Below are positions 1 to 64,000 of a stretch of DNA of 64,000 bases, piece by piece. The stretch is taken from NCBI GenBank assembly GCA_029706075.1, contig JAINUG010000218.1, positions 749,854-813,853 of the forward strand. The letters run 5' to 3'. The stretch comes from Aldrovandia affinis (taxonomy: Eukaryota > Chordata > Actinopteri > Notacanthiformes > Halosauridae). Made by a program: the position numbers and the translations under genes. The notes under the pieces were generated by a model. The model worked only from the letters and a program-made list of their open reading frames with translations. It searched no databases and had not been told where the DNA came from. Numbering within the stretch: the first letter of the stretch is position 1; each line of letters opens with the position of its first letter.

Positions 1-783
1 AGAGTATGGAGAAGGGACAGAACTACTGATGATCCGAAGCATACCACCTCATCTGCATGGTGGAGGTAGTGTTATGGCGTAGGCATGTATGGCTGCCAAT
101 GGAACCGGTTCCCTTGTATTTATTGATGATGTGACTGCTGACAAAAGCAGCAGGATGAATTATGAAGTATATAGGGCTATATTATCTGCTCAGATTCAGG
201 TAAATGCTTAAAAACTCATTGGACGGCGCTTCACAGTGCAGGTGGACAATGACCCGAAGCATACTGCGAAAGCAACCCAACACTTTTTTAAGGCAAAGAA
301 GTGGAATATTCCGCAATGGCCAACTCAATCACCTGACCTGAATCCAATTGAGCATGCATTTCACTTGCTGAAGGCAAAACTGAAGGCAAAATGCCCCAAG
401 AACAAGCAGGAACTGAAGACAGCGGCAGTAAAGGCCTGGCAGAGGATCACCAGGGAAGAAACCCAACGTCTATGGTTTCCAGACTTCAGGCAGTCATTAA
501 CTGCAAAGGATTTGCAACCAAGTATTAAAAATGACAATTTAATTTATGATTATGTTAGTTTGTCCAATTACTTTTGAGTCCGTAGAATTGGGGGTGCTAC
601 GTATAAAAATGGTTGTGATTCCTACACGGTTCATACAATATTTTTGACAAAACCCTTAAATTAAAGCTGAAAGTCTACCCTTAAAGCACATCTTGATTGT
701 TTCATTTCAATTCCATTGTGCTGGTGTACAGAGCCAAAATTATGAAAATGGTGTCACTGTCCAAATACTTATGGACCTGACTG
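1..783 (+). mobile_element. Tc1/mariner transposon, 3' part cut by window start
   Basis: The block ends in a Tc1-type terminal inverted repeat at 751-783 (reading outward: CAGTCAGGTCCATAAGTATT), followed by the TA dinucleotide at 784-785 that Tc1 elements duplicate. A broken transposase occupies 3-577, and 578-750 is the 3' untranslated arm. The other end lies outside the window, so the TIR pair cannot be checked here. The multiple lesions make this an old, inactive copy. Confidence 0.9.
3..577 (+). pseudogene. Tc1-type DDE transposase, C-terminal half, broken
   Basis: Transposase of the Tc1 DDE class, the nuclear enzyme that cuts the element at its inverted repeats and reinserts it at TA. 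Visible family landmarks are a Gly-rich segment HGGGSVM (56-76), the second catalytic Asp in VDNDPKHTAKA (from about 239), and the catalytic Glu in [14 protein letters not shown] (about 331-372). Three lesions are visible. A frame change lies just before 56, where about five bases of the usual reading frame seem to be missing. In-frame stops follow at 80-82 (TAG in place of the usual Trp codon) and 209-211 (TAA). The open part from 236 to the stop at 575-577 is therefore a fragment and not a translated protein. The N-terminal paired-type DNA-binding domain and first catalytic Asp lie upstream of the window. Family assignment is secure; activity is excluded by the stops. Confidence 0.9.
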
Positions 784-785
784 TA

Positions 786-1887
786 TATGTGTGCGTGTGT
801 GTGTTTCAATCTTAGGTGCTAGCCTTTTAGAAAATCCCAAATCGAGAAATAAGAATAATTTTACCAAACAATGTTCTTCAATATCTCTTGATTTACAGTT
901 ACTCTCCCCAGAACTATGTCCTTTTTTAGTTCTATCGTCACACAAATGAAAATTGCAATTATCTCCAGCTGACTGAATTGTATAACCCAACATATCAGAT
1001 TTGATGGAATTCCCTCTTGTTTTAACCTGAAATTACCAAGTAATTGTGGGGTAATATCACATACTTTTTAACTGACTACAAGACTGCCATTACCAAATCA
1101 CACGGCTATTTCTGCATTATAACTGAGTACCTACAACCAGCTCATTTTAAACAATGCATATCTGTAACTTTGATATGTGATATGAATACATGTTCATTAT
1201 TAACATATAATGCTGTGTAGCTGTTCAACATGATGTGAACCTTGTTACCCAACAGTGATAAATGTCTAGCAATATTACTTATCTAAAATTCCACTAGAGG
1301 GCAGTAAGCTCACAGGTAACTGTCATTACCTTCCACGTGCATTGAGTTATTGCTCTAATTTTGAACTCTGCCGTTTTCCTTTTACATTATGTATGGAGAA
1401 TGAGGAGTCCTTTGGCACATTGTATATTTTCACACAGCAAAAAAATTCAAAATGCAAACATCAGTTGATACGTAAGTAATTACTTGCAGACATGCGATTC
1501 CCTGCATATTTACTTTTATTTTCTCTGCGTTCTGGAGTTCTTCTGAGGACAGCATGTCAAGTAGATTGACTTAACCATGCTGTGCACAGAATTACCCTGA
1601 GGTAAAAGGAGTCTGTTCTCGTGTTGACTGTGTTGACTAAGGCATGTCTTGGGTGCTGTCATCACTGAACACTCAGTGACTCGGGACACTCCCAGCCACA
1701 CTAGTGGAGCACACAACTATACCTGATATCATCATAGCGATGCAGGGCACAGCTCCAAGAGCCACCGCCAAGAGCCATCGCTTCAACAGCTCAGTCATCT
1801 GGCAACGGCAGACCTTTGCCGCAAGTCACTTCCTTTTATCTTCGCTTGTCTTGTCTGGGAGCACCTTTGAAAGGTTTTTGCAGATGT

Positions 1888-1888
<1 letters not shown>
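786..1888. other. non-coding stretch, no gene seen
   Basis: AT-rich, apparently unique DNA with a short imperfect GT run at 788-806. The only specific signal seen is the CTCF-core match at 1291. Open frames here are short and show no family motif. Confidence 0.5.
1291..1304 (+). promoter_or_regulatory. candidate CTCF core motif
   Basis: CCACTAGAGGGCAG fits the published vertebrate CTCF core CCASYAGRKGGCRS at all 14 positions. With equal base frequencies, that degenerate 14-mer is expected about 0.03 times on both strands of 64 kb. It is not in a recognised repeat. Binding cannot be shown from sequence alone, because CTCF occupancy depends on chromatin and flanking modules. Confidence 0.5.
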
Positions 1889-1928
<40 letters not shown>

Positions 1929-1944
1929 CACACACATGCACACA
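1889..1944 (+). repeat. (CA)n microsatellite
   Basis: A CA run with two ATGC interruptions near its 3' end (around 1926 and 1937). Histidine/threonine-repeat open frames across it are artefacts of the dinucleotide. Confidence 0.97.
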
Positions 1945-1951
1945 AAGTCCA

Positions 1952-2157
1952 AACTCTGTGAGTCACAGTCTCAAGAGCACAGTCTCGGCTCTGTGACTCT
2001 CACCTAAAGAAGCACACGGCCTCTGCTCACCTAAAGAACACGGCCTCTGCTCAGACTCTCACCTGAAGAAGCGCACAGCCTCCACTCTGCGACTCATGCC
2101 TAAAGAGCACAGTCTCTGTGACTCTTGCCCCAAAGAAGCATGCAGCCTCTGTTCTGA
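1952..2157 (+). repeat. degenerate minisatellite, about six 29-38 bp units
   Basis: Successive units share a pattern close to GACTCTCACCTAAAGAAGCA followed by CGGCCTCTGCT. The most alike are at about 1989-2025, 2056-2092, 2093-2121 and 2122-2157. Units differ by small indels and substitutions, so the array is old. It lies directly 3' of the CA run, and the two may have grown together by slippage. Confidence 0.75.
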
Positions 2158-3364
2158 CAGTGGTTACTGTTGTTCTTTCATGAAGTTCTTTAAAGTTCCT
2201 TTCAATGCAGCTTGAAAGCGGCATGTTGCTCTGCTCATGCATACATCGGGAAAAGCAGAGAACACTCTCTCACGGGTGATTATGAACACGTTTCTGCCAT
2301 TTAATGGTTGCTATTCGTGCCCAAAAATGGAACCTAAGACAGGGCTAGGGAGAGGGCCTACGTTCAAAACCTGCATTTAAATGGTCATGTGCACACACCA
2401 GCAGTTTAACACACAGTTCTTCAGGTAGAGGGAGTAACAAGTCGTAAAACTTCCATTAAAGCAGAGTCTGTGCAATTAAATCCAGAGTAACATGGGTGAT
2501 AAAAAAAGGCAGTGGTGCATTCTGTGGACAGACTGCTTTTTCAATTAGCTGGCCATAAACAGAGTTTGCACTCCTGCAGTGTTGATTATTGGACTGGAAG
2601 TCCCCAGTGGTGTATCCTAGATATAAACATCCCAACCCTTAATTTCTTAACTTTAATCTCAGTAAAAAGGAGGCTCAGGGGATATTTGATTGGCAAATCT
2701 TAAGAGAGGATGAATATACCGGACCATGGAAGCAGGTTCAAGCTGTGTTTTTCTCCATAGAACAAGAGGGTGTATGTGGAAATTATTCTGAAGTAAATTT
2801 AACAGCAATAGTAAGACTTTATTCACACAGCCCGTTAATAATGCATGGAATAGCATTTGTGTCTAGAAAAGAGATCCTTGAATCCTTCAAGACTAAGCTT
2901 GAGTGTTACTGTTTCCTTCTAGATATATTGAACAATACCGCCACCTTAATCTGTTTCTTTATTGTTTTAATGGATGTCTCAAAAATATTCACTTTATTTT
3001 ACTATTGTTGTTGCTTTTTATTATTATTATTGTAGCAATTTATCATGAAAAAAATTACTATACTCCAACTGCAGAGACCTTTCACCAAAAGCCAACTGAG
3101 CATATAGCTCTTTCTTTTCTCTCTCCCTCTCTGATGCATCTGCATTCCCTGCAGTGCTAGATCTACTCTATCCACAAGCCCTGTATGTTCAGGAAAGGTT
3201 TGGAAATCTCCACCCTATGCTGTGGACGCCCTGTTACCAAGGCCCTGCTGCTCCAACCACACTCACCTTACACCACTTTTCTGATTCAAGAGGATTTACC
3301 CTTTCATAGCTACACACAGTGCATAGACCATCCATGTGGCCACAGCTCAGGAGGTGGCCCTTCT
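2158..3364. other. non-coding stretch, no gene seen
   Basis: Holds a T/A-rich run around 3000-3035 (TTG and TTA triplets) and otherwise unremarkable sequence. I see no splice-bounded coding exon and no terminal inverted repeats. Confidence 0.4.
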
Positions 3365-3665
3365 TCATCATCATAATCATTCCTGACAATCATCATCATC
3401 ACCATTCACCAATCATCATTCTGGTTCTGTGTGTCTCAGTAGGTAGAGCATGGCGCTGACTACGCTTAGGCTGTGGCTTCGATTCCCACTGGGGACCACA
3501 TATACAAAAAATGTATGAATTCACTACTGTAAGTCGCTTTGGATAAAAGCGTCTGCTAAATGGCATATAAATTCTTGATCATCACCATTATTCCTGTCCA
3601 GCATTATCATCCTCATCTTCATAATCATCATCATCATAATCATTCCTTATCAACAATTCTATTTC
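3365..3665 (+). repeat. ATC/ATT-rich simple tract split by a SINE
   Basis: Imperfect ATC triplets at 3365-3420 resume at 3578-3665 after the SINE insertion. The tract is interrupted by CC and AATC variants, so it is a decayed microsatellite. Confidence 0.8.
3421..3577 (+). mobile_element. tRNA-derived V-type SINE
   Basis: A tRNA-like head carries an A-box-like stretch (TCTCAGTAGGTAGAG, about 3434-3448) and a B-box-like GGCTTCGATTCCC ending near 3486. It is followed by the conserved V-SINE 3' core GTAAGTCGCTTTGGATAAAA (about 3530-3549) and AGCGTCTGCTAAATGG. It is a close relative of the antisense copy at 54472-54618; both share head, linker and core in the same order. Such RNAs are made by Pol III and copied by LINE machinery. 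The (ATC)n flanks hide any target duplication. Confidence 0.85.
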
Positions 3666-5039
3666 TTCTTCTTGTTGTATTACTATTCCCATCATTGTAT
3701 CACCAAGTTCTCACAAATAGCGCCCCTCCCTCATAGGGTTGAATAAATGCCGTACTTCTTGAGCAAGCCCGTCTGTGTACAACCTGAGTTTGTGCTGTGA
3801 GCACTACTTAAACTCTCTTACAATGCTTTTAATCATTGCTCACAAACCTGGTGCAAGCTCACGATCCTTCTCAGACTCAACGTCGCCCCGTCTGAACCAG
3901 GGGTCCGCCAGGTAACAGCCTTGTTTTACATCTTACTCTGCAATCGAATGGCTTTTACGTCCCATGCGCTGATTTAGCACAGCGTGAAAATGGCAAGCCT
4001 TTTAGTATGCGCTGATCTAGAGCACCGGTCCTACTGTTAAGAGTATAAGGAATAAACCCACTGTAACTGGCAGGTGTTTCATCCAGACAGTCTCGCAGAC
4101 TGCGCCACCTTAGCCCCTCACTGACAGTGACCAGACCCCACGCTTGATGCACGCTTCCGGTTGGCTTTAGTAAAAGTGGGTCATTGGGACATGTTTCCAG
4201 AGGGCTATGTCTTGGCCCTGCCTCCTTAATACATTTAGGCCTTGGGACATGAGTAAAACCTCTTTCTCCATTTCTGTCTCGTTATTGTTTGATGCAGCCC
4301 AGTCACAGGGTTAAAGATTATCTAGTTGATGCACGAAAGTGGCTGTTGGCATCTCTGCAACTCGCAAAACCTGGTCGGTGGTATTTACTTATTCATAAAG
4401 GCAGTGTCTGAATGATTACCGCCACAGTTTCCACTTATCATCAGCTCATTCTTCATTAGATATTGACACATGCATTACCATGCAGGTAGCAATGACTAAT
4501 TTAACCATGTATGCAAATGGTGCTGTTGCAATACGATGGCACAAGAGAGGTAAGAGCGGCAGACAGAGGTCCTAATGGCCGACACCATATTTCTTCTTGG
4601 AGAAGTGGGAGTAGGGTTGCAAAGGATGAGCGTGAGTGCCGTTTATCACCACCCGCGGTGAGACCCACGCATGTGTGCATAAACGCACACCATTGCACAA
4701 TAAACTGTGTGTCTATGCACATGTGTGTATGTGTACATTACAAATACAATTACATATCAGTCTGGACACTGCTGCAGTGTGTGACCTGTGGTTCACCTGT
4801 CCTGTGCAGGCGACCCAGTAACCGTCCAATCTTTCCTCAGTAAGTAATAACCTGACGCTGCGGACACCTGCTCCACATACAACGACGCTGGCGAAACAGG
4901 GACATCCAATTCATAGGCTGCCCTTGCCTTATCATAAATAATTCATATGTTACTGACAGACGGAGAGCTAGACAGACAAGAAGGCACGTAGATAAATAAA
5001 TACATATATACAAACAGACAGGCATACAGATAAACAAAT
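3666..5039. other. non-coding stretch with weak simple repeats
   Basis: Contains CA/TG-rich sequence at about 4660-4735 and a GACA/GATA-like degenerate stretch at about 4955-5035. Open frames on both strands around 4500-4840 mirror each other and have no recognisable domain, so I do not call a gene. Confidence 0.4.
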
Positions 5040-5545
5040 AAATTGGATTGATTGATTCGATTTTATTTTATTTCAGTATCTTGCACCCAGAGGGTGCCGA
5101 GACTGTATGGGCTTACAACACACTAATTAGCATATACAGTTCACAATATACAATTACAATTTACAGTTATTAGTACATATACTAGATTCCTGTTTTACAC
5201 AATAGACACCAACATTATAATGGTTACCTGCATGTCATTACATACAATAAGAAATTATAATATCTTGTAGAGGTAGTATTATAGAAAAATGTACACATAC
5301 AATACATTTTTCTTCTATCCCAAGCTTTATAAATAAATGATATCAAACACACCCTTTCTGAAAAACCATTCAAGCCTTTGACCATCATCTAGCCAGAACA
5401 CTCCAGGATAAAAACAACATGAAATAAATTTTCAATATGTCCAATATGTTTTTTTAAGACCAAATAAATAGCCTTTCTTCTAGTGGGGTGCTATTAAACC
5501 TGCCCATTTGTAGAGTCAATGGCAGAGTGCCTCATATTATATGTG
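5040..5545 (-). mobile_element. probable LINE 3' untranslated tail, unclassified
   Basis: Read on the minus strand, the block ends in a sequence rich in AATAAAATAAAATCGAATC followed by AATC repeats, a tail style typical of fish non-LTR retrotransposons. Just before it lies a short hairpin-like segment (GGCACCCTCTGGGTGC). No reverse-transcriptase frame is present, so it would be a strongly 5'-truncated copy. A conserved-repeat search is needed for a family name. Confidence 0.4.
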
Positions 5546-5552
5546 CACAAGC

Positions 5553-5565
5553 TGACCTTTGACCT
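5553..5565 (-). promoter_or_regulatory. perfect DR1 nuclear-receptor half-site pair
   Basis: The minus strand reads AGGTCAAAGGTCA, two perfect AGGTCA half-sites with a one-base spacer. This is the consensus for HNF4 and for RXR heterodimers (PPAR, COUP-TF). A second imperfect DR1-like pair, AGGTCGAAGGTGA, lies on the plus strand at 5572-5584. The site adjoins the LINE-tail-like block. Function is inference only. Confidence 0.45.
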
Positions 5566-5589
5566 TTTGTTAGGTCGAAGGTGACATGT

Positions 5590-6670
5590 GGTTTGGGGGA
5601 TGTAATTATGTTTGATAAAGGTGTATGTTCTCAGTGTGGGTTTGTGTTATATGCTAACTGAACATTTCTCCTTGTAATAGAAAAATAATTTGTTTTTATG
5701 TTATTGAGGTCACATTGTAATTTATTCCTACAAATGTACTGTAAGTCAACTTCATTAAACAAATATCACTAATTCAAAAATATCTTGCCAATGGGTGATT
5801 GTGAGTCCCAGTAGAATATTTTCTGATATGTTAATCAGTCAGTCCCATAAATCAATCATTTCTCCTTTATAATTTCACAAGGTTCCCAACCCATAACTCC
5901 ACAGATGCCTACAAAATACGTAGATAGATAGATACCGTAGATAAAGATTATTTCATACATAGCTTACTCACAGTGCAAGCTTACTCACAGAACAAACTGA
6001 GATACATTGCACCAGTGTATAATCCAAGAAAGAAAAATACACAAACCATCGGCACATCGACTATCTCAGAGTTGAATATGGAGCTCATGTGAGCAATATC
6101 ATAAAATCAGGTAGCTAACTCTCATGTCTCAGTGCTGACTCAAGATGCAAATGACCAATTTGACGTTTTTAATTTGTAGGCTTGATGTTTCAATAATAGT
6201 ATTTTAAGTATGTGTTGAAAAAATATGAGATAGTTTATCTCCTCATTGAAACTTGACAACCAATGGCAAAATCCACCCAAAAGCAATTATTTTACATAAT
6301 TGTATCATATTTTGACACATTGATCTGTAAATCTTTTGATCATGTGAAAAATGGCAAGAAAGTCACCTTTGTTTCATAGATGGAGCGTGATAACCAATGT
6401 AATCAGTACAACGTGACTCTATACCAGCTTGCTGCTATTAGCAGCAAAACAGGACTTATTTGGCGCAGCATGTTGCCAGGTTTCAACAAGCCACAGGCCA
6501 TGCAAGAGATGGGAGAGTTATTTCTTTGGACAGCAATAACACACATGCAATACAATATCTCAGCATATTTTTCAAAAAGGATTAGATCGTGATCAGGCAC
6601 GCTAGCGCTGACCTCATGGTCTGATGTTGACTAGGGTTTGGCTGACTGTGAAAAAGAAAATAGCTGAAAA
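5590..6670. other. non-coding stretch, no gene seen
   Basis: AT-rich, with a three-unit GATA run at about 5921-5935. No repeat family or coding exon recognised. Confidence 0.35.
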
Positions 6671-6674
6671 AGCA

Positions 6675-6885
6675 ACAGTGAGGTAACAGTGGTTATGGGA
6701 CTGCCCTCGTAACAGGGAGGTTACAGGATCAAATGCATGGCGGTGCACTGACATTCTACCTGTGAGCAATACACTTAACCTCAACAGTGTCAATAAACAC
6801 CCAGCTTTACAAATGTGAAAGATGACCTATGATTCACTCTACACAGGGGTGTCTGCTAGGCAGACTGAAATGCATGTCAGGGTAG
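6675..6885 (+). mobile_element. possible old tRNA-derived SINE
   Basis: The segment 6680-6740 has the layout of a tRNA head: an A-box-like AACAGTGGTTATGGGACTG, then a B-box-like GGTTACAGGATCAAATGC. It is followed by a body and a weak match to the SINE core (GGTGTCTGCTAGGC, about 6848-6861). Divergence is high and no target duplication is seen. Confidence 0.35.
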
Positions 6886-6889
6886 AGGA

Positions 6890-8200
6890 ATAAATAACCT
6901 AAGGTTGAATTGGATGGCTAAAGGTTTTTGGGGGGTTGTGGAAAGTAAGGGAAACATGTTGTGGTGATTTTTGTCGGATCACAAGCACAATATTTTACTG
7001 CGGAAACGAGTATAACTGTGATTTGGACCGACTTACAAAATATCTGGAAAGTTGTGATTTCGGGGTGATAAAAAAAGGCAATGTAATAAAAATGGTGCTA
7101 CGACATTGTTATTCACCACAGCCTTACTGTGATGTTGTTGTAATAAGCTGTAATAAGGTTGTGTTTTAGCTGGCAGAAATGGTGTATTGAAGAGAAGACA
7201 CACAAAAGAAGTCTCATTCAAAATGTACTGAATTTCTGTTGTAGCCTTATTACCCAATTATTACCTCTCGCTCATTGCTAATCCTTAAATACCTGATTAT
7301 TCTTAAAAAGGACAGACAAATTCATTCCCTTGTTTGACCCCAAAAAACATCATATTTCTGCCTTTCAAAGTTGAATCAACAACCAGGAACAGAAAGTGTA
7401 CATTATCCCCCTGCTGCATGAAATATAAGCAATTACAATACACCCTTCAACATTATCGTTGATATGCTAAAACAAGAATAGGAAATGTTCTCAGACACAA
7501 ATCAGCATGTGGGCCTTCTCTTTTATGCATACATTCTAAATAGGCCCAATTCCCACCATTATTTTCCTACAAATGGTTTAGCAAACAAGAAAAAAGGAAA
7601 AAAAATCTATAAAACTGATTGAAATGGCCCTCTTGCGCCTTCCTTCTGCACCATTTGTTTTTGCTGCCAGCGACTAAAATATGAACAAAGTATGAGCCTA
7701 CCTGATTCAATATGTTTTTAAAGGGTATTTTAGGAGCGTGAAGTATAAATGTTTTTAATTTGGAGGGATGAATCATATTCTGTCCGGATTATCCCTCAGA
7801 GTAATACAATTCAGGAACACATGGGTGGTGGCAGTAGAAGGTGAGAAATAATGCATCTTATTTCTCTCTGCATCCTGGAGTGCGTGGAAAATGTCCCCTG
7901 TTCTTTGCAACTCAAGCATATTTTTTTTATCCATTTTATAAATGTAGACAAACACCTGCTTATAATTGCTTAAAATGTTCCCAGAGGATGGCATTAACCA
8001 CTGCACTGTTTTCCATACTTACATTACACTGTGAACATTATTATGTTTATAATAATTATATTCTAAGCCATGCTTGCTGCAGCCAACACTGTCAATTTGG
8101 GAGAGCGTAGACAAGCACATGCTCTCTTCCAAAACGTGATGTTAGCCACCACTTTTTGTCTTTTCTTTATACACAGCGGTCTTAAATTGAGCTTGCACAG
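6890..8200. other. non-coding stretch, no gene seen
   Basis: No repeat ends, splice-bounded exons or RNA genes recognised. Overlapping open frames on both strands at 6930-8110 lack domain motifs and look like chance frames. Confidence 0.35.
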
Positions 8201-8204
8201 ACAT

Positions 8205-8425
8205 GACTCGGAGGAAGACCAGCGGGGGTCACTGGCGTATAACGAAACACGGACGTCCCGGTTGACTGAATGCCTCCCCCCTTGCGCAACGCTACCGCCA
8301 ACTATGCGTCACCCTGTGGGGCTGCTGACCACGGTCGGCACTGGCACAGTCCGGATTTGATACCAGACCATGGGGCCCATCCACACACACTGCCTTAACA
8401 GGATGAGCCACCCAGCACCCCATGT
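8205..8425 (-). mobile_element. tRNA-derived SINE, diverged
   Basis: On the minus strand a tRNA-like head GGGTGGCTCATCCTGTTAAG (about 8405-8424) is followed by a B-box-like GGTATCAAATCCGG (about 8349-8362). Next comes a GC-rich body containing GGGTGACGCATAGTTGGC (about 8303-8320) and a G-run (AAGGGGGGAGGC). Its body plan parallels the tRNA-Glu-like SINEs elsewhere in the window, but the sequence is a different subfamily. Confidence 0.5.
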
Positions 8426-8439
8426 TTATTATGGTTATT

Positions 8440-8495
8440 ATTATTATAGACTTGTTATCCAGGGTGACACACAAGGCTATGAAGGCAACTAGGGG
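8440..8495 (-). mobile_element. possible V-SINE tail fragment
   Basis: Minus strand GTGTCACCCTGGATAACAAG (about 8452-8471) resembles the V-SINE core GTAAGTCGCTCTGGATAAGA. The piece is short and diverged, so the call is weak. Confidence 0.3.
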
Positions 8496-8984
8496 TGAGG
8501 TAAATAGGCCTTGCCATATTGGATACATTTGCTGTAGATGAATGATGCCCTGTACTGATACCAAAGAGAGAGACTTTAAAAAGCCAGACAAAAGAGGAGG
8601 TGTCTGGTTCCATGTCTGGTATTTATCAGCCAAACTGCTCTCATGACCACAGGGTCCTGGGATTACCACTGACGGCCAGGGATGAGCAACCAGGTGGGAC
8701 AGAGTCATGCTGTAGATACAGAAAGAAAGAAAACATGTCCCACGCTTCTAACAGGGACACAATGGATTCGAAACATCCACACATATTAAATGTATCTAAT
8801 ACGACACTAGTTGAATATCAACTCTCACTTCCAATAGTCAAATATGCTTATTTTCTGTAAAGAACTGAATGATTTTGGTTGTGCAGTGAATTCATTTCAT
8901 TTCACGCTCATCCTGTACTACTCAAATATATGTGTGCCTGATATGACTTAGCAAAACCTATATTTAGCGTAATTAATTTCCTCA

Positions 8985-9165
8985 GCCAAAGGCCTTATTC
9001 AGGGTGACTTGTACAGCTACATTCATACATGTTGTACATGAAGCAACTCATGCTAAGCACCTCACATACGGACGCAACAGCACCATCACACCTACTGTAT
9101 GGTGTAAAGATGCAATCTGTGGGTTAAAAGTCTGGCTCCCTAAACACTAGGCCATGCTGTGGCTT
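8985..9165 (-). mobile_element. old V-type SINE, antisense
   Basis: Minus strand: a tRNA-like head GGCCTAGTGTTTAGGGAGCC (about 9135-9154) is followed by a linker and a core-like AAGTCACCCTGAATAAGGCC near 8993-9012. Order and spacing match the better-preserved copy at 33820-34019. It is heavily mutated. Confidence 0.5.
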
Positions 9166-9169
9166 GCAT

Positions 9170-9985
9170 TGCTCCACTTCATTTCCCACACCTATCGTCT
9201 CAAAGAAATCCAAGCACCGCACCCAGCCCATGTCATATTTCTTCTTGGAGAGATTTACCTTCCATGGGAGTGACCTTGGACCATGCAGTTCATCCCTGCT
9301 TGAAAGCTGATGTATCTGTTTCATGTGGAGACACAGAATACGCTCAAGACCACAAGCAATGTAACCGAAGGGTGAGGATAGTTAGCAGACGTAATGTTGT
9401 TCAGATTTCACCCCACTGATAGCAGGATGGGGAATGAAAACACTGTAAGTAAGTCAGAGTGCAGTCCATGTTATGTAACAAGGCATCTATGGTAGCAAAA
9501 TCAAACCTGCAATGGCATCCATGAAAATTATTTTTGAAAAGAGTATGAAAAGCATATCATTCACTTCAGAAGGTGCGTCTTACATTAAATACAGTGTGTA
9601 CTGTCACTTGAGACCTGGTTATCTGGTGACCTCTTTAGGCAAAGATTAAGAAGAAGAGCGTTCACACATAAAACCATCATATTATCTGGACTGTGGAATA
9701 TAAATGTGACTGCTATCGTTGTGTGTAAGAGCGCACATTGTCCTGTCATGGGAAAGCTGTTTGCACCATTCAATGCCTTTACATTCGGGCGTGATTGTCC
9801 AACGGGCCTGTGTTGCCGGGTAGTCACCTTTAATGCCTCGGAGGAACACAGCGTTCAATCTGTCCTGATTCACAGTGTGCGTCTAAACAAGCAGACCTGT
9901 GTAACATGCAATGCACTACAAACATTCCATAGGGATTCTGCTTCCTTGGTAGAATAGAAGAATATTGGAATGTATCTTTTCACAT
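9170..9985. other. non-coding stretch, no gene seen
   Basis: No transposon ends, coding exons or RNA genes recognised. Frames on both strands at 9580-9960 overlap antiparallel and have no motif. Confidence 0.35.
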
Positions 9986-9992
9986 AGCTCTC

Positions 9993-10216
9993 CTAAGAGA
10001 GGTCAGAGCGCACGGTCAGCCATAGTACGGCACCCCTAGAGCAGTTTAGGGGTTCAGTGCCTTGCTCAAGGGCACTTTGGCAGTGCCCCAGGAAGTGAAC
10101 TAGCTTCCTTCCGGTTTCCAGTTCATTGTGTTTTTGTTTGGCCTTCCTGGGATTCGAACCAGCAACCCTCTGCTTGCCAGCCCGTGTCGCTAACCATTGA
10201 GCCACTGCCACCCCCT
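9993..10216 (-). mobile_element. tRNA-derived SINE with intact Pol III boxes
   Basis: Minus strand starts GGGGGTGGCAGTGGCTCAATGG with an A box TGGCTCAATGG and a perfect B box GGTTCGAATCC (about 10150-10160). The body contains GTGCCCTTGAGCAAGGCACT and CTGCTCTAGGGGTGCCGTAC. The same tRNA head plus GAGCAAGGCACTGAACCCC body is widespread in fish. This is a retroposon and not a tRNA gene, because no cloverleaf acceptor pairing follows the B box. Confidence 0.8.
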
Positions 10217-10749
10217 GGTATGAGTGCATACAGTTTATGCTGCCTCTGCCTGCTAAAAGGTTGTAGCATATATAGCCACGCAGCTGAAAGGACGAGCAAG
10301 GATACTTTCAAACGCTAAGCCATGTGTCTTTTCCCTGCCGACAGACACACAAGATGAGTGGGATCTGCTTGAGCTTTACCTCTGGATCTGCCATGTGACT
10401 AACTGACAGAGCTGTGAGGTTTGAAACGAGAAACCCCAGGGGTTTGCAGCGCTGTCAGGGACCCAACCAAACAGAGCTGTGCAATGACTGCAGGCATGCC
10501 CGTGGAGTGCAGCAGCGGTGAGACTAACTAAACTAGCGCTCGGCCACATCCTGTTACCTCTGCATGCGCTAAATTGCTACGAGCGCAGAGAAAAAGCTTA
10601 CGTTGGATGGGTTCGTTCATGATAACAGAACGGGCCTGTGAACGTTACATTCTAGATGTAGGGTGGGAGCGGGCAACTTTTAGATCCAGCCTTATTCTAT
10701 AATTTTAAGAAAGACAGTTAATCAGAGAGATGTTTACAGAAGGTGATTT

Positions 10750-11127
10750 TTTTGTTGTTGATTTTTTCCAGTTTTTCTCCCATTTTAGTGGCCAATTATA
10801 CCCTCTATTTATTTCGATTTGCCCTCCCCACATGAACTTGCCACCTGTCTCTGCAAGGCAGGCTAATTCTCTGAGGGCAGCGAACTCGAAATGGAATTCA
10901 CTCACCCACGTTCTGGAGACACCCACAAGCACTTCTCAGCGAGTTCATGCCAGCTCACCCTCACCCCTCCCCCTGGGGCGGACAGCCAAATGCCGCCCCC
11001 GATCGGGACTCCCCACCAGGGCCAGTCTGGTACAGTCTGGTTTCGAACTGCGACCGTGATAGGCAGCTCACACTCGTAAAGGACCAGCCAATACGGGTGG
11101 GTTAGACCGTTATGCTATCGGAGGCCC
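10750..11127 (-). mobile_element. tRNA-Glu-like SINE family, copy with diverged head
   Basis: Minus strand body GGGGCGGCATTTGGCTGTCC followed by GCCCCAGGGGGAGGGG (about 10962-11000) matches the young copy at 12315-12706. So does the 3' domain ATAATTGGCCACTAAAATGG (about 10783-10802). The B box is GCAGTTCGAAACC (about 11039-11051). The tail is A/AAC-rich (10746-10760 on the plus strand is T-rich). The head carries extra sequence between its A- and B-box regions, so this copy is older or belongs to another subfamily. Confidence 0.7.
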
Positions 11128-11129
11128 CC

Positions 11130-12299
11130 CTTCTTTATTTTTCTTATGCATTTCTCGTTAAATACATTTTTGAAAGCAACAAAATATGCCCTGCGGAGTC
11201 AAATAGGTGCAGCAAGGGCACCTGTTGCTTAGTCAGTGATTAAATGTGAATGTTACAGAGTGGCTCCTGCAATGCTCTCATATCAGGCAGCATTCAGTCA
11301 GGTGGAAAACATAGGGAAGTATGATCATCGGCATCAGCAGAATTTCAGATGCAGGAAGAAATAGCCACCCGGCTCTCAGCATGAGCGGCGGTACGAGAGG
11401 AAGAGTAACAGCGGCCCAGCGGTGAACGAGCACAGTGAATGATGAAGCCTGTCTGTTCGGGGGCATGCCTTGAGACTCCACCTTCTGTGGCGTGGTCCCG
11501 TTTCACGGTTGGCTCAGGATAGCGTGTTGCTCTTTCATTACAAAAGCAGCGTGGCTGGTTTCCCGGTGGTACGGTCTGCGCTTGTGATGGATTGCGAGGG
11601 AGCGTAATGATGAGGGATGCTGCTGACAGGGGCATTTTCATAATCTCAAATCCCTTAAAGGGCACATCGGATTGTTTTCTAAAAACCGTCCCCATATGGA
11701 AAAAAACACATGAATTCTGCACATGCACAATCTGTTTTTTTGCCATTGCATGTGCGATTCACATGTATACCACACGTTTCTACACGTATGCCACATATTG
11801 TCATGTTTACTTGGTATTGACATGTGATCACATATAAACATGTTTTTTGAATGAAATTCATGTGATTTTACATTATTTAAAAAGTATACTCTACTATTTT
11901 ATTTTATTCATACTTTATTTAAGTATTTAAAAAGGGACCCAAGGTTGAGAATTTGGCTAAATATACAGGGCACAAACCAAGCCCAAAGAGGCAAGTTTAA
12001 AAACGTATTTTACTATGTGCCTTTTAAAATAGGGCGCCTTGCCAGTGGAAGAACAGAAGTAACGCAATCTAACCACCATTTAAAAATAAAACTGAATGAA
12101 TTCATACATCTTGGTTTCCAGTAAAAAGGCCCCCAAAAAAGGTTCACCTCATACCTCAATTGTGAAAGCTGCATAGTAGTTTCTTGTTTCTTTGTTGGTT
12201 GTGAAACCAGTCAGGCAGAGAACGGCTATAAGTGTCTCACTATCATTCAGATAGAGATACATTTGTGATATGAGTGTGTCCTTGACACACTTTTTGATT
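11130..12299. other. non-coding stretch, no gene seen
   Basis: Moderately CpG-containing at 11390-11600, AT-rich after 11860. Several overlapping open frames near 11345-11860 on opposite strands show no domain or splice context. Confidence 0.35.
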
Positions 12300-12314
12300 A
12301 AAAAAGGCACCAGC

Positions 12315-12706
12315 GGCCTCCCGCGTGGTCCAGTGGTTACAACGTCCGACGCTGGCCACGGAGACCGGGGTTCAATTCCCCGTCTCGCCAAGTGTCGGCT
12401 TTGGCCGGGAGTGCCACCAGGGGGCGGCGATTGGCTGTCCGCCCCAGGGAGGGGGGAGGGAAGCCGACGTGACGTTCGCTGTGTATAGTGGCCCTGTAAG
12501 TACCGGGGTTCGGTCGACGGCTTGGCGAGTGACGTCTCGGAAGAGGCGTCACTTCGCCTTCGTCACTACCGGTCGCAGGACTACGGCAGCGAACTCACAT
12601 TACTAGGGGGGGATTGACGTAAAAAATAGCGGGTCTAATTGGCTACCAAATTGGGTGAAAATGGGATAAAATCAGAAACAAATAAAAAAAAAAAAAAAAA
12701 AAAAAA
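12315..12706 (+). mobile_element. full-length young tRNA-Glu-like SINE
   Basis: The head (about 12315-12391) resembles vertebrate tRNA-Glu. It has A box TGGTCCAGTGG (about 12327-12337) and B box GGTTCAATTCC (about 12369-12379), so a Pol III promoter looks intact. A CpG-rich body follows (TTGGCTGTCCGCCCCAGGGA, about 12431-12450), then a 3' domain (TCTAATTGGCTACCAAATTG) and a poly(A) of over 20 bases. The 15-bp direct repeat ending GGCACCAGC flanks it exactly at 12300-12314 and 12701-12715. The left site TTAAAAAA fits the TT/AAAA nick of L1-type endonucleases, suggesting a poly(A)-using LINE partner. The exact duplications, long poly(A) and many surviving CpGs indicate a recent insertion. Confidence 0.92.
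12414..12427 (+). promoter_or_regulatory. candidate CTCF core motif inside SINE
   Basis: CCACCAGGGGGCGG satisfies CCASYAGRKGGCRS at all 14 positions. It lies just 3' of the tRNA-like head. The related copies (10.9, 26.4 and 56.0 kb) are changed at key positions, so only this young copy carries the full match. Binding is inference. Confidence 0.45.
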
Positions 12707-12719
12707 GGCACCAGCTCAA

Positions 12720-13140
12720 TGCTGAGGCTGCTCAGTGTTCTCCCCCACCTTCTTTTAAAGAAGGTCCAAATCTTAGATGTCATGCTTGTCATGCATGCTT
12801 GAACTTTTTAATATATGTATATATATTTTTTGTATGTGCATTTTCCCTACTGTTGATGTGACGAGGGCACCAGCCAACCTCAAATATCTGAAACCAGATG
12901 AGATGCAGCTTCAGACACAGTCACCAAAAGTAGACTTTGGCACAAATCTTTCAATTTTCTCTTACCGGCCATACACTCATGCCACTTGTGTCAGACATTA
13001 TCTGAAGACTCTAATGGGGATAGTAATAAAAACCGTCATGAGACCAGGGAAGAATGAATGAGGCAAATTTACAGTGACATTCCCTGCTGAACAGAATTGC
13101 CTCACTGCAAATCCACAGTGCCCCAAAACCACATGCATAT
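12720..13140. other. non-coding stretch before Tc1 element
   Basis: Contains a short ATATAT run near 12813-12826; otherwise nothing recognised. Confidence 0.35.
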
Positions 13141-13141
13141 A

Positions 13142-14147
13142 CACTGCCTGGCCCAAAAAAAGTCACCACCTGGATTTAACTAAGCAAATAGGTAAGAGCC
13201 TTCCATTAGAAAATTACTGCAGTGATTAATATGTTTTAGCTGGCAACAAGTTATTTAATCCTAACTGATGCAGTGAGTAGCTTCTCATTTCTTAAACAAC
13301 TATGTCGGAAGACTGTGGTCATGGAAAAGATGTTGATCTGTTTCAGAAGGGTCAAATTATTGGCCTGCATCAAGCAAAGAAAACAACTAAGGAGATTGCT
13401 GAAACTACTAAAATTGGGTTAAGAACTGTCCAACGCATTATTAAAACCTGGAAGGATAGTGGTGAACCATCATCTTGGAAGAAATGTGGTCGGAAAAAAA
13501 TCTTGAATGATCGTGATCAGCGATCACTTAAACGTTTGGTGAAATCATATTGTAAAAAATCTACAGTAGAACTCACGGCTATGTTTAATAGTGAAAGTAA
13601 GAGCATTTCCATACGCACAATGCGAAGGGAACTCAGGGGATTGGGACTAAACAGCTGTATAGCCTTAAGAAAACCACTTGTCAGTGAGGCTAATCGGGAA
13701 AAAAGGCTTCAATTTGCTAGGGAGCATAAAGATTGGACTCTGGAGCAATGGAAGAAGGTCATGTGGTCTGATTGATTTTTTCTTCCCTGATGGCATGGGC
13801 ATATTCCAAGATGACAATGCCACGATTCATCGGGCTCAAATTGTGAAAGAGTGGTTCAGGGAGCATGAGACATCATTTTCACACATGGATTGGCCACCAC
13901 GGAGTCCAGACCTTAACCCCATTGAGAATCTTTGGGATGTGCTGGAGAAGACTTTGCGCAGCGGTCCGACTCTCCCATCATCAATACTAGATCTTGGCAA
14001 AAAATTCATGCAACTCTAGACAGAAATAAATGTTGTGACATTGCAGAAGCTTATCAAAACGATGCCACGGCGAATGTGTGCCGTAATCAAAGCTCAAGGC
14101 GGTCCAACGAAATATTAGTGTGTGACTTTTTTTTGGGACGGGCAGTG
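13142..14147 (+). mobile_element. Tc1-type transposon, internally deleted
   Basis: Matching inverted ends: the left starts CACTGCCTGGCCCAAAAAAA, and the right read outward starts CACTGCCCGTCCCAAAAAAA. TA dinucleotides sit outside both ends (13140-13141 and 14148-14149). The element is about 1.0 kb and has lost the middle of its transposase gene, so it can only move if a related enzyme acts in trans. It is a different family from the Tc1 at the window start. Confidence 0.93.
13302..14019 (+). pseudogene. Tc1-type transposase with central deletion
   Basis: Transposase that would bind the element's inverted repeats and catalyse TA-targeted cut-and-paste. The frame opens at ATG 13302. Residues 15-55 carry the helix-turn-helix typical of Tc1 (GQIIGLHQAKKTTKEIAETT, then GLRTVQRIIKTW), and a second helix-rich DNA-binding segment follows. 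The frame reaches the first catalytic Asp in KKVMWSD at about residue 157. Directly after it, at 13772-13775, the sequence jumps in another frame to [20 protein letters not shown] with the second catalytic Asp, then [15 protein letters not shown] with the catalytic Glu, ending at 14019. The deleted part would be the roughly 80-90 residues normally lying between the first and second Asp. The immediate stop at the junction rules out a full protein, but the N-terminal 157 residues would still encode a DNA-binding fragment. Confidence 0.92.
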
Positions 14148-14149
14148 TA

Positions 14150-15480
14150 TAAGCGCTGTCCAATTGATGGCATGGTTACTTTTATTTGTGGCCTTAAAGC
14201 TTGATTAAAGCATTGTGAAAACAATAACAGAAATTGAAATTGGCTGTGCATGAGTTCTTTAAAAATGCATTGATTCCTCCGGCCTAACAGGGGACAGTAT
14301 CCTCTCCTGGCCTTCGAGTGGCAGGTTATGGCAGAGGTGCCCAGCACTTGGTGGTCCGGGGGTACATGAGAGCCACTTCAAAAACAGGATCCCCTTGGAA
14401 ACAGGAAGCTCTACATCCAGCCCCCGCATGCACACAAAAAGCCTGAAGCGTGCTGCTGGGCAGGGCAGCGGCTAACGCCCCGCATGCAAATAACAAGCTA
14501 CAGAGCCGCAAGGCTGGACCCACACCAGGGAACTGAGAGAATAAATGCAAGGTCTGGGTGCAATCACTGTCCTTATCTTTGACTCACCAAGAAATGCAAG
14601 GTTTTTGTGGGGGGGTCTCCAAATTTCACCAAACTGTGTTTGTGAAGTACAAAAAAAAATCTGGATTTGTTTGTAAATCAAAGTTATGACCAAATGCTGA
14701 CTGAATCCAGTTTAAGAGGGTTTCCCGCTACATGGCCGTTGCTTCTGAACTGTTCAATCGCAGAGTAAAGGATATGACTTTGTGAATTAATTGCAACAGC
14801 ACTGAACGGATTATCTGGCGCGCTCCCCATCGAGCCCAGTCAATTCTTCTTTGAGTTTGACACACGTGTAAATGTATCTGAACTACTGGGAGGGTTTCAA
14901 AAAGCTGTACCTTATTATTGCTTTTTTTGCCTGTCAAGTTTATTTCTGAGTGTATTCTCTGGCTCAAGAGGACACAGACATAAGAGAGTATACAGAGTAC
15001 ACAGCAGCTCAGCTTTCAACTACTAACTGTAAGGACCAAAATAACACATCCCAAACTAAAATTGGTGGGTTTTAACCATGTGACTAATGCAAAGAGAGGT
15101 GGTCTTCTCTCTCACCAAGTAACAGGAAACTCACAAATAGCTCTCCATTTCAAGAGTAATTAAATACAGGCCTGACAGGCCTTATTAAAACACACTGAGC
15201 TCAAAGTAAACATTTCATCATCCCCGAGAAGCTTGAGAAGGCAGAGGGAGTATCTTCTGTCAGTAGATTTATTGGGTTAATTTTTCCATAAGGTTTATGC
15301 ATAATGTTTTAAAATGTATTTGGGGTGTTCCATTTCTCTAAAGATTTTACTGTGCATCGTTGTGCATGGTAAGCACCTGCTGTCTGATGGGGACTGTTTC
15401 CTGTGCAGCCAGTCACAGTTCCTGTTCCGCTCTGGAGGAAACGTGACCTAGACTTCTCGACATTCCTGGAACCACTACAT
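14150..15480. other. non-coding stretch, no gene seen
   Basis: No repeat ends or coding exons recognised. Short frames at 14326-14693 and 14728-14967 on the minus strand have no motif. Confidence 0.35.
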
Positions 15481-15599
<119 letters not shown>

Positions 15600-15624
15600 T
15601 ACACACCCATACACACACACATGC

Positions 15625-17268
15625 ATGTCTTCGTGTGCACACATGCTCAAACATACACTATACCGGCCTGTCACATATTCCACACCAAGATCCAGACTAA
15701 AACGTTGTGACCAGACTAAAAAATATGTATGTGTATTACAATGCTTTCACCAATAAAAATGTTTTTTTTAATGCACAGCATTTAAATCAATACAAACAAG
15801 GACTAATATTGGTGTGATTATGACTTAGTAGTCAATTGCTAACCCCTCGTGGACATCACTTCGCTGAAAGTATTTTCAGAGCTTAACGCGACGGCACTTG
15901 GGCCAGGGGTACTCACAGTTCCTTGACGAGCAGCCGTGCTTCAGTGCGGAGAAACTCTCATAACATCCATAACACCCCAGCAATCCAGGCTGTATCCGGC
16001 TGTAGGGCAGTCAGAAGGCTGGCGCATTCACATAGTCAATCTCCAGGCCGTCGTCTCCTAATTATGTGTGTGCATTTCGTTACGTAGCCTGGGGAAAATT
16101 CAGTTGCAGACTCAGGGTTCCCGCAGCTGAGGTCTGGGTCAGGGCCTGGGTTCTGATTGTCGGGACTCTTCCCTTCGGCTACAGTGCCGAAATTTTCAGG
16201 ACTTCCTCCACCGCCTAATGAAAGATGTAGAAAAGCAAACAGATTAGATACTTTAATGGGCTATCCTGCATTTTGCTGACGTGCTTTGCATTGCAGAAAG
16301 CGAGGGAGGTGCAAATGAGGACACGAGGACAGGAGCCGTTAGTCTGAATGCATTACATGACATAACATTGCTCGTTGTGCATAGCCAGCATTTGGCATAT
16401 TATGCATTTATGCAGGTACAAATTCAGAGAGGAATTGCAATTACCTTACTTAAATTTACAACAGTAAATTGTTGCTGACTTTTGAACTTGCAACCTTGTG
16501 GCTATAAGTCAAATTCACAAACCACTTCATAAAACTGCCACCCACACTAGTCTAAGAGCTGAAGCAGTAGCAAGTAGCAGTAGCTTCCAATTAAAAAGAT
16601 CAATTGGTGTGCTAGTGAGGTAATCTGGCGAGGTATCATAAGTGTAATTAGAGGAAAGATGTGTACAAATTATAAATTGAAGAGCTAATTCCCAGAAACC
16701 CAATAATCAGCACACAGTACGGGAGTTATGCCACACATAAAACCAAAGTCATGCGTACCTAGAGAAACTATTGCAGCAGAATATAAGCATATATTTTATT
16801 TTCCACATGAAAGGCATTAGAGGCATTATATTCCATTGTTTCCATCTGCAGCCATTTGTTTTAGACTTTGATTATTTTAAATAGACTGCCAAATGTAAAT
16901 GTGAAATTCCCCTTTCTGGATGTAACCTTTGCAGGCCTCTTGGGGAAATGTGTGTTTACTGGGTGAGAGAGGGGGGGTGTTGATGGGGTAAACCACTATT
17001 GTACCTGCGAGCACTCTGCAGTAAAGGATTCCGAGACCTCATGCATTCCAAGTGGTTGCTATGGCGACTGTCTAGCACATCCGAGCCAGGCTTTCCCTAG
17101 TCCATTAAAATGTTAGAGACGGTCAGATTGCATTCTCTCCAATTCATTGCCATGTTTCTTAAAATTGTCTTTTTTTTTAATTGGTTGCAATTGTGAACAA
17201 TAGCCAAATCAGATATAAAACAACATCCAGTTGGCTAATCATGTGGTTCACTGCATCTCAGTGGTAGG
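15625..17268. other. non-coding stretch, no gene seen
   Basis: Ordinary sequence with a T-run at 17169-17178 and a G-run at 16970-16977. No exon, RNA gene or transposon end recognised. Confidence 0.35.
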
Positions 17269-17276
17269 GTGATGTG

Positions 17277-17660
17277 GTCAGTGACATGGGGAGGTAAGGA
17301 GGTGTGCATGCACTCTGCATTTGAAGGTCTGAAGACCGCTGTCTATGATGACACCAACAGCGTTTTCTGGGAGGCTATACTATATGGACAGCAGTGTGTA
17401 AGAAACTTCGCTCCTGTGATGCAGAACTGGCACGGTGATGGTTTGAAGGTGGTCTTCCATTTGTCTGCCCAGTTGTTAATGGTGGAGACGTTGTTAAGCT
17501 TGGCTTCCACTTCAGCCCTCTCAGCTGGTGATCTCATGGGGGCATACAGAGTTGAGTCATCAGCGTAGAGGTACAGCTCATTCTCATAGACATCATTCAG
17601 GTCATTACTGAACACAGAGAACAGAAGTGGACCAATAAGTGAGCCTTGTAGCACTGAAGT
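17277..17660 (-). pseudogene. LINE reverse-transcriptase fragment, copy 1
   Basis: A fragment of the palm domain of a non-LTR retrotransposon reverse transcriptase, read leftward. Recognisable motifs are LQGSLIGPLLFSVFSNDL (the PQG-S-GP-LF motif, with Leu in place of Pro) and LYLYADDSTLYAPM with the catalytic YADD. After about 80 residues the frame ends in ITGAKFLTHCCP without domain features. The enzyme would copy the LINE RNA into nicked chromosomal DNA. Thumb, endonuclease and ORF1 are absent. At about 17660 the sequence switches directly to a truncated Harbinger arm. The same chimeric junction recurs at about 22135, so RT fragment and Harbinger arm were copied together. Clade within the CR1/L2/jockey-like group is not resolved. 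Confidence 0.8.
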
Positions 17661-18836
17661 TTGAGAGCTAAAAACAGCTCCTAAGTCCAGGAGAAGTTAG
17701 AAGCAGTCAAGAGGACTTCTAAGTCGCTAAAGACCTACTTACAGCGATCCGAAAATCTGCTGCTGCCGGCAATCGTTGTCGCAATCGCGTCAACACTGGA
17801 GATATTGAATGATACAGAGCTCATAAAAAGGTACCGCCTCAATCGCGAGGGTATTAGGTATATATATAATATTATATATATATCATATATAGATACCCGC
17901 TGATTGTTTACGAGATGCAGACATGTAACCAATTGACTAGTCAGTATTCTTGGTTTCATGTTAAATCAGTGACACGTAGCCTACATTTGTATTTTAGAAT
18001 CTTTATTAGAATATCATAGGTGTGCATCGGATCATTTTCGGATCAGCAAAAAAAAAAAATAACGCGGGCCAAAGGCGTGTTTCCACCAAAAATTACCAGG
18101 AACTATTCTCAAGGAATTGAATGAATGATCATTTCAGTTTTTCAATTTAAGTTATTTCACTAAATCTTTATTCGAAAATTTCACAAAATACATTTTTAGA
18201 TTCAATACGCCTTGGGCGATTTAACTAGGGTGGTTTATGCCTGAATTAATTGAATAAAAAATGAAAAGATCGCTAATGTTTCAATTTTATTTAATTCGGT
18301 CGCGTTTCTAAAAACCTGCCTCCCAGAAAGGCATTTAGTATGAAATTTTTTAGGGAATTGTTACTTTAAAACGTAACAGCGGCAGAAAAACTATATTTCT
18401 CTATTATGGTTCAATTTAGCTATTAATCCACAGATCATATGCGTGCCGAACCGTGGGGGTTGATCCATACGGATCACGGATCAACTGCGATCCGTTACAC
18501 CACTAGAATATAACAGTAACAGGTAGTCCTACATACCACTTTACAGTAGCATATAATTTATTTGCTAGGTTGAAATCGCGGGCAGAGACCCATCCCCTAT
18601 ATCAGCCAATCGCTGTGGGCATTCTGAGTAAGCTCGTTCATGAGAAACAACGTCATCCATAGCAACGACGTCAACCCCGCCCTCACTCTTAGCTTGAAAA
18701 TTCTAGGAATTCCTTATGAGTTTGTCTTTGCAGCTTTGTGAATATGTTTTAAGGTGGGACTCCTAACTAAAACGTTTTAGTGAGATTTAGAAGTACTCCT
18801 AGTGGTAAGATAAAATTATTTGTGAATACGGCCCCA
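17660..18836 (-). mobile_element. PIF/Harbinger deletion derivative, inverted relative to the 23-24 kb copy
   Basis: Reading left to right: a truncated transposase-side arm (from about 17660), then the 5' end of the transposase gene in + orientation (17746-17857, corresponding to the N-terminus of the copy at 24363). An AT palindrome-like run follows (17863-17890), then the Myb-side arm reversed, ending in the TIR GTGAATACGGCCCC at about 18821-18834. The Myb-like gene and most of the transposase are missing. A hAT MITE lies inside the Myb-side arm. Harbinger-family elements normally insert at 3-bp TWA targets; no clear pair survives here. Confidence 0.75.
18017..18505 (+). mobile_element. 489-bp non-autonomous hAT MITE nested in Harbinger
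   Basis: The left end TAGGTGTGCATCGGATC pairs with the right end read outward, TAGTGGTGTAACGGATC. Flanking 8-bp duplications are GAATATCA (18009-18016) and GAATATAA (18506-18513), one mismatch, as expected for hAT. The uninterrupted host sequence (GAATATAACAG) is visible in the reversed arm at 23220-23245. No transposase frame is present. A second, right-truncated copy lies at 22484-22940. Confidence 0.85.
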
Positions 18837-21123
18837 GTGATCTAAACAGAATCACAATGATCCCAGATGTTGAAATGGCATGGGGTTATTTTCAATCAAT
18901 ATTCTTGACTCTCTCATAAACATGTCCCCATCAAAAAATTCAGGATCAGTGGCAGGGACAATCCCTGGTTCTTGGACAGTCTGGCAGATCTAATTAGACA
19001 GAGAAACAAATCCTGGGCCCAAGCTAGATCTTCAGACTCCACTGCTGACTGGACTACTTTTAGAGCCCTAAGGAACAAATGCACTTTGTTGATAAAAAAA
19101 TCTACATCTGAGTTTTATTTAAAATCTACTACAGAGAACCTAAATAATCCCTCAAAATTTTGGAAACAAATAAAATCCTTGTCAGGTGCAAATTCCGCTT
19201 CAGGTCTCCCTGAACACATTCTGGTTAATTCAGATGAATTGAAGGATAAAGCTGCTATGGTCACTGAGTTTAACAAGCACTTCATCAATGCTGGGTCTGT
19301 TTTTAGCAACTCAAATGCCAGCTCATCTCCTCTAAATTCTGCCACTACGGTATCTGAGCTACAGATTTATTTTATTTTAGGCCCATTTCTGTTGCTCAGG
19401 TCTGTAAAGGTCTGAAAGACATTGACACCAAAAAGTCTGCGGGTCCTGATAATTTGGATCCATATCTTTTAAAAGTAGCAGCGGACATAATTGCAGAGCC
19501 CCTTGCTCATGTTTTTAATTTGAGTCTCTCAACCAACTCAATACCTAAAATCTGGAAAGCAGCCTACGTTCTCCCCTTACTTAAAGGTGGAAACGCCTCG
19601 GACCTGAACAATTACCGCCCCATCTCCAAACTGTCAATTCTGGCAAAGATCTTGGAAACACAAGTAAATTTGCAGCTAAAGCAATTTCTGCTTGAAAATA
19701 ACATCTTAAGTGCATCTCAGTCTGGTTTTAGATCTGACCACAGCAGATTACTGCTGTTATGAGTGTGACCAATGATATCATTAAAGCACTTGACAAAAAG
19801 GAACGGCATTGTGCTGCTATATTTATTGATCTTTCTAAGGCATTTGACTCAGTTGATCACAAATTGCTGCTAAACAGCCTCATGAATATTGGTTTTAGTT
19901 CTGAGACTGTTGACTGGTTCAGAAACTATCTGGTAGATCGAACACAATGTGTCTATGCTGATGGCCACAAATCTGGGTTTCTGGAGATTATTAAAGGTGT
20001 CCCCCAAGGCTCCATTTTGGGACCTATTCTATTTTCTATCTTCATTAATGATTTGGGTAAGGCCACTCAGGCAAAAATACATCTCTATGCGGATGACACT
20101 GTTGTCTACACAGAGGCCTCCACCGTACATCTGGCTATTCAAGAGCTGCAGGCTGCATTTCAATCCATACAGGCTGCTCTGTGCAGCTTGAAGCTGGTTT
20201 TAAATGCCCAGAAAACAAAGTTCATGATTTTTACAAGAACCCATTCTGAGCCGCTTGATAAGCACAGCATTTTAACATCCGAGGGTAAATCTATTGAAAG
20301 GGTGCCCTCGTATAAGTACTTGGGTATTTGGTTGGATGACAGGCTCTCTTTTAAAGTACACGTTGACAACTTGGTCAGGAAGCTTAGGATAAAGCTTGGA
20401 TTTTATTTTAGGAACAAATCTTGTTTTTCTTTTAATGCCCCAAAAAAACTTGTCCAAGCTACTTTTATGTCTGTAATTGATTATGGTGATCTTGTGTATA
20501 TGCATGCAGCTTCCACTGTCTTACAGCGCCTTAATTCAGTGTATCATGCATCCCTACGTTTTATTACTAATGCAAAGTCTTTAACTCACCACTGTACACT
20601 CTATCAATTGGTGGGCTGGACATCTTTGGCTACACGCAGACTGCAACATTTATATGTTTTTATTTATAAAGCATTGCTAGGTAAACTACCTCTCTACCTT
20701 TGTTCTCTGTTGTACCTGAACTCAGGCAGCTATTCGCTACGCTCCCGGAAATGTTTGCTCTATAAAGTTCCCATGGCTCGTACAGAACTGGGAAAAACAT
20801 ATTTTTCCTATTATGCACCGTGGGCGTGGAATAATCTACAGGAAGGGCTGAAGTTAGTTAATCTCATACCTCTGGGTGATTTTAAAAGTCTCATACAAGA
20901 CATTGTAACTGAGGAATGTAAATGTTTTTGAGATGCCATGTTTCCTCCAGACTGAATAGCCGTCTCTGTGTATTGTTGTATGTACCGTTGACTGTTGTAT
21001 TGTCTGTAACTATTGTGTAGGCCTACTACTGTCCTTGACCAGGTCTCTCTTGAAAAATAGATTTTAATCTCGATGAGACTTCCTGGTTAAATAAAGGTTT
21101 AAATAAAATAATAATAATAATAA
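18837..21123 (+). mobile_element. L2-type LINE, 5' truncated, 3' end complete
   Basis: Coding similarity begins near 18850, in the region between the endonuclease and RT domains. It runs through a complete RT to 20931, followed by a short 3' UTR with the typical L2 fish ending ATCTCGATGAGACTTCCTGG then TTAAATAAAGG and AATAAT repeats (to about 21123). Both flanks are Harbinger ends, so the original target site is not visible. Confidence 0.88.
18940..20931 (+). pseudogene. L2 ORF2 protein, linker plus reverse transcriptase, two frameshifts
   Basis: Polyprotein of a non-LTR retrotransposon; the RT copies the element RNA at a nicked target. The pre-RT linker is at 18940-19370 (NPWFLDSLADLIRQRNKSW, ..FYLKSTTENLNNPSKFWKQI). 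The RT begins with KKSAGPDNLDPYLLK and continues with NNYRPISKLSILAKILE and SGFRSDHS (19431-19748). The long frame 19759-20931 holds the catalytic motif IDLSKAFDSVDH, then GVPQGSILGPILFSIFINDL, LYADDTVVY (active-site YADD) and YLGIWLDDRL, and ends in the usual C-terminal HLYVFIYKALLGKLPLY region. Two small frameshifts break it: one near 19366-19382, and one near 19748-19760, where the HSxxTAVMSVTND stretch changes frame. Few lesions over 2 kb suggest a fairly young copy. The apurinic endonuclease and ORF1 are missing. Confidence 0.9.
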
Positions 21124-21177
21124 ATTGCCGAGTTAGGACCAACTTTTACCCTTAAAATGCTTTGTGAATACCGACCC
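21124..21177 (+). mobile_element. Harbinger transposase-side terminal fragment
   Basis: About 54 bp matching the right end of the element at 24544-24598, ending in TIR GTGAATACCGACCC. It follows the L2 tail directly and is separated by one base from the opposed left TIR of the next Harbinger arm. Confidence 0.7.
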
Positions 21178-21178
21178 T

Positions 21179-21666
21179 GGGCTGGTATTCACAAAGCATT
21201 TTATCTTACCACTAGGAGTACTCCTGAATCTCACTAAAACATTCTAGCTGAGAGTCCCCTCTTAAAACCTATTCACAAAGCTGCAAAGACAAACTCATAC
21301 TAAAGAAGTCTGAGAATTTTCAAGCTAAGAGTGAGGGCGGGGTTGACGTCGTTGCTATGGATGACGTTGTGTCTCATGAACGAGCTTACTCAGAATGCCC
21401 ACAGCGATTGGCTGATATAGGGGATGGGTCTCTGCCCGCGATTTCAACCTAGAAAATAAATTATATGCTACTGTAAAGGGGTATGTAGGCCTACCTGTTC
21501 CTGTTATATTCTAATAAAGATTCTAAAATACAAATGTAGGCTACGTGTCACTGATTTAACATGAAACCAAGAATACTGACTAGTCAATTCGTTATATGTC
21601 TGCATCTCGTAAACAATCAGCGGGTATCTATATAAGCAGCCTTCCAATTATCCAGACTAGAATCAC
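21179..21666 (+). mobile_element. Harbinger Myb-side arm, copy ending at assembly gap
   Basis: Starts with TIR GGGCTGGTATTCAC and continues as an upstream region nearly identical by eye to 22941-23390. It breaks off at TAGAATCAC, one base before the position where the other copy continues C-ATG of the Myb-like gene. The N gap follows immediately. Confidence 0.8.
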
Positions 21667-21766
21667 NNNNNNNNNNNNNNNNNNNNNNNNNNNNNNNNNN
21701 NNNNNNNNNNNNNNNNNNNNNNNNNNNNNNNNNNNNNNNNNNNNNNNNNNNNNNNNNNNNNNNNNN
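21667..21766. other. assembly gap, exactly 100 N
   Basis: A run of exactly 100 N, the conventional size for a gap of unknown length. It lies inside near-identical repeats, so order and copy number around it are uncertain. Confidence 0.99.
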
Positions 21767-22135
21767 CATGCACTCTGCATTTGAAGGTCTGAAGACCGCT
21801 GTCTATGATGACACCAACAGCGTTTCTGGGAGGCTATACTATATATGGACAGCAGTGTGTAAGAAACTTCGCTCCAGGGAACATGTTCTGTGATGCAGAA
21901 CTGGCACGGTGATGGTTTGAAGGTGGTCTTCCATTTGTCTGCCCAGTTGTTAATGGTGGAGACGTTGTTAAGCTTGGCTTCCACTTCAGCCCTCTCAGCT
22001 GGTGATCTCATGGGGGCATACAGAGTTGAGTCGTCAGCGTAGAGGTACAGCTCATTCTCATAGACATCATTCAGGTCATTACTGAACACAGAGAACAGAA
22101 GTGGACCAATAAGTGAGCCTTGTAGCACTGAAGTT
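21767..22135 (-). pseudogene. LINE reverse-transcriptase fragment, copy 2
   Basis: A second copy of the palm-domain fragment at 17277-17660, again with LQGSLIGPLLFSVFSNDL and LYLYADDSTLYAPM on the minus strand and the same junction to a Harbinger arm at about 22135. It differs by a one-base deletion near 21823, an extra AT near 21843 and a 13-bp insertion (AGGGAACATGTTC, about 21876-21888), which moves the frame ending. The catalytic YADD is intact, but thumb and upstream fingers are missing, so it cannot encode an enzyme. The upstream limit is hidden by the gap. Confidence 0.78.
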
Positions 22136-22940
22136 TGAGAGCTAAAGACAGCTCCTAAGTCCAGGAGAAGTTAGAAGCAGTCAAGAGGACTTCTAAGTCG
22201 CTAAAGACCTACTTACAGCGATCCGAAAATCTGCTGCTGCCAGCAATCGTTGTCGCAATCGCGTCAACACTGGAGATATTGAATGATACAGAGCTCATAA
22301 AAAGGTACCGCCTCAATCGCGAGGGTATTATATATATATTATATATATATCATATATAGATACCCGCTGATTGTTTACGAGATGCAGACATGTAACCAAT
22401 TGACTAGTCAGTATTCTTGGTTTCATGTTAAATCAGTGACACGTAGCCTACATTTGTATTTTAGAATCTTTATTAGAATATAATAGGGGTGCATCGGATC
22501 ATTTTCCGGATCAGCAAAAAAAAAAATAACGCGGGCCAAAGGCGTGTTTCCACCAAAAATTACCAGGAACTATTCTCAAAGAATTGAATGAATGATAATT
22601 TCAGTTTTTCAATTTAAGTTATTTCACTAAATCTTTATTCGAAAATTTCACAAAATACATTTTTAGATTCAATACGCCTTGGGCGATTTAACTAGGGTGG
22701 TTTATGCCTGAATTAATTTAATAAAAAATGAAAAGATCGCTAATGTTTCAATTTTATTTAATTCGGTCGCGTTTCTAAAAACCTGCCTCCCAGAAAGGCA
22801 TTTAGTATGAACATTTTTAGGGAATTGCTACTTTAAAACGTAACAGCGGCAGAAAAACTATATTTCTCTATTATGGTTCAATTTAGCTATTAATCCACGG
22901 ATCATATGCGTGCCGAACCGTGGGGGTTGATCCATACGGA
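22136..22940 (-). mobile_element. Harbinger deletion derivative, second copy, with truncated hAT
   Basis: Repeats the order seen at 17660-18480: transposase-side arm, transposase 5' end (22218-22327), AT palindrome run (22328-22360), Myb-side arm reversed, then the hAT MITE starting at 22484 after the 8-bp site GAATATAA (22476-22483). The hAT lacks its right end. At about 22940 it joins a Harbinger arm running in the opposite direction. Confidence 0.75.
22484..22940 (+). mobile_element. hAT MITE, right end missing
   Basis: Begins TAGGGGTGCATCGGATC and is close to 18017-18475 by eye. It stops at ATACGGA, about 30 bp short of the expected right end, where the foldback junction occurs. Confidence 0.8.
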
Positions 22941-23390
22941 GTACTTCTAAATCGCACTAAAACGTTTTAGTTAGGAGTCCCACCTTAAAACCTATTCACA
23001 AAGCTGCAAAGACAAACTCATACTAAAGAAGTCTGAGAATTTTCAAGCTAAAAGTGAGGGCGGGGTTGACGTCGTTGCTATGGATGACGTTGTGTCTCAT
23101 GAACGAGCTTACTCAGAATGCCCACAGCGATTGGCTGATATAGGGGATGGGTCTCTGCCCGCGATTTCAACCTAGAAAATAAATTATATGCTACTGTAAA
23201 GGGGTATGTAGGCCTACCTGTTCCTGTTATATTCTAATAAAGATTCTAAAATACAAATGTAGGCTACGTGTCACTGATTTAACATGAAACCAAGAATACT
23301 GACTAGTCAATTCGTTATATGTCTGCATCTCGTAAACAATCAGCGGGTATCTATATAAGCAGCCTTCCAATTATCCAGACTAGAATCACC

Positions 23391-23738
23391 ATGGCTGACA
23401 ATAAACGCAAACGCAAACCAAACTGGACGAAAGACCAACAACTACTGCTGGCCGAACAAGTGAATGAAAGAAAATAAATAATCAAAGGGAAATTCGGAAG
23501 TGGCATAACCACCAAAACCAAAAAAGAAGCATGGGAAAGCATTCGCATGGAAATAAACGCGGCTTTCCCACTCCTCCCGAGAACCACTGATGAATGCGAG
23601 AAGCGGTGGTTCTCTCTGCAGTCTCATGCGAGGCAAGAGATTGCAGAATACAAGCGACAAACAGCAGCCTCAGGCCACTCTCCTGTTCATTTTATTTGTC
23701 AGGGACAATACAAACAACATTGTAACAGGTTAACATAA
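23391..23738 (+). pseudogene. Harbinger Myb/SANT-like DNA-binding protein, one stop
   Basis: The accessory protein of Harbinger elements: a Myb/SANT-like DNA-binding factor of the NAIF1 type that binds the transposon ends and brings the transposase to the nucleus. The ATG at 23391 follows a TATA-like TATATAAG at about 23352. A basic start NKRKRKPNW leads into the trihelix: TKDQQLLLAEQVNERK, then GKFGSGITTKTKKEAWESIR and CEKRWFSLQSHARQEIAEYK, ending near residue 96. A premature TAA at 23475-23477 (codon 29) stands where a residue before IIKGKFG is expected. The frame stays open after it to TAA 23736-23738. The C-terminal region beyond TAASG is not family-like and runs into the convergent transposase remnant, so the gene is probably 3' truncated as well. 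Family assignment is firm by motif; exact subfamily unknown. Confidence 0.82.
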
Positions 23739-23757
23739 TGTGTTGCGCGTATGTAGG

Positions 23758-24363
23758 CTATACGTCCCTGAGTGCGTGCGCACCTGTAGGATCTGTGAGT
23801 CGTGTTGCGCCTGGCCACTTGGCGACAATGTCCATGATGTTATAGTTGGTATCAAACACCACCTGTGTGTTGATACTATGACATTTTTTCCGGTTGACAA
23901 ATGACGGTTCATCTTGTGATGGTGAAATGATTCGGACATGTGTCCCATCTATTGCACCACCGATACCGGGTAGTCCAGCTATGGCCATTAAGTTGATCTT
24001 GTTCCTTTGGAGTTGCCGAACATCAAGTGGAAACCGTATGTATTGTTGGACGATGTGTGGCCTGGAGAGGGCATTTATTGTTTGATGTACTATTCTACTG
24101 ACAGATGACTGGGATATGGCGAGGTCGTCTGCGCTGCATAGCTGCATTTTCCCTGTGGCCAAGTAGTGTAGAGTTGTCAACACCTTGATCTCTGCTGTTA
24201 TCGGGTTATTTCTGTTTGTTGGTGACGTGATTGCACCTCTGACTAGCTCTACTACTATCATAATACCCTCGCGATTGAGGCGGTACCTTTTTATGAGCTC
24301 TGTATCATTCAATATCTCCAAAGTGTTGACGCGATTGCGATGACGATTGCTGGCAGCAGCCAT
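23758..24363 (-). pseudogene. PIF/Harbinger transposase (HARBI1-like), truncated
   Basis: DDE nuclease of the PIF/Harbinger class, related to the domesticated vertebrate HARBI1. It would excise and insert the element together with the Myb-like partner. The frame starts at 24363 with MAAASNRHRNR. Residues 76-95 form a helix-turn-helix (CSADDLAISQSSVSRIVHQ), and the first catalytic Asp is D139 in GIGGAIDGTHVRI. The next conserved block, VVFDTNYNIMDIVAKWPGAT (169-187), leads to the second catalytic Asp, normally in an HDS motif. Here two bases seem to be missing just after GAT, so the frame reads RLTDPTG and stops at 201. HDSQILQ is still readable in the neighbouring frame. Harbinger transposases are usually about 350-400 residues, and the last part with the catalytic Glu is absent. 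It is convergent with the Myb-like gene. Confidence 0.9.
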
Positions 24364-24598
24364 TTTCGGATCACTGTGAGTAGGTCTTTAGCGACTTAGA
24401 AGTCCTCTTGACTGCTTCTAACTTCTCCTGGACTTAGGAGCTGTTTTTAGCTCTCAAACCCTTTGTGAAATACTCTTATCCCAAAAATTTAAGAGTCCTA
24501 AATTTATGAGTGACACGCCCATTATTTTTCGGAGTTGCTCCTAAATTGCAGAGATAGGACCAATTTTACCCTTAAAATGCTTTGTGAATACCGACCCT

Positions 24599-24951
24599 GA
24601 TCTGTAAGCATTGGATGACTCATAACAGATCGTGCTCACATGTGAGCCACTTGGTCAAGGGCAGGGTGACCAGCATTCTGTTATACACCTCACTATCCCA
24701 ATATGAAAAAATAAGCCTTCTGGAAAAATAAGGAGTCATGCTCTAGCATTTCCCTGCCATGCACTGTACATAATAGTGGACATAAGAGACGTTAGGCTAC
24801 TTGAAAACAACAACAAAATAAGTACAATGTAAGTCCTGGTGATTATGTAAAATTATGTTGTGTTCCTCTATAAAGCTGGGATGCTGGTGCACATAAGTTA
24901 AACCATAAATAGTCCATGAATAAATGCTTAAATTAATATATATATACTGTA
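24599..24951. other. non-coding spacer between Harbinger and Tc1
   Basis: About 350 bp with no recognised element except an ATATAT run at 24935-24945 at the edge of the Tc1 insertion. Confidence 0.4.
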
Positions 24952-24953
24952 TA

Positions 24954-26155
24954 CACCGATCAGCCACAACATTAAAACCACTGACAGGTGAAGTGAATAA
25001 CATTGATCATCTCTTTACAATGGCACCTGTCAAGGGGTGGGATATATTAGGCAGCAAGTGAGCAGTCTGTTCTTGAAGTTGATGTGTTGGAAGCAGGAAA
25101 AATGGGTAAGCGTAAGGATCTGAGCGACTTTGACAAGGGCCAAATTGTGATGGCTAGACAACTGGGTCAGAGCATCTCCAAAACGGCAGGTCTTGTGGGG
25201 TGTTCCCGGTATGCAGTGGTTAGTACCTACCAAAAGTGGTCCAAGGAAGGACAACCGGTGAACCAGCGACAGGGTTATGGGCACCCAAGACTCACTGATG
25301 CGCATGGGGAGTGAAGGCTAGCCCGTCTAGTCAGATCCCACAGAAGAGCTACTGTAGCACAAATTGCTGAAAAAGTTAATGCTGGCTATGATAGAAAGGT
25401 GTCAGAACACACAGTGCAACGCAGCTTGCTGTGTATGGGGCTGTGTAGCCGCAGACCGGTCAGAGTGCCCATGCTGACCCCTGTTCACTGTTGAAAGCGC
25501 CTACAATGGGCACGTGAGTGTCAGAACTGGACCATGGAGCAATGGAAGAAGGTGGGCTGGTCTGATGAATCACGTTTTCTTTAACATCATGTGGATGGCC
25601 GGGTGCGTGTGCGTCGTTTACCTGGGGAAGAGATGGCACCAGGATGCACTATGGGAAGAAGGCAGTGTGATGCTCTGGGCAATGTTCTGCTGGGAAACCT
25701 TGGGTCCTGGCATTCATGTGGATGTTACTTTGACACGTACCACCTACCTAAACATTGTTGCAGACCAAGTACACCCCTTCATGGCAACGGTATTCCCTGA
25801 TGGCAGTGGCCTCTTTCAGCAGGATAATTCGCCCTGCCACACTGCAAAAATTGTTCAGGAATGGTTTGAGGAACATGACAAAGAGTTCAAGGTGTTGACT
25901 TGGCCTCCAAATTCCCCAGATCTCAATCCGATCGAGCATCTGTGGGATGTGCTGGATCAACAAGTCCGATCCATGGAGGCATCACCTCGCAACTTACAGG
26001 ACTTAAAGGATCTGCTGCTAACGTCTTGGTGCCAGATACCACAGGACACCTTCAGAGGTCTTGTGGAGTCCATACCTTGACGGGTCTGCTTTGGTGGCAC
26101 GAGGGGGACCTACACAATATTAGACAGGTGGTTTTAATGTTGTGGCTGATCGGTG
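24954..26155 (+). mobile_element. Tc1-type transposon, near full length
   Basis: Perfect terminal repeats CACCGATCAGCCACAACATT at the left and the same sequence read outward at the right, continuing AAAACCAC. TA sits on both sides (24952-24953, 26156-26157). Length of about 1.2 kb is normal for the group. The well-kept ends contrast with several lesions in the gene. Confidence 0.95.
25102..26080 (+). pseudogene. Tc1-type transposase, near full length but disrupted
   Basis: Cut-and-paste transposase of the Tc1 group. ATG 25102 opens [20 protein letters not shown], a helix-turn-helix ([20 protein letters not shown]), the linker [19 protein letters not shown] and then a TGA at 25312-25314. The frame continues after it through a second DNA-binding region (RLARLVRSHRRATVAQIAEK) to another TGA near 25493 and on to the first catalytic Asp in KKVGWSDESRF (about 25553-25580), with a stop soon after. 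From about 25660 another frame carries GSVMLWAMFCWETLGPGIHV. The second Asp follows in LFQQDNSPCHTA, and the Glu in [17 protein letters not shown], ending at 26080. All three catalytic residues are recognisable, but at least three stops and one frameshift prevent expression of a whole protein. Confidence 0.92.
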
Positions 26156-26179
26156 TATACATATATATATATATTTATT

Positions 26180-26537
26180 TAAATTAGTTTCAAATTTTTC
26201 CACATTTCCCCAATTGAGTAGCCAATTGTACCCTTTTTCCTGTTTATCCGGTAACTGCATACTGCAAGCTCACTCTGTAACCGGCAGTGACAAAGGCAAT
26301 GAACTGTCTCCTCTAAGATGGAACTCACCAAGTCATTGACCGTAACTCCAGTATTCACAGAGCCACTCATGTAGCTCATGCTGGCTTCCCTCCCACCTCC
26401 CATGGGGCGGACAGCCAATTGTCGCCCTGAATGGGACTCCTGGCCAGGCTGGCGCAGCCGGAGCTCAAACCCCGACTGCAGTGAGCAACATGCACTCTGG
26501 GCGACTGTCTTTACCATTGCTCCACCCAGGGGCTTAC
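26180..26537 (-). mobile_element. tRNA-Glu-like SINE family, diverged copy
   Basis: Minus strand: head CCTGGGTGGAGCAATGGTAA (about 26512-26531), B-box-like GGGGTTTGAGCTCCGG (about 26459-26474) and body CGACAATTGGCTGTCCGCCC (about 26403-26422). The 3' domain TACAATTGGCTACTCAATTG lies at about 26213-26232. It shares body and 3' domain with 12315-12706. It abuts the Tc1 right end within 25 bp. Confidence 0.75.
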
Positions 26538-26539
26538 AT

Positions 26540-28660
26540 TTTTATATTTTTGAGTGCTCTTGGTGTTATGGCCTTCACTCTCAAATGTAAAATGTCTAGT
26601 GGTAATAGGTAACAGGAGTGGCAAATAGCTATGAATACACCCTTGCTCATTTGGTGGAGGCGAGACAACATACGGTATGTCATTTATTTTCAATTGAGGG
26701 AGGGCAATACACGCAATATGGGTCTTATGATTGAGCAGGGTTAAAAAAATGTTATACACTTTGATATGGTGTTGCAAGAGGGGGTCTCTTCTGACACAAT
26801 TTCTGTCTGTAAACTGGAGGAGAGAATGATATGTTCATCTTGAAAGTTAGAAGATTCAGCTTGAAAATCAAGAAGATTAAGTATTTGCTCATTGAGCTAA
26901 CTTACAAAAAACAAGTGTTACTTAGTTAAGAAGGTGTGGGGCAGGAGCCGAGAGTGCCACTGTCTTCCTGCTATCTTCCAAATTCAGGCCTTCAGGACCA
27001 CGGACACCTACGTGCACAGCTGAGGCCGATTGACAATCAGCACAGCTGTCGCTTGTTGCCTTTGTCAGCCATTTTTATAAAGGCAGTTTGCTGTGCCTTT
27101 GTAAAGAAAAATCTATAAATAATGCTGTTGTATGGGCTGCCTTGCCAAAAAACATGAGGACTGCTTGACCAGCCTTGGGAGGAAATCCTCTTTTTCTAGT
27201 CTAGATTTGGGATATTTACATCTGTTAAACCTGCCCCACACTGTGTCTCATATTGTGCCCCACAGAGTATAAGGGTCTGTCTCAAAATCATTTCATGCTG
27301 AACAGTAAAGGGAGCAACCACTGCCTTCCCTTCATGGCTTATTTTATACAGTATATGTCACAGCAGTCCAAAGTTAGGCCTAGAGTGGTAGCAAGCACAG
27401 CCCCTCTGTTGACGCTACTGTGAAAAGTTTTTTACTGTGAAAAAATGTACTCTTGTAAATTTAAACAATGTAATTTGAATGAATGTCACTTGCCACATGT
27501 TTTACTGATCACACCAACAACACCAGCCATGAATTTTGGTGGCTATTTGTGCTTGGCCTCCCCTGTCATTGCTGTTTGCAGCTAGATTTAATTATTTCTA
27601 AATTTCTAAAGACTAAAGAAACTCACAATGTATGAAGCTAGCATTAGAAGGGTTAAGAAAAGCAATGGTCTGTTAGACTTGACTTAATAAGACATACTAC
27701 TTCTTCTAAAAATTAAAACTGAATAACCAATGGTCAGTTATGGGGCCATCATATGTTTATGATGTACAGTATCTCTCTGCAGCATAATAATGCTCACTCC
27801 AGATGGTCTTCAGTTGATTGCTTCATCTGTGCCAGTCATGCCAGTGACAATGGAGAGAACAGATGTGGGAACTTGGTGCAGAGCCAGTTTGCAATACACA
27901 CAAGAGTTCCATTTCAGTCTAAAGGAGTACAAGGGGGTACAAGCCAAAGTTGTAAAAGTGCCAGTCGATAGCACAGGGGCACATCTCCATAGTGTCAGAG
28001 CATAACCCTAACAACATCAATCTGGACAAAGAGTACAGCTCAAATGTACTCCATAGCAAAGGGTGTAATGCTACAATGTCAGTTCATAGCATAGAGCACT
28101 GCTCAAAACATCTTAAATTCTAGAAGAAATAAAAAACTCAGGTCTCCAGTCTGCTGAGCAAGGAGATAATTTTCCATCGCTGTCACCGAAACTCACAGAT
28201 GCTGGGCACAGATGTTTACCTGAATCAAAACAATGTAAGAATTGCATTGCTGCGTTGTTGAAGCAGTATTTTATAACGGCACATGAAACAATGTGTCCTG
28301 ATGTCCCAGGATGCACTCCTCCATGGTTCCATAGCTGGTTGTGGCTATATGCATATGTGGTTCATATAATGGAGTTTCTGAACATACATATACATTTAGG
28401 TCAGCACTGCACAGTACAAAAGTATTATTAAGTGTGTAGAAAAAGGACATATAACGTATCAGAATACCTCTGAAACTCTGGACAGGACACCTCCAGCCCC
28501 TCCCCTCAGAAACCTGAACATGACCACTGATCAATCTTCTTTATGGAGCAACATTTACACAGCAAATAAAATGGACCCAGGGCTGCCGGCAAGCTCTGGC
28601 TGTGAAATCTGGTTACTTCTCTTTCCTGTCTGTAAAACAAGGTCAGATCCAATTATAGCG
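26540..28660. other. non-coding stretch, no gene seen
   Basis: No transposon end, SINE head or coding exon recognised over about 2.1 kb. Two frames at 27753-28005 overlap in different phases and show no domain. Confidence 0.35.
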
Positions 28661-28664
28661 TGCC

Positions 28665-28905
28665 ACCACACTCCAGCGCGAGGTTCGGCGAGAGGTGGGG
28701 GTAACCGCTGTATCCCGGTGACCTTGAGAGCCCGTCTCAGGGGCAAGAGCAGGGAGATGTCGACACGACTCTCTCCTGACCTCGTTAGTGTCGCTCAGCT
28801 GGCAGAGAGCCGAGTGTTAAAATCTTCGTCGCGAGCCAAGGGGACGCTCAAATGAGAACAATGAGAGCGGCTCAACCGTTGGCTGCCGTCGTAACTACCG
28901 AGAAT
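28665..28905. promoter_or_regulatory. CpG-dense patch, possible CpG island core
   Basis: I count about 22 CpG dinucleotides in roughly 235 bp, against very sparse CpG on both sides. Clusters such as GCGCGAGG, CGTCGCGAG and GTCGACACGACT occur. There is no recognised repeat in it. It may be an unmethylated regulatory element or an orphan promoter, or a young repeat that has not yet lost CpGs. Confidence 0.4.
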
Positions 28906-29169
28906 CTCAAAATGAACAAAGCTCCACCAAACTGGCCAAAAACGCACACTATCTAAAATTGGAATGTATTTAACTCTCGTTAATTCAAAAGTTAATAAAA
29001 TGTAACTTTAGCACTTAAGAATCAAGCAGCAGAAAAGACAAGCATGAACATTTTAACCATACTTTAGACATTTTATTTCTTTTTTAACAATAAATAAAAA
29101 TGTAACATGATGCTATCATAAAATTATATGCATTTAAAAAAAGTCATTACAGCTGGAAGAACAAACTGC

Positions 29170-29645
29170 AATATATTGTGGTATCCCAAGTGGAGAATGA
29201 GGAAATGGTGGCCTGACTCTTTAATTCTTGGGAGCCACTGGAGCCGGAAGAACTACGGTTCCCAGCAGCCCGCAGTCTCACACCTGAACCAAGTTAAGCG
29301 TTTGGGACTACGGACAGCTGAAGGCCACTTGGAGGCCTATTTAAAAGACTGAGTCACATGGAGAAGGAGTAGGTTGGTGGTTGTGGAGTGTTGGAGAAGT
29401 GGTTTTGAGAAAATTGGTTGGACTTTCTTTTGAGGACCCCCCTTGTGTACCGACTTTTGGACTGGATTGAAGAACTGCATTGGACTTGGACTACGGATCA
29501 CGGAAATTCTCGTTTGAATTCTCCTGAAGACCCCACCCTTTTGTGTTTGTCAAAATTAGTTCAATAAATTATTGTTATGTTTATATTGCTGCCACCTCTG
29601 GGTTATTTAAATGCCTAAGCCCTCTGCAAAGGTCCGTGAGTGTCA
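29170..29645 (+). mobile_element. LTR-like block with promoter and poly(A) signals, boundaries unclear
   Basis: Contains ACTACGGTTCCCAGCAGCC (about 29253-29271), which resembles the ZNF143/SBF promoter motif. A TATA-like CCTATTTAAAAG follows at 29336-29347, then a poly(A) signal AATAAA at 29561-29566 with a GT-rich downstream region. This is the order of U3, R and U5 in a solo LTR. I could not find convincing TG/CA ends with target duplications (CCCAAG before and CCCAAC after is a weak candidate). It could also be a relic of a small host promoter. Confidence 0.35.
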
Positions 29646-29773
29646 CCCAACCCCAATATGTATAGGATCGACAACTATACATTCATCTGCATGCATAAAT
29701 CAATTTAGATTCAGGTTGTTTCTGGAATGTTATAGTATTTTATTTGACAGAACTGATAAATCTGGAATATTAA

Positions 29774-31303
29774 CCCCCTGAGGTCGACGGGATCACCGAC
29801 GATCCCAGCAGCAATAAAAGTATATTACTATTTCTAACTTCGCAATATTTTATCATACACACGCGGCAAAAACATTGACAGAAACCTTAGAATCGCGACT
29901 TTCCGATTTGAGCACTGGCAAATAATATGGGATTTCTTAAATTAGGTTAATTAGACCAAAGTAAACCTTGCCTTTCACTCTCTGTTTCACCTGGAAGTAC
30001 CATCCCCCTTCTATTGACAACTAGGTGCTAGTTTCGGGGAGGTGCGTGGGGAGGGCGTGGGGCCATGTGAAAACAACACGTAAACAACACATAAAATGTC
30101 CCGACAATTTTATTCAAGATGGCAAGATTTTCTGCGCTGGAGTGTTTGAGAGCATTGATGGAAAGCGACGAGGACAACAACTCATCATGTCCCGATACTG
30201 AAGAGGATTCAGATGAAGAGACAGCATTTTGAATTTAGAATTGATCCAGCTGAGGACCTAACTGACAAAGAGTAAGTAACTAGGCTATTTATGTTTACAG
30301 TGACGACGATGTGGAAGACAAAGCACGTACTCCTCCAGCAAAAAAACCACACAGGACTCCTACACAAAGGTATGTGTCTTATGTGCATTATTGTTAGGCT
30401 GTATAACTTGTAATATGTGGCATTCCTCTGCCAGATGTGATGTTTGTATTCGGTAGAGATTTGTGTATGATGTAAATACCACATTGCCTAATGCCTATTC
30501 CCTATGCCTGGCTTCTGTTGGTCGCAAGAAATGCGTACTCTGCAAGATGTCGGAGAAACAACAGTGCACTCCATGGGAGTGCAAGGTTTGTGATGTTTCC
30601 TTGTGTCTACAGTTGACCAGAAACTGTTTTGAGAAGTGGTACCAAAGACTGTAAAAAACAGATGTTTTAATGTTTCACCGTGTTTGAATTTTGTATATAG
30701 TTTGTGTGCTGTTTTCAATAAATCTTCCAAAATGAAAAAAGCTTATTTTTTTCTGTCTTCTGCATGGCTCACTGACTTGCTTACTCTGATGGCTTTTGTC
30801 TTTGTCTGATGGCCTTTGAGAGAGAGATGGCCCATCTGACAGATCTTAGAGGTGTGGACAATGAATCATGAATATTCAGGCATTTAGCATATAGCCCTCC
30901 CACAGCCTGAAATAAATGTGTCCAGTTCTGATAAAAACAGGTTTTTAGCTATTTACATCTCAGATGTGCTAAACTATTTTCACACCCTTACATAACCAAG
31001 ACCTTGATGAACAAACGCACATTGGCAAAACAATTCGTCACTATAGTTTAGTGTGTGCTTTCACAACTTTTGTGACGGCAGAAAAATGTACTCTTTATAA
31101 CTTGTGTGTTTGTAGATCTATTTACAAGCTGCATATGATACTGACCAAACGATTGATGGCATATAAATGTAGCTGTGATTGTCCTCAAATAAAAATATCA
31201 AACACTTTGGAGTAATTGTGTGTTAAGTTGATGAAATTGAGATAAATATCAGACCATGCCAAAATCACAAACCTTCTCTGAGCTAAGCACGGACCTCAGG
31301 GGG
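29774..31303 (+). mobile_element. piggyBac-type transposon, internally deleted, copy 1
   Basis: Flanked by TTAA on both sides (29770-29773, 31304-31307), the piggyBac signature. The 12-bp terminal repeat CCCCCTGAGGTC is perfect at both ends. An imperfect palindrome follows the left end at 29789-29806. The first exons and the last Cys-rich domain of a transposase remain; the catalytic core is gone. The 3' region 30655-31303 is closely matched by the copy at 34418-36182. Confidence 0.9.
30119..30654 (+). pseudogene. piggyBac transposase remnant: N-terminal exons and C-terminal Cys-rich domain
   Basis: piggyBac transposases excise cleanly at TTAA with a DDD catalytic core and bind ends through a C-terminal Cys-rich zinc domain. 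ATG 30119 opens MARFSALECLRALMES followed by an acidic stretch (NNSSCPDTEEDSDEE); an extra T at about 30227-30230 causes a stop at 30230-30232. In the next frame FRIDPAEDLTDKD continues to a GTAAGT donor (30273-30278), a tiny intron-like stretch ending ACAG (to about 30301), and a second exon-like DDDVEDKARTPPAKK.. to a GTATGT donor at about 30370. The final frame to TAA 30654 carries the Cys-rich domain: KKCVLCKMSEKQQC, then WECKVCDVSLCL and NCFEKWY. The whole DDD core normally between these parts is absent. It may still give rise to a small acidic or zinc-domain peptide, but that is speculation. Confidence 0.82.
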
Positions 31304-31307
31304 TTAA

Positions 31308-33164
31308 CATAAACAGTGTGGTTATTATCTCATCCCTTGCAATGTTTCAATTTGTTTTATAGTTCAAATTTTATAGTATTTTAGTGATTATTTCATGAGC
31401 AGATGCTTATTTTAAATTATTTTAAACTACCACTATACTGAATATCACTGGATTTAATATTTCCCTTTAGAGCTCATTCCTGCCTCATACATATACTACA
31501 AAACATGCATATAACAACTAATCATCTGTCATAAATTTAACCCCAAACTCACATGCAACTGTTATTCTGTCATCATGGCATATGATTGCTGTTTGACATC
31601 CTGTCATCATGAGTCACAGGTGGTAGACAGAACACTGCACATGCATCACAATCCACAATGCATTCAGATGGGGTTAGAGAATAGCACTGTGATTCAAAAC
31701 AGGCTGATGTGGCAATCCGAATGAATCAGGATACATTTTAAAGCGTATTAATATTTTAATGTAAAATGTTAATGTAATCAAAGCCTACATATGAAACTAC
31801 CCTTCTGAAACTGTTAAATTTAATAACCCACATACAAAACTGTATACTTAACATCAGATATGCACATACCCATTCCTGTCAAACTCTCAGAAAAAATACT
31901 GTGCTATTAAAAAGTATATTCACTGAGCCACACTATGATTGTATCTGACAAAAGGAGTTACGTACATTACAGTATTATATTGTACCTGAAACTGAATGGT
32001 AAAACCCTATAAATGGAAATTGGAATGGTGAGAGTCAATGATTCATCAACACTACCAGAAAAACTGATGCTTTGTATAATAACCCCAAGCATCCATCTCT
32101 ATATTACCTCATACCTTACTACAGTGCAAAGCACTGTTTAATGTTTCAGCGATGGGTTATTTATTTTTCATTATTTCCCCCACCTATGGCTACAGCTACG
32201 TTTGTGACCACACACTCTGTACGATTAACATATTACTCATAAATGAGGTCACAAAAGAACAGGAAAGAGTGTGCCTGCTGAGGGAGCCCCATAAATATGG
32301 CTAGGTTTTAGAAACCAGGGACACAGAGACATACTGTTCCTTGGGCAAAAATAACGATTACCTCGCTATGTCAGACTGGCCCATGTCAGCCAGCCATTTT
32401 ACGGGTGGGACATATCACCACAAAACTGGTATCAAATTTTCTGTTTCATACATAGTTTCAACTTTCCAAACAGATCTAGAGATGTCAGGGAGATGGCAAC
32501 AATCTAACATTTTAAAAGCAAAACAAAAACATACTTTTTAGTATTAAATATTTTAGTATTTTACTGTTTTTATTTTATTTACTAGTTTTTTTTAATTCCA
32601 TGTTTAAATTGGCTCTTATCTACTGAGGGCAAGTTTAGTTGTATTTACTGCACTGAAACCTATGCACAAAATTATGAACTTCATGGTAATATTTATGAAT
32701 GCACTGATAACCCCATTCCAATGCTACAGCGACCTCTGGCAGTTTGGGCGTGCACAGACTAACAATAGTGTCCTCTGAAGCGCATGCATGTCTGATGACC
32801 ATTGCTTTTTCACCCTGTGATCCGCCGGCTGAGCAAATGTAGCTACTGCACCTGACAGCAGCCAATGTAGGCAGATGCCTCCCTGGCACAGAACATGTCT
32901 CTCTTATCTGATTGCCCTTATCTGATTGTCCTCCAGGAATATCAGGCTAAGGAATGCAGTTTCATTTTACAGATTTACAGTTTCGATGCAAACAGTCTTC
33001 TCATATAGCAATATTTTAGGGAGTATAACTCTGTCTCCTCTTCAATCCCATCTTCAGTCTGTTTCGTACTAAACAATACTCTAGTCATGTTTTCAGACAT
33101 CATGCTTATATTTGGATGTGGACTGACACCAATAGTTGACCTAAAAGTCAGTGTATCTGTTCAC
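31308..33164. other. AT-rich non-coding stretch, no gene seen
   Basis: About 1.85 kb without recognised transposon ends or coding exons. Two frames (32341-32541 plus, 32635-32889 minus) have no motif. Confidence 0.35.
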
Positions 33165-33167
33165 TAA

Positions 33168-33688
33168 GAGCCCTATTCAGAGTTGAGTTAAGCACAAACA
33201 GCGTGGAGATAAAAAAATGACGCACCTTACCTGTATGTTTGTATTCAGACTTCAGAACTTTCTGAAAAAGTTCAGAACTTTTTTTGTGGTATTAAGCACC
33301 CCCTGGTAAATTGTGTATCTAGGGAGGAGTTTTCCCTAAATAGAGATGTTCGCTCTTCTGACTTTGAGGGGAATAAACATCGAACAAGCAGCACGTAGAA
33401 TAGTGTTTATTGACCAAATGCATTATCCAGCATTTCTAAGTCTTAATGCGATACATTTCAGTGTGTGGGCAATCACAATCTTGGCTACTGTGTGATTGCC
33501 TACACAGGTGCTTCTCCTTTTAGACCCTCCTTAATTGAAATTGCCAGTGCAGGCAATAGTGAAACACAGCACAAAGAAAAATTAATTGGAAATATGGGGA
33601 AGTATGACCAATTATTTTGCACACAACCATTGTATTCATGGGAGGAACTTAAGCAGGTGCTTAATTTGGTCAACTTTGAATAGGGCCC
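33168..33688. mobile_element. 521-bp Harbinger-type MITE
   Basis: The left end GAGCCCTATTCAGAGTTGAG pairs with the right end read outward, GGGCCCTATTCAAAGTTGA. TAA flanks both sides (33165-33167, 33689-33691), the 3-bp TWA duplication expected of PIF/Harbinger. GGGCC-TATTCA is also the flavour of the larger Harbinger TIRs in this window. No coding capacity seen. Confidence 0.8.
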
Positions 33689-33819
33689 TAACTGCATAGC
33701 CTCGTTTACTTTTACCGACACCCACTTTTACTGAGTACTGGCCAGTGCTTTGGAAATCACACCACCCTGAGCGGTGGGTTGGATTGGCTCTCCTCATTTG
33801 CTGATGGAACACAGATGTC

Positions 33820-34019
33820 ACATTTACATTTACATTATAGGCATTTAGCAGACGCTCTTATCCAGAGCGACTTACACAGTTTACATTTCTTTATATACAA
33901 TCTGAAGCAATTCAGGTTTAGTACCTTGCTCAAGGGTACAACAGCAGTGCCCCACCCAGGAATTGAACCTGCAACCTCCGAGTTACAAGCCCAGCTCCCT
34001 AACCATTACACTACACTGC
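33820..34019 (-). mobile_element. V-type SINE with perfect target duplication
   Basis: Minus strand: the head GGCAGTGTAGTGTAATGGTT at the right end, B box GGTTCAATTCC (about 33960-33970), body CCTTGAGCAAGGTACTAAAC, and core TAAGTCGCTCTGGATAAGAG then CGTCTGCTAAATG. The tail is AAATGTAAATGT at the left end. The 8-bp CAGATGTC flanks it exactly at 33812-33819 and 34020-34027. A clean, full-length copy. Confidence 0.93.
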
Positions 34020-34417
34020 CAGATGTCGTTCATCACAGTTGATTGACATGTAACCCCGCCCTCCATGCCACCCCCAGCACCAATGGATTTACTTGAATGT
34101 GGCTGAGTGAGCTGTCTGTTTTAAATCAATCAGCCATTTTGTTCCCAGAAGAAGTATTCTGCAGCCTTCAAAACAAATCAACCAAAGTAGTATTTCATCG
34201 CATTTTACTTCTCACATGAACAGCTCTTAAATGAGTGCGCGTTTGTGAATTAGCATAATTAACACCCCAATAATGCTATATAAGGTTAGGCGTCCCGCCC
34301 CATTTTCATAGGAAAGTAATTCATAATAATGGCACCGAACAAAACCAAGAAGAAAAACTTTACGAGCTCGGAGATTGAAGTATCTGAAATAAGTAACCGA
34401 AAGCACATACTATTTAA

Positions 34418-36182
34418 CCCCCTGAGGTCGACGGGAGCGGCGCCGCTCCCAGCAGCAATAAAAGTATATTACTATTTCTAACTTCGCGATATTTTATCAT
34501 ACACACGCGACAAAAACATTGACAGAAACCTTAGAATCGCGACTTTCCGATTTGAGCACTGGCAAATCAAATGGGATTTTTTTAAATTAGGTTAATTAGA
34601 CCAAAAGTAAACCTTGTTTTTACTCTGTTTTTACCTTTTAGTACCGTCCCCTTCTATTGACATGGTAACTAGGTGCGAGTTTCGGGAGGTGTGAGGGGCG
34701 TGAAAAACGGCGTAAACAAACACAAACTGTCCCGACAATTTGAAGCAAGATTTTATACAGACATACAATTTTATTCAAGATGGAAAGATTTTCTGCGCTG
34801 CAGTGTTTGAGAGCATCGATGGAAAGCGGCTCTAAGACAATAACTGACGAAGAGTAAGTAACTATATTTGATCTGCCATGTTATCAAATACTCGTATATA
34901 TATTCAATATATGAATTCGTGTGTTAAATTGCAGCGTAAACAATGTCCCGACATTATATCGGATCTTGTCTGTGTTTACGGTTGCGAGCTGCCAGCAACA
35001 GACGGTGTATGCTGATATTTATTTTATTTACCATATTTTCAAATACTCGTGAAAAGTATTCGAGCTGCTGCGAATAATTAACGGAGGATATTTAACCAGC
35101 TGGCATTCTGTTTGGGCGCTTTGGACATTATCTAGCTTAGCTTGATAATACCTATTGTGATTAATGTTTCTTGCCTCTCGAGAACTTGTTTGTTCGTGTG
35201 CTTGTTGTTGTTTAGATTCCCAGCGTTTAGTTTATACCACGTTTTTGGATACGTGATTTACCTGTTTACTTTGATTTGTTTGTGCCTGTTCGATTTGGTT
35301 TTGTTTTGTTTGTCTTTCCGTGTCTTCGCGAACCACGGTTTTGCTTAGATTTTCCGACAGGCGTTTAACGATAAATATCTTAAACCCAGAAAACGGGCTA
35401 CTTTTGATCATGTGCCTGTGTCCACTGCCAAACACTCTGGATGTTGGCAAATTGGCTTCTGTTGGTTGCAATAAATGTGTACTCTGCAAGATGTCGGGAA
35501 ACAGCGGTTTGTGACGTTCCCTTGTGTCTACAGTTGACCAGAAACTGTTTTGAGAAGTGGCACCAAAGACTGTGAAAGAACAAATTGTCTCACCATGTTT
35601 TAATTTGGAATGTTTTGTATATAGTTTGTTTTCAATGAATCTTCCCAAATGAAAAAAAAACTTTCTGCATGGCTCACTGACTATTGCTTACTCTGATGGC
35701 TTTTCTCTTTGTCTGGCGGCCTTGAGAGAGATGGCCCATCTGACAGATTTTACAGGTGTGGACAAGCCTCAGGTGTGGATCATGAATATTCTTGAAATTA
35801 GCATATAGCCCTCCCACAGCCTGAAATAAATGTGACCAGTTCTGATAAAAACAGGTTTTTAGCTATTTAGATCTCAGATGTGCTAAACTATTTTCACACC
35901 CTTACATAAACAAGACCTTGATGAACAAACGCATATTGGCAAAACAATTCGTCACTATAGTTTAGTGTGTGCTTTCACAACTTTTGTGACGGCAGAAAAA
36001 TTTACTCTTTATAACTTGTGTGTTTGTAGATCTATTTACAAGCTGCATATGATACTGACCACACTATTGATGGCATATAAATGTAGCTGTGATTGTCCTT
36101 CAAATAAAATATCAAACACTTTGGAGTAAGTGTGTGTTAAGTTGATGAAATTGAGATAAATATCAGAACGGACCTCAGAGGG
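34418..36182 (+). mobile_element. piggyBac-type transposon, internally deleted, copy 2
   Basis: TTAA at 34414-34417 and 36183-36186. The left end CCCCCTGAGGTC is perfect; the right end has one mismatch (CCCTCTGAGGTC read outward). Beside the left end is a perfect 18-bp palindrome (34433-34450). Left 400 bp and right 600 bp match copy 1 closely, but the interior 34858-35440 is different sequence, so the two copies are independent deletion derivatives. Confidence 0.9.
34780..35575 (+). pseudogene. piggyBac transposase remnant, both ends damaged
   Basis: ATG 34780 opens MERFSALQCLRASMES, matching the start of copy 1. The acidic stretch found there has been lost by an internal deletion. The frame ends at TAA 34855-34857, within the sequence GAGTAAGTAAC that includes the GTAAGT splice donor shared with copy 1. 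After about 600 bp of unrelated interior, the Cys-rich end appears at 35451-35575 (LASVGCNKCVLCKMSG). About 20 bases coding for the QC-PWEC part are missing, shifting the frame, so the zinc domain would not fold as in the family. The DDD catalytic core is absent. The 3' flank then matches copy 1 to the terminal repeat. Not functional; its ends could still be substrates for an active relative. Confidence 0.8.
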
Positions 36183-36482
36183 TTAAGGCGTCAACAGTGG
36201 AATTTAAGGGACCTGTTAAAACCAAGGAGTGGGAAAAAATGACTTGTGCAGTTAATGTAGTATCATCTGTTGCCCGTAGCATCACAGAAAAAAAATAAAA
36301 TAAAATGGTGTGATATGAAATTGGAGTCAAAGAAACATCTCGCGAAAGCAAGGCGATCCATGACTGCAACAGGGGTCAGGAGGAAGTCTCCGTTACACAC
36401 ACCGACGAGCGAGGTGAACGAGCATGTACGTGAGGTTGCCTTGTCCGGTGTTGCAACGGATATCCCCCTGGACAGCGACTGA

Positions 36483-37590
36483 CAGGGAAGCACAGCCCGT
36501 GGTAACCGAAAACGCAACACTAGCCATTCGTCTGTCTCTGCAAATAGATCAGCGCGCTCTCTAAAGACGCGCTCTCTTCCAAGATATTGTAGTATTATAC
36601 CATAGCATCAATAGCCACAATTGAAACGAATGATAATGATATAATTATATTAATGAATTATGAATGATATTATCCTACAATTTGAAAAGAAAACAAATAT
36701 AGGCCTACAATTGTCAAACAGGATACTCTCAAAATGATTATACATTATGAATTTGATCATTTATCATGTAATTCATATATTCAAACTCAATAGTTCTTCT
36801 AAGTAAAGAAATAGACTCCATTAGTCAAAAACAAAGTTGTTTTGCTTTGGAGAACGGCAGGCAAATTGTACGTATGACTCGTACGACAGCTCTGGACCAC
36901 TCGTAAATCTTGTTTGTACCTAAGAGAAAATTCTAAATACGAGAAAATCAGTGAATGCGGCAAATTCTCGTAAATCACTTGCAGAGTGAACGAACAAATT
37001 TGTGCGTAAAAGTGGTTCTTGCATGAGGCCCATTGACTGAGTGTTGTTGTGGTGTTGAATGGGTGACTTTGGCCCAAGCTTTGTTTCTGTACAGCTTCCT
37101 TCCTCCTCTCTGCACAGAAACAGAACACACTGAAGATTGTGGTCAATCCAGCCTCTGTCTTCACAGCTGCAAGCCAATGAGAGAAGTGCGAGCTAAACAG
37201 GGAACTGTTTTAAATATGCAGATCTGCATTCAGACCTCAATGTAAAAAAGCAAAACTGGGAAAGAAAGAAAATAACAGCAACAGCAAGCTCCCTTGTTTA
37301 TACTGACAACTAATATTTGTGGAAAACAGAGAAAAACTAAATATCTCAAGTAAGAGCAAATGATTCAGGATGAACCGGTGCCTGGAATTTCTCATGCTCA
37401 AAGGTGATGCAGACAGCATGACATGTGTTAGCCAAAGAGCGGTGCTTCAACGTGGCACAGAATGCTTGCTTGGTGAATCAAGGAAGCCTGCAGGCCATAT
37501 GGGCTCTGTTAGTGAGTCACACACTCACACTGAGAAGGGACCCAGACAGAGGACGTTCACCCACAGCATGCTGGGAAACGCTTTTAACAA
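36483..37590. other. non-coding stretch, possibly rest of a Harbinger element
   Basis: AT-rich 36590-36800. The segment 36840-37033 has Harbinger-like subterminal character and ends GCATGAGGCCCA, which could be a TIR. No transposase frame was found. Confidence 0.3.
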
Positions 37591-37597
37591 GCACTCC

Positions 37598-37890
37598 CAC
37601 AGCATCTCAGAAAATCAGTTTTGTGGGCCTTAGCTTATCAGTTATGATACAAGGCCATAAATACAAGGAAACATATGGTTACATATATCTCAACAGTCAC
37701 AACATCTGTGTTAGGTATGGTTAGAGCTATAATTTTCAGATTGTCCAGGTGTTCACAGACCCCCTGCATCCTGGGAAATTAGTTTTGTGGGCTTTATCTG
37801 TGGCAATACAAGACTATAAATGCAAGGTTATCCCATGGTTACATACTGTAGTTATAAAAAGTCACAGTATAGGTGTTGCATACTGATATG
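37598..37890. repeat. diverged tandem duplication, period about 165 bp
   Basis: Two copies, about 37598-37720 and 37765-37890. Each holds in order: a CATCnnngnAAATnAGTTTTG-like start, TGTGGGC, ATACAAG..ATAAAT-CAAGG, ATGGTTACATA and AGTCACA. Substitutions and small indels show that it is old. Confidence 0.65.
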
Positions 37891-38001
37891 ATAAATAATA
37901 TTCAAGTAGACCACATGTTTACAGATGAAATTATTACTCAAATTCCAGCCACTACATATTTTGACTGTTGGTCACCAGGGCACTGTGCTGACTCAGAAAA
38001 C

Positions 38002-38145
38002 CAAGGCCGAAATTACCATATATATTGGGGGGACACATCCCCCCCAATATTCAGATATGCTCAAAATTTCCCCCCCAATATATAGCCTAGCTGATTTTTT
38101 TTTTTAAATGTCCCCCCCAATGTTGACTCCATGGTTACGGCCTTG
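38002..38145. mobile_element. 144-bp hAT-type MITE
   Basis: The ends CAAGGCCGAAATTACC and, read outward, CAAGGCCGTAACCATG are inverted repeats. The 8-bp CAGAAAAC is duplicated exactly at 37994-38001 and 38146-38153, the hAT hallmark. The interior is built of short inverted ATTGGGGGGG / CCCCCCCAAT segments, giving a foldback-prone unit. No coding capacity. Confidence 0.85.
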
Positions 38146-38227
38146 CAGAAAACTCTTGGTACACAGAGAGGAAGAGAAACCTGTGAGGTCATATCCTGTG
38201 AGTATTCTGGTCCTGCTGTTTAAGCCG

Positions 38228-38312
38228 AGGTGAGATTAACACTGCTGGACTGTGAGGACTGTGAGAGCTTGGTTCACTTCAGGTGAGATTAACACTGCTG
38301 GACTGTGAGGAC
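38228..38312 (+). repeat. tandem direct repeat, period 53 bp
   Basis: A 32-bp block beginning AGGTGAGATTAACACTGCTG is identical at 38228-38259 and 38281-38312. AGGTGAGA resembles a splice donor, but no exon is recognisable. Confidence 0.9.
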
Positions 38313-38400
38313 CACGCTTGACTGTCAAAGAGCTTGACATGCTTCAAAATGTTTCAGGCATAGTTCATCATAGATTTTAGAATCTTTATTATAGATCTAT

Positions 38401-38697
38401 AAGAGTGGCACTAACCACAGAAAATTAGAACTAACACTTCCAGCCAAGGATTGCTTGAATAATCAGTTATACTGACATACACATTCACCTATCCTGGTAG
38501 GTAGCCTATTCAGTATTAAATTAAGTGCTCCAATCAACAATGGGAAGACCGTTAATCACCACCCAATACACAGAGCTTTCTGGAATTGCGGGGTAAGAGT
38601 GGCACTAAGTCTGATTCACGTCAAGGATTGCTTGAATAAAGCTGTTTAACAGTTTATATTAAATATACAATCACCACCCAAAGACCTTTCTGGAATT
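38401..38697 (+). repeat. diverged tandem duplication, about 190 and 105 bp units
   Basis: The shared blocks occur in the same order twice: AAGAGTGGCACTAA (38401; 38594), CAAGGATTGCTTGAATAA (about 38443; 38622), AATCACCACCCAA (about 38553; 38669) and CTTTCTGGAATT (about 38576; 38686). The second unit has an internal deletion of about 85 bp. Confidence 0.8.
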
Positions 38698-38699
38698 CA

Positions 38700-41250
38700 C
38701 TGAAGACATATGTTAACAATATATCAAAGAACATAAAGAAGACATAATGATGAGAATAATGATGAGAACAAGCCATTTGGCCCATCTAGACTTGTCATTT
38801 ATAGGGCCTGTCATTTACATTCTCTCTTTAACCTGCAGTTCCGTTCTCTAACACTAAAAGGTCGATGGACAACTTTCTGAAGCTACTTGTTAAGCAATCA
38901 ACAAATTAAGATCTCAAATAGTCATTTGATTATCACAAATTTGGTGTGTGCTGCAGTGCAGTAGGCTAGTCTGCAGGTGGAGCAACACACAGCCATATGT
39001 AAGTATGCTGATTGATTCGTGAGTACTGCCGTGAGATTCTGTTGACCGTTCTGTAGGATATATCATGCCCATTCTGGAGCAGTAAAGAAACTACAATGTG
39101 GAAAAGTTCTCTTTTACCACAAATGTAGATTGTTGCAGTCAATGTTTGTGGGTGGAAAGGCTTGTAAGAATGTGTTTGCATGCTTTCATGGCCTTTATGC
39201 ATACAGCTTTTGTATTAAGCTGTATGCATAATTGTAAATCCTATGCTTCCCTTGAGCCACATTGCTCTCTGTATGAATGAAGGACTGTCAGTTTCTCAAA
39301 TTTTTCATACATCTCAGGTCTTAACCAGCCTTAACTAAATGTGTTGGTCCTTTGATTAGAATAAAAAATAATGGCTGGACAAGAATTATTGTCCTTGGTT
39401 TTCAGACACTTTAACTTCAAACCTTGTTTTAAATATAATATTTAAAAACAAATGAAATATTTTTCATATATCTTTTTCAGGTCGGTTCCTTTTCTTGATT
39501 GGTCATATGTGAAGAGTTTGTTTGTTTTTGTGGTGTGTGGGGGATTTCCCATTTTTTTCATTTTTTGTCAATTGGAATTACTATGCTCCCACATCATTGT
39601 TATGCAGGGTTGCCAACCATCTGTACATTTATGGAAAGAAACTGCAGGCCATGTAACTGGTTTGCTGTGTAACTGGTGTCAGGACAACATTAGGTGTTTC
39701 ACTGAAAATGGTCAAACTCAGACAGTCATGTCGGTGAAGACCAAAATCAAAGGTTGGCAATGTTGCCTTCATGCCACCCACCCACCCGCGCAGGGAGCAT
39801 TACAGCTTGGTGCCAGAACTACTCTAATACACTTTCCTACGAACCGAAGACACTGCAGGTCAGTATGCTGCAGGAGAGCTTGAGCCAATCGGAGGACAGG
39901 CACATGTCTCATTGGTGAACCTGTAGGCTCTTGATAAGCAGCTAGGGGGCCCTTATGCAGAAGTACCCTGAGGAACCCTGACTGACCGTCAAGATCCCTC
40001 GGTTCAAAACTCGCTGCGGGCAGAACCAAATCCGTTACACAAGCGTTCAAACAGGTTTGCACTGAATCACGTCCCACTCACTAAGTGATTTCTGTCCGTG
40101 TTGCGCACCACTGATCACTTTTGCTTCATGAATAAAGCGACACTTGAAGCCATGGCTGCAATTTGAGAACTCAAAGCTGGACAATGACTTTATTGTCACA
40201 GTGTACAGTGTATTCCTGTGAAGCATGGAAGACTACGCATGCATCAAAGTGCCCCCGCACTCGCAGAATTCCTAAGCCCACAGGTGTGGACACAATGCTA
40301 CATTGTTACAGTTCAAGGCACTGCATCAGTGCCCATTATGCATATATAGATGGGATTCCACAAAACTAAGGCTTTTGTTAGTTTTTCTCCCCTTTTTTTC
40401 AATTAAATCGTTAATCTAGGGGTCATTATATGAAAATATAATCTTAATGCAAACATTTAATTGTTGCAAAACTGTTCATAATCTTTAGTTGAATATTGGG
40501 CAACATTATGTGATCGGGTTATTGTAGTAATTCAAAAAATTGTAACATTTTCTGCTTAAACACAAAACACAGAGCCTTTCTACTGCACTAAAAGTAATTT
40601 AACTATTTCTGTGTTCACTCTTGTGGAACAGAAAATGTTAAAATGTAAAAACTAAAAGGAAAAGAAAACGTGCAGAAATGACCTAATTACCAAATAAATA
40701 GTGAAGAAAACAAATACATTCCTCTTTTATGGAGAAAGTTTAAAGAAAGTGTGTTGAAAAGTGGCCAACACTAATGTGTTGGCACAACTGGCTTGTATAG
40801 GGTATAGTTTAAAATGGTGGATGGATACAATATATCTCTGACATTAAACATAAGTAATTGCAGTTGTGTTCAACAATGTCACAGATATAGACTAATCAGT
40901 TGCAAAAAAGAAAAGAATAAGCAATTAACAATCAATATATATTTGCTGAACCTGAGCTAGACTGACACATTGGTTTGATCGGCACTAATGTATACAACAC
41001 ACAATAGTATACAACAAATGGGGCTTCAAGCAATTAATCAAAAACTGCAGATGAAGGAGATCAGTCTCTAGCCTGACTCTGCTGTACAGCAAATAATCAT
41101 ATTTATCAGTAATAGGACAGCCAGTGGAAGGCTTATTCTCATCTTCAGTTTGCTACATCAATATGTATGACATGTTTATCTCTGCGTCTTTTCTGAGGAT
41201 TAGCCGTGGAATGCAAATTACAGTACATTTCACAGCCTGTCTGTATGAAG
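38700..41250. other. non-coding stretch, no gene seen
   Basis: About 2.5 kb. The longest frame (39452-39883) starts in an AT-rich region, has no domain and is mirrored on the other strand. A B-box-like GGTTCAAAACTC at about 40001 lacks an A box, so no SINE is called. Confidence 0.35.
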
Positions 41251-41258
41251 AATCTCAG

Positions 41259-41359
41259 AGTAGGAGTGCTGATCTAGGATCAGCGTAACCTTTTAGCTTA
41301 TAGCGTAAGATTGGGATATGAAAAGGGGAAAGCTGATCCTAGATCAGCACTCTTAGCTG
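41259..41359. mobile_element. hairpin MITE with 19-bp perfect inverted arms
   Basis: AGTGCTGATCTAGGATCAG at 41265-41283 and its exact reverse complement at 41333-41351 enclose 49 bp. The same left arm recurs at 53765-53783 with one change, next to a GGCCCCGTATTCA end, which suggests a Harbinger-type MITE family. Confidence 0.7.
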
Positions 41360-41364
41360 TCAGA

Positions 41365-42665
41365 CCGGGGACAGACCAGGGCCTCAGTCTAAGCTCCTTA
41401 GCAGAGACCCTGGCTGCTGGGCTTGAGTATGGATCTGATATTCATGTGAACAAAAGGACATGGCCTCAGCACTGAGCGGTGACAATGAGGACTGACACTC
41501 ATGTTTATATGATATCTTCCGCTGTACGACTCTGAAAAAAATTAGTCTTACATCACCCCCTATATAATGAACAGACAAGTGTTCGGAGGGGGTTCAAACA
41601 GTGTTCGAACATTGAGTTTTGTAGTGGTTGTTTGACACCAAACAATGTGGTGCTGCTTTTGAATCATCAGATGGTGTGAGAATCTTATTTTTAACAAGTC
41701 TGTGATTGTTGCTATGGTATTGTTTTGATTGTGTTGGCTAATCTGTAAAGGCTCATTTCTACATATACATAGTGAAAAGTTATAAAGATACAAATAATAA
41801 CAAGCAGCTAGTCTAGTTTAGATTACCATAAAAAAACCTTCCCAAATGGTTAAATTTCCTTGTCCAAAAAGAGTGTTGAAGTGTCATGTCTGGCCTTATT
41901 TCCCCTTAAATTTATATCATTCACTCATAGTTATAGGCATCTGGACAACACATTCTCTGTGATTCAAATTGGATCTTTCATAATCATGAAACGGTGCACA
42001 AGTAAAGAAGAATCATGAACAGAACACAATGTGGTTTTCTACCTCTCCTGGAAATGCTGAGATTAGTCTGTCATTAATTCAAAGTCTGGGATTATGGAAA
42101 ATCCCAAAGCTGTTCCACAGCCGAGATTAGACCTCCGACTGTCGCAGGAAGGCACAAAGAAAATTATTTTTTGTTTCCATTCAATGAACCTCAAAACAAT
42201 AAAGCAACTGCTTTTTAATGGGGCCAGATCTGAGAGAAACCCTGGCAGATTCTATGATGGGAATCGGATGGGATTTTAAGACTGTCATCAAATGTACCAG
42301 TTAGCCTATTAGCGTTGTTTAGTTATAGAGTGCAGAGAATGGGAGACAATAGCACTGTATCGCTGTTTTTCATGTTTTCCAGGGGAACCAGAGAGCTCCC
42401 TAACTGACAGAATATTGACCAGGTACTCAAGATCATTCATACACAGAGGGCAGTCATGACCATATGTAACAAACACTACAGGGCTGAAGCCATTTTATTT
42501 GTGGCCGTCAAAATGTGTTGTGCGTTTCAGTGAGAAAGCCTCGTGAGCAAGAACAAGAATGTTCCGTGTTCAGCATTCTCAGAACTCATTATGTTGTACA
42601 AGAAAATAACAAACAGGGAAATTAGCAGTTGGTCAAAAGTGTTACTCAAATCTAAGGACATTACT
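41365..42665. other. non-coding stretch, no gene seen
   Basis: No recognised repeat end, RNA gene or exon. Short frames only. Confidence 0.35.
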
Positions 42666-42672
42666 TAAGTGC

Positions 42673-42813
42673 TTAGATTGAAAAAAAGGCTTTTGGGAGG
42701 ATACAGTGTTTGCAAATGTACACATATGGGATTGAATATATGCCATTTATATTTAATTTAAATTTAGATTGAATACAGGCTTTTGGGGAGAAACAGCATT
42801 TTCAAACATACAC
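42673..42813 (+). repeat. diverged tandem duplication, period 92 bp
   Basis: TAGATTGAA..AGGCTTTTGGG, then ACAGnnTTTnCAAAnnTACAC occurs at 42673-42722 and again at 42765-42813. Confidence 0.7.
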
Positions 42814-42814
42814 T

Positions 42815-45800
42815 TTTTTTACACATGACATGAGAAATGAGTATAATGCTGTAGGTCTGGCAACAGCAATAACAAAGGCAGGTCATTGTCCTCTTAAGAT
42901 AAAGACTGTATGCTGAGCACGGCAGTCAGGGGATCGTGTGTCTGTGGTGGTCTCTACGGCTCTGAGCAATTCACACCAACAAATATCATTTGTGTCCTCC
43001 AGCTTGCCCCAGTTCTCCACGTAATTACAACGTTCAGGCCTCAATTTGTTTGTGAATCTAATTCCCACACGCTGACTAATATTCACTGCCATTCCCTGCC
43101 TTCCAAATTAGTTAACCGCGTATGCCATCTTGTTTGGCGACAAGAAAGCCAGTCAAGGTTTTTGTTTACACAAATACATTTCGTAATGCGGACAATGTTC
43201 CCTTAATCTCCTCTGTTCCAAACCCAAATCCCGCAATATCTCAAAGTTCAAGACCATGAGAAAACGGTGACATAAGCCACTAATATGGCTTACAGAACAC
43301 CACATCATTAGTCAGACCCATAACAACAAATGTTAGACACTGTCAGACAAAAACTGTATGTGATTTTTCCCCAAATATTGAGAAAAAGGGAAATATTGTA
43401 AAATCAAGCGCCTGCATTTTATAACTTTATCAGAAACAAATCAAACTATCCAAATGCATCCTTATTTTCAACATTAATGACAACAGGGTTTCAAATTGTA
43501 GATGCTCACTTCCATATTTGTCTCAATTTAACTAATTTCAAGTCACCTACTATGTAAATGATCGTTTCAAATTATATTTTTATGCACTAACAATGCACTA
43601 TTGTAGACTTATTTATCCCTGCTTCATAGCTCTGGAAATAAATACGGTATCACCTCTCCCAATTCAAGAATTCATTTTTGCACAGCTTTTGACCAAACAA
43701 TGTAGACAGCACTTTGGTCCTTTAATCGCACATGCAATCTCAGTGTGGCAGAGAATAGAGAAAATATGTTGGCACTTGGCACTTTGATATCTTCCACAAT
43801 GTCTCCCTATGCTCTGGAGGAGGATAACCTTTCTTATATCCCCAATGGTCTGATACAGGTATTCACACTCTAGGTCACATAATGGAGGGTTACCATTGAG
43901 GTCCTTTCAAGAAACATAGTTTAACTGGTGCGTCTGTCTTTCTGTATTTACAACTTCACTCTGCTATGATCGCATGTGGTGTCACTCGGAAGGCTCAACC
44001 TTGTAATCATCCATGATCATCTTGTAATCATCATATGAAAAGGCTTCCTTAGCTTTCCAAGAACTGTAGTTCTGTTATCTATAAGCAACTACTCAAAGCC
44101 TCCGCATTACCTCTTGCCGTCACATTTTGGAATACAAATCGGAGTGATTTTAAATCACCTGTTAACTGGCAAAAAAGTCTGGCTTCTCGCAATCCATTTA
44201 TATTCCTATTTCTATTTTTTTAATCAATTTAATGCTTTAGGTCTTGTGCTGTCTAGGCTGGAGATTCCAATTGGCCTACTCAGAATGGCAATTGTTGGGT
44301 TGTGTGGGAGAAATGCTAAAAGGGGAAGGAAAATGAGAAAATAAAACGAAAAGAAAGAAGACAGAAGTGTATAGACTATGTGTTTATTTGTATGCGTTTG
44401 TGTGTATGTATTTGTGTGTAGGCTGTGTCAGAGTATATGGGCTAATGGAGACTGACCGTGGTCATCAACGTGTGATATTTATAGAGCCACAGTGTGAGGA
44501 AAGTGACCCTTCATGCAAAAATAATTGACATCATAGAAGCTGCCAGTCACTGGGTCATATCTGGCCATTGACTCGTGTGATATTGTGCTGATTTAGCATA
44601 TTTTCTAACCAGAGTCAGCAATTTTCATCTACTGTACATGTGACTGACCAAAGAAGTGTCAGATGTCACACAAGGTAAAAATAGAAGCATATTTACCAAT
44701 ATCATAGTGCCAACACCAAGTCACTTTCAATAAAAGTGGAAGGAACAAGCACTGAATCTGCAGCTCATTGACATTTGACATTTATTGACAGTCTTCTTTA
44801 GAGTTGCTAATGCAATTACATATGCCCCAATTAATGCTATTCCAATAATGAACACAGAAAAATCCATGTTTCATGTCACAATGTATGTATATTTCGCGCA
44901 GATTAACATAAACAACAAATGTCTGTTGCTTTTATTGTTTTATTTATTTATTTTTTATTTATTTAAATAAGTCTAGATTAAATGCAATGGCGTAAAGAAA
45001 AAAATGGATTTTAAATTATTTATAGTCCATTATGAATTGTTGTTTCATCTGTCAGTTCAAAGTAAATGCCTTTTAGCTTGAAGTTGGATTCAATAAACAT
45101 GTTGAGTCACCAATGGGAAAATCTCATTTTGATGCATGACAACAATATAATTCACAGTGTCTGCCACTGATTTTGATACATTAACATTCAACACAACAGA
45201 TTAAATGCAATTAAGTCTGCTCCCAGGGTAAAGCCTCTAAATATAATTAGTAGTTTCCTCCATGAAACGAGCTGACCATAAAACCTTTTTATAACATGGA
45301 ACTATTGGATCATGGAGCTTTTTATTGAAAACAAATTGTGTCTGATAAAGGAAAATGACTGGTCCACAGGCTCATTTACTACACCTATGGCATAAATAAA
45401 CACCTGCTCTATTTTAAATAGAGCGTATTCCTACATCTGGGGAATACTACTATACACACTATGACAAATGGTTTCCAGACATCAGTGGCATTTCCCTCTC
45501 CCCAGGCACATCGATCTCCAATATTTGGCTGATGGCACGTGACACAGAATCATGAGGGAAATGATTGAGCCAGTTAGTCTTTTCTATCTTTTCTCCTGGC
45601 TACTCTTCCAAAATCTTGATCATGATACTTTTCTGAAATGCATTTTCATATCCATATGGCTGTGAAAAAGATATGCACCAGCAATTTGGTAGGGCATGTG
45701 AATCTCTATCCATCTAACCCAGTTATCAGGCAGTACATATATTGAGTAGAAAATTGAGGAAGTGACAGAATATGAAAGTAAATGGTGTAAAGGTAAAAGG

Positions 45801-46265
45801 ACAAATACTATACCACATTAAAACGACCAATGATACAATCATGCACAATGATAAATGCTGGGAAACTGCTTTGTAAATCATCAGAACACAAGCCACTTTT
45901 TTTTTTGTTTTTTGTTTTTTGTTGATCCCTCAAAATGGAGGAGCTCATTTCAGATGGAAAAAAAGAAAAAAAAGTATCAATTCAGACGGCACTTAGTATT
46001 GATACAGCTATCAGGAGACATGCTCCTTAATGACTACTCACATATGTCACAGCCTGATAAAGAGGCTCCATTGTTGTATCCATGACTACATGCTGAGAGG
46101 GCATTCCTAGTGGATTGAGATATTAACAGTCTAATCAGTGTCTTCACTCACCAACAGGGCCTGCATGCGACACCAATAATCATCTTCATACACTCTGCTA
46201 CTAGACGTGAGAGACTCTACTGATAGCACAGTGCACAGTCCGTATTTGGGGTCATCTGGAATGTG
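42815..46265. other. non-coding stretch, no gene seen
   Basis: About 3.4 kb of AT-rich sequence with T-runs at 45897-45922. No transposon ends, SINE heads or conserved-looking coding exon recognised; it could be intron or intergenic. Confidence 0.35.
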
Positions 46266-46267
46266 AA

Positions 46268-46395
46268 ATATCTTACCACAGGAAAATATAATGACACATA
46301 TTGTTGTTTGGTCTCAATGATATCAGTGGGAAGATCTTACCACAGGCAAATATAGGAAACAGTATGGTTGTATAGTCTGAATGATATTAGTGGGA
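46268..46395 (+). repeat. diverged tandem duplication, period 64 bp
   Basis: The block ATCTTACCACAGGnAAATATA followed by GTTGTnT-GTCTnAATGATATnAGTGGGA occurs at 46270-46330 and 46334-46394. Confidence 0.8.
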
Positions 46396-46504
46396 CAATG
46401 TGTAGATGCTGGAAGAAAAGCTGCTCCGCTGATATTCGTAATGACAGTCATCAGTCAGTTCTTAAATTAATGGCCTAATTAACTGCTCCTGGCTAGGGTG
46501 CTAA

Positions 46505-46700
46505 CCAGAACAAACAGGATGGAAGCCCTTTCCTGGCTTCTCTACATTGGCTTCCAGTCTTTTTGTAATTGTAAAATAATTGCAATTGCTTCTAAAGCTG
46601 TATATGACCAGGCCCCAGAGTAAATCTCAGAGTTGTTATAGCTTTATATACCAACCAAAGTGACAAAGTGCCACTACAGCTTCCATGGGGCTCTGAAATG
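46505..46700 (+). pseudogene. L2/CR1-like LINE C-terminal remnant
   Basis: A short decayed piece of the region that follows the RT in L2-like LINEs. Across frames it reads LHWLPV, then ASKAVYDQAPE-ISELL-LYIP. The family layout is HWLPVxxRIxFKIxxLxFKALxGxAPxYI. Several stops and shifts lie between these pieces, and no RT motif survives upstream, so only about 60 residues are traceable. The following sequence to about 46960 may still be LINE-derived, but I see no motif in it. The evidence is one motif block, so confidence is moderate. Confidence 0.45.
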
Positions 46701-46964
46701 GAACATTTAAATCGCCACAATCTGACTCGTGGAGGCCAACCCTTCGGCCCGGCCTCACAGCCCCCTCCCCATGTGTCCAATACCCTGTTCTCTGGGAAAT
46801 GAGGAATTGCAGGGCAACAGCCATTTATCCTGTGTAGAAATTTTCCCAAAGTTTAAGACGCCACCGATTTAGAGCACAACAGGAAGTGATCTCTGAAAAT
46901 GCCATCCCGGCATTACCTTCAGCCTTACAAATGATTGATGAAGTTCCTTCTGGCAGCATAGGCT

Positions 46965-48250
46965 AAAAGTGTATTTTATGAATGCTATTATTCTTCATTC
47001 ATTTTATATTACATTTTACTTGCCTCCTTCTGATTTGCTGTTCATTTTGTGACCATAGTTTGAACCAACACGTTAATGCTGTGTACCAAGATGATTTTGT
47101 CTCTGGGAAATAATCCTCAGTAGGCTCTAAACCTTTCTATTTTTTCCTTTTTTTTTTTTACAAATCATCTTACAGCATGCTCTCTGTCCTCTTAAACAAA
47201 TTCATACCTTATTCCCAATCTCTCAATCCAAGGCAACATTTACTCAGCATAGGCTGGTCACAAACAAGGCATCATACACATGAAAAATGTATTTAATATC
47301 TCTTACTCAAAACAGATCAGTACTTAATGTGATAAGTAAGAGCAGTACTTAATGTGATAAGTAAAACAAATAAGTAAAAAGCTTTTCTGAGCACTTTAAA
47401 ATTTGGCTCAGCTTCAGAGGGTGTTCTGGTCAATAGTAACACTATGGACTCTATACCATACCTGGAAAAGCCGCATAATGTACCTGTACCTGTAATGTAA
47501 ATACATTTTTCATCATACAGTAAAACATTCTGAAAAAAACTTTCAATGTCTCAATCCCAGAGGAATTAAAATAAGAAAATAGTTCATAAGTCACTCTTTT
47601 TATTCCTTAGAGGACTCAAAGAATCAGAGAGTGAATACTGGGTCACATTCTACTGTGAGAGGAGAACAACGTGTAACACATGGATTAACATGGCACTCAG
47701 GCCGTTCACATGCATCCATGAGAAACACTCACAACATCGCAATGGAACCAAGAAGCATTCACCCATATGACTAATAAAAACAATTAAATAAACTTTAGTG
47801 AAATTGTGGCACTGGAAATAAAAAATTACACGACAAAAAGACGAGAAATATTTCAACAACTTTCACAGCAAAATAGAACTTTGATTTAAGAGACACACTG
47901 CTCATTTTCTAAAACAGGTCATCTTGCTCAATAATATTTAAAAACATGAATGTAAAAATGTTTCCAATTTTAGAGGCCAAATTCCCCATGAAAGTCCTGT
48001 GAAGAGACAGAGAACGCCAAGTCTATTGGACTTATTATCTTCACCTCTGGTACAAAAACAAGCCTGAGACCCGACACATCTGATCAGATCTAACAGAGGG
48101 AGAGGGAACCTGAGAGCATACTCAAATGTGTTGCAAGAATGAACTTCCTGTGTTTAATTTCCAGGCTATGACATAACAGTACCCTTTCCCTGGTGTGGGT
48201 GGAGTTGGTACAAAGACACAACACCAACTTTTGTCTTTGAAATAAGACAA
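46965..48250. other. non-coding stretch with one short tandem repeat
   Basis: Holds a 21-bp direct repeat AGTACTTAATGTGATAAGTAA at 47319-47339 and 47344-47364. Nothing else recognised. Confidence 0.4.
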
Positions 48251-48255
48251 TAAAC

Positions 48256-48341
48256 ATTGTATGTGTGAGTGTGTGTGTCTGTGTCTGTGTCTGTGTCTGT
48301 GTGTGTGTGTGTACATATATATATATATATACACACATACA
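48256..48341 (+). repeat. compound (TG)n-(TCTG)n-(TA)n microsatellite
   Basis: GT units, four TGTGTC units, more GT, then ATATAT and ACACAC. It directly adjoins the left end of a Tc1-type element. Confidence 0.95.
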
Positions 48342-48920
48342 CAGTGGGTATAAAAAGTATTCACCCCCTTTGGCATTTTTCACAATTTATTTTCTTACTT
48401 CATGGAATCAAAATAGATTTATAGGCCTCTTGATGACCCAAATAGGTGCCCTTCTCGCACGGATGGACGGTCTGTTGTAGGCAAATGTATAGTTGTGCCT
48501 TATTCTCTCAATTTCTTTATGATGGACTTAACAGTGCTCCGGGGGGATATTCAGTCTTTGAAATCTTATATCCTTCCACTGATTGATGCTTTTGAAGAAC
48601 CTTTTCTCAGATTTCTTTGATCTTCATGATAAAGCTCTTGTTTGGGAATGCACTAACCAATTGTAGGACCTCTCACAGACAGGTGTAATTAATTTGAAAT
48701 AATTTGAATCACCTTAATTGTACACAGATGAACTCCAATCAAATAACTGTGACCTCTGAAGACAATAGATTGCACCAGAGTTTATTAGGTGTGTCTTAGC
48801 AAAAGGGGTGAATACTTATGGCATCAATTAGTCAGTTTTTTATTTGTAATTAATTAATTAAGAAAAGAGTATTTATTTATTTATTTGACATTATAGAGTA
48901 TTTTGTTTGATCAGTGGCAA
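48341..48920 (+). mobile_element. Tc1-type element remnant without transposase
   Basis: The left end ACAGTGGGTATAAAAAGTAT then TCACCCCCTTTGGC has an inward subterminal partner, AAAGGGGTGAATACTTATGG, at about 48803-48822, the double inverted/direct repeat pattern of some Tc1 groups. The outer right end is missing after about 48920. No transposase motifs lie between, so most of the gene was deleted. Confidence 0.7.
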
Positions 48921-48924
48921 ATCC

Positions 48925-49396
48925 CCTTACTTTTCCTAAGCTTGAATAGAATGAGCGTCTTAAGTCTTTCCTTGTAACCTTTCATACCATGTACCAATTT
49001 AGTTGCCCTTCTTGGTACTTTTTCAAGAGCTTCTTTATGTAGTGTGGTGCCCAGAACTGCACACAGTACTCTATATTGATGTTATACAATGACTTTGTTA
49101 GACCTCACTTAACACCATAACTGTCACCAGCCCACCGCCGGGCTGTTTATATCACGTAACACGTTCGACTTTAAATATCACGGTTAAATGTAGCAAAAAT
49201 ATGGACATGTGTTATATGCACAGATCGGGTGGAATCTCGTCTTTTCAACAATGCATGCCAATTCACATCAAAGTCACAAAAGAATTCAAGGCAAGGCAAG
49301 GTACTCCATAAGAATAGCTGCTCCTTACCTTTGGTGAAGTCTATAAGTCCCAAAATATGATAGATAGTTAATTATGTGGGCATCCTGATCACCATA
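48925..49396. other. non-coding stretch, no gene seen
   Basis: Contains GCAAGGCAAGG (about 49289) and otherwise nothing recognised. Confidence 0.35.
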
Positions 49397-49402
49397 AGGG
49401 TC

Positions 49403-50523
49403 TGTGGAGGACGTCGGTCTCGGCCACATGGGAGTGGCATGGTTGCCTGTCTTGTTTCATGTGGTAGAGGCCTTTGGAGCAGTGAGACTTTCCGGGGGCA
49501 GGTTTGGCACTCTCACATGGTGTGAGAGTGAACTGTCGCCCGGAAGGGAGCTCCAAAGGCCTTAATTGGTATAATTATTATTTAATGATTTAATTGGTGT
49601 CAATCAGTCAATTGATATAAAAGTAAATTGGCTGATTGGGTGTCTAGGTGAGAATGTGAGTTGAGTGATTGTGATTGGGTGATTGCCTCACAAGTCCCAC
49701 CTGAGCCAGGCAGAAATTAAGCCTATTTAAGAGCAGGTGGGGCGAGTGGGGAGTTAGTCAGTCTTGTCTTGATGTGTGTGTGAGTGCGTGTGCACGTTTG
49801 ATGTGGAATGTTTGATGTTTGTGGAGTTTTGTGTAGTTTTGTGTGCGTTTGTCGAAGGTGACTGAATAGAGTGCTTCCTGTGTGAGTGGGGAAGAGGAGA
49901 GAGGGTGCACTGAGTGTCCGCCTCTCTTCCTCAGTGTGATTATGGAGGAGCGAGAGGGTGCCCTGGAAGAGGGTCTGCCCCTCGCCCTCGGTTTTAGTAA
50001 AAGAGAGCTCGCACTCGACAGTGGTGAGTGTTTCTGAGCAACAGCCCAAGAACTCACTGAAAGTGGAGTGTCTTGGGGCTGGTTGCCAGAACTCTCACTG
50101 TGGGGAGTGGCAAGTGTCTCTGGATGAATGGGAAAGAGAACTTGAACTGAAAAGTTTGTGTCTCAGTATGAATGGGTGGGAAGCACTTGAAAGGTCACTG
50201 GATATGTGTGTGCCTGAGGAGGTTCCAGGGGAACTCCGGAGGAAGAGGCGCGGTGTCCCGTAAGTTTGGTTATTTTAACTTGTTATTTTAGTTTGTTGTT
50301 TTTACCCGAAAGCTTCGCGGCGAGTAAGGTGGAGATTTTGTGTCTGTGTTTGTGTTGGTCTTTGTTATATGTTAACCTGCTACTCCCACTGTCTCTCTCC
50401 CATGTCTGGGGGGAGAGACAGAAAAAACTAATAAATAAAATCCGGTCCGTAGACCGACAAACTCCACTCCGTGTCTCCTGGCTGTTCTGTTCCCATTCAG
50501 GGTTTGTCACGTGGCGTGTGACA
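49403..50523 (+). mobile_element. solo LTR, 1121 bp
   Basis: Begins TGTGGAGGAC and ends GCGTGTGACA (TGT...ACA). The 5-bp GGGTC is duplicated at 49398-49402 and 50524-50528, as expected for LTR-retroelement integration. A TATA-like TATTTAAGAG lies at about 49726-49735, and AATAAATAAAAT poly(A) signals at about 50430-50441, so U3-R-U5 order is plausible. No internal gag-pol sequence lies next to it, so it is a recombined solo LTR. Family (Ty3-like versus other) cannot be told without the internal part. Frames inside it, including 49958-50263, are not recognised proteins. Confidence 0.8.
49508..49530. repeat. perfect 10-bp-arm hairpin in the LTR
   Basis: CACTCTCACA and its exact reverse complement TGTGAGAGTG flank a TGG loop in the U3-like part. 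It could be a protein-binding palindrome or chance. Confidence 0.6.
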
Positions 50524-50529
50524 GGGTCT

Positions 50530-50720
50530 AACAAACAAAAGTAGTGATGTCGTTTTGTCACAAGAGTAAGCCAAATCGAGAGTTCCATTTTTTCCGCTAA
50601 CAGCAGAGATGTAATTCTCCTGGATCTACGAGATATGTGATTGTGTTTCACATAGGAAAGTTTCACATTCAGACAAAGCCAGAAGGGCAATTTTGACTTG
50701 GCTAAACAAATTTGTTATAT
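50530..50720. other. spacer between LTR and Rex3
   Basis: Nothing recognised. Confidence 0.4.
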
Positions 50721-50723
50721 TAT

Positions 50724-51122
50724 TTATCCATCCATCCATCCATCTTCTACCGCTTATCCGGGTCGGGTCGCGGGGGCAGCAGCCTAAGCAGGGAGACCCA
50801 GACTTCCCTCTCCCCGGCCACCTTGTCCAGCTCTTCCGGGGGAATCCCGAGGCGTTCCCAGGCCAGCTGAGAGACATAGTCTCTCCAGCGTGTCCTGGGT
50901 CTTCCCCGGGGCCTCCTCCCGGTGGGACGTGCCCGGAACACCTCACCAGGGAGGCGTCCAGGAGGCATCCTAACCAGGTGCCCGAGCCACCTCATCTGGC
51001 TCCTCTTGACACGGAGGAGCAGCGGCTCTACTCTGAGCCCCTCCCGGATGACCGAGCTCCTCACCCTATCTCTAAGGGAGAGCCCAGACACCCTGCGGAG
51101 GAAACTCATTTCGGCCGCTTGT
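50724..51122 (-). mobile_element. Rex3/RTE LINE 3' end, 5' truncated
   Basis: Minus strand coding ends close to a short GATG-repeat tail (CATC units at about 50727-50744 on the plus strand), the known 3' signature of the fish RTE-clade LINE Rex3. The 5' break is at about 51122 in the C-terminal part of ORF2. Confidence 0.82.
50747..51109 (-). pseudogene. Rex3-like ORF2 C-terminus
   Basis: The last 120 residues of the RTE-type polyprotein, beyond the RT domain. Recognisable are MSFLRRVSGLSLRDRVRSS, KRSQMRWLGHLVRMPPGRLP and GRRPRGRPRTRWRDYVSQLA, a basic Gly-Arg-Pro segment typical of the end of RTE/Rex-type ORF2. It ends with WERLGIPPEELDKVAGE and LLRLLPPRPDPDKR just before the GATG tail. The frame is open, but it is only a fragment, without endonuclease or YxDD. 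The overlapping plus-strand frame of similar length is an antisense artefact of high GC. The good preservation suggests a moderately recent insertion. Confidence 0.82.
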
Positions 51123-51129
51123 ATATTTT

Positions 51130-51788
51130 GCTAATGTTCATAGCTGTTGCTTTTTTGTTGTTGTTGTTGCTAATGGTAAATGCCTGTTGGTTACTTTTTT
51201 ACCATTGGAAAAAAATGTGTATCTTGTTGCTAACCAACTCTTTGGCTTGACTTTAGTGTGTGTGTTTCATAGGCAACACCATGTTGTAGTGTGATTCTCA
51301 ATGTCACATAAGTCAATTGTGCCACATGGAGACATTATGAGACACTTTGAGCTGTCACATTAGTATCTCTTTTGCAAACAAAATAACAATCCATAATGGT
51401 TTGGGCGATAGAAAGATCAAATAGATAGTCAAAATGTTTTAGTATGTTTCCCAGTGTCACAGAAGTGACTAGAAATCATTGGGCCGAAATCGGATCAAGT
51501 CCATGTGTCATTTTTCCATCGCACAACAGAACTGTGACAATAGAAGGAAATAGATAGGAGGAGTTATCTGAAGTAACAAAAAAGAATGTGACTGATGGGG
51601 TGACATTAGTAACACTGATAAGGTAAACATTCCAGTTAAAATTCACAAAAGCAGAACACTGCTTTCCTCATAACATTAGCTACAATTTTCTTACCTCTAC
51701 CAAGGCATTTGGGAGTCATGTCAGGGGCAGCAAACGCAGGAGGTACCATACAGTGACTTCATTCACACTAGGCTATATAATCTTTCAT
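51130..51788. other. non-coding stretch, no gene seen
   Basis: A TTG-repeat-like run at 51142-51170; nothing else recognised. Confidence 0.35.
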
Positions 51789-51791
51789 ATA

Positions 51792-52695
51792 CAGTGCATC
51801 CGGAAAGTATTCACATCGCTTCACTTTTTCCACATTTTGTTATGTTACAGCCTTATTTCAAAATGGATTAAATTCTTTTTTTTCTCTCCGAATTCTACAC
51901 ACAATACCCCATAATGACAAAGTGAAAAAAGTTTTTAGAATTTTTTGCAAATGTATTAAAAATAAAAAAATAAAATATCACATGTACATAAGTATTCACG
52001 CCGTTTGCTGTGACACTCAAAATTGAGCTCAGGTGCATCCTGTTTCCACTGATCATCCTTGAGATGTGTCTAGAACTTAATTGGAGTCCAGCTGTGGTAA
52101 ATTCAATTGATTGGACATGATTTGGAAAGGCACACACCTGTCTATATAAGGTCCCACGATTGACAGTGCATGTCAGAGTAAAAACCAAGCTATGAAGTCC
52201 TAGGAACTCTCCATAGACCTCCGAGATAGAATTGTGTTGAGGCATAGATCTGGGGAAGGGTATAAAAACATTGCTAAAGCATTGAAAGCACCCAGGAGAA
52301 CAGTGGGCTCCATCATTGTGAAATGGAATAAGTTTGGAACCACCACAACTCTTCTTAGAGCTGGCCGTCTGGCCAAACTCAGTAACCGGGCAAGAAGGGC
52401 CATGGTCAGGGAGGTGACCAAGAACCCAATGGCCACTCTAAGAGAGCTTCAGAGTTCCTCTGCAGCGATGGGAGAACCTGGTAGAAGGACAAACATCTCT
52501 GCAGCACTCCATCAATCAGACCTTTATGGTAGCACTTGGCATTCAGGCCAAAAAGTTCAATTTGTGTCTCATCAGACCGGATAATCTTTTTCCTGATGCT
52601 CTTAGAGTCCTTTAAGTACCATTTGCAAACTCCAAGTGGGCTGTCATATGCCTTTCACTCAGAAGTAGCTTCCGTCTAGCCACTACCATAAAGGT
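51792..52695 (+). mobile_element. Tc1-type transposon, right part lost, internal inversion
   Basis: The left TIR region CAGTGCATCCGGAAAGTATT follows TA (51790-51791). The subterminal match TACATAAGTATTCACGCCGT lies at 51986-52005. The transposase 5' half is followed by a 150-bp segment in the opposite orientation bounded by 13-bp inverted repeats (52520-52532, 52683-52695). No right TIR found. Confidence 0.88.
52192..52695 (+). pseudogene. Tc1-type transposase 5' half with inverted segment
   Basis: Transposase N-terminal half of the Tc1 group. ATG 52192 is followed at once by an in-frame TAG (52201-52203, codon 4). Then ELSIDLRDRIVLRHRSGEGY, a helix-turn-helix (KNIAKALKAPRRTVGSIIVK) and a second helical block (RARRAMVREVTKNPMATLRE) lead to ISAALHQSDLYG at about 52528. 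Directly after this, the segment 52533-52682 encodes its family match on the minus strand instead: LLLSERHMTAHLEFAKWYLK, and IIRSDETQIELFGLNAK with the first catalytic Asp (SDE). The pieces are contiguous in normal Tc1 proteins, so this part has been flipped in place. The second Asp and the Glu are missing. The copy is inactive. Confidence 0.88.
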
Positions 52696-52699
52696 AAAG

Positions 52700-53205
52700 C
52701 TCCACCTTGGCTCCCTGTTCTGCTCACTAGTGCATAAACAGAGCAGTAAATAAATTCAGCACGGATACTTAGATTCAGTACGGTTCTCTTGGCAGTGGAA
52801 AAAGTGACAAAACGTGGGATCACGGATTGGTTACCTTGCCGTACTGTACAGTACTATGCGGTGGAAAAGTGCCGTTGGAGACCACCGGTGACACCACTCA
52901 CTAAAAGGTCTCTAGTTTATGAGTCCCTTAGTCTAGTAGTCTGTTGTTTTGCACAGACTTACTTGACATATTGGACAAGGCAAGCACATTGTTGTATGTT
53001 TGCTCTTCGGTCCTATAGGCTGTGTTGTGACTACATGCACCACACCCCTATAAACTACAATGTGTTTCCTTTCATATGATACTAAATGTAGGCATTTGGC
53101 CATAGCAGTTCTTAAGCTATGAACTTATACCTCCCAGTCACTAGTTTAAATATTCCTCCACTAACCTAAGCATACGCTGCTTGTCCACGTGTTCCAAGTC
53201 TTCAG
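52700..53205. other. non-coding stretch, no gene seen
   Basis: No recognised element. The frame 52789-53079 has no domain. Confidence 0.35.
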
Positions 53206-53206
53206 C

Positions 53207-53320
53207 TTAGGCAGCAGGCAGGCAACATACCATTCGAGACTTGTTTTCCCGCAAACAGACCATACTGTCTGCATCTCTAATAATTGAGTCCCCCACTATG
53301 ATTAACTCCATTTTCTTGTA
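53207..53320 (-). pseudogene. SGNH/GDSL-hydrolase-like fragment, probable LINE ORF1 esterase
   Basis: Minus strand reads MELIIVGDSIIRDADSMVC, then ENKSRMVCCLPAA and a stop. IVGDSIIR with the GDS catalytic-Ser block, followed by a CCLPGA-like block, is the opening of SGNH-type esterase domains found in ORF1 of some CR1/L2-group LINEs and in related fish retro-sequences. Only about 35 residues are preserved; the remaining blocks with Asn and His are absent. It may be a LINE ORF1 fragment or a piece of an unrelated retro-sequence. I saw no LINE tail next to it. Confidence 0.45.
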
Positions 53321-53409
53321 ATACACATATATATGATATATAAGCAGATATACATAAATCCTTTTCACGTCTAAAATACACAAATACACAAGCTGCATAA
53401 ACAAGGATC

Positions 53410-53740
53410 AACGTGACTTCAGCGCTGCAACTAGCTAGCCAGATGTTTTGTAGACATGCTATGTGTTTTATATAAAATTAGCCGTGCATTCTCAGGAATA
53501 ATAAATAAATGCTTAAAACGAATTACTTAAGTCTCTCAAAATAGCTTTCCAGTAGGCAACAGAATTGTACACTTAGCTCAAAGAGGACACTGTGGTTAAG
53601 TGGTACTAAACAGTGTAATTTCAGCTTCAAAAGCAATAGGCTTCTGGTTTTGTGAAAGGGGTTAGGCTGCAAGCTGGGTGGAGCTCCAGACTTCACTTAT
53701 CCAATGTGATTCTGCAGAGCCCTTGTTCTCAAAGGCACAG
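53410..53740. other. non-coding stretch, no gene seen
   Basis: Nothing recognised. Confidence 0.35.
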
Positions 53741-53744
53741 ATCA

Positions 53745-53830
53745 GGCCCCGTATTCATGAGTAGGAGTGCTGACCTAGGATCAGGTTTGTGTTTTAGCTC
53801 ATCATTGATAAAGGTAGGACATGGACAGGC
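53745..53830 (+). mobile_element. left half of the hairpin MITE family
   Basis: GGCCCCGTATTCATGAGTAG then GAGTGCTGACCTAGGATCAG parallels the arm at 41259-41283. No complementary right arm follows, so the copy is truncated. The Harbinger-like GGCCC-TATTCA terminus is kept here. Confidence 0.6.
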
Positions 53831-53834
53831 ACTT

Positions 53835-54465
53835 ATGGAAAAATCACATACATTTCTCATATAAATGTCCAAAACACACATGCACATATGTGATCACATG
53901 TGACAATATTGCTCTCCCTGTTCAGTTTCTATCTTGCTTACTACATTTTTAGTGTGGCTATCTTTCAGCTAACAATCAAGGTCAATGTCACTGTTTGGTT
54001 TTGTCCTGCTTCCCTGCCTGGAGGTAAGTGTGGCTGTAGCTCCTGTAACAGCTGTCTTACAGTGAAATATTATTGAGATTTGTTACTTACATTCCAACAT
54101 TTGCACTGCCCACAATTTCTAAGTCACCTTTACATTTTTGCTACTGTGTTTTCATCAACTCTCAAGTGTGTACAGCCACTGTTAACAATAACAATATTGG
54201 CCAAGTAAAACAAATAATACTAATAAAGAAATAAAATCACAAATCGTATTAAGGAGCTCCAACTTCTTATCAATAACATTGCAGGATTCATTGGAATCAA
54301 CTATACACATTAGTTTAAACAGCATTATTTTTGCACTTTGTTTTGTGTTTGTAGATAATGTATCCTTGACACCAATCCAAATTACAACATTGATTGACTT
54401 GATAATTGCAAGTGATAATTACAACACAGCATGTGTATTTTCTCATTAAAATGATAAATCATAAT
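53835..54465. other. non-coding stretch, no gene seen
   Basis: AT-rich, nothing recognised. Confidence 0.35.
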
Positions 54466-54471
54466 GTATCT

Positions 54472-54618
54472 ATATATGCTATTTATCAGATTTTATCCAA
54501 AGCGACTTACAGTAGTGAATGCATACATTTTTCAGTATATGTGGTCCCAGTGGGAATTGAACCCACAACCTAAGCATTGCCAGCGCCATGCTCTACCTAC
54601 TGAGCCACACAGGACCAC
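54472..54618 (-). mobile_element. V-type SINE, same subfamily as 3421 copy
   Basis: Minus strand: CCTGTGTGGCTCAGTAGGTA (A-box region), GGTTGTGGGTTCAATTCCCA (B box GGTTCAATTCC), ACCACATATACTGAAAAATG linker and CTGTAAGTCGCTTTGGATAA core. TATCT flanks it at 54467-54471 and 54619-54623. It lacks the last GCGTCTGCTAAATG part of the core in intact form. Confidence 0.88.
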
Positions 54619-54826
54619 TATCTGAAATTACTGATCAGCAAACACAATATTCCTGTGAAGTCCTGTTCCCTGAACAATTCTATCTGACTGTTCTTTGCAC
54701 CATATACAAATAAGACTTGACTATTGTGACTATTATAGGTAAACAAAGCAAAGGAATCCAAGTTAAACAACTCTTGAATTGTAAGGACAGGAAATGGCAG
54801 TTAGGCCACTTCCTAATAATTAATTA

Positions 54827-55512
54827 TTCATTCATTCATTCACATCTGTGATGACTTGATGAGCTTCATCCAGCATTCCCTGTTAAGCATTGCATTGCGA
54901 AGAGACAATCCGCACAGTCCTGTCTCCATTTCGATGGACGATTTAAAGGTGACGTTAGGTGACGGGAGAGTCTTCCAAAGGAGGACACGACTGGCTGGAT
55001 GGATATGTCCGGCTAGGAAGAGGGTCTGATGACACTTGAGATGGAGGGAGGGCGTAGAGGGCGGAGTTTGGAAGGTGGTCCTGCCAGGAAACATTCTGGA
55101 CAGCACGCAACATCCGTGTGTAGGTACCATCGATGGACTTAGTGATCTTGCTGGTGAGGGCCCAAGACTCACACCCATAGAGGAGAATGGACTCCACGGA
55201 TGTTTTAAAGATGTTAATTTTTGAGCTTTTACGGATTGCAGATTGCCAAACATTCCTCAATGAGTGGAGAGCAGACCAAGCTTGAGCCTTCCTACATTCA
55301 ACATCGTGGGTCGAGTTTGTGTAGGAGCCCAGGTATTTGAAGTCATCAACTTTGTCGATCTTACTGCTATCAAGCGCTATGATGTCGCCAGCAGTGGAGG
55401 GATTGAGGTGAATGTACTTAGTTTTCTTTGCATTAAGAGAGAGACCAATGGACTTGCAATTATTATGATACATAATATATAATAAATATAATGATCTAAT
55501 TTCATTTTTCAT
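54827..55512 (-). mobile_element. non-LTR retrotransposon 3' end with (GAAT)n tail
   Basis: A minus-strand ORF2 C-terminus followed by a short tail of GAAT units (ATTC on the plus strand at about 54827-54840). 5' truncated at about 55490. The group looks like RTE/jockey-type thumb and C-terminal region, clade not settled. Confidence 0.75.
54880..55490 (-). pseudogene. LINE ORF2: RT thumb and C-terminal domain
   Basis: The reverse transcriptase part following the YxDD motif of a LINE. CKSIGLSLNAKKTKYIHLNP opens the fragment (GLxxNxxKTK motif). KVDDFKYLGSYTNS is the FKYLG motif, then CRKAQAWSALHSLRNVWQ and SSKINIFKTSVESILLYGCE SW with the conserved LLYGCE-W. TYTRMLRAVQNVSWQDHLPN (RMLRA..W-D---N) follows. 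After about residue 145 the frame shifts; the continuation FLAGHIHPAS lies in another frame near 55000. The fingers and palm with the catalytic Asp pair, and the endonuclease, are missing. It cannot encode active enzyme. Orientation and tail agree with insertion on the minus strand. Confidence 0.8.
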
Positions 55513-55519
55513 AATGATA

Positions 55520-55980
55520 GGAGTGGAGCCTAAGCTCTACTGATGTACCTAGTACATGAAGAATGTTTTATTGAAAAGCTAATTATGTATTTTCCTGTTG
55601 GAATAAGAGAGCATAACTGAGTGATTAAGCTAGATCTACAAACAAAGAAAGAATTCTAACTAAAACAAGAGTGGCCCCTCAGGTGGTATGACTATAAATG
55701 AAAATTCAGTGCAAATGTTTGATGCACAGCCTATATGCCTGGTAGGCTGAATCAGCTTGCTCGGGCCGATTTATTGGAGAGTGCTTGGTAAGTCCCAACA
55801 AACACCTTCCCTGGGATTCACTTTCAAATGCACTTCTCCAGGAAACTTCAAATGAATCAAATTCGAATTTCATATTATAACATGCTTAAACATGCAGATC
55901 CTCTGTTGAGTGTGTTAAGTGAGAGACATTCAGTTCATAAGCAGTGGCTGATATCTATGAGTTTAGGTGGTAACTACTTT
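55520..55980. other. non-coding stretch, no gene seen
   Basis: Nothing recognised. Confidence 0.35.
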
Positions 55981-55984
55981 CCAA

Positions 55985-56095
55985 AGGGTGGCGCAACCAG
56001 TAAAGGCACTTTACTCTGGCCAGGAGTCCCACTCGGGGGTGGCAATTGGCTGTCCACCCTAGGGGAGGGGGAGGGAAACCTGGATGAGCTCGCCA
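55985..56095 (+). mobile_element. tRNA-Glu-like SINE family fragment
   Basis: GGCCAGGAGTCCCACTCGGG then GGTGGCAATTGGCTGTCCAC and AGGGGAGGGGGAGGGAAACC match the body of the 12.3 kb copy. The tRNA-like head is degraded (GGTGGCGCAACCAGTAAAGG) and the 3' domain is not found. Confidence 0.65.
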
Positions 56096-56099
56096 TATG

Positions 56100-57290
56100 C
56101 ACAGAAAGCTTCCCTGTGTATATCAGAATCATACAAGGGGGTGAGGGCATTACCAAAATGTTCCCAGCTCAGTTGACAAACAAATTAGAAACAGGCCAGT
56201 TCAGCCCTCTATCAAGCCCAGCCCCAAAGTCTGCCCCATTCAATAACACCCCCTTTTACTCCATATACTCCATACTCCAAGTCCTGTGCCAAAAAAATCC
56301 TTCCATGTCTCAAAATGGGCCCAACTCACTTGCAAAACAACAAAGGGCCTGACCAGCCTTGACTCATGACCTTTATGGTGGACAAAGGCATGGATGAGAC
56401 ATATATCAGAGAGCCAGCTCTTTGTGCATGGAGGATGAGAGAGGCTCATTAAAATGAAATGGCACTTCCTTCTCCCATTACTGACTCTCCCTAATTTAGA
56501 CCCACTAAATCAATTGGAATTCTTTTTCATTTTTAATCTCTCCACTGTTTTATATTAGTATACTGCATGAGAAAGAATCTGAAAGACCGCCAAACATAGT
56601 TTTGTGCCCAGCATGAATAATCAAACTCGTGATAGGAGACATGAGTCCAGACACAAGCTGCATTGTTTCAGACGTGCAGCAATGACAAGCCTTTTGTAAA
56701 AATCTGTTACTTATCATCCACAAGATGGATAATTTTATCTACATAGTAGGCTGCAGATTGTTAATATTTTGCAACTACTTACCTTTCTCTATTGTTTTGC
56801 AAGAGTGGGAAAAAAATCTACTAACAAGAATAAAAAAGTAAAATGGCAGACAATACTGTTTCCCAATGTTGGAATATCTCAACAGTTCACAAATTGTTCC
56901 TCTTATCCAAGGCCAGATGTTCTAGAAGAGCGAGGTGAGGTCATATTTCTTGCGGAAGTTCACCAGGGTTCATAACCAAACTTTCAGAGCCTCATCCAAC
57001 CCCCTCAGCTCATAGCTGAAACACAGCCACGTTCATTCCCAAACAGTTTGTTATTATGGTTACAAGGAAAGTATGTTGCATCTATTTTTTTCCCAGCATG
57101 CCATCTTCCTCCCACTATCTCAGAAGTTTATGAATGTGGTGCCCTCTCTTGATCAAACTTAACCAATTGCAAATGTAATGCACAACAATTTAAATAATTC
57201 TCACTTACATGTTTTATGTTCCCCCCTTCCTGACTTGGCCTTTACCATACTTCACAAACTCCCCTTACTGCTGTTAGCTCTCTCCCTTTA
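56100..57290. other. non-coding stretch, no gene seen
   Basis: The frame 55828-56352 passes through the SINE fragment and has no domain, so it is not called. Otherwise nothing recognised. Confidence 0.35.
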
Positions 57291-57294
57291 GGTA

Positions 57295-57430
57295 TAGGTA
57301 ACTGCCCAAATAAAGGAAATACCAACATAAAGTGTCTCATCTTGTAAGTCGCTCTGGATAAGAGTGCCTGCTAAATGCTTCAAATGTCAAATGTAAATGT
57401 CTTAATAGGGCCAAAAAAATTGCCAAATGC
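57295..57430 (+). mobile_element. repeat fragment interrupted by a SINE tail
   Basis: GGTAACTGCCCAAATAAAGG then AAATACCAACATAAAGTGTC and, after the insertion, TTAATAGGGCCAAAA resemble a fish interspersed repeat that normally reads AAAGTGTCTTAATAGGGC without a break. The SINE piece 57338-57397 sits in the break. Confidence 0.5.
57338..57397 (+). mobile_element. V-SINE 3' core, 5' truncated, with TSD
   Basis: TTGTAAGTCGCTCTGGATAA, then GAGTGCCTGCTAAATGC and an AAATGTAAA tail. TGTCT flanks it at 57333-57337 and 57398-57402. Only the LINE-recognised 3' part was inserted. Confidence 0.75.
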
Positions 57431-57434
57431 TATG

Positions 57435-58700
57435 TTGGGGCTCAGCAAACAGGTTGAATTATTTACCCTCCAGAAGTGGGTATTGTGACTTTTAGCTCTG
57501 TTACTGTAGTATTTGGTTTCATGAGGTGCAGGAAAAAAATAGCAATCATATGCCATAAATTTAAGGTTTCAGAGAACATCATCCCACTGGTAATTACACA
57601 GTTCTGTAATGTGCAGTGTTCACAAACTGATTTACGGCCACAATAAGCGGAAATACACAAAATTCTAAAAGTCAAACCTTTCCTAAATATACATTACATA
57701 TACATATTTCCTAAAACTTTCCAATAAATATCCTAAAGACAACACACATTTATGTTTTCTTTCCACATCCTATTTGTTCATCCATTGCAATTTGAAACAC
57801 AACTGAGCCAGGCCAAAGGCTACCCCTGAAATACAGTATATGGAGTGGGACATTAGGCTTGTACACAATTAAGAGAAATCGTTCTGCTGGCAGCATTATT
57901 CTCTTAAATCTGTAAACCAGGACCATGTGACCAGACATAGTAGGCCAGACATATTTTTAGATTACTGATGAAAGAACGGCTAAAAAAAGAGACAATATGG
58001 TTCATGTAAACATAAACAAGCTTAAAACAAAAGTTCAGATGAAAAAAACGCTGGAAAAACTTGGAATGTAACAAAATTAAACTGCTGTGGGCTAATTGAG
58101 CACAAACCATTTTGTGTTACTATATCAGATGTAATAAAAATCTATCACTTTTCATTTCTGGTTCCTTGTTCTCTGGGGTGTACATTTCACAATGGCAGTT
58201 TATCAGAGGATAAACAGAGATGTTCCCTGCAGCAAATAACGATATAAATACTGAATACCTAACCATGGCACACACACAACCCACATCTGCAGCTTTAATC
58301 TCTATGACAGACTCTAAATATGAAAACCTAACATATATTTTTCTCATTGGAAGAAAAACATTAATATACCAAACCATTTTATTACTCTCCTTGAGAAAAC
58401 TGCAGCGCGACTTCACCAAACTTCCTGTAACCCAATCATAGCAAGGAGTGTGGCTACAGATGTAGCAGCTAATTTACAAGCACAGGACTGTTTAATTGTT
58501 TGTAATGTCTGATTTCTAATTGTTCACACAAAAAAACAATTCTAAGCCATTTGTAAAGGAACCATGTTTTTCAGCTAGATGTAAATACCCTAAGTACTAG
58601 GGTACTAAATACCAAAAAGTACCCAGGAACCAAGACAAACGAAGATAGCACAATATGTGGAGAGAATAGCGTTAAGATGCATGATTTAATGCCCCTGCTT
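57435..58700. other. non-coding stretch, no gene seen
   Basis: AT-rich, nothing recognised. Confidence 0.35.
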
Positions 58701-58707
58701 AAAGGTT

Positions 58708-58772
58708 GTACATTTACATTTTACATTTTAAGCATTTAGCAGACGCTCTTATCCAGAGCAACTTACAATATG
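58708..58772 (-). mobile_element. V-SINE 3' core, 5' truncated
   Basis: Minus strand TTGTAAGTTGCTCTGGATAA, GAGCGTCTGCTAAATGC and an AAATGTAAAATGTAAATGT-like tail. No tRNA head. Confidence 0.8.
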
Positions 58773-58774
58773 CG

Positions 58775-59900
58775 CATTAATACATGGTAGGAACAATCAT
58801 AGTTCGCGCAAGAGATCAGTGCAGTAATACAGCAATAAACATCGTTGAAGGCAGCTGCATATCATACCTATAACGCTGGAAAGGAAAAGGTTAGTAAATG
58901 TATTTTATTTGATTTTATACAAAATATTGAACAAGTAGGCAGTGGTGATGACAATCAAAAAGGTTGTTGGCGTGACGGGTGACGCTGTCAGCTTGCTTGC
59001 AGCTCTCGTGTTTGGTTTTGGTCTTGGATGCACCCACAGGTACTCTACTTGAAGGAAAGTACCACCAGGGCATAAATATCTGCAGCTGATGATCAGAATG
59101 CAGGACGTGTCTGTTTTCATACAGTGTCAGCCATGCCTGATTGCAGCCCCTCTCTGCGACACCCAGACACAACAGCAAGACCATGATTCACAGGCTCACG
59201 TTTCTTTTTATATCCAAAGGCACACTGTGTGCAATACCTCTGTTCTTTTCAGGAATCCTCAATACAAAATAAAAATGATATCCATCCATTGCTTTCAAGA
59301 GGAACTCAGACATGCCAACATATTGTGTGATAGTTTTTTCTATATAGACGATGCAGAATAGATATAAACAATAGGTTATGTAATGGCTTTTAGTACAATT
59401 TCTCCCAACATTTGAATTACAGTGGCAGTATGAAACAATAACAATAATAAAAACCCACTGAGAGCTGATTTCAGTGTTCTTGTTGGTTTCCTCTATTAAT
59501 CACAATTAAAAGATCATGCTGCTTTCCTATTGTCGCCATCGTTTCCGAGCAAGAAATTTCATATTTTCATTACCCTGATTGCCCTGTGCAATTTGGTCTA
59601 TTGGGTGGATGATAACATTTCTACAATAGCTGTAATGTTTGTCCTATGAGCATATTGTGAAGCTATTTTGCAGTCTAGAAAAGCTCCAAAATTAAATAAA
59701 TAAAAATTGCCTCTGCTTCGTCACAGGCTACAAATGGATTCACTGCCACTTTTAAAATATGAGGAAATTGATTGTCCTGGGGCTTTTTCTCATGCTTTTA
59801 ATATGGGCAAGAAAGTACAAGCTATTTAATAAATGGACATTTTGCCATGTAGTCCTCTTTAAATATTTGAACATTTAGCCACATTTGAGTTTTTTTCTGC
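58775..59900. other. non-coding stretch, no gene seen
   Basis: Nothing recognised; short frames only. Confidence 0.35.
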
Positions 59901-59904
59901 TACA

Positions 59905-60012
59905 AGTATCCACCCCCTAGCGACACTCCTGGCCTGAATCAAACCCCGGCCGCAGTGGGAAACCTGCATTCCAGTCCAATGCCATTACTGCTACGCCACC
60001 CGGGAGACCCTC
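59905..60012 (-). mobile_element. tRNA-Glu-like SINE family, head fragment
   Basis: Minus strand GGTCTCCCGGGTGGCGTAGC (A-box region) with B-box-like GGGGTTTGATTCAGG (about 59935-59949) and GGAGTGTCGCTAGGGGGTGG, corresponding to the head and first body part of the family. The rest of the body and the 3' domain are absent. Confidence 0.65.
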
Positions 60013-60014
60013 CT

Positions 60015-61325
60015 CCTCTGACCTTTTGATTGCTGAATTTTCTGTCACGTTTCAATGCTCTGTCTGTTGACCAGGAAGGAAGTTCACTCTGAATGGTTTG
60101 CTACATTTTGCAACACTCCTCGGGAGATGTTTCATCATGTGTGGTGGGGACGTTACCTCCACTAGATTGGTGGGGGGGGGTAACATATTGCAACACGTAT
60201 GTAATTGGCCACAGTATAAGGCCACACACAATCGCCCTCTCAGTCGCCATACCTGCAACCAGACGTTCAGTTCAGTCCTGTTTCCATTTTAAAACATAAA
60301 CATAACTTATGCTCTTGAATAGGCCCCAGGCATTCACATGGTGATTGACACGCCCCTGTGATTGACACTAGCGCAGCACTGCGTGGCCTGAAGAGTGCAA
60401 CGCTCTTGGCACAGGTGTACGTGGCGGTAGCATTGGCTCCACAAGCACAACAGGAAATTCCAAAACTGGCAATAAAAATGGAAAAAAATAGTAAAGGAAA
60501 GCACACTTCCTAAATCATAGTTTTCACACCTCAATCTATAGTGTGGAAATTTTCCAGAAGCAGGTCTTCCCACACTTTACAATCGTTAGCTTGTAAAATA
60601 ATCATTTTGAGAGCCATTCAGAACTACATTTATTCACCCTTGCTGCTTGAGACTGGATCAACCAGAATGCATGCCTTCCACTGTCAAAATATACTTACTA
60701 GTCAAAATGTAAATTCACCATTGTTCTGAGGGCCTACTAGATAAGGGCAGGGACATGAAGAGAAGCCTGATTGCAACCGCTACAATGCTTTACTATCCAC
60801 TAAAGCATAATCTACTATTAGTGTACGTGTGCGTGTGTGAGTATGCATTCGTGTCCATGTGTGTGTGCTTGTGTGTGTGTGCGTTCTCCCAGATAGATGT
60901 GTACAGGGAAAGTACACAGATGATTATAAGTTCTGACAGTTCTGAAGAAAAACTATATCCAAAATTAGAGAGGAAATACATCAAATCAACAAGTATCCAT
61001 TTTTCCAATTATTTACATCATCCTTATATTAGAGGAATATTCAAGCTTTAGACTAGATGCTAAATATCTTAATGCTTATTCCATAGCATAAGTGTCATTT
61101 AAACAGACACACACCATATGGGTGTCTTATACAAGCATGCATCTTTAACTAATTGACATTCTGTATGTGCTATAACATCTCTAATGACTTGGGCATATAG
61201 AAGATTGCACAATGTGTAATGCGAACTGATGCACGCCACCTAATCTGTTGATATTATTTGGTCTCGGTAATTAAAAAATCCATTATTATTCATTGTTTCA
61301 TTCTATGCTAATTTAACAGGAACTG
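60015..61325. other. non-coding stretch with TG-rich patch
   Basis: An imperfect TG run at 60820-60882 and a G9-11 run near 60170-60180. No exon or transposon end recognised. Confidence 0.4.
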
Positions 61326-61331
61326 GTGGAT

Positions 61332-61356
61332 GGGGGTGGGGGTGGGGTGCAAGGGG
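61332..61356 (+). other. possible G-quadruplex tract
   Basis: Four G-tracts of 4-5 bases with 1-, 1- and 5-base loops (GGGGGTGGGGGTGGGG then TGCAAGGGG) fit the intramolecular quadruplex pattern. There is no gene context. Confidence 0.5.
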
Positions 61357-61359
61357 AGA

Positions 61360-62100
61360 TGTGGGATACTTCAAATAAGTCTGACGTTATCCTGCTACTA
61401 TGATATTCCCCTCGGCTGGTTCATGAGTAATCAGTAATTGTCAACACAATATACGCCACAGCCATTTCCTTTTTCTGCATGACTGCATCATGACTGTAGG
61501 AACTGTCAACCTCAAAAATAATAATAATACAAAAGATCAAGAACAATTTTAGCTACATGTTGACTGATGATCAAACAACCACAGGAGACCTCCACAGCTT
61601 CCTATCAGGGCTGAGCAAAAGAAGCACATCCACAGCCATTAGCAACACAGCGTACACTACACTCTTTCTGCAAAAGCAGTCAATTGAATTTCCGCTGCAG
61701 TTTCATTTTGCTCACAACCTTCAATGCCCCTTGCTATCAAAGCAATAACTTGTACACATAATGAGTATGAAAGCCGGAACTGACTAAGATATTCCGTCAC
61801 GGCCTTGTTTGTGTAGCAATTATTCATCAAGGCAATAAAACTCACCACGACAATGGCCTTGCTGTGCCAAATGGATTAGGTGTCAGTTGTGAGCGGGCCA
61901 TGCAAAGTGACTGAACTCCTCTAATGAGGGAGAAGACTAGTTCACCGGGAATTTTAAACAGCCTTTTTGCAGTTCTTCAAGCTCTCATTCTTTCCTGACG
62001 AATTCTGAAGGAAACATGTTATTCCCTAACGTTCCCGGACTATGTTTTCATTCGCAAATTACTATAATTTCATCGTGTTCCTTGGATGGAAAAAATTACC
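61360..62100. other. non-coding stretch, no gene seen
   Basis: Nothing recognised. Confidence 0.35.
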
Positions 62101-62589
62101 TAATCAGGTAGGGCTGACCCCATTTAGTCAACTGGTCGATTGATGGGCTGTTGGTCGACCGAGATTTGTTTTGGTCAAGCAGTCGCGCAAAAAAAAAATA
62201 ATAATAATAAAGAAAATTCTCCACGCAGCATGAGACACCTAGATTTGTGCCACAGTTTGGCGTGCTTGTCAGTAGAATAGGCTAATCCATTCTGGATGCT
62301 GCGGGTATGGCAGTGACAGTCCTTCACTCTTAAGGTAATAGTAGTGTTGTGAATAATTCTGCAAAACTAATAAAAGTAACATTTTATAATAAATGTGTTT
62401 TGCTAATTGTATGGTTTATATATTTATAACTAACATGCGTAACACCCCCTTTCATGTAGCCTATATTGTATCTGTCTTGTTTTAGGCACGTGAATGTGCA
62501 TTTTAATTGTAGCCTAGGATTTGCCTACAGTTAAGATTAGTGATATAGGCATACTTTAATTACTCATTTCGATATAACCTAAGAACATA

Positions 62590-62812
62590 ATGTCAAAGAA
62601 AAAATCTGGAGTATGGCAGCATTTCGTTTTAGTCGCGGACGATCCCAAAAAAGAGAAATGTAAACTTTGTAAGCGTTTTCCAAGGAAGGGGTGATTGTTA
62701 ATAAAACGAGGAGCAGCCTTTTGCCAAAAAATGTGGACAAGCTAGTGTTCCTGTTCCATGAAACGACTGGGGAAGTAGGCCATCGGATGGTCTCCGACTC
62801 GAGTAAGTTATT
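62590..62812 (+). pseudogene. hAT transposase remnant: BED finger start joined to C-terminal tail
   Basis: hAT transposases of the ZBED group bind DNA through an N-terminal BED zinc finger, and the C-terminal hAT segment mediates dimerisation. ATG 62590 opens MSKKKSGVWQHFVLVADD, then PKKEKCKLCK, the first half of a BED finger with its Cys pair. The finger's His pair and the whole RNase-H-like catalytic core are missing. After TGA 62692-62694 another frame reads VNKTRSSLLPKNVDKLVFLF (about 62696-62755), matching the last residues of ZBED-type hAT proteins (R-L-P-NVD-LVFL). One deletion therefore joins codon 30 or so to the extreme C-terminus. No active enzyme is possible. A 34-residue peptide could be made, but its half finger would not bind zinc normally. 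Confidence 0.82.
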
Positions 62813-62924
62813 TTCGATAGGTTGTAGCCACTATATTATATAGTTCAGCTTTAGGCTACAATTTAAGACATTAGGCTGTGTGATCATTCGTTTGTTAGCC
62901 TATTTTTTTGCAAAATATATTTTA

Positions 62925-62962
62925 AATCCCAATGAGACCAACCTGGTTAATTAAATAAAACA
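62925..62962 (+). mobile_element. L2 3' end stub inside the hAT element
   Basis: AAATCCCAATGAGACCAACC then TGGTTAATTAAATAAAAC resembles the L2 ending at 21068-21110 (AATCTCGATGAGACTTCCTGG, TTAAATAAA). It is a very short 3' stub; chance similarity is possible but unlikely at this length. Confidence 0.5.
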
Positions 62963-63323
62963 TAGCCTACACATTAGAATGTGTTATGGTTGTGGTCAAA
63001 TAAAAGCATCAGCCTATTATGTGGCTATACCCCAACTTCACAAGCGCACCGGCAGAATCTGCAAGGGCAGCATGGAGAGGAGCCTCGGAATGGAGAAGTT
63101 TTTTTCTCTTTCAGGTAATCTTTAACTCCGGCTCCATAAAGTCATTAGCCTGTTACTCATTTGTGTCATTCACTTAAGAAAGCTAAAGTTATAAAACATC
63201 AGACAAGCACAGTGTGCATATAGTTGTATTTATTAAAACAAATAGGGTGTGTCATATCGGAAAAAACGGACGACTGTTGGTCGACCAAGATTTGTTTTAG
63301 TCGGGGACAGCCCTATAATCAGG

Positions 63324-64000
63324 TTTGTTCGGCAAGTTGATATGTATGTTACTACATAAGACAAGCGCAATGAATTAATTCAATTTTCCAAATAACAAAA
63401 ATGTGAAGAACTGCATTCTGCAATCCATTCTGAGAAAACAGATCTGATAAACATTTTGAACCGTTGACCATTTTCCATTGTTGTCACCAGTTGATCACAT
63501 GGAAAAAAACTCCAATCCCCATGTCTCGGCAACCTAAGTATTATATTTACCTCCTGTCTCTAAATTAGGCCACAGTAAAAATGTAATCAGGCCCTTAATC
63601 TCTATTTCAGCACCACCCTGCATTTAATCCTGGTGGCCAATGCATTTTCTGGCTCGAAAATAAGGTCACAGTCTATCTTCATATGAAAAATCATTTATAA
63701 TTCACGAACACCTGGACAAGGCATCCCTAGGCAGGCTTCTGTTAATTTATTTTACGGGTGCATCTAATCAAACGAGGACAAAATGTGCCTTACAGAGGTC
63801 AACGATTACACGGATGAAACAAAATATCATTCATACAATGTCGGTGTGCTCACAGTTTAAGTCTAAACGGACAAATAAACCAAGACTGATTTTATATTCT
63901 TCATATTTCAGAAACCTTGCATGTAGCTTTGATGGCATCTGCCTTTTTTATGACAGGTAGTCCTTTGTGCTCCACACTGTTAGCTTTAGTACAAAAAAGG
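63324..64000. other. non-coding stretch to window end
   Basis: Nothing recognised, apart from a half RE1-like TTCAGCACC at 63608-63616. Confidence 0.35.

Follow-up and report, generated by a model that had tools for sequence, protein, structure and literature searches.

A subterminal palindrome at the left end of two internally deleted piggyBac-like elements of Aldrovandia affinis as a putative CRD-dimer site

Two internally deleted piggyBac-like copies in the DNA of Aldrovandia affinis carry an 18-bp block close to the left tip, which is very probably the left-end subterminal palindrome ("internal repeat") of their piggyBac-superfamily family and a putative CRD-dimer site. This reading draws on the place of the block, which is that of the palindromes of T. 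ni piggyBac, PGBD3/MER85 and piggyBat, on its symmetry and on weak CRD-like remnants in both copies; the main argument is the place, which appears to agree with the known palindromes to ~1 bp. The kind of docking site is already known, and the change of its letters between the copies, with symmetry mostly retained, is suggestive, though so far unproven.

The two copies lie in the same orientation in the window (the whole stretch of 64,000 nucleotides that was analysed). Both are flanked on either side by a TTAA target-site duplication, as is typical of the piggyBac superfamily, and both end in the 12-bp TIR CCCCCTGAGGTC, in keeping with the short TIRs (~13 bp) expected, with a single mismatch at the right end of copy 2. 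The elements, their ends and the palindromes are the following:

29774 to 31303, plus strand: piggyBac-like copy 1, 1530 bp, internally deleted (flanking TTAA on both sides, perfect 12-bp TIRs)
34418 to 36182, plus strand: piggyBac-like copy 2, 1765 bp, internally deleted (flanking TTAA, TIRs)
29770 to 29773, no strand: TTAA target-site copy, left of copy 1 (sequence)
31304 to 31307, no strand: TTAA target-site copy, right of copy 1 (sequence)
34414 to 34417, no strand: TTAA target-site copy, left of copy 2 (sequence)
36183 to 36186, no strand: TTAA target-site copy, right of copy 2 (sequence)
29774 to 29785, plus strand: left TIR of copy 1, CCCCCTGAGGTC (TIR comparison)
31292 to 31303, minus strand: right TIR of copy 1 (TIR comparison)
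34418 to 34429, plus strand: left TIR of copy 2 (TIR comparison)
36171 to 36182, minus strand: right TIR of copy 2, one mismatch (TIR comparison)
29789 to 29806, no strand: proposed CRD-dimer site of copy 1, a subterminal palindrome at element bp 16-33 with 7/9 pairs (pairing count, shuffles)
34433 to 34450, no strand: proposed CRD-dimer site of copy 2, a subterminal palindrome at element bp 16-33 with 9/9 pairs (pairing count, shuffles)

The copies have in common a left end of 172 bp (TTAA included, 94% identical), 300 bp near the right end (96% identical), an N-terminus-like stretch and a cysteine-rich C-terminal tail; ~35 bp near the right TIR are present in copy 1 and absent from copy 2. 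A Pfam search of 8 chosen open stretches of the two deleted copies returned no match to the catalytic domain DDE_Tnp_1_7 (PF13843), and the copies seem to be piggyBac-superfamily elements whose catalytic core is apparently gone. Copy 2 seemingly interrupts a gene-like stretch (34329-34417 on the left, 36187-36290 on the right): the left flank reads MAPNKTKKKNF... and has no Pfam match, the right flank matches Myb_DNA-bind_5 weakly (E 0.051, below cutoff), which would presumably fit a Myb-like gene of a Harbinger-type transposon. Elsewhere, three UnaL2 LINE 3' elements in the window exceed the Rfam gathering score (3516-3569, 33835-33888 and 58726-58778) and would point to a teleost-like genome. 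The window also contains a tRNA-Ala-like sequence with anticodon ggc on the minus strand (54541-54616) and a run of N at 21667-21766, probably an assembly gap.

The 18-mers, GGGATCACCGACGATCCC at 29789-29806 and GGGAGCGGCGCCGCTCCC at 34433-34450, are found where the initial annotation had placed them. Their location, given there as 15 bp inside the left TIR, is counted from the transposon tip, and the spacer that separates the block from the 12-bp TIR itself is 3 bp (GAC); the centre of the palindrome falls at 24.5 in both copies. The comparison of the letters holds as well: the 18-mers differ at five bases (element bp 20, 22, 23, 26 and 29), with a compensated pair at arm position 5 (pair 5:14, T:A in copy 1 versus G:C in copy 2) and two inner mismatches of copy 1 (pairs 7:12 and 8:11) that are both G:C in copy 2. 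The outer arms, GGGA and TCCC, are identical in both copies, and at arm position 7 the G of copy 2, which is part of a CpG, corresponds to an A in copy 1.

Published subterminal palindromes are described here as they appear in excerpts of the cited reports. The internal repeat of T. ni piggyBac, at bp 17-33 from the tip, is bound by a dimer of the transposase CRD that bends the DNA, as revealed by cryo-EM (PMC7351741), and lies 3 bp inside the TIR (PMC3459987). The short non-autonomous copies of human PGBD3/MER85 have a single 16-bp imperfect palindrome, separated from the left TIR by 3 bp; its replacement lowered PGBD3 binding by 80% in gel shifts, replacement of the TIR by 60%, and a perfect match to the palindrome consensus is found in 291/363 bound copies versus 48/526 unbound ones (PMC3459987). 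In bat (Myotis) piggyBat, cryo-EM revealed two CRDs with a C1-like fold bound to an imperfect palindrome at bp 19-30, in the left end only (PMC11707139). The centres are 25 for T. ni, 24.5 for MER85 (bp 17-32, reckoned here as a 13-bp TIR plus 3 bp), 24.5 for piggyBat (reckoned here from the Fig. 4 legend; alternatively, judged from the third repeat, which spans bp 107-120 and follows a motif at 99-104, the first repeat would lie at bp 19-32 and be centred at 25.5) and 24.5 for the Aldrovandia affinis copies. In both copies, the palindrome is located ~3 bp inside the TIR and centred near bp 25, as expected of a CRD-dimer internal repeat.

Judged by the same excerpts, copies 1 and 2 resemble T. 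ni piggyBac in the spacing of 3 bp and in the near-equal bp span of the palindrome; T. ni differs in the sequence, in its A-tract centre and in having the same repeat at the right end too. Such a two-ended arrangement was not seen in copies 1 and 2: the block sequence does not recur at the right ends, and GGGA/TCCC are absent within 200 bp of either right tip. In this the copies differ from T. ni but agree with piggyBat, and the missing right-end repeat counts against the CRD-dimer reading. Like PGBD3/MER85, the copies are short non-autonomous elements with a palindrome that follows the left TIR after 3 bp; the MER85 sequence, GTTCCAtTAtTGGAAC, is unrelated, and binding was observed for MER85 by gel shift and ChIP, whereas copies 1 and 2 are known from sequence alone. 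The P motifs of piggyBat are likewise imperfect palindromes, centred near bp 24.5 and described for the left end only (PMC11707139, PMC13405395); the left end of piggyBat has three repeats, each 3 bp from a GCGGGA motif, whereas one such block was found in copies 1 and 2. As read from the two ends, the one-sided pattern is that of the piggyBat and MER85 type and not of the T. ni type. A further difference counts against the CRD-dimer reading: the block is GC-rich, whereas the palindromes of T. ni, MER85 and piggyBat have AT-rich centres, T. ni with its A-tract (PMC7351741, PMC3459987, PMC11707139).

The symmetry was compared with chance in 5,000 dinucleotide shuffles of the first 100 bp of each copy. 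For copy 2, an 18-mer with 9 pairs occurred anywhere in 0.0008 of the shuffles and at start bp 15-17 in none; for copy 1, the share of shuffles with at least 7 pairs was 0.109 when any position counted and 0.0026 when the start had to lie at bp 15-17. The palindrome of copy 2 is beyond chance, whereas that of copy 1 is so only given its place. Among the 63,866 N-free 18-mers of the window, two are perfect (9/9), the other one consisting of AT only, and 185 have at least 7/9 pairs. At 289 TTAA[CT][CAT] sites, 16-19 bp stretches with a start at bp 14-20 were checked for symmetry, one unpaired position being the most allowed, a threshold that leaves out copy 1 with its two mismatches. Besides copy 2, four sites passed, of which one lies within copy 2; none of these four has the TIR of copies 1 and 2. 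The 7/9 pairs of copy 1 are equalled elsewhere in its left end, by TATTTCTAACTTCGCAATA at bp 56-74, and at the right end, by TTGTAAATAGATCTACAA, which counts against the CRD-dimer reading. The latter 7/9 18-mer is present in both right ends, at 31110-31127 in copy 1 (bp 177-194 from the right tip) and at 36024-36041 in copy 2 (bp 142-159). As counterparts of the block, TATTTCTAACTTCGCAATA and TTGTAAATAGATCTACAA were rejected, being unlike it in sequence and place.

Other symmetric stretches were also noted. Read from the right tip, TTGTAAATAGATCTACAA is the same in both right ends and possibly a right-end protein site, or a chance match. An imperfect weak palindrome around TCGCGA, identical in both copies (29882-29909 and 34526-34553), is possibly a second, inner protein site. 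Outside the copies, the near-palindromic 18-mers at 18765-18782 and 22955-22972 (AACTAAAACGTTTTAGTG) are mutual reverse complements and perhaps parts of another repeated element.

Remnants of the transposase may be present in three frames:

30119 to 30229, plus strand: possible transposase N-terminus remnant, MARFSALECLRALMESDEDNN... (no Pfam match)
30508 to 30654, plus strand: transposase C-terminal cysteine-rich tail remnant with a stop at its end (weak C1_2 match, E 0.018, 15.8 bits versus a cutoff of 26; cysteines read from the sequence)
35408 to 35572, plus strand: frame with the end of the cysteine-rich tail of copy 2, the tail being broken relative to copy 1 (PF13842 zf-Tnp_2, E 0.006, 17.6 bits versus a cutoff of 24)

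The first of these is assigned to a transposase N-terminus, as a possibility, by resemblance. The tail of copy 1 contains two CxxC pairs and further cysteines and reads CFEKWY where copy 2 has CFEKWH; with a longer piece of it, the C1_2 match falls to E 0.079. All tail matches, including that to zf-Tnp_2, a DDE_Tnp_1-like zinc finger, are below the curated Pfam cutoffs. The tail is likely a CRD remnant, an assignment that follows from these weak matches together with their context. Cysteine patterns given in an excerpt of the literature are CxxC-CxxC-CxxH-CxxC for T. ni and CxxC-CxxC-CH-CxxxH for the PiggyMac type (PMC8086355). The two sub-cutoff matches, C1_2 and zf-Tnp_2, speak for the CRD-dimer reading; the piggyBat CRD has a C1-like topology (PMC11707139). 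Relatives of the tail in the PDB were not found by phmmer, and a CRD was not found among the matches listed when a predicted tail model (mean pLDDT 69) was compared with solved structures; like the sub-cutoff Pfam scores, the phmmer result counts against the CRD-dimer reading, the model comparison at most weakly so. From 30119 to 30654, copy 1 retains N-terminus-like and CRD-like stretches, whereas a catalytic core was not detected. Speculatively, a product that lacks the core might sit on transposon ends and thereby act as a repressor.

In analogy to the relatives, the block could function in the following manner: a CRD dimer of the family's transposase would bind it, binding would bend its DNA, and the block would be needed for transposition, its symmetry presumably being read as two half-sites in duplex DNA and not as a hairpin. 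The proposal of a dimeric binding site, or subterminal signal of the family, is consistent with the palindromes on which CRD dimers are known from T. ni and piggyBat, and with that of PGBD3/MER85. The accompanying idea that the signal is read as structure rather than sequence finds no support in these systems as excerpted: the DNA is bound by protein as a duplex, and binding fell by 60% when bases of the MER85 palindrome were altered (PMC3459987). It is very improbable that the block acts as a fold, i.e., as a cruciform or a single-strand hairpin. The 18-mers do fold alone as DNA, with -3.7 kcal/mol for copy 1 (z -1.5) and -7.2 kcal/mol for copy 2 (z -2.8, 3/200 shuffles as good), copy 1 reaches z -2.2 in its 57-nt context (6/200), and hairpins or cruciforms from such repeats are considered possible in theory in an excerpt on related elements (PMC12324416). 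In the 57-nt context, however, copy 1 favours a fold other than the palindrome hairpin and copy 2 is not unusual (z -1.0, 31/200), and in the counterparts described so far, CRD dimers bind the duplex (PMC7351741, PMC11707139).

In the gap-free aligned stretch, the first 150 bp of both copies, 5/18 positions differ in the block versus 2/132 elsewhere (Fisher p 0.00026; p 0.009 for an excess in any 18-bp stretch under random placement), and the block is for this reason a local hot spot of difference. Changed letters with mostly kept symmetry are suggestive and remain unproven as a pattern. In simulations with copy 2 assumed as ancestor, five random changes yielded at least one compensated pair with a probability of ~0.19-0.25 without CpG bias and of 0.55-0.77 when CpG sites were weighted 5 to 10 times; at least 7/9 pairs were kept in ~3-4% and 16-33% of the simulations, respectively. 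The compensated pair alone is within chance, and symmetry is retained somewhat beyond the random-change expectation without CpG bias. Selection, which the initial annotation had seen implied by the covariation, is only weakly indicated, since two copies cannot show it and a compensated pair arises this often by chance. Ordinary decay of one inherited palindrome, free of constraint, is a serious though not the probable explanation for the weaker symmetry of copy 1 and the five differences: the simulated frequencies of compensated pairs and, with CpG bias, of at least 7 kept pairs speak for it, as does the change from G to A at arm position 7, the expected decay product of the CpG in copy 2. Four of the five differences are transversions, however, which is improbable under CpG-driven decay (P 0.004-0.022, versus 0.18-0.46 without bias), and decay does not foresee the excess of differences over the flanks. 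It is less likely than not that mutation alone, by quasi-palindrome correction or gene conversion, made the difference symmetric with no selection on binding. In quasi-palindrome correction, strand switching lets one arm serve as the template for the other. The clustering of the differences in the block is what a single event would give, and copy 2 is a perfect palindrome, but the same block place and the identical outer arms in both copies are not required of a random event, and two copies cannot distinguish the cases.

As an extension of the CRD-dimer reading, it is conceivable but unlikely that subfamilies of one piggyBac family each possess their own symmetric CRD-dimer site, GGGA[T/G]CG[T/G]CG[A/C]CG[A/C]TCCC, with pairs 5:14 and 8:11 switching together from T:A to G:C and copy 1 later decaying by two transitions; such a switch would record a CRD specificity that moved together with its half-site, so that closely related transposases no longer share ends. 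Given an ancestor of copy 1 with T:A at 5:14 and 8:11, the two mismatches of copy 1 would follow from two transitions (one in CpG context), and the copies would differ by two compensated pairs. A subfamily difference that removes symmetry is described in an excerpt on human elements, where MER75B bases switch off the palindromic order of the MER75 5' inner repeats (PMC12324416).

Searches for further copies covered collections that are uninformative on the source genome: no relative was found in viral contigs with four DNA patterns, in prokaryotic genome contigs with two patterns, or in phage records at the DNA and protein level. Seven viral-contig loci that match one DNA pattern all lack TTAA before the TIR match and were taken as chance; when the cysteine-rich tail was run as a protein pattern against viral contigs, seven matches came up, none of them a relative. 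In the papers searched, CCCCCTGAGG together with piggyBac was not found, nor were paired changes in piggyBac palindromes among the matches listed (titles and abstract openings).

With the CRD-dimer reading of the block, an apparent fish family joins the elements of moth, bat and primate, in which subterminal palindromes of different sequence occupy one common place. This pattern suggests a conserved geometry with drifting bases. If many copies showed paired changes, they would constitute a natural record of a transposase and its docking site changing together.
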